The translations under genes and the position numbers were made by a program. Positions 1 through 10,701 of a stretch of DNA of 10,701 bases are shown here, one piece after another. The DNA comes from Thermoplasmata archaeon (GTDB lineage: Archaea > Thermoplasmatota > Thermoplasmata > Thermoplasmatales > Thermoplasmataceae): the NCBI GenBank assembly GCA_021827885.1, contig JAKAUD010000046.1, positions 1-10,701 on the forward strand. The letters run 5' to 3'. Numbering within the stretch: position 1 is the stretch's first letter; every line of letters starts with the position of its first letter. Below the pieces are notes generated by a model. It worked only from the letters and a program-made list of their open reading frames with translations. It searched no databases and had not been told where the DNA came from.

Positions 1-2
1 CC

Positions 3-155
3 GATCTTTGCAAAGGAAGAAAATGTGCTTTTATATCAACCAGCGTTGACAGGGATGTTGGAGTGATTGATCCATCCTTAGGATATGTAAGTGCTTTTTC
101 TCAGAAACCAAGAACTATTGCTGGATCAGTGATTAAGATTCTTGGAGACTTATAG
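3..155 (+). CDS. C-terminal end of an unidentified protein (5' end outside window)
   Basis: An open frame enters from the left edge and runs 50 codons to a TAG at 153-155. It has no start codon inside the window, so this is the tail of a longer gene. The visible peptide contains FISTSVDRDVGVIDPSLGYV and ends in KILGDL. It reads like a compact globular C-terminus with no membrane segment. I do not recognise the family and assign no function. The gene points towards the minus-strand amidotransferase-fold gene, so the two are convergent. The absence of stops over 50 codons and protein-like composition support it being real. Confidence 0.55.
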   Translation, partial: DLCKGRKCAFISTSVDRDVGVIDPSLGYVSAFSQKPRTIAGSVIKILGDL

Positions 156-183
156 AACTATTACTCAGTATTTTCATATTAAA

Positions 184-218
184 ATTTTCTCGGTCCCGCT
201 TCATACAGCTGAGAAAAT
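184..218. terminator. hairpin between convergent genes, possible bidirectional terminator
   Basis: ATTTTCTC at 184-191 is perfectly complementary to GAGAAAAT at 211-218. The stem extends inward by three further pairs, two of them G-U wobbles, leaving a loop of about 13 bases. It lies in the 113-base gap between the end of the left partial gene and the end of the gene ending at 269. Archaeal termination depends mainly on T-runs in the non-template strand, and here the only T-runs are short, so the terminator role is inferred from position. Confidence 0.4.
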
Positions 219-268
219 GCGAAATTATGAGCACCTAACGTGATTTTTATCAGTACTATACTAGTAGT

Positions 269-1003
269 TTAGAGTGTATTAATGGTGCCTCGCACAACTT
301 CAACTGCACCGAGATACTTAGGAAATTGATCTGGTACAAGAATGCTCGATGAAAAGACCCCACGCCATCTTTTTCCCCTTACTAAATAAAGCTTAACATA
401 ATCGGTATATTCGAAACCTTCGGCTGAATCTGTATAATAATATATTTTTGACATTCCAGTTTCTCTCTCTACTGCAAGTATCATAAGATTGGCTGTTGAA
501 ATTATCAAATTTTTTTTCTTGGCTTCAGTAAGTGCATTATGAAGTCTCTCCGCGAATTCACCTTTGAATGACATGATATACTTTAGAAACATGTGACTGT
601 CGACGAGCGTACCATAATTGTTTATCCCCATTTCCCGGGCAATAGCCGACTTGTTAAACCATCCATTATGAGCAAGGTAAACTTCATACTGATCATCAGA
701 CTCAAAATGCGGATGGCTTGCCATTGTGCCCATTGGTTCTCCGGTCGCCGCTCTTCTTGCATGAACAATAAGGTTTCCATTGTAGAACTCTGGCATAGTG
801 GAATTGAATACAGGTACACTTGATCGAAAATAATCGACTGATTTGCCGCTGTGATAAACATATCCCCAGCCATGGTCGTGTGATCTAAAGTCCCCTTCCT
901 TTGCTGTAATTATCGGATCATTTTTAGTAACCTCAAGAAATGATTTGAAGATTAAGCCAAAGTCGTCAGAATAATCCCCAGTAAGACAGAACATCCTGCA
1001 CAT
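269..1003 (-). CDS. class II glutamine amidotransferase-fold hydrolase (YafJ/EgtC-like)
   Basis: This 244-residue protein is a stand-alone N-terminal nucleophile glutamine amidotransferase domain. After removal of Met1 the nucleophile would be Cys2 (MCRMFCLTG). Other family motifs are HDHGWGY (42-48), HARRA (81-85, in place of the usual H-x-R-W), SHPHF (96-100), AHNGWF with the oxyanion-hole Asn-Gly (111-116) and DSH (135-137). No synthetase or isomerase domain is attached, so it resembles YafJ/EgtC proteins that hydrolyse amide or gamma-glutamyl bonds. The ATG at 1003 is chosen because it places Cys at position 2. It is the last gene of the minus arm, 56 bases after the epimerase. Given the neighbours, a role in removing amides or gamma-glutamyl links from muropeptides is possible but unproven. 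The fold is confident; the substrate is not known. Confidence 0.85.
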   Translation of the reverse strand: MCRMFCLTGDYSDDFGLIFKSFLEVTKNDPIITAKEGDFRSHDHGWGYVYHSGKSVDYFRSSVPVFNSTMPEFYNGNLIVHARRAATGEPMGTMASHPHFESDDQYEVYLAHNGWFNKSAIAREMGINNYGTLVDSHMFLKYIMSFKGEFAERLHNALTEAKKKNLIISTANLMILAVERETGMSKIYYYTDSAEGFEYTDYVKLYLVRGKRWRGVFSSSILVPDQFPKYLGAVEVVRGTINTL

Positions 1004-1020
1004 AAAATTGTCAGTGTTTA

Positions 1021-1031
1021 CTTATTAATAA
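1021..1031 (-). promoter_or_regulatory. TATA-like box for the amidotransferase-fold gene
   Basis: Read on the minus strand, the segment is TTATTAATAAG, centred about 23 bases upstream of the ATG at 1003. No Shine-Dalgarno motif lies between, which fits a leaderless or nearly leaderless transcript. A second AT-rich candidate near 1036-1045 cannot be excluded. Confidence 0.4.
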
Positions 1032-1059
1032 TTCTTCATTAACAATCTCACTGCTTGCT

Positions 1060-2133
1060 TCACGGCATAAATTCTTTCTTAGGAGGTGCGCCAACACCCG
1101 GAAGATCGCGTTCTAAAACCACTTCCCCATTTTTCATCAAAATACCGCTATCCACTGAATCTTTCGCAATATTGTTGTACCCATCCAGATCGGCATATTT
1201 TACTCCTGATCTGGACAAAGCAACAATGAGACCGGAAGTATTAGCAAGCCTTGTCTCAACCATGCAACCGATCATAACAGGTACACCAAAAGATTCGGCA
1301 ACGTCAACCATCTTTATTGCATCACTGATACCGCCGGATTTCATGAGTTTAACGTTGATCCCGTCTGCGGCTTCCCTAGAAAGGATATCCGCAACGTTCC
1401 TTTTGGTAAATATTGATTCATCCGCAAATATAGGAATATCACTGTTGTCTCTTGCGAATTTCAATCCACTTATATCATCTGCCGGGACTGGTTGCTCGAG
1501 AAATTCGATATTGAAATCCCTGAGTTTTTTAGATATTTCTACGGTCATCTTGGGGGTATATGCTTGATTGAAATCCACATAAATCTTGGGTTTTGATCCT
1601 ACAACGTCTCTGACAACTCTAACGCGTTCCACATCCTGGTCTATTCCAGATCCCATCTTTATCTTGAACACTTTGATTCCCATACTAGCCAGATCTATGG
1701 CCTGCTTTTCAGCAGATTTTGCATCTACAAGATCCACTGTATATGATGTGGCAATGCTGCTTTTATGATTGCCCAGTATTTTTTTTAGATTCTGGCCAGA
1801 TTTTTTTCCTATTATATCCCAAAGAGCGCAGTCAATGGCATTTCTGCTGGCCTTAGATGATTTCATCATTGACTTCATCTTATCATTTACAAGTTCTGGA
1901 GATTCTTCCATTCCTATTAGATTCTTAGAAAAGGCCGAAAGTTCATATTCAATTGAACCAAGGGTATCGCCGGTTATGAAAGGAGTTGTTGTGGCCTCGC
2001 CGTAGCCCACGGTTCCATCATCTGATTCCACAGACACGAAGTATCCTTCGTATGATTCTGTGCTACCCAATGCAATCTTGAAGGGTTTCTTCATTTCTAT
2101 GCTGACTTTCCTGAAGACAATTTTTTTAATCAT
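1060..2133 (-). CDS. dipeptide epimerase (L-Ala-D/L-Glu epimerase type, enolase superfamily)
   Basis: This 357-residue protein belongs to the muconate-lactonizing subgroup of the enolase superfamily. The N-terminal capping domain (about 1-125) is followed by a modified TIM barrel. Visible catalytic features are the K-x-K pair K157/K159 (FKIKMG), metal ligands D187 (VDFN), E213 (LEQP) and D238 (ADES), and the second base K265 (VKLMKSGG). A D-L-D motif at 315-317 (YADLDG) matches the D-x-D that binds the free amino group of the dipeptide in Ala-Glu epimerases (YcjG, YkfB). This makes it more specific than a generic mandelate racemase annotation. The known reaction converts L-Ala-D-Glu from murein peptides to L-Ala-L-Glu. 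It has no signal peptide, so it is cytoplasmic. Its neighbours MurQ and M19 dipeptidase fit muropeptide breakdown. Other dipeptide specificities occur in this group. Confidence 0.88.
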   Translation of the reverse strand: MIKKIVFRKVSIEMKKPFKIALGSTESYEGYFVSVESDDGTVGYGEATTTPFITGDTLGSIEYELSAFSKNLIGMEESPELVNDKMKSMMKSSKASRNAIDCALWDIIGKKSGQNLKKILGNHKSSIATSYTVDLVDAKSAEKQAIDLASMGIKVFKIKMGSGIDQDVERVRVVRDVVGSKPKIYVDFNQAYTPKMTVEISKKLRDFNIEFLEQPVPADDISGLKFARDNSDIPIFADESIFTKRNVADILSREAADGINVKLMKSGGISDAIKMVDVAESFGVPVMIGCMVETRLANTSGLIVALSRSGVKYADLDGYNNIAKDSVDSGILMKNGEVVLERDLPGVGAPPKKEFMP

Positions 2134-2150
2134 TGGAAGGAAAGAATTTG

Positions 2151-2164
2151 TTATAATATTAAAC
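2151..2164 (-). promoter_or_regulatory. TATA-like box for the dipeptide epimerase
   Basis: The minus-strand sequence GTTTAATATTATAA lies in the 43-base gap after murQ. It is centred about 25 bases upstream of the ATG at 2133, consistent with a leaderless transcript separate from murQ. Confidence 0.5.
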
Positions 2165-2176
2165 TGTTCCAGGTCC

Positions 2177-2998
2177 CTATTTTTTTGACTTTACCAGTTC
2201 TATTGCCTTCGATATGTCATAATCTACACTCTCTAGAATTCTACCAGCATCTTCATTTGAAAGCCCAAATTGCTGTCTAAGAATACTCACTGCCCTGATT
2301 TTCAGTTTTTGATTGTACCATGAACCCATGTTTGACATAGTGTTCTTGTATGTCCTTCCAAGTCTTATCGCCACAGCCGTTGAAATAATATTTAATGTCA
2401 TCTTCTGTGCAGTACCTGCCTTCATCCTGGTTGAACCTTGAATTACTTCTGGTCCGGTTATGAGTTCTATACAGAGGTTTGATATTTCATGTATGGGCTT
2501 ATTGAGATTACATGTAATGCCAACAGTGGTACAACCTAAATTTCTAGCGTATTTCAAAGCTGTAATTACGAATGGTGTGGACCCTGATGCCGTAATTCCG
2601 ATAACCAAATCATTTCTGTTTATTTTCATGTTTTTCAATGCATCTTCTGCATCCTTTTCACTGTCTTCTGAACCCTCTATTGACTGAACAAGGGCACTAC
2701 TGCCTCCAGCCATTAAGTAAGCAAAAACGTCTGATCCCATCCCGTACGTAGGTTTTAACTCCACAACATCCTGAGCTGCTATTCTACCGCTGGTTCCTGC
2801 ACCAACATATATTACTCGCCCACCATTTTTAATTGCCCCGTAAGCCATCTCAGCAGCCTTTGCTATATGCTCAATTTCCCTTCCAACGGCTTCGTACGAC
2901 TCTATGTCTGAAAGATGTATGAAGTGAGCAATTTCGTAAAAGCTCCAGTTATCGATGTCCCTTGTATAAGGATTAACATCCTCAGTTGTTCCGGCCAT
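2177..2998 (-). CDS. murQ: N-acetylmuramic acid 6-phosphate etherase
   Basis: MurQ removes the D-lactyl ether from MurNAc-6-phosphate, giving GlcNAc-6-phosphate and D-lactate. The 273-residue protein shows the family signature along its length: a SIS-type sugar-phosphate site GAGTSGR (66-72), VELKPTYG (79-86), AGGSSALVQSIEGSED (97-112), ASGSTPFV, then GPEVIQGSTRMKAGTAQK and N-x-KLKIRA near the C-terminus. E80 and E111 align with E. coli E83 and E114, the catalytic acid and base, so the active site appears intact. It lacks about 25 residues at the C-terminus relative to the 298-residue E. coli enzyme, but the UBA-like C-terminal helices are largely present. An in-frame stop lies three codons upstream of the ATG, which fixes this start. 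Its substrate is unique to peptidoglycan, which makes it the diagnostic gene of the cluster. GckR-like or other SIS proteins are less likely given the full MurQ signature. Confidence 0.95.
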   Translation of the reverse strand: MAGTTEDVNPYTRDIDNWSFYEIAHFIHLSDIESYEAVGREIEHIAKAAEMAYGAIKNGGRVIYVGAGTSGRIAAQDVVELKPTYGMGSDVFAYLMAGGSSALVQSIEGSEDSEKDAEDALKNMKINRNDLVIGITASGSTPFVITALKYARNLGCTTVGITCNLNKPIHEISNLCIELITGPEVIQGSTRMKAGTAQKMTLNIISTAVAIRLGRTYKNTMSNMGSWYNQKLKIRAVSILRQQFGLSNEDAGRILESVDYDISKAIELVKSKK

Positions 2999-3027
2999 TT
3001 GTAATCACGAAAGGAGATATTCAAGCA

Positions 3028-3038
3028 CTTTATATTTC
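3028..3038 (-). promoter_or_regulatory. TATA-like box for murQ
   Basis: The minus-strand sequence GAAATATAAAG is a good archaeal TATA match in the 54-base gap between nagA and murQ. Its centre lies about 35 bases upstream of the ATG at 2998, predicting a short leader of roughly 9 bases. No clear Shine-Dalgarno motif is positioned for the start. Confidence 0.5.
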
Positions 3039-3052
3039 ATAGCCATGGTTTT

Positions 3053-4201
3053 TCATTTTGCAGGAATAATCGTGCCACCTATCATTGTACCGACAATATT
3101 CATGCTGGTATCAAGGAAGTTTATATCCGCTCTCTTTCCTGGTGCAATGTCACCGCGATCATTAAGTCCGAGGAGTGCGGCTGGGTTTGTGGAAAATGCC
3201 TTTGCAAGATCAGTTAGGTTCGCACCAATAGTGTGAAGGTTGCGAAATGCCTGATCCAAGGTAAGTACACTTCCAGCTATTGTATCAGTCCCAGAAATCC
3301 AAGCTACACCGTCGTGCACTTCTGTTTTCAAGCCTCCAAGCACCGACTCTCTCTGTTCTGTTCCACCAACTGATAATGAGTCAGTAATTGCAATTACTTT
3401 ATTCCATCCTTTCATCTTTACCATTATTCTGATTGCTTCTCTGGAAACATGATGGAAATCTGCGATAATCTCAAGAAATGCATCTGGGGACAGCAGGCCA
3501 GCCCCCACCATGCCAGGATTTCGGTGATCAAATTGTGTCATTGCATTATAGAAGTGAGTCATAGCTTTAACGCCGCTTGAAAGTGCTACCGATGCTGTCT
3601 TGAAATCAGCACTGGAATGCCCGGCTGAGACAATTATACCGGCCCTCTGCAACATGGCAAATGCACTGCCAAAATCGGCGAGTTCAGGCGCCATATCCAT
3701 AATTCTGAGAGTCCCGTTACAAGAATCCAATATTCGCTCAATTTCAGAGAAATTTATGTTTCTGACAAATGCGGGATTATGTGCACCTTTCTTTTCCTTA
3801 CTTATGTATGGACCCTCACTTCTGGCACCTATAATTCTAGCCTCACCGTTATGTTGATTCATGACAGTTCTTGATATCTTATTTACAAAGGAAATAAGAT
3901 TCTCTGTGGAGGCTGAAACACAGGTCGGTATAAATGAGGTAACACCTGTCACCGCAATTTGCCTAGCCCATCTGTGAATTTCCTCTTCATCGGATTCCAT
4001 AGCATCAACACCATAATAGCCATGAGTATGGATGTCGATGAAGCCAGGCACAGCAGTATGTAATCTGAACTTATCCATTGTTTCATAAATCGGATGAAAG
4101 GATAAGCTCTTCACCACACCTTCAGATATGTTGATATATCCATTTTCAAGAATGCCGCCGGCGGCAACGATTTTCGTACACGAAACACTGAACTCTCTCA
4201 T
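3053..4201 (-). CDS. nagA: N-acetylglucosamine-6-phosphate deacetylase
   Basis: NagA hydrolyses GlcNAc-6-phosphate to glucosamine-6-phosphate and acetate in the cytoplasm. This 382-residue protein has normal family length and the amidohydrolase-fold signature: PGFIDIHTHG with H58 and H60, EGP with metal ligand E129 followed by KKGAHN, SAGHSSA with H195, MTHFYNAM with H216, DHRNPGMVGAGL (225-236) for substrate contact, HHVS (250-253), and catalytic D274 in ITDS. The C-terminal IAGSVLTLD segment is also typical. All metal and catalytic positions expected of the family are present. It is the first gene of the minus arm, transcribed away from the SIS-domain deaminase across a shared 101-base region, and directly upstream of murQ, whose product is its substrate. 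Generic deacetylases of the family are a less likely alternative. Confidence 0.95.
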   Translation of the reverse strand: MREFSVSCTKIVAAGGILENGYINISEGVVKSLSFHPIYETMDKFRLHTAVPGFIDIHTHGYYGVDAMESDEEEIHRWARQIAVTGVTSFIPTCVSASTENLISFVNKISRTVMNQHNGEARIIGARSEGPYISKEKKGAHNPAFVRNINFSEIERILDSCNGTLRIMDMAPELADFGSAFAMLQRAGIIVSAGHSSADFKTASVALSSGVKAMTHFYNAMTQFDHRNPGMVGAGLLSPDAFLEIIADFHHVSREAIRIMVKMKGWNKVIAITDSLSVGGTEQRESVLGGLKTEVHDGVAWISGTDTIAGSVLTLDQAFRNLHTIGANLTDLAKAFSTNPAALLGLNDRGDIAPGKRADINFLDTSMNIVGTMIGGTIIPAK

Positions 4202-4229
4202 TTTTTCCAGACGAAATGAAAGCTATAGC

Positions 4230-4238
4230 GTATTAAAG
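4230..4238 (-). promoter_or_regulatory. TATA-like box for nagA
   Basis: The minus-strand sequence CTTTAATAC is centred about 33 bases upstream of the nagA ATG. A second AT-rich element, AGCTATAGC at 4221-4229, sits between it and the start and is itself nearly palindromic. No Shine-Dalgarno motif is seen. Confidence 0.4.
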
Positions 4239-4269
4239 AACTTGTTGCAAGTACCTTTGTGGTGATGAA

Positions 4270-4278
4270 AAATTTATA
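4270..4278 (+). promoter_or_regulatory. TATA box for the SIS-domain deaminase gene
   Basis: AAATTTATA, preceded by a purine-rich GATGAAA that could act as a BRE, is centred about 28 bases upstream of the ATG at 4303. The expected transcription start falls at or within a base or two of the ATG, supporting a leaderless transcript and the first of two nearby Met codons as the start. Confidence 0.6.
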
Positions 4279-4286
4279 CAGGACGA

Positions 4287-4302
4287 TTGGCTATTTTGCC
4301 AA
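4287..4302. promoter_or_regulatory. palindromic candidate operator
   Basis: TTGGC-N6-GCCAA is a perfect 5+5 inverted repeat filling the space between the TATA box and the ATG at 4303, so it would cover the predicted transcription start. That is a typical position for an archaeal repressor site. I do not find the same palindrome at the other promoters of the window, so any regulon-wide role is unsupported. Confidence 0.35.
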
Positions 4303-5286
4303 ATGACAATAATGCTAGATGAAATAAAACAGGAACCTAATGCCATTAAACAGACTTATCTGAAAGAGGTTAAGTCCATTCAATTGGCAAGTGATATAAT
4401 TTCCAATTCCTCCATGGTTTATATAAGTGGAAGTGGCACCAGTTTCCATGCTTCAGCATTTCTCAGTATGTTATTAAATAAGGCCGGGTTTCCATCCTGT
4501 GCGATTCAAGCATCAAATTACGATGAATTCCTTCTGGACCGGATCCGGGAAAAATCTGTAAACATCATTTTCAGTCAGTCTGGAGAAAGCACAGACGCCC
4601 TCTTTAACCTGACTCTTTCAAAGAAGAAGAAAATTTCTGTAATAGGAATAACTAACGAAGAAAACAGCACACTTGCAAAGAATTCTGATATATGCATAGT
4701 TACCCGAGCAGGTAATGAAAGGTCCGTTGCTGCGACGAAGAGCCACTCCGTCCAGCTTGCTTCTGCGATTCTGATATATCATAAAATAACCGGAAATGAA
4801 CCTGAGAAGGTCCTGAACAATGTAATTAACGGAATATCTGAACTTATTGTAAATCAGAATGAGATTAATAGATTATCACGTCGTCTGTCCAACCACGTGG
4901 TTTTTTTAGGTTCAGGATTAGATTATACAGTTGCGATGGAGGGTGATCTAAAATTTAAGGAGACTTCGGGCATATACACTGAATCTTATGTCACCAGAGA
5001 ATATTTGCATGGCCCCATCCATAGATTAGGTAAGGAAACATCAGTCGTCATTCTTTATGGAGATAAAGTAAAGGATGCGCCAGTTATAAGCAGGATAAAG
5101 GAAATTGCAGGTAATCCATTAATAATAGGAAGCTCGGATGGAGACATCAAATTCGAAGAAATGAATATGTTGGAAAAACCACTAGTATATCTTACTGCTG
5201 TCCAAATGATGGCTAATTTTAAAGCCGTTGCCATGGGGCAGGATCCGGACCATCCAGCCAACCTGACTAAGGTAGTAAAAGAATAG
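4303..5286 (+). CDS. SIS-domain glucosamine-6-phosphate deaminase/isomerase (GlmS C-terminal/NagB-II type)
   Basis: The 327-residue protein consists of two tandem SIS domains like the isomerase half of GlmS, without the glutaminase domain. Domain one carries SGSGTS (42-47), SQSGES (91-96) and AATKSHSVQLA (143-153). Domain two carries GSGLDYTVAMEG (203-214), LKFKE ending in E220, and EYLHGP with E233 and H236, equivalent to the ring-opening and isomerisation residues of GlmS. The ending DPDHPANLTKV is typical of this group. Such stand-alone enzymes act as glucosamine-6-phosphate deaminases in Thermococcus chitin breakdown (GlmD) and in NagB-II bacteria, giving fructose-6-phosphate and ammonia. 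Divergent pairing with nagA, which makes its substrate, favours this catabolic direction. AgaS-like activity on galactosamine-6-phosphate or a FrlB-like role are less likely alternatives. Confidence 0.88.
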   Translation: MTIMLDEIKQEPNAIKQTYLKEVKSIQLASDIISNSSMVYISGSGTSFHASAFLSMLLNKAGFPSCAIQASNYDEFLLDRIREKSVNIIFSQSGESTDALFNLTLSKKKKISVIGITNEENSTLAKNSDICIVTRAGNERSVAATKSHSVQLASAILIYHKITGNEPEKVLNNVINGISELIVNQNEINRLSRRLSNHVVFLGSGLDYTVAMEGDLKFKETSGIYTESYVTREYLHGPIHRLGKETSVVILYGDKVKDAPVISRIKEIAGNPLIIGSSDGDIKFEEMNMLEKPLVYLTAVQMMANFKAVAMGQDPDHPANLTKVVKE

Positions 5287-5291
5287 AAGTG

Positions 5292-5299
5292 TTTTATAT
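5292..5299 (+). promoter_or_regulatory. TATA box for the serine hydrolase gene
   Basis: TTTTATAT begins five bases after the stop codon of the deaminase gene and is centred about 25 bases upstream of the ATG at 5321. The spacing fits a leaderless transcript from its own promoter despite the 34-base intergenic gap. Confidence 0.55.
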
Positions 5300-5320
5300 G
5301 ATCCCAAAATATTTCAATCT

Positions 5321-6400
5321 ATGGCAAGTAAACGTGACGAACTTGAGGAGTTACTGAAGAATTTTATTGATGCCAATTACGCTTCTGCTGCACCTGGAAT
5401 GGATATTCTGGTAAGAGGAAATAACTTCAATTTCGAGTATTGGACTGGTTCTATTCCTGAACTCAATTTTAGTTACAAACGGGATACTATTTATGACATG
5501 GCGTCACTGACGAAGCCCGTAGTTACTGCAACACTTGTGATGAAGATATTAGAGGCAGGAAAGATCGGACTTGAGGATACACTGCAATCGCTTGGAATCT
5601 ACAGCTCAGAATTCGCCATCAGCAAACTTACCATACGAGAACTTATTACTCATACCTCAGGATTGATCCCAACATATCCATTGTACAAATACGGTACTAC
5701 TAGAGAGGATTATCTCCGAACTATCGCGATAATGCATGAAAGAAGACTACCGGTTGCAGAGGAATACAGCGACTTAAATTATATCCTTCTGGGTTTAATT
5801 ATTGAACGCATTATGGGTAAGAATCTGGACGATATTGCTCAGGAATATATTTTCAAACCAGCTGGCATGAAGAACAGCTGCTTCAATCCAAAGGCAGATC
5901 TAGAAAAAATTGCACCTACGGAGAATGATCCAGACAGGGGCGGTTTAGTATGGGGAAAGGTGCATGATGAAAAGTCCTACTACCTTGGTGGAGTAGCAGG
6001 TCATGCAGGGATGTTCAGCACAATTGAAGACATGGGAAAATATGTTGAAGCTCTTTTGAATTATAAATTATTGAAGAAACAAACACTTGATGAGATGATA
6101 CAACCTCAAAATGCTTTTATTGGAGGTATGTTTGGAATCGGATGGATGATAAAAGTTAGGAAACCGATTTCTCCCAGTCCATCCTTTGGCTATAATGGTT
6201 TTATGGGAGATGTGGCTCCAGTTGGAACATTTGGGCATACCGGTTTTACTGGAACCTCAATATCCATAGAACCGTTGTCGGGTACCTCTGTAATAATACT
6301 GAGCAACAGGGTATACCCTACGAGAGAGAATATTGGAATACTCAGGTTTCGCAGGCTGTTCCACAATTTAGTTTACTCACACATTCCAGAGGGTGATTAG
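5321..6400 (+). CDS. serine beta-lactamase-fold hydrolase, candidate muropeptide amidase (AmiE/YbbE-like)
   Basis: This 359-residue cytoplasmic protein has the three active-site motifs of the serine beta-lactamase/penicillin-binding fold: S62-L-T-K65 (MASLTKP), Y149-S-D151 (YSDLNYILLG) and H306-T-G308 (GHTGFTGTS, replacing K-T-G). The stretch VHDEKSYYLGGVAGHAGMFS (214-233) is typical of the subgroup that includes Bacillus subtilis YbbE/AmiE and the serine-hydrolase half of fused NagZ proteins in Bacteroidetes. In B. subtilis, AmiE is reported as an N-acetylmuramyl-L-alanine amidase encoded beside murQ and nagZ. That context recurs here, so release of peptide from MurNAc is the best inference. 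There is no signal peptide, which argues against a periplasmic carboxypeptidase or beta-lactamase. An esterase or D-aminopeptidase role remains possible. Fold is certain; substrate is inferred mainly from context. Confidence 0.85.
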   Translation: MASKRDELEELLKNFIDANYASAAPGMDILVRGNNFNFEYWTGSIPELNFSYKRDTIYDMASLTKPVVTATLVMKILEAGKIGLEDTLQSLGIYSSEFAISKLTIRELITHTSGLIPTYPLYKYGTTREDYLRTIAIMHERRLPVAEEYSDLNYILLGLIIERIMGKNLDDIAQEYIFKPAGMKNSCFNPKADLEKIAPTENDPDRGGLVWGKVHDEKSYYLGGVAGHAGMFSTIEDMGKYVEALLNYKLLKKQTLDEMIQPQNAFIGGMFGIGWMIKVRKPISPSPSFGYNGFMGDVAPVGTFGHTGFTGTSISIEPLSGTSVIILSNRVYPTRENIGILRFRRLFHNLVYSHIPEGD

Positions 6401-6401
6401 G

Positions 6402-6420
6402 TTAATTAGACTAAATATTA
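6402..6420 (+). promoter_or_regulatory. weak AT-rich promoter candidate for the sugar kinase
   Basis: The 29-base gap before the kinase contains TTAATTAGA and then TAAATATTA. The first is centred about 24 bases from the ATG, the second only about 14. Neither is a strong TATA match and no Shine-Dalgarno motif is present, so the kinase may be co-transcribed with the serine hydrolase or expressed from this weak element. Confidence 0.25.
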
Positions 6421-6429
6421 TCTCAAAAA

Positions 6430-7449
6430 ATGCATTTTGTATCTGTGGATGGTGGTGCAACCAAGACACTGGCCGCGTGTTATTCAGAGGATGGCGATAT
6501 TCTTGGGGTCGGAGTAGCCGGACCCAGTAACTTTAGAAATATTGGTGTAGAAAAGACCAAAGAAAATCTTTCTGCTGCTGTTAATAAAAGTCTCGAGAGA
6601 GCAGGCCTCAATAGTAATGATATTTCGCAATTCTCTTTCGCCCTTGCCGGTGTCAAAGATTCAAAGAAATCTACCGAAATCATCCAGACATTCATTGGGG
6701 AAATGAGATATGGAAGAAAAGTGATGGTTCTTAACGATGGCGAAGCTGGTTTCAACTGCAGGTTTCCAGGAAAGGATGGGATAATAGCTGCACCTGGAAC
6801 TGGAATGATTGCATACGCCCGTAGAGGTAGTGTTTTCGAAAGGTCAAGTGGATGGGGATGGTTCATAGGGGACGAAGGTGGTGCCTTCTACACAGCCAGA
6901 AGATCAATTCAGGAATCAGCAAAGGTGTTCGACGGGAGACTTGAATCGGATAGTAGGATTCCTGAGGCACTCCTGAGATACTTCAGAGTTACTGAGCCAA
7001 GACAGCTTGTGAATGAAGTGTATACAGATCCGATCGATATCAGAAGGATCGCGGCATTTACCAAAATAATATCAGACTATGCAAACAATGGAGATTTCAT
7101 GGCCATATCACTGCTCACGGAGTCAGCTCTGGAATCGGCAAAGTGTGTGATTGCCCTTAAAGAGCGTGTCTTCAGGGATACTGATGTGAACTTCAGCGGG
7201 TATGGCGGTGTGTACCGGGCTGGCGATTTATACTGGAAAACTCTCATAAAGTCAGTTGCAGATAAGTATCCAGCAATGAACCCAATTCGGCCACTTTACG
7301 GTTATCATGCTGTAATAGGATCAATGTATCTTGTTTTGTCGTCGTTAAAAATTGATATGGAATTTGATCCAGATATTGTGGCTAAGAACCTTGAAAAAGC
7401 AATAGAAGGAATCTCTTCGACTGAAAGGCGGGAATTTCTCTTGATTTAG
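6430..7449 (+). CDS. BadF/BcrA-family sugar kinase, candidate MurNAc/GlcNAc kinase (MurK-like)
   Basis: This 339-residue ASKHA-fold protein has the phosphate-1 loop D7-GGATKT13, the phosphate-2 region NDGEAG (102-107), the APGTGMIAY segment (121-129), the family-defining GWGWFIGDEGGAF (141-153) and an adenosine-binding SGYGGVYRAGD (256-266). It belongs to the BadF/BadG/BcrA/BcrD ATPase family, which includes human GlcNAc kinase and the bacterial MurK enzymes of Clostridium acetobutylicum and Tannerella that phosphorylate both MurNAc and GlcNAc at O6. The cluster has MurQ but no phosphotransferase transporter, so a kinase making MurNAc-6-phosphate is required, and this is the only candidate in the window. 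A caution is that Thermoplasma acidophilum 2-keto-3-deoxygluconate kinase comes from the same family, so specificity cannot be read from motifs alone. Confidence 0.85.
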   Translation: MHFVSVDGGATKTLAACYSEDGDILGVGVAGPSNFRNIGVEKTKENLSAAVNKSLERAGLNSNDISQFSFALAGVKDSKKSTEIIQTFIGEMRYGRKVMVLNDGEAGFNCRFPGKDGIIAAPGTGMIAYARRGSVFERSSGWGWFIGDEGGAFYTARRSIQESAKVFDGRLESDSRIPEALLRYFRVTEPRQLVNEVYTDPIDIRRIAAFTKIISDYANNGDFMAISLLTESALESAKCVIALKERVFRDTDVNFSGYGGVYRAGDLYWKTLIKSVADKYPAMNPIRPLYGYHAVIGSMYLVLSSLKIDMEFDPDIVAKNLEKAIEGISSTERREFLLI

Positions 7450-7486
7450 TGACTCATGATAATGTAGATTTTTTTGTAGTGAGTAG

Positions 7487-7493
7487 TTATAAT
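7487..7493 (+). promoter_or_regulatory. TATA box for the M19 dipeptidase gene
   Basis: TTATAAT is centred 26 bases upstream of the ATG at 7516 in a 66-base gap after the kinase. An eight-T run at about 7469-7476, just upstream, could terminate kinase transcription. An ATG at 7511 is followed at once by a stop in its frame, so 7516 is the right start. Confidence 0.55.
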
Positions 7494-7515
7494 CCCCACT
7501 TGCTATCACTATGAT

Positions 7516-8448
7516 ATGAACTTCACCGATCTGCATGAAGATATAGCTTACTCATCTCAGAAGATAGATGTTATAGATGGACTAGAGCAGTCAAGCATAA
7601 AATTGCTTTCAAGATTCGATTCAGCATTCATTCTTTCTTCAATCTTCCCTTTCTTCCCATCAATGCGCCCCAGTGAAACTGAATCAGGTAGTAGCGGTGG
7701 AACGTTTGACCACTACAACATTCCTGACTGGAATGTTATGATGGAACAGATAAGCTTTCATATGCTCCTTGAGAGAGCAAGAAAGATAAAACTTGTTAGG
7801 AGAAAAGAAGATCTTGATGAATCCGGGATAAAACTACTATTGGCTATGGAAGGAACAGATGTTTTACGGCTCCCAGAGGATATTTTTACAATTCACGCAC
7901 TGGGTGTTAGGTCAGTAGGACTAAGCTGGAATTACGACAATAAGTTCGCAGCAAGTTATCTTTCTCGTAAAGATTATGGGCTTACGGGCTTTGGCCGCAA
8001 GCTGGTTTCTTTCTGTAAGGATCTTGGTATTGCAGTGGATCTATCACATGCGAGTCCAAAGACCATTGAAGATGTTATGAGCACAGAGCATGGTCCGGTT
8101 TTTATTTCACACGGAAATCCTGCTGCTGTTTTCAAACATGCTAGGAACTATTCAGATGATATTATCAAGGCTATTGCTCACGAGGGGGGGATTATAGGAA
8201 TCACTGGAATACGTTCAACTCTGGGATATGGACAGGATATAGATGCCTTTCTAAGGCATATAGAACATGTTGGGAAAGTAGCCGGATGGAAACACGTGGC
8301 CATAGGGTCTGATCTCCTTGGAGTTGACCAGCCGGTACCGGGTCTTGAAGACGTCTCAAAATTTCAAGTTCTCCTGACCATGCTTGGGAGTCAGGCAGAG
8401 GACGTTCTATGGAGGAATGGACTGAACTTTTTTAAAAGAACTCTCTGA
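7516..8448 (+). CDS. M19 (renal/membrane-type) dipeptidase
   Basis: This 310-residue zinc peptidase of family M19 hydrolyses dipeptides, commonly those with a D-residue at the C-terminal position. The binuclear metal ligands are visible: H7-x-D9 at the N-terminus (DLHED), E112 (LLAMEGTD), H178 (VDLSHAS) and H199 (PVFISHGN). R210 and D266 (IGSDLLG) complete the usual active site. SWNYDN (137-142) and GLTGFGRKLV (155-164) are also characteristic. There is no signal peptide or anchor, so unlike mammalian renal dipeptidase it is cytoplasmic, as in most prokaryotic relatives. In this cluster it would split L-Ala-L-Glu from the epimerase, or L-Ala-D-Glu and D-Ala-D-Ala directly. It is somewhat shorter than many members but no motif is missing. 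Family assignment is firm; substrate is inferred. Confidence 0.9.
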   Translation: MNFTDLHEDIAYSSQKIDVIDGLEQSSIKLLSRFDSAFILSSIFPFFPSMRPSETESGSSGGTFDHYNIPDWNVMMEQISFHMLLERARKIKLVRRKEDLDESGIKLLLAMEGTDVLRLPEDIFTIHALGVRSVGLSWNYDNKFAASYLSRKDYGLTGFGRKLVSFCKDLGIAVDLSHASPKTIEDVMSTEHGPVFISHGNPAAVFKHARNYSDDIIKAIAHEGGIIGITGIRSTLGYGQDIDAFLRHIEHVGKVAGWKHVAIGSDLLGVDQPVPGLEDVSKFQVLLTMLGSQAEDVLWRNGLNFFKRTL

Positions 8449-8500
8449 TCTTCTTATTTATTTATGTAAGTGGATTGGCTTCTATTATCCAGCATGGAAG

Positions 8501-8534
8501 TCGAGAAGTTTCAAGTAATATTTTTTCTTCTCGA
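8501..8534. repeat. 8-bp inverted repeat forming a hairpin
   Basis: TCGAGAAG at 8501-8508 is perfectly complementary to CTTCTCGA at 8527-8534 around an 18-base loop that ends in six T. It lies about 50 bases after the dipeptidase stop and could be a transcript-end structure or part of a small RNA. Confidence 0.4.
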
Positions 8535-8545
8535 ATTTACGAGTC

Positions 8546-8563
8546 AGGCATTTTCAGATGCCT
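8546..8563. repeat. 6-bp inverted repeat forming a second hairpin
   Basis: AGGCAT at 8546-8551 pairs with ATGCCT at 8558-8563 around the six-base loop TTTCAG. It follows the previous hairpin by 11 bases, so the two would stack in a transcript of this region. Confidence 0.3.
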
Positions 8564-9087
8564 CAAAATTGAAGACGACCAAGCTAATTAGTTGGACAGA
8601 TTAGAAGTCTTGAGTACCTTGCATTGTTTATTCAAATCTTGTACAAAACTCATTCTGTTAATACGGTGATCAAACAGTGCATAACAGTTTAAATAACCAT
8701 TGATCCTAAAGACTGGTCACAGGAAAATAAGGGTGTAATTTTTTTATTTGTAAGTTAATCCTCAACTTTTAGGAAGCGTTAGCAAACGTTGTGGCTTATA
8801 CCAAGTGATTTAAAAATGTTCATCTCTTTTTCGATCTCCCTCGTCTTGCATTATATCATTTCTCAGCTTAAGCAGCTATAGGGGACATTCTAAACAGAAT
8901 AGCCAATTTGCGGACTTAATATCACAATGTAATGTTTTTGTAGCAAGTGCTTCTTTATATCCCACTATGATTTTTTTTACAATATAAATGAGATTTTAGT
9001 TACTGGGAATTTTGATTCAGGGGGAAGAGCACTGCCTCTTTATGTCGCATAATATTTCTCAACATGCTTCCATTCCTTAATAAGGGT

Positions 9088-9158
9088 AATGTAATTTCAC
9101 CCATACCTGATTTCTTAATTTTTTTACGGTGGTAGAATGTAATCTCATCCATTTATGA
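9088..9158. repeat. imperfect 23-base direct repeat, 48 bases apart
   Basis: The segments at 9088-9110 and 9136-9158 share AATGTAAT, TCA, CCAT and TGA in the same order, 18 of 23 positions. The core AATGTAAT occurs once more at 8926-8933. Such spaced copies could be a regulator site upstream of the surface amidase gene, but chance similarity in AT-rich DNA is a real alternative. Confidence 0.25.
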
Positions 9159-9327
9159 CTTCAATCAGATATTTTTGTTCCTTATGAAATTTCCCTGAAG
9201 ATGTTGTTGAGTAATACGCAGTATATAGTGTTCTACCATGAGAGCAAAGAGAGTTGATAAACCTTTGATCTTATAAACTACGTACAAGAGTCTTTGAAAA
9301 GTGCAGCAAATTCGGTTCTCATGAAAA

Positions 9328-9343
9328 AATTCTAATATGAATT
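9328..9343 (+). promoter_or_regulatory. palindromic TATA-box region for the surface amidase gene
   Basis: AATTC-TAATAT-GAATT is a perfect 5+5 inverted repeat around the TATA-like core, centred about 25 bases upstream of the ATG at 9360, with a purine-rich BRE-like ATGAAAAAA just before it. There is no Shine-Dalgarno motif, so the transcript is probably leaderless. Confidence 0.45.
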
Positions 9344-9359
9344 CTCAAATCATAGGGTA

Positions 9360-10517
9360 ATGAGACAATTAATTACAATATTATTAATGATAATAATAGT
9401 CTCCGGATTTTCTCTGATAACATCAACCAGCGGTGAAACAAATTTATTTGCCCATGATCAACAGCCACTGGCAATTGCAGATTTAACCAATGCCAATGTA
9501 CCTATAGGTTATGACTTATACAACTACAACGGATCGCTCGCTGTTCATTACGGACTCCTAGTTGATTCAAGTTACTTTCACAAAGAGTATTATCCATCAG
9601 GAGCTAATCTTTCAATATACCAGAAGAATCTAGATTTTTTTAATTCTGAAGATTGCGCACATTTTGTATCTGAAGCGCTGATCCACGGTGGTCTCATAGC
9701 CCTTTCGCAGAACCCCCCGGGTGACAACCTTACAAATTACTTGTCAGGCTTTCCTGGAAGTTACGGTATCGTCGGTGTATACAGACTGGCAAATTATCTT
9801 GCCGGATACGATCTTCCAATCTTCCCTGCGAATTCCACCATAGAGGGGATTATTGGATACCAACCGATTCCTGCCTCATATAACGGTAGCCCACACGCTT
9901 CAGTATTTTACGTAACAAATGATTCACTTCTCCCATCATATTTCCTTTGGCCTGGCGATGTTGTAATAGATGGTGGAGTTGGAAACGGTCACTCTATGTT
10001 ATATGTTGGAAACGATACAGTTGTACAAACTGATCCAGCTGGGACGTGGGATTACGTCCCCGGAGCAGATGCCAACATTACGTTCAATTACTTGAACCAG
10101 TACAATGGAGAAAACGTTTCAGCAATTTATATTCACATTCCAACATTTCGCGGAAAACACGATGTTAGAATAACCGCATTATCAGGGACATCAGTAATCC
10201 CAAGTGGATCTACAGCTGATACGGTAATACTCATAGGTTCATTTCCTCAGGGTGTCGGACTAGGCAACTACAGTTATTCGTGGTCGGATAACGGAAAGGT
10301 TTTCTCCGATGATCAGACTACAAAAATTATACTTAATCCCGGCGAAAATCAGATTGAGCTGGAAGCTACAGGAAGCAACGGTACCGCCTATGCTAATTTT
10401 ACGCTGGAAGGGACAAGCGGCTTTTCTCTTTTTTCGTTTCCCGGTGTACTTATAATAGCATTACCGGTCATAGGCGTAGTCGTTGCTGCTTCTGCTATAC
10501 TGTATCGTCGGAGGTAA
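9360..10517 (+). CDS. secreted, membrane-anchored cysteine amidase/endopeptidase-like protein
   Basis: The 385-residue protein starts with a signal peptide (hydrophobic residues about 4-20, ending near TSTSGE). The catalytic region (about 45-260) has SEDCAHFVSEALIHGG, in which C99 matches the nucleophile of the Amidase_6-like/papain-fold group (D-C-x-x-F-V-S). WPGDVVI (197-203) and GNGHSMLYVGN with H211 supply the expected histidine. An immunoglobulin/PKD-like beta-sandwich follows (about 267-350). A C-terminal hydrophobic helix (about 360-382) ends in RRR, anchoring it to the cell surface with the enzyme outside. There are 12 N-x-S/T sequons, implying heavy N-glycosylation. Relatives of this fold act on cell-wall peptides, and the following gene is a D-Ala-D-Ala carboxypeptidase homologue, so attack on bacterial peptidoglycan is a fair inference. 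The exact bond cut is unknown. Confidence 0.75.
   Translation: MRQLITILLMIIIVSGFSLITSTSGETNLFAHDQQPLAIADLTNANVPIGYDLYNYNGSLAVHYGLLVDSSYFHKEYYPSGANLSIYQKNLDFFNSEDCAHFVSEALIHGGLIALSQNPPGDNLTNYLSGFPGSYGIVGVYRLANYLAGYDLPIFPANSTIEGIIGYQPIPASYNGSPHASVFYVTNDSLLPSYFLWPGDVVIDGGVGNGHSMLYVGNDTVVQTDPAGTWDYVPGADANITFNYLNQYNGENVSAIYIHIPTFRGKHDVRITALSGTSVIPSGSTADTVILIGSFPQGVGLGNYSYSWSDNGKVFSDDQTTKIILNPGENQIELEATGSNGTAYANFTLEGTSGFSLFSFPGVLIIALPVIGVVVAASAILYRRR
10510..10515 (+). promoter_or_regulatory. Shine-Dalgarno motif for the downstream carboxypeptidase gene
   Basis: GGAGGT overlaps the last two codons and stop of the surface amidase gene, with 12 bases between it and the ATG at 10528. It is the only strong Shine-Dalgarno match I see before a gene in the window. 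It suggests the downstream gene is translated from a shared transcript instead of a leaderless one. Confidence 0.5.
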
Positions 10518-10527
10518 GAAATAAGTC

Positions 10528-10692
10528 ATGAGGATTGATAACGTACTGGCATATTGCTTTACTGATATGAAAGGTTCAGTGATTGAGTCAAGACTAGAGC
10601 GAACTCCTATGACTCCTGCTTCAAATACAAAGATTTTAACTGCCTATCTTGCAGTTGAAAAATATGGAATGAACCACACCTACAAAAAGTAA
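10528..10692 (+). CDS. N-terminal part of a D-Ala-D-Ala carboxypeptidase (S13/PBP4-like), interrupted by a stop
   Basis: The 54-codon frame contains TPASNTKILTAYLAVEKYG, the hallmark S-x-x-K region of family S13 D-alanyl-D-alanine carboxypeptidase/endopeptidases, with nucleophile S32 and K35. The start is 10 bases after the stop of the surface amidase gene and has a Shine-Dalgarno motif. Whole enzymes of the family run to 400 or more residues, but here TAA at 10690-10692 stops the frame directly after an A5 run. One extra A there would give YKKVMVY, which resembles the strand that normally follows. A sequencing or assembly indel near the sequence end, or a true inactivating frameshift, could explain it. 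No signal peptide is visible at this start. The window ends nine bases after the stop, so the rest cannot be judged. Confidence 0.65.
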   Translation: MRIDNVLAYCFTDMKGSVIESRLERTPMTPASNTKILTAYLAVEKYGMNHTYKK

Positions 10693-10701
10693 TGGTATAT
10701 T

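What the first reader, a model, noticed from the sequence alone, without database searches (positions are those of the whole stretch)
269..8448. A near-complete peptidoglycan amino-sugar and peptide catabolic cluster in an apparently wall-less archaeon
Eight adjacent genes read as successive steps: muropeptide amidase, MurNAc/GlcNAc kinase, MurQ, NagA, SIS deaminase for the sugar, and Ala-Glu epimerase plus M19 dipeptidase for the peptide. MurQ's only established natural substrate, MurNAc-6-P, comes from bacterial murein, and pseudomurein has no MurNAc. Promoter layout looks archaeal and Thermoplasmatales-like, a group without a cell wall. This implies feeding on bacterial wall fragments, probably through genes acquired from bacteria. 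I know of no described system of this kind in archaea, though I cannot search.
Basis: partly seen in the sequence, partly recalled or inferred. Interest (0 to 1): 0.88.

Follow-up and report, generated by a model that had tools for sequence, protein, structure and literature searches.

The report
Archaeal bacterial-cell-wall scavenging gene cluster
An archaeon related to the acid-loving Picrophilus carries genes that look fit for taking apart fragments of bacterial cell walls and using the sugars and amino acids as food, although its relatives show no sign of making such a wall themselves.

Summary
The eight genes are real, and the core idea holds: a peptidoglycan-scavenging cluster in a Thermoplasmata archaeon. 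The window's MurQ falls in one clade with 26 other Thermoplasmata MurQs (SH-aLRT 98), beside that of Picrophilus oshimae; both catalytic glutamates are kept.

MurQ neighbourhoods read in 28 genomes repeat parts of the cluster and add genes outside the window: NamZ, NagZ, AnmK, NlpC/P60 and S13 peptidases, oligopeptide transporters, GlcD/GlcF-like oxidoreductases and diaminopimelate decarboxylase. In 117 genomes of the order, 22 have MurQ and 21 NamZ, 20 both. All 22 have diaminopimelate decarboxylase; none has DAP epimerase, only 5 DapB. FtsW/RodA and transpeptidase were found in none of the 22.

Corrections: the first gene is a class-II glutamine-amidotransferase-like protein; the epimerase lacks the Arg of the Bacillus Ala-Glu enzyme; "wall-less" is unproven (Picrophilus has an S-layer). 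A ninth gene, 9360-10517, belongs: a membrane-anchored protein with an NlpC/P60-like fold.

Single steps are known enzymes. My searches of an open library, read as partial listings, showed no account of this pathway in archaea; muropeptide feeding was proposed for Pyrococcus Pab87. Nothing has been assayed.

The parts
269..1003 (-). Class-II glutamine amidotransferase-like protein (GATase_4), N-terminal Met-Cys; role in the cluster unknown, perhaps gamma-glutamyl hydrolysis (inference)
   Evidence: Pfam PF13230 29.3 bits over cut-off 23; no NCBIfam match; homologue in 5 of 28 related loci; Met-Cys start and motifs
1060..2133 (-). Dipeptide epimerase (enolase superfamily), candidate for murein L-Ala-D-Glu
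   Evidence: Best PDB 3jva 215 bits, then L-Ala-D/L-Glu epimerase 1jpm 197 bits; catalytic Lys, metal ligands and DxD (positions recalled) invariant in the window protein and 14 relatives, Gly in all 15 at the place of Arg24 of 1jpm; NF041118 206 bits under cut-off 500
2177..2998 (-). MurQ, N-acetylmuramic acid 6-phosphate etherase
   Evidence: PRK05441 327 bits over 168, TIGR00274 278 bits under 302; residues 5-269 match solved MurQs 4s12, 4lzj and HI0754 1nri; E80 and E111 conserved in all 107 aligned rows, two of which are one sequence; Thermoplasmata clade
3053..4201 (-). NagA, N-acetylglucosamine-6-phosphate deacetylase
   Evidence: TIGR00221 272 bits over 225.65; motifs HTHG, EGP, GHS, THF, ITD (their role as metal site recalled)
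4273..4278 (+). TATA-box-like TTTATA 30 nt before the ATG at 4303, in the divergent NagA/SIS intergenic region
   Evidence: read by eye; not tested statistically
4303..5286 (+). Double-SIS glucosamine-6-phosphate deaminase candidate (GlmD/NagB-II type, without the GlmS glutaminase domain)
   Evidence: PF01380 in two stretches; GlmS isomerase part 195 bits, NagB-II 126.5 bits, GlmD 106.7 bits, all under their cut-offs; PDB 1moq, 8eol, 1j5x
5321..6400 (+). S12 serine peptidase (PBP4B/alkaline D-peptidase-like), candidate D-amino-acid peptidase; no hydrophobic N-terminus
   Evidence: PF00144 148 bits; PBP4B model 119 bits under cut-off 385; PDB best 4y7p alkaline D-peptidase; SLTK, YSD, HTG motifs; hydropathy; homologue in 23 of 28 loci
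6430..7449 (+). BadF/BcrAD-type amino-sugar kinase, candidate MurNAc/GlcNAc kinase
   Evidence: PF01869 124.6 bits; PDB 2e2n hexokinase 102 bits and 8zo3 MurNAc/GlcNAc kinase 96 bits; NagK_SO3507 80 bits under cut-off 370
7516..8448 (+). M19 dipeptidase
   Evidence: PF01244 208.5 bits; PDB 3neh, 3lu2; homologue in 3 of 28 loci
9360..10517 (+). Membrane-anchored, probably extracellular NlpC/P60-fold protein with PKD/Ig-like domain and C-terminal transmembrane helix; candidate murein peptidase

Best explanation
This is the intracellular core, plus one surface enzyme, of a pathway by which a Picrophilus-related archaeon feeds on bacterial peptidoglycan. Shown here: the gene families, their clustering across Thermoplasmata, co-occurrence with NamZ, AnmK and DAP decarboxylase, conserved catalytic residues, and absence of two peptidoglycan-synthesis markers in relatives. 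Inferred order: (1) the surface NlpC/P60-fold protein (9360-10517) cuts wall peptides outside the cell; (2) muropeptides enter through an oligopeptide ABC transporter (seen in relatives); (3) in the cytosol NagZ, NamZ and AnmK (relatives) free or phosphorylate the sugars, while S12, S13 and NlpC/P60 peptidases trim the peptides; (4) the kinase makes MurNAc-6-P and GlcNAc-6-P, MurQ removes D-lactate to give GlcNAc-6-P, NagA gives GlcN-6-P, the SIS deaminase gives fructose-6-P and ammonia; (5) the epimerase and M19 dipeptidase recover Ala and Glu from L-Ala-D-Glu, DAP decarboxylase (relatives) turns meso-DAP into lysine, and in some relatives GlcD/GlcF-like proteins may oxidise the D-lactate.
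For: Families and residues. MurQ clade with Picrophilus. Neighbourhoods of 28 genomes; the window's divergent order epimerase-MurQ-NagA / SIS-S12-kinase recurs in L106, from a single contig of 1.94 Mb, and in L135; the Picrophilus locus also has S13, LysA, NlpC, SBP, S12, NagZ, epimerase and NamZ. MurQ/NamZ: 20 genomes with both, 2 MurQ only, 1 NamZ only, 94 neither, Fisher p 2.8e-19; 17 of 20 pairs within 17.4 kb. AnmK 11 of 117, all MurQ-positive. LysA (E at most 1e-40) 22 of 22 MurQ-positive against 33 of 95 others, p 3.8e-9; over the curated cut-off 21 of 22 against 21 of 95. DapF 0 of 22, DapB 5 of 22. FtsW/RodA 0 of 22, transpeptidase 0 of 22; controls ring in 10 of 14.
Against: No biochemistry or growth data. 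No NagZ, NamZ, AnmK, NlpC/P60 family hit, LysA or transporter was identified in the window; that they lie nearby is inferred from relatives. Window MurQ is under the TIGR00274 equivalog cut-off (278 against 302), and the kinase, SIS, epimerase and S12 proteins are under the cut-offs of their closest function-specific models. One source names the Picrophilus MurQ after the glucokinase regulatory protein. The epimerase has Gly where the Bacillus enzyme has Arg24. M19 recurs in only 3 of 28 loci and GATase_4 in 5 of 28. MurQ was not found in 95 of 117 genomes of the order, so this is an accessory trait. Five of 22 genomes have DapB, and LysA also occurs in 33 MurQ-negative genomes. Genomes are related and partly incomplete, so the p values overstate independence.
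Confidence: 0.85

Rival explanations
1. The cluster processes an archaeal surface glycan or other 3-O-lactyl amino sugar, and MurQ/NamZ have been recruited to it; bacterial walls are irrelevant.
For: Several enzymes (NagA, kinase, SIS deaminase, S12 peptidase) are generic, and the function-specific cut-offs are not reached for kinase, SIS, epimerase and S12.
Against: It does not account for the peptide side: DAP decarboxylase in 22 of 22 genomes with DapF in 0 and DapB in 5, and NlpC/P60 in 18, S13 in 13 and epimerase in 15 of 28 loci. AnmK, in 12 of 28 loci, points to the anhydro sugar of bacterial murein turnover (recalled).
Confidence: 0.06
2. GlcNAc or chitin catabolism, with MurQ retained for a side reaction and the peptidases serving ordinary peptide use.
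For: NagA, kinase, deaminase and the M19 dipeptidase fit general amino-sugar and peptide use.
Against: NamZ accompanies MurQ in 20 of 22 genomes, within 17.4 kb in 17 of 20; both MurQ catalytic glutamates are kept.
Confidence: 0.05
3. The contig is bacterial or chimeric.
For: MurQ and its partners are best known from bacteria; the window's own genome is not held, no tRNA gene was found in the window, and rRNA was not searched for.
Against: Window MurQ groups with Picrophilus (97) inside a clade of 27 Thermoplasmata rows (98); the same gene order lies on a 1.94-Mb single contig of the same order; window epimerase, S12, NagA, kinase and 9360-10517 have best homologues at 50-68% identity in those loci, the SIS protein 47%, GATase_4 and M19 40%.
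Confidence: 0.02
4. An antibacterial weapon system rather than a feeding pathway: the surface NlpC/P60-fold protein kills bacteria and the rest detoxifies or recycles fragments.
For: Archaeal peptidoglycan hydrolases can kill bacteria (PMC12352652, abstract start in listing, passages and section 6), and Thermoplasmatota are named there as prominent carriers.
Against: Most of the cluster looks like intracellular catabolism: no hydrophobic N-terminus in NagZ (0 of 17), NamZ (0 of 17), S12 (0 of 24) or NlpC (0 of 18) by a simple hydropathy scan. Killing and feeding do not exclude each other.
Confidence: 0.12

Closest known systems
Bacillus subtilis MurNAc catabolic operon (murQ, nagZ, namZ, amiE, murR, murP; recalled)
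   Same: MurQ with NagZ and NamZ in one cluster, seen in relatives L001, L138 and the Picrophilus locus
   Different: Host group in which two wall-synthesis markers were not found; PTS and MurR were not searched for and none is among the labelled neighbours; uptake probably by oligopeptide ABC transporter; a BadF-type kinase could replace PTS phosphorylation
Bacillus subtilis ykfABCD murein-peptide operon (recalled)
   Same: Dipeptide epimerase, NlpC/P60 and Opp components occur together in relatives such as L138, L141, L142; the L105 NlpC/P60 has an SH3 domain
   Different: In Thermoplasmata these lie in the same neighbourhood as the sugar genes and, in part of the loci, with DAP decarboxylase, S13 and S12 peptidases
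Pyrococcus abyssi Pab87 (CubicO, S12) D-peptidase
   Same: Archaeal S12 peptidase, DD-carboxypeptidase on muropeptides; authors propose processing of bacterial debris as nutrient (PMC2651629, passages); 2qmi (recalled as Pab87) matches the window S12 protein at 41.6 bits
   Different: No MurNAc catabolism in the passages seen; context there is aminotransferase, D-aminoacylase and dipeptide transporter; other S12 chains match the window protein better
Archaeal peptidoglycan hydrolases (Woldo, Danwoldo; Aciduliprofundum GH25)
   Same: Archaeal enzymes acting on bacterial walls (PMC12352652; PMC4241558 passages, which also raises a nutritive role)
   Different: Described as antibacterial proteins; the survey was restricted to modular hydrolases with a binding domain, and a find in its main text gave no 'MurQ', 'recycl', 'catabol' or 'muramic'
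Culexarchaeum nevadense locus L054
   Same: Kinase, MurQ, NamZ, NagZ and AnmK within about 7.6 kb
   Different: MurQ outside the Thermoplasmata clade; none of the NagA, epimerase or peptidase queries hit this 10.3-kb contig

Membership tests
MurQ (MurNAc-6-P etherase) | Full-length similarity to solved MurQs and the curated subfamily models | tested here: met
   residues 5-269 aligned with 4s12, 4lzj, 1nri; PRK05441 327 over 168, PRK12570 294 over 255
MurQ (MurNAc-6-P etherase) | Two catalytic glutamates (recalled as E83/E114 of E. coli MurQ) | tested here: met
   E80 and E111: 28 of 28 archaeal rows (one of them a paralogue), 76 of 76 bacterial rows, 3 of 3 paralogue rows, one sequence standing in two groups; the Culexarchaeum row, L120 and L142 were not in that alignment
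MurQ (MurNAc-6-P etherase) | NCBI equivalog score of TIGR00274 | tested here: not met
   278.3 bits against 302; an annotation threshold, not a functional residue. The model rings in 6 of 14 control genomes, over the cut-off in 5
MurQ (MurNAc-6-P etherase) | Cleavage of MurNAc-6-P to GlcNAc-6-P and D-lactate | not testable with these tools
   needs an enzyme assay
NagA | Equivalog score and metal-site motifs | tested here: met
   TIGR00221 272 over 225.65, while PRK11170 gives 181 against 483; motifs
L-Ala-D/L-Glu epimerase (AEE) | Acid-base lysines, three metal ligands, DxD motif of dipeptide epimerases (recalled) | tested here: met
   all invariant in 15 of 15
L-Ala-D/L-Glu epimerase (AEE) | Arg24 of B. 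subtilis AEE (Glu specificity, recalled) | tested here: not met
   Gly in 15 of 15, as in 3jva; filed as dipeptide epimerase, not as AEE
GlmD/NagB-II glucosamine-6-P deaminase | Two SIS domains without the GlmS glutaminase domain | tested here: met
   two PF01380 stretches, 327 aa, aligned to GlmS model positions 253-604
GlmD/NagB-II glucosamine-6-P deaminase | Equivalog scores NF046059, NF041128 | tested here: not met
   126.5 against 430 and 106.7 against 580
MurK/NagK-type kinase (BadF/BcrAD fold) | Family score and nucleotide-binding motifs | tested here: met
   PF01869 124.6 over 31.5; DGGATKT, NDG, GTG, GDEG
MurK/NagK-type kinase (BadF/BcrAD fold) | NagK equivalog score | tested here: not met
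   NF046058 80 against 370
MurK/NagK-type kinase (BadF/BcrAD fold) | Phosphorylation of MurNAc | not testable with these tools
   PDB 8zo3 MurNAc/GlcNAc kinase is second-best match; needs an assay
S12 serine peptidase (PBP4B type) | SxxK, YxN/YSD and HTG motifs | tested here: met
   all three in the window protein; among 23 relatives the patterns searched were found in 21, 18 and 23
S12 serine peptidase (PBP4B type) | PBP4B equivalog score | tested here: not met
   119 against 385; filed as S12 family only
NlpC/P60-type murein peptidase (9360-10517) | Papain-like fold with conserved Cys and His | tested here: met
NlpC/P60-type murein peptidase (9360-10517) | Pfam family score | tested here: inconclusive
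   no Pfam match for the window protein at 0.001; PF12671 Amidase_6 in 14 of 34 homologues at E up to 0.01
Complete peptidoglycan catabolic pathway | Glycosidases and importer present | tested here: inconclusive
   none identified in the 10.7-kb window; NamZ in 17, NagZ in 16, OppB in 11 of 28 related loci

The most novel reading that the evidence does not exclude
Some Thermoplasmata live partly as bacteria-eaters: a surface NlpC/P60-fold protein family, so far named only from archaea, opens bacterial walls, perhaps of living cells, and one co-inherited cluster uses nearly every product (MurNAc, GlcNAc, D-lactate, Ala, Glu, and meso-DAP as a lysine source in archaea in which the tested DAP-synthesis markers are mostly missing). 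This would be the first complete wall-to-metabolism route described in archaea.
Probability: 0.35. Interest if true: 0.88.

Novelty: new variant of a known kind. Interest (0 to 1): 0.74.

Why it matters
Peptidoglycan is an abundant bacterial polymer, and its use as food has been studied mainly in bacteria (general knowledge). A conserved, co-inherited catabolic cluster in archaea without the peptidoglycan-synthesis markers tested would be a purely nutritive use of MurQ, NamZ, AnmK and DAP decarboxylase. It would explain DAP decarboxylase in genomes where DAP epimerase was not found, would link the recently described archaeal peptidoglycan hydrolases to a metabolic benefit, and is directly testable in a cultured organism, Picrophilus oshimae.

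Tried and rejected
'Muropeptide amidase' for 269-1003: rejected, only GATase_4 matches. 'Wall-less host': not accepted, since the nearest named relative has an S-layer. 'Bacterial contig': rejected. The full-length model of 9360-10517 matched only its PKD/Ig-like domain in fold searches; the catalytic part was then modelled alone (residues 1-3 and 73-80 of that model have pLDDT under 50), where Foldseek had no match under E 0.001 and VIA-align gave NlpC/P60-type peptidases. A profile search of the PDB gave only marginal matches. Weak MurQ matches in G089 and G096 were not counted as MurQ. In the tree L033 and L035 were skipped because my extraction gave too short a frame; L103 was left out by the program; L101 and L102 were badly extracted and their place is meaningless; the MurQs of L120 (contig end) and L142 (my ORF caller gave only 180 aa, although one search reports an open frame of 286) were not in it. 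Counts are lower bounds: the loci are 4-21 kb and several end at contig ends; labels are best BLASTP hits at E up to 1e-5, so paralogues may be included (a second kinase in L106; the L143 'epimerase' is only 37% identical). Notebook entries written hold some counts that differ; the report uses.

Literature: searches in open-licence PubMed Central, judged from titles and abstract starts of the rows listed (listed of found): searches (20 of 2,381; 20 of 146; 0 of 0; 20 of 72; 2 of 2; 9 of 9; 20 of 236; 20 of 232; 10 of 16), 64 (15 of 2,108). No listed title or abstract start reported MurNAc catabolism in archaea; the two papers were not opened. Subscription papers are mostly not held, and the dipeptide-epimerase specificity paper that I wanted was not held. 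Term finds in PMC12448462, PMC5155288, PMC10354927, PMC9287336 and PMC3750248 gave no passage on murein use.

Full report
WHAT IS THERE. The window holds nine substantial genes. On the minus strand from the left: GATase_4 (269-1003), a dipeptide-epimerase-like protein (1060-2133), MurQ (2177-2998) and NagA (3053-4201); then on the plus strand a double-SIS deaminase-like protein (4303-5286), an S12 serine peptidase (5321-6400), a BadF/BcrAD-type kinase (6430-7449), an M19 dipeptidase (7516-8448) and, after a 911-bp gap, a membrane-anchored protein (9360-10517).

HOW FIRM THE ENZYME NAMES ARE. MurQ aligns over residues 5-269 with three solved MurQ-family proteins, passes two NCBI subfamily models (327 over 168; 294 over 255) but not the TIGR00274 equivalog threshold (278 against 302). 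Both catalytic glutamates (roles recalled) are present in all 107 rows aligned, two of which are one sequence. NagA passes the TIGR00221 equivalog model. The kinase's best PDB matches are a hexokinase (2e2n) and a MurNAc/GlcNAc kinase (8zo3). The SIS protein resembles the GlmS isomerase part and GlmD/NagB-II deaminases, without a glutaminase domain. The S12 protein has the SxxK, YSD and HTG motifs. Kinase, SIS, epimerase and S12 proteins are all far below their function-specific NCBI cut-offs. The epimerase keeps the catalytic lysines, metal ligands and DxD motif in 15 of 15 proteins, but Gly replaces the Arg24 of the B. subtilis Ala-Glu enzyme in all 15. The literature warns that AEE-family proteins occur in organisms without peptidoglycan and can have other dipeptide substrates (PMC3605383, passages). 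So it is filed as a dipeptide epimerase with Ala-Glu as the likely substrate from context.

WHOSE GENES THEY ARE. No genome is held for the window. A MurQ match 66% identical is named after Picrophilus oshimae by one source, on contigs up to 1,545,895 bases; another source names it after the glucokinase regulatory protein. In a maximum-likelihood tree of 110 MurQ-like rows, the window and 26 Thermoplasmata rows form one clade (SH-aLRT 98), with the window beside G026 and G341 (97). The tree is a quick one and unrooted; it does not name a bacterial donor. A second, smaller Thermoplasmata MurQ-like group and the Culexarchaeum MurQ lie elsewhere.

THE CLUSTER IN RELATIVES. MurQ (E at most 1e-20) is in 22 of 117 genomes of the order of G026; in a draw of 300 genomes of the class, 19 matched at 1e-10, two of them weakly and one as a fragment. 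I read the MurQ neighbourhoods of 28 genomes (loci; labels). Labels by best BLASTP hit, as loci of 28: S12 23, NagA 22, NlpC/P60 18, NamZ 17, SIS 16, NagZ 16, kinase 15, epimerase 15, SBP 13, S13 13, AnmK 12, OppB 11, OppDF 10, OppC 9, LysA 9, homologue of 9360-10517 9, ElyC-like 7, GNAT 7, GlcD 6, GlcF 6, GATase_4 5, NagB 5, M19 3. The window's own divergent order recurs in L106, from a single contig of 1.94 Mb, and in L135. In the genome with the Picrophilus MurQ the run is kinase, SIS, NagA, MurQ, S13, LysA, NlpC, SBP, S12, NagZ, epimerase, NamZ, ElyC-like, from about C4:8,980 to 25,590.

INDEPENDENT TESTS. NamZ, an exo-muramidase family that rings in 3 of 14 control genomes, is in 21 of 117 genomes of the order: 20 also have MurQ, Fisher p 2.8e-19, and in 17 of these 20 it lies within 17.4 kb; in the other three it is on another contig. 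AnmK is in 11 of 117, all MurQ-positive. DAP decarboxylase (E at most 1e-40) is in 22 of 22 MurQ-positive and 33 of 95 MurQ-negative genomes (p 3.8e-9), over the curated cut-off in 21 of 22 and 21 of 95, and on the MurQ contig in 13 of 22. DAP epimerase is in 0 of 22 and DapB in 5 of 22, so 17 of these genomes show neither marker of DAP synthesis; meso-DAP from bacterial walls is the natural substrate (inference). FtsW/RodA and the PBP transpeptidase domain were found in none of the 22, while both ring in 10 of 14 control genomes. Genomes are related to one another and partly incomplete, so the Fisher values overstate independence and absences carry that caveat.

MECHANISM. The order of steps is given under Best explanation. 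Gene presence, clustering and residues are shown; substrates, direction and localisation are inferred. By a simple hydropathy scan NagZ, NamZ, S12, NlpC and S13 of the relatives have no hydrophobic N-terminus, while 12 of 13 solute-binding proteins and 8 of 9 homologues of 9360-10517 do, which fits import of muropeptides followed by digestion inside.

KNOWN AND NEW. Each step is known from bacteria; B. subtilis splits similar gene sets between its murQ and ykf operons (recalled). That archaea may use muropeptides was proposed for Pab87 of Pyrococcus (PMC2651629, passages), and a nutritive role was raised for the Aciduliprofundum lysozyme (PMC4241558, passages); archaeal wall hydrolases were reported to kill bacteria (PMC12352652, passages and one section). 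My searches of the open library (listings only, mostly partial) showed no report of a MurNAc pathway in archaea; databases do annotate archaeal MurQ. MurQ (TIGR00274, E at most 1e-40) also occurs in 28 of 398 genomes drawn from the phylum of Culexarchaeum, so the trait is not limited to Thermoplasmata. I rate it a new variant of a known kind.

Noticed in passing
L054 (Culexarchaeum nevadense contig): Kinase, MurQ, NamZ, NagZ and AnmK lie close together in a non-Thermoplasmata archaeon; MurQ (TIGR00274, E at most 1e-40) is in 28 of 398 genomes drawn from its phylum.
   Followed up: partly
L104, L132, L133: A second, divergent MurQ-like protein (37-42% to the window) in some Thermoplasmata genomes that also have the main one; it branches away from the main clade.
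   Followed up: partly
L108, L111, L112, L117, L118, L140: GlcD- and GlcF-like oxidoreductase genes in the MurQ neighbourhood, a candidate route for oxidising D-lactate, MurQ's by-product; the closest NCBI model is glycolate oxidase GlcD, under its cut-off.
   Followed up: partly
L115, L116, L117, L118, L120: Where no SIS deaminase was labelled in the locus, these five carry a NagB-I type deaminase (PF01182) near AnmK, the kinase or the 9360-10517 homologue: apparent non-homologous replacement.
   Followed up: partly
window:269-1003: The GATase_4 protein recurs in 5 of 28 MurQ loci; it may hydrolyse gamma-glutamyl bonds, but nothing here tests that.
   Followed up: no
window:8449-9359: A 911-bp stretch between M19 and the membrane-anchored protein without an ORF of 60 aa or more.
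   Followed up: no
L105:3586-5448: A Cas_TM1802 (CRISPR-associated) gene lies about 1 kb before the kinase of the Picrophilus cluster.
   Followed up: no
L106:12825-13859: A TrmB-type sugar-responsive regulator lies near the cluster in the genome G069, a candidate regulator.
   Followed up: no
L107:12471-13292: An M55 D-aminopeptidase lies inside the cluster of genome G176.
   Followed up: no
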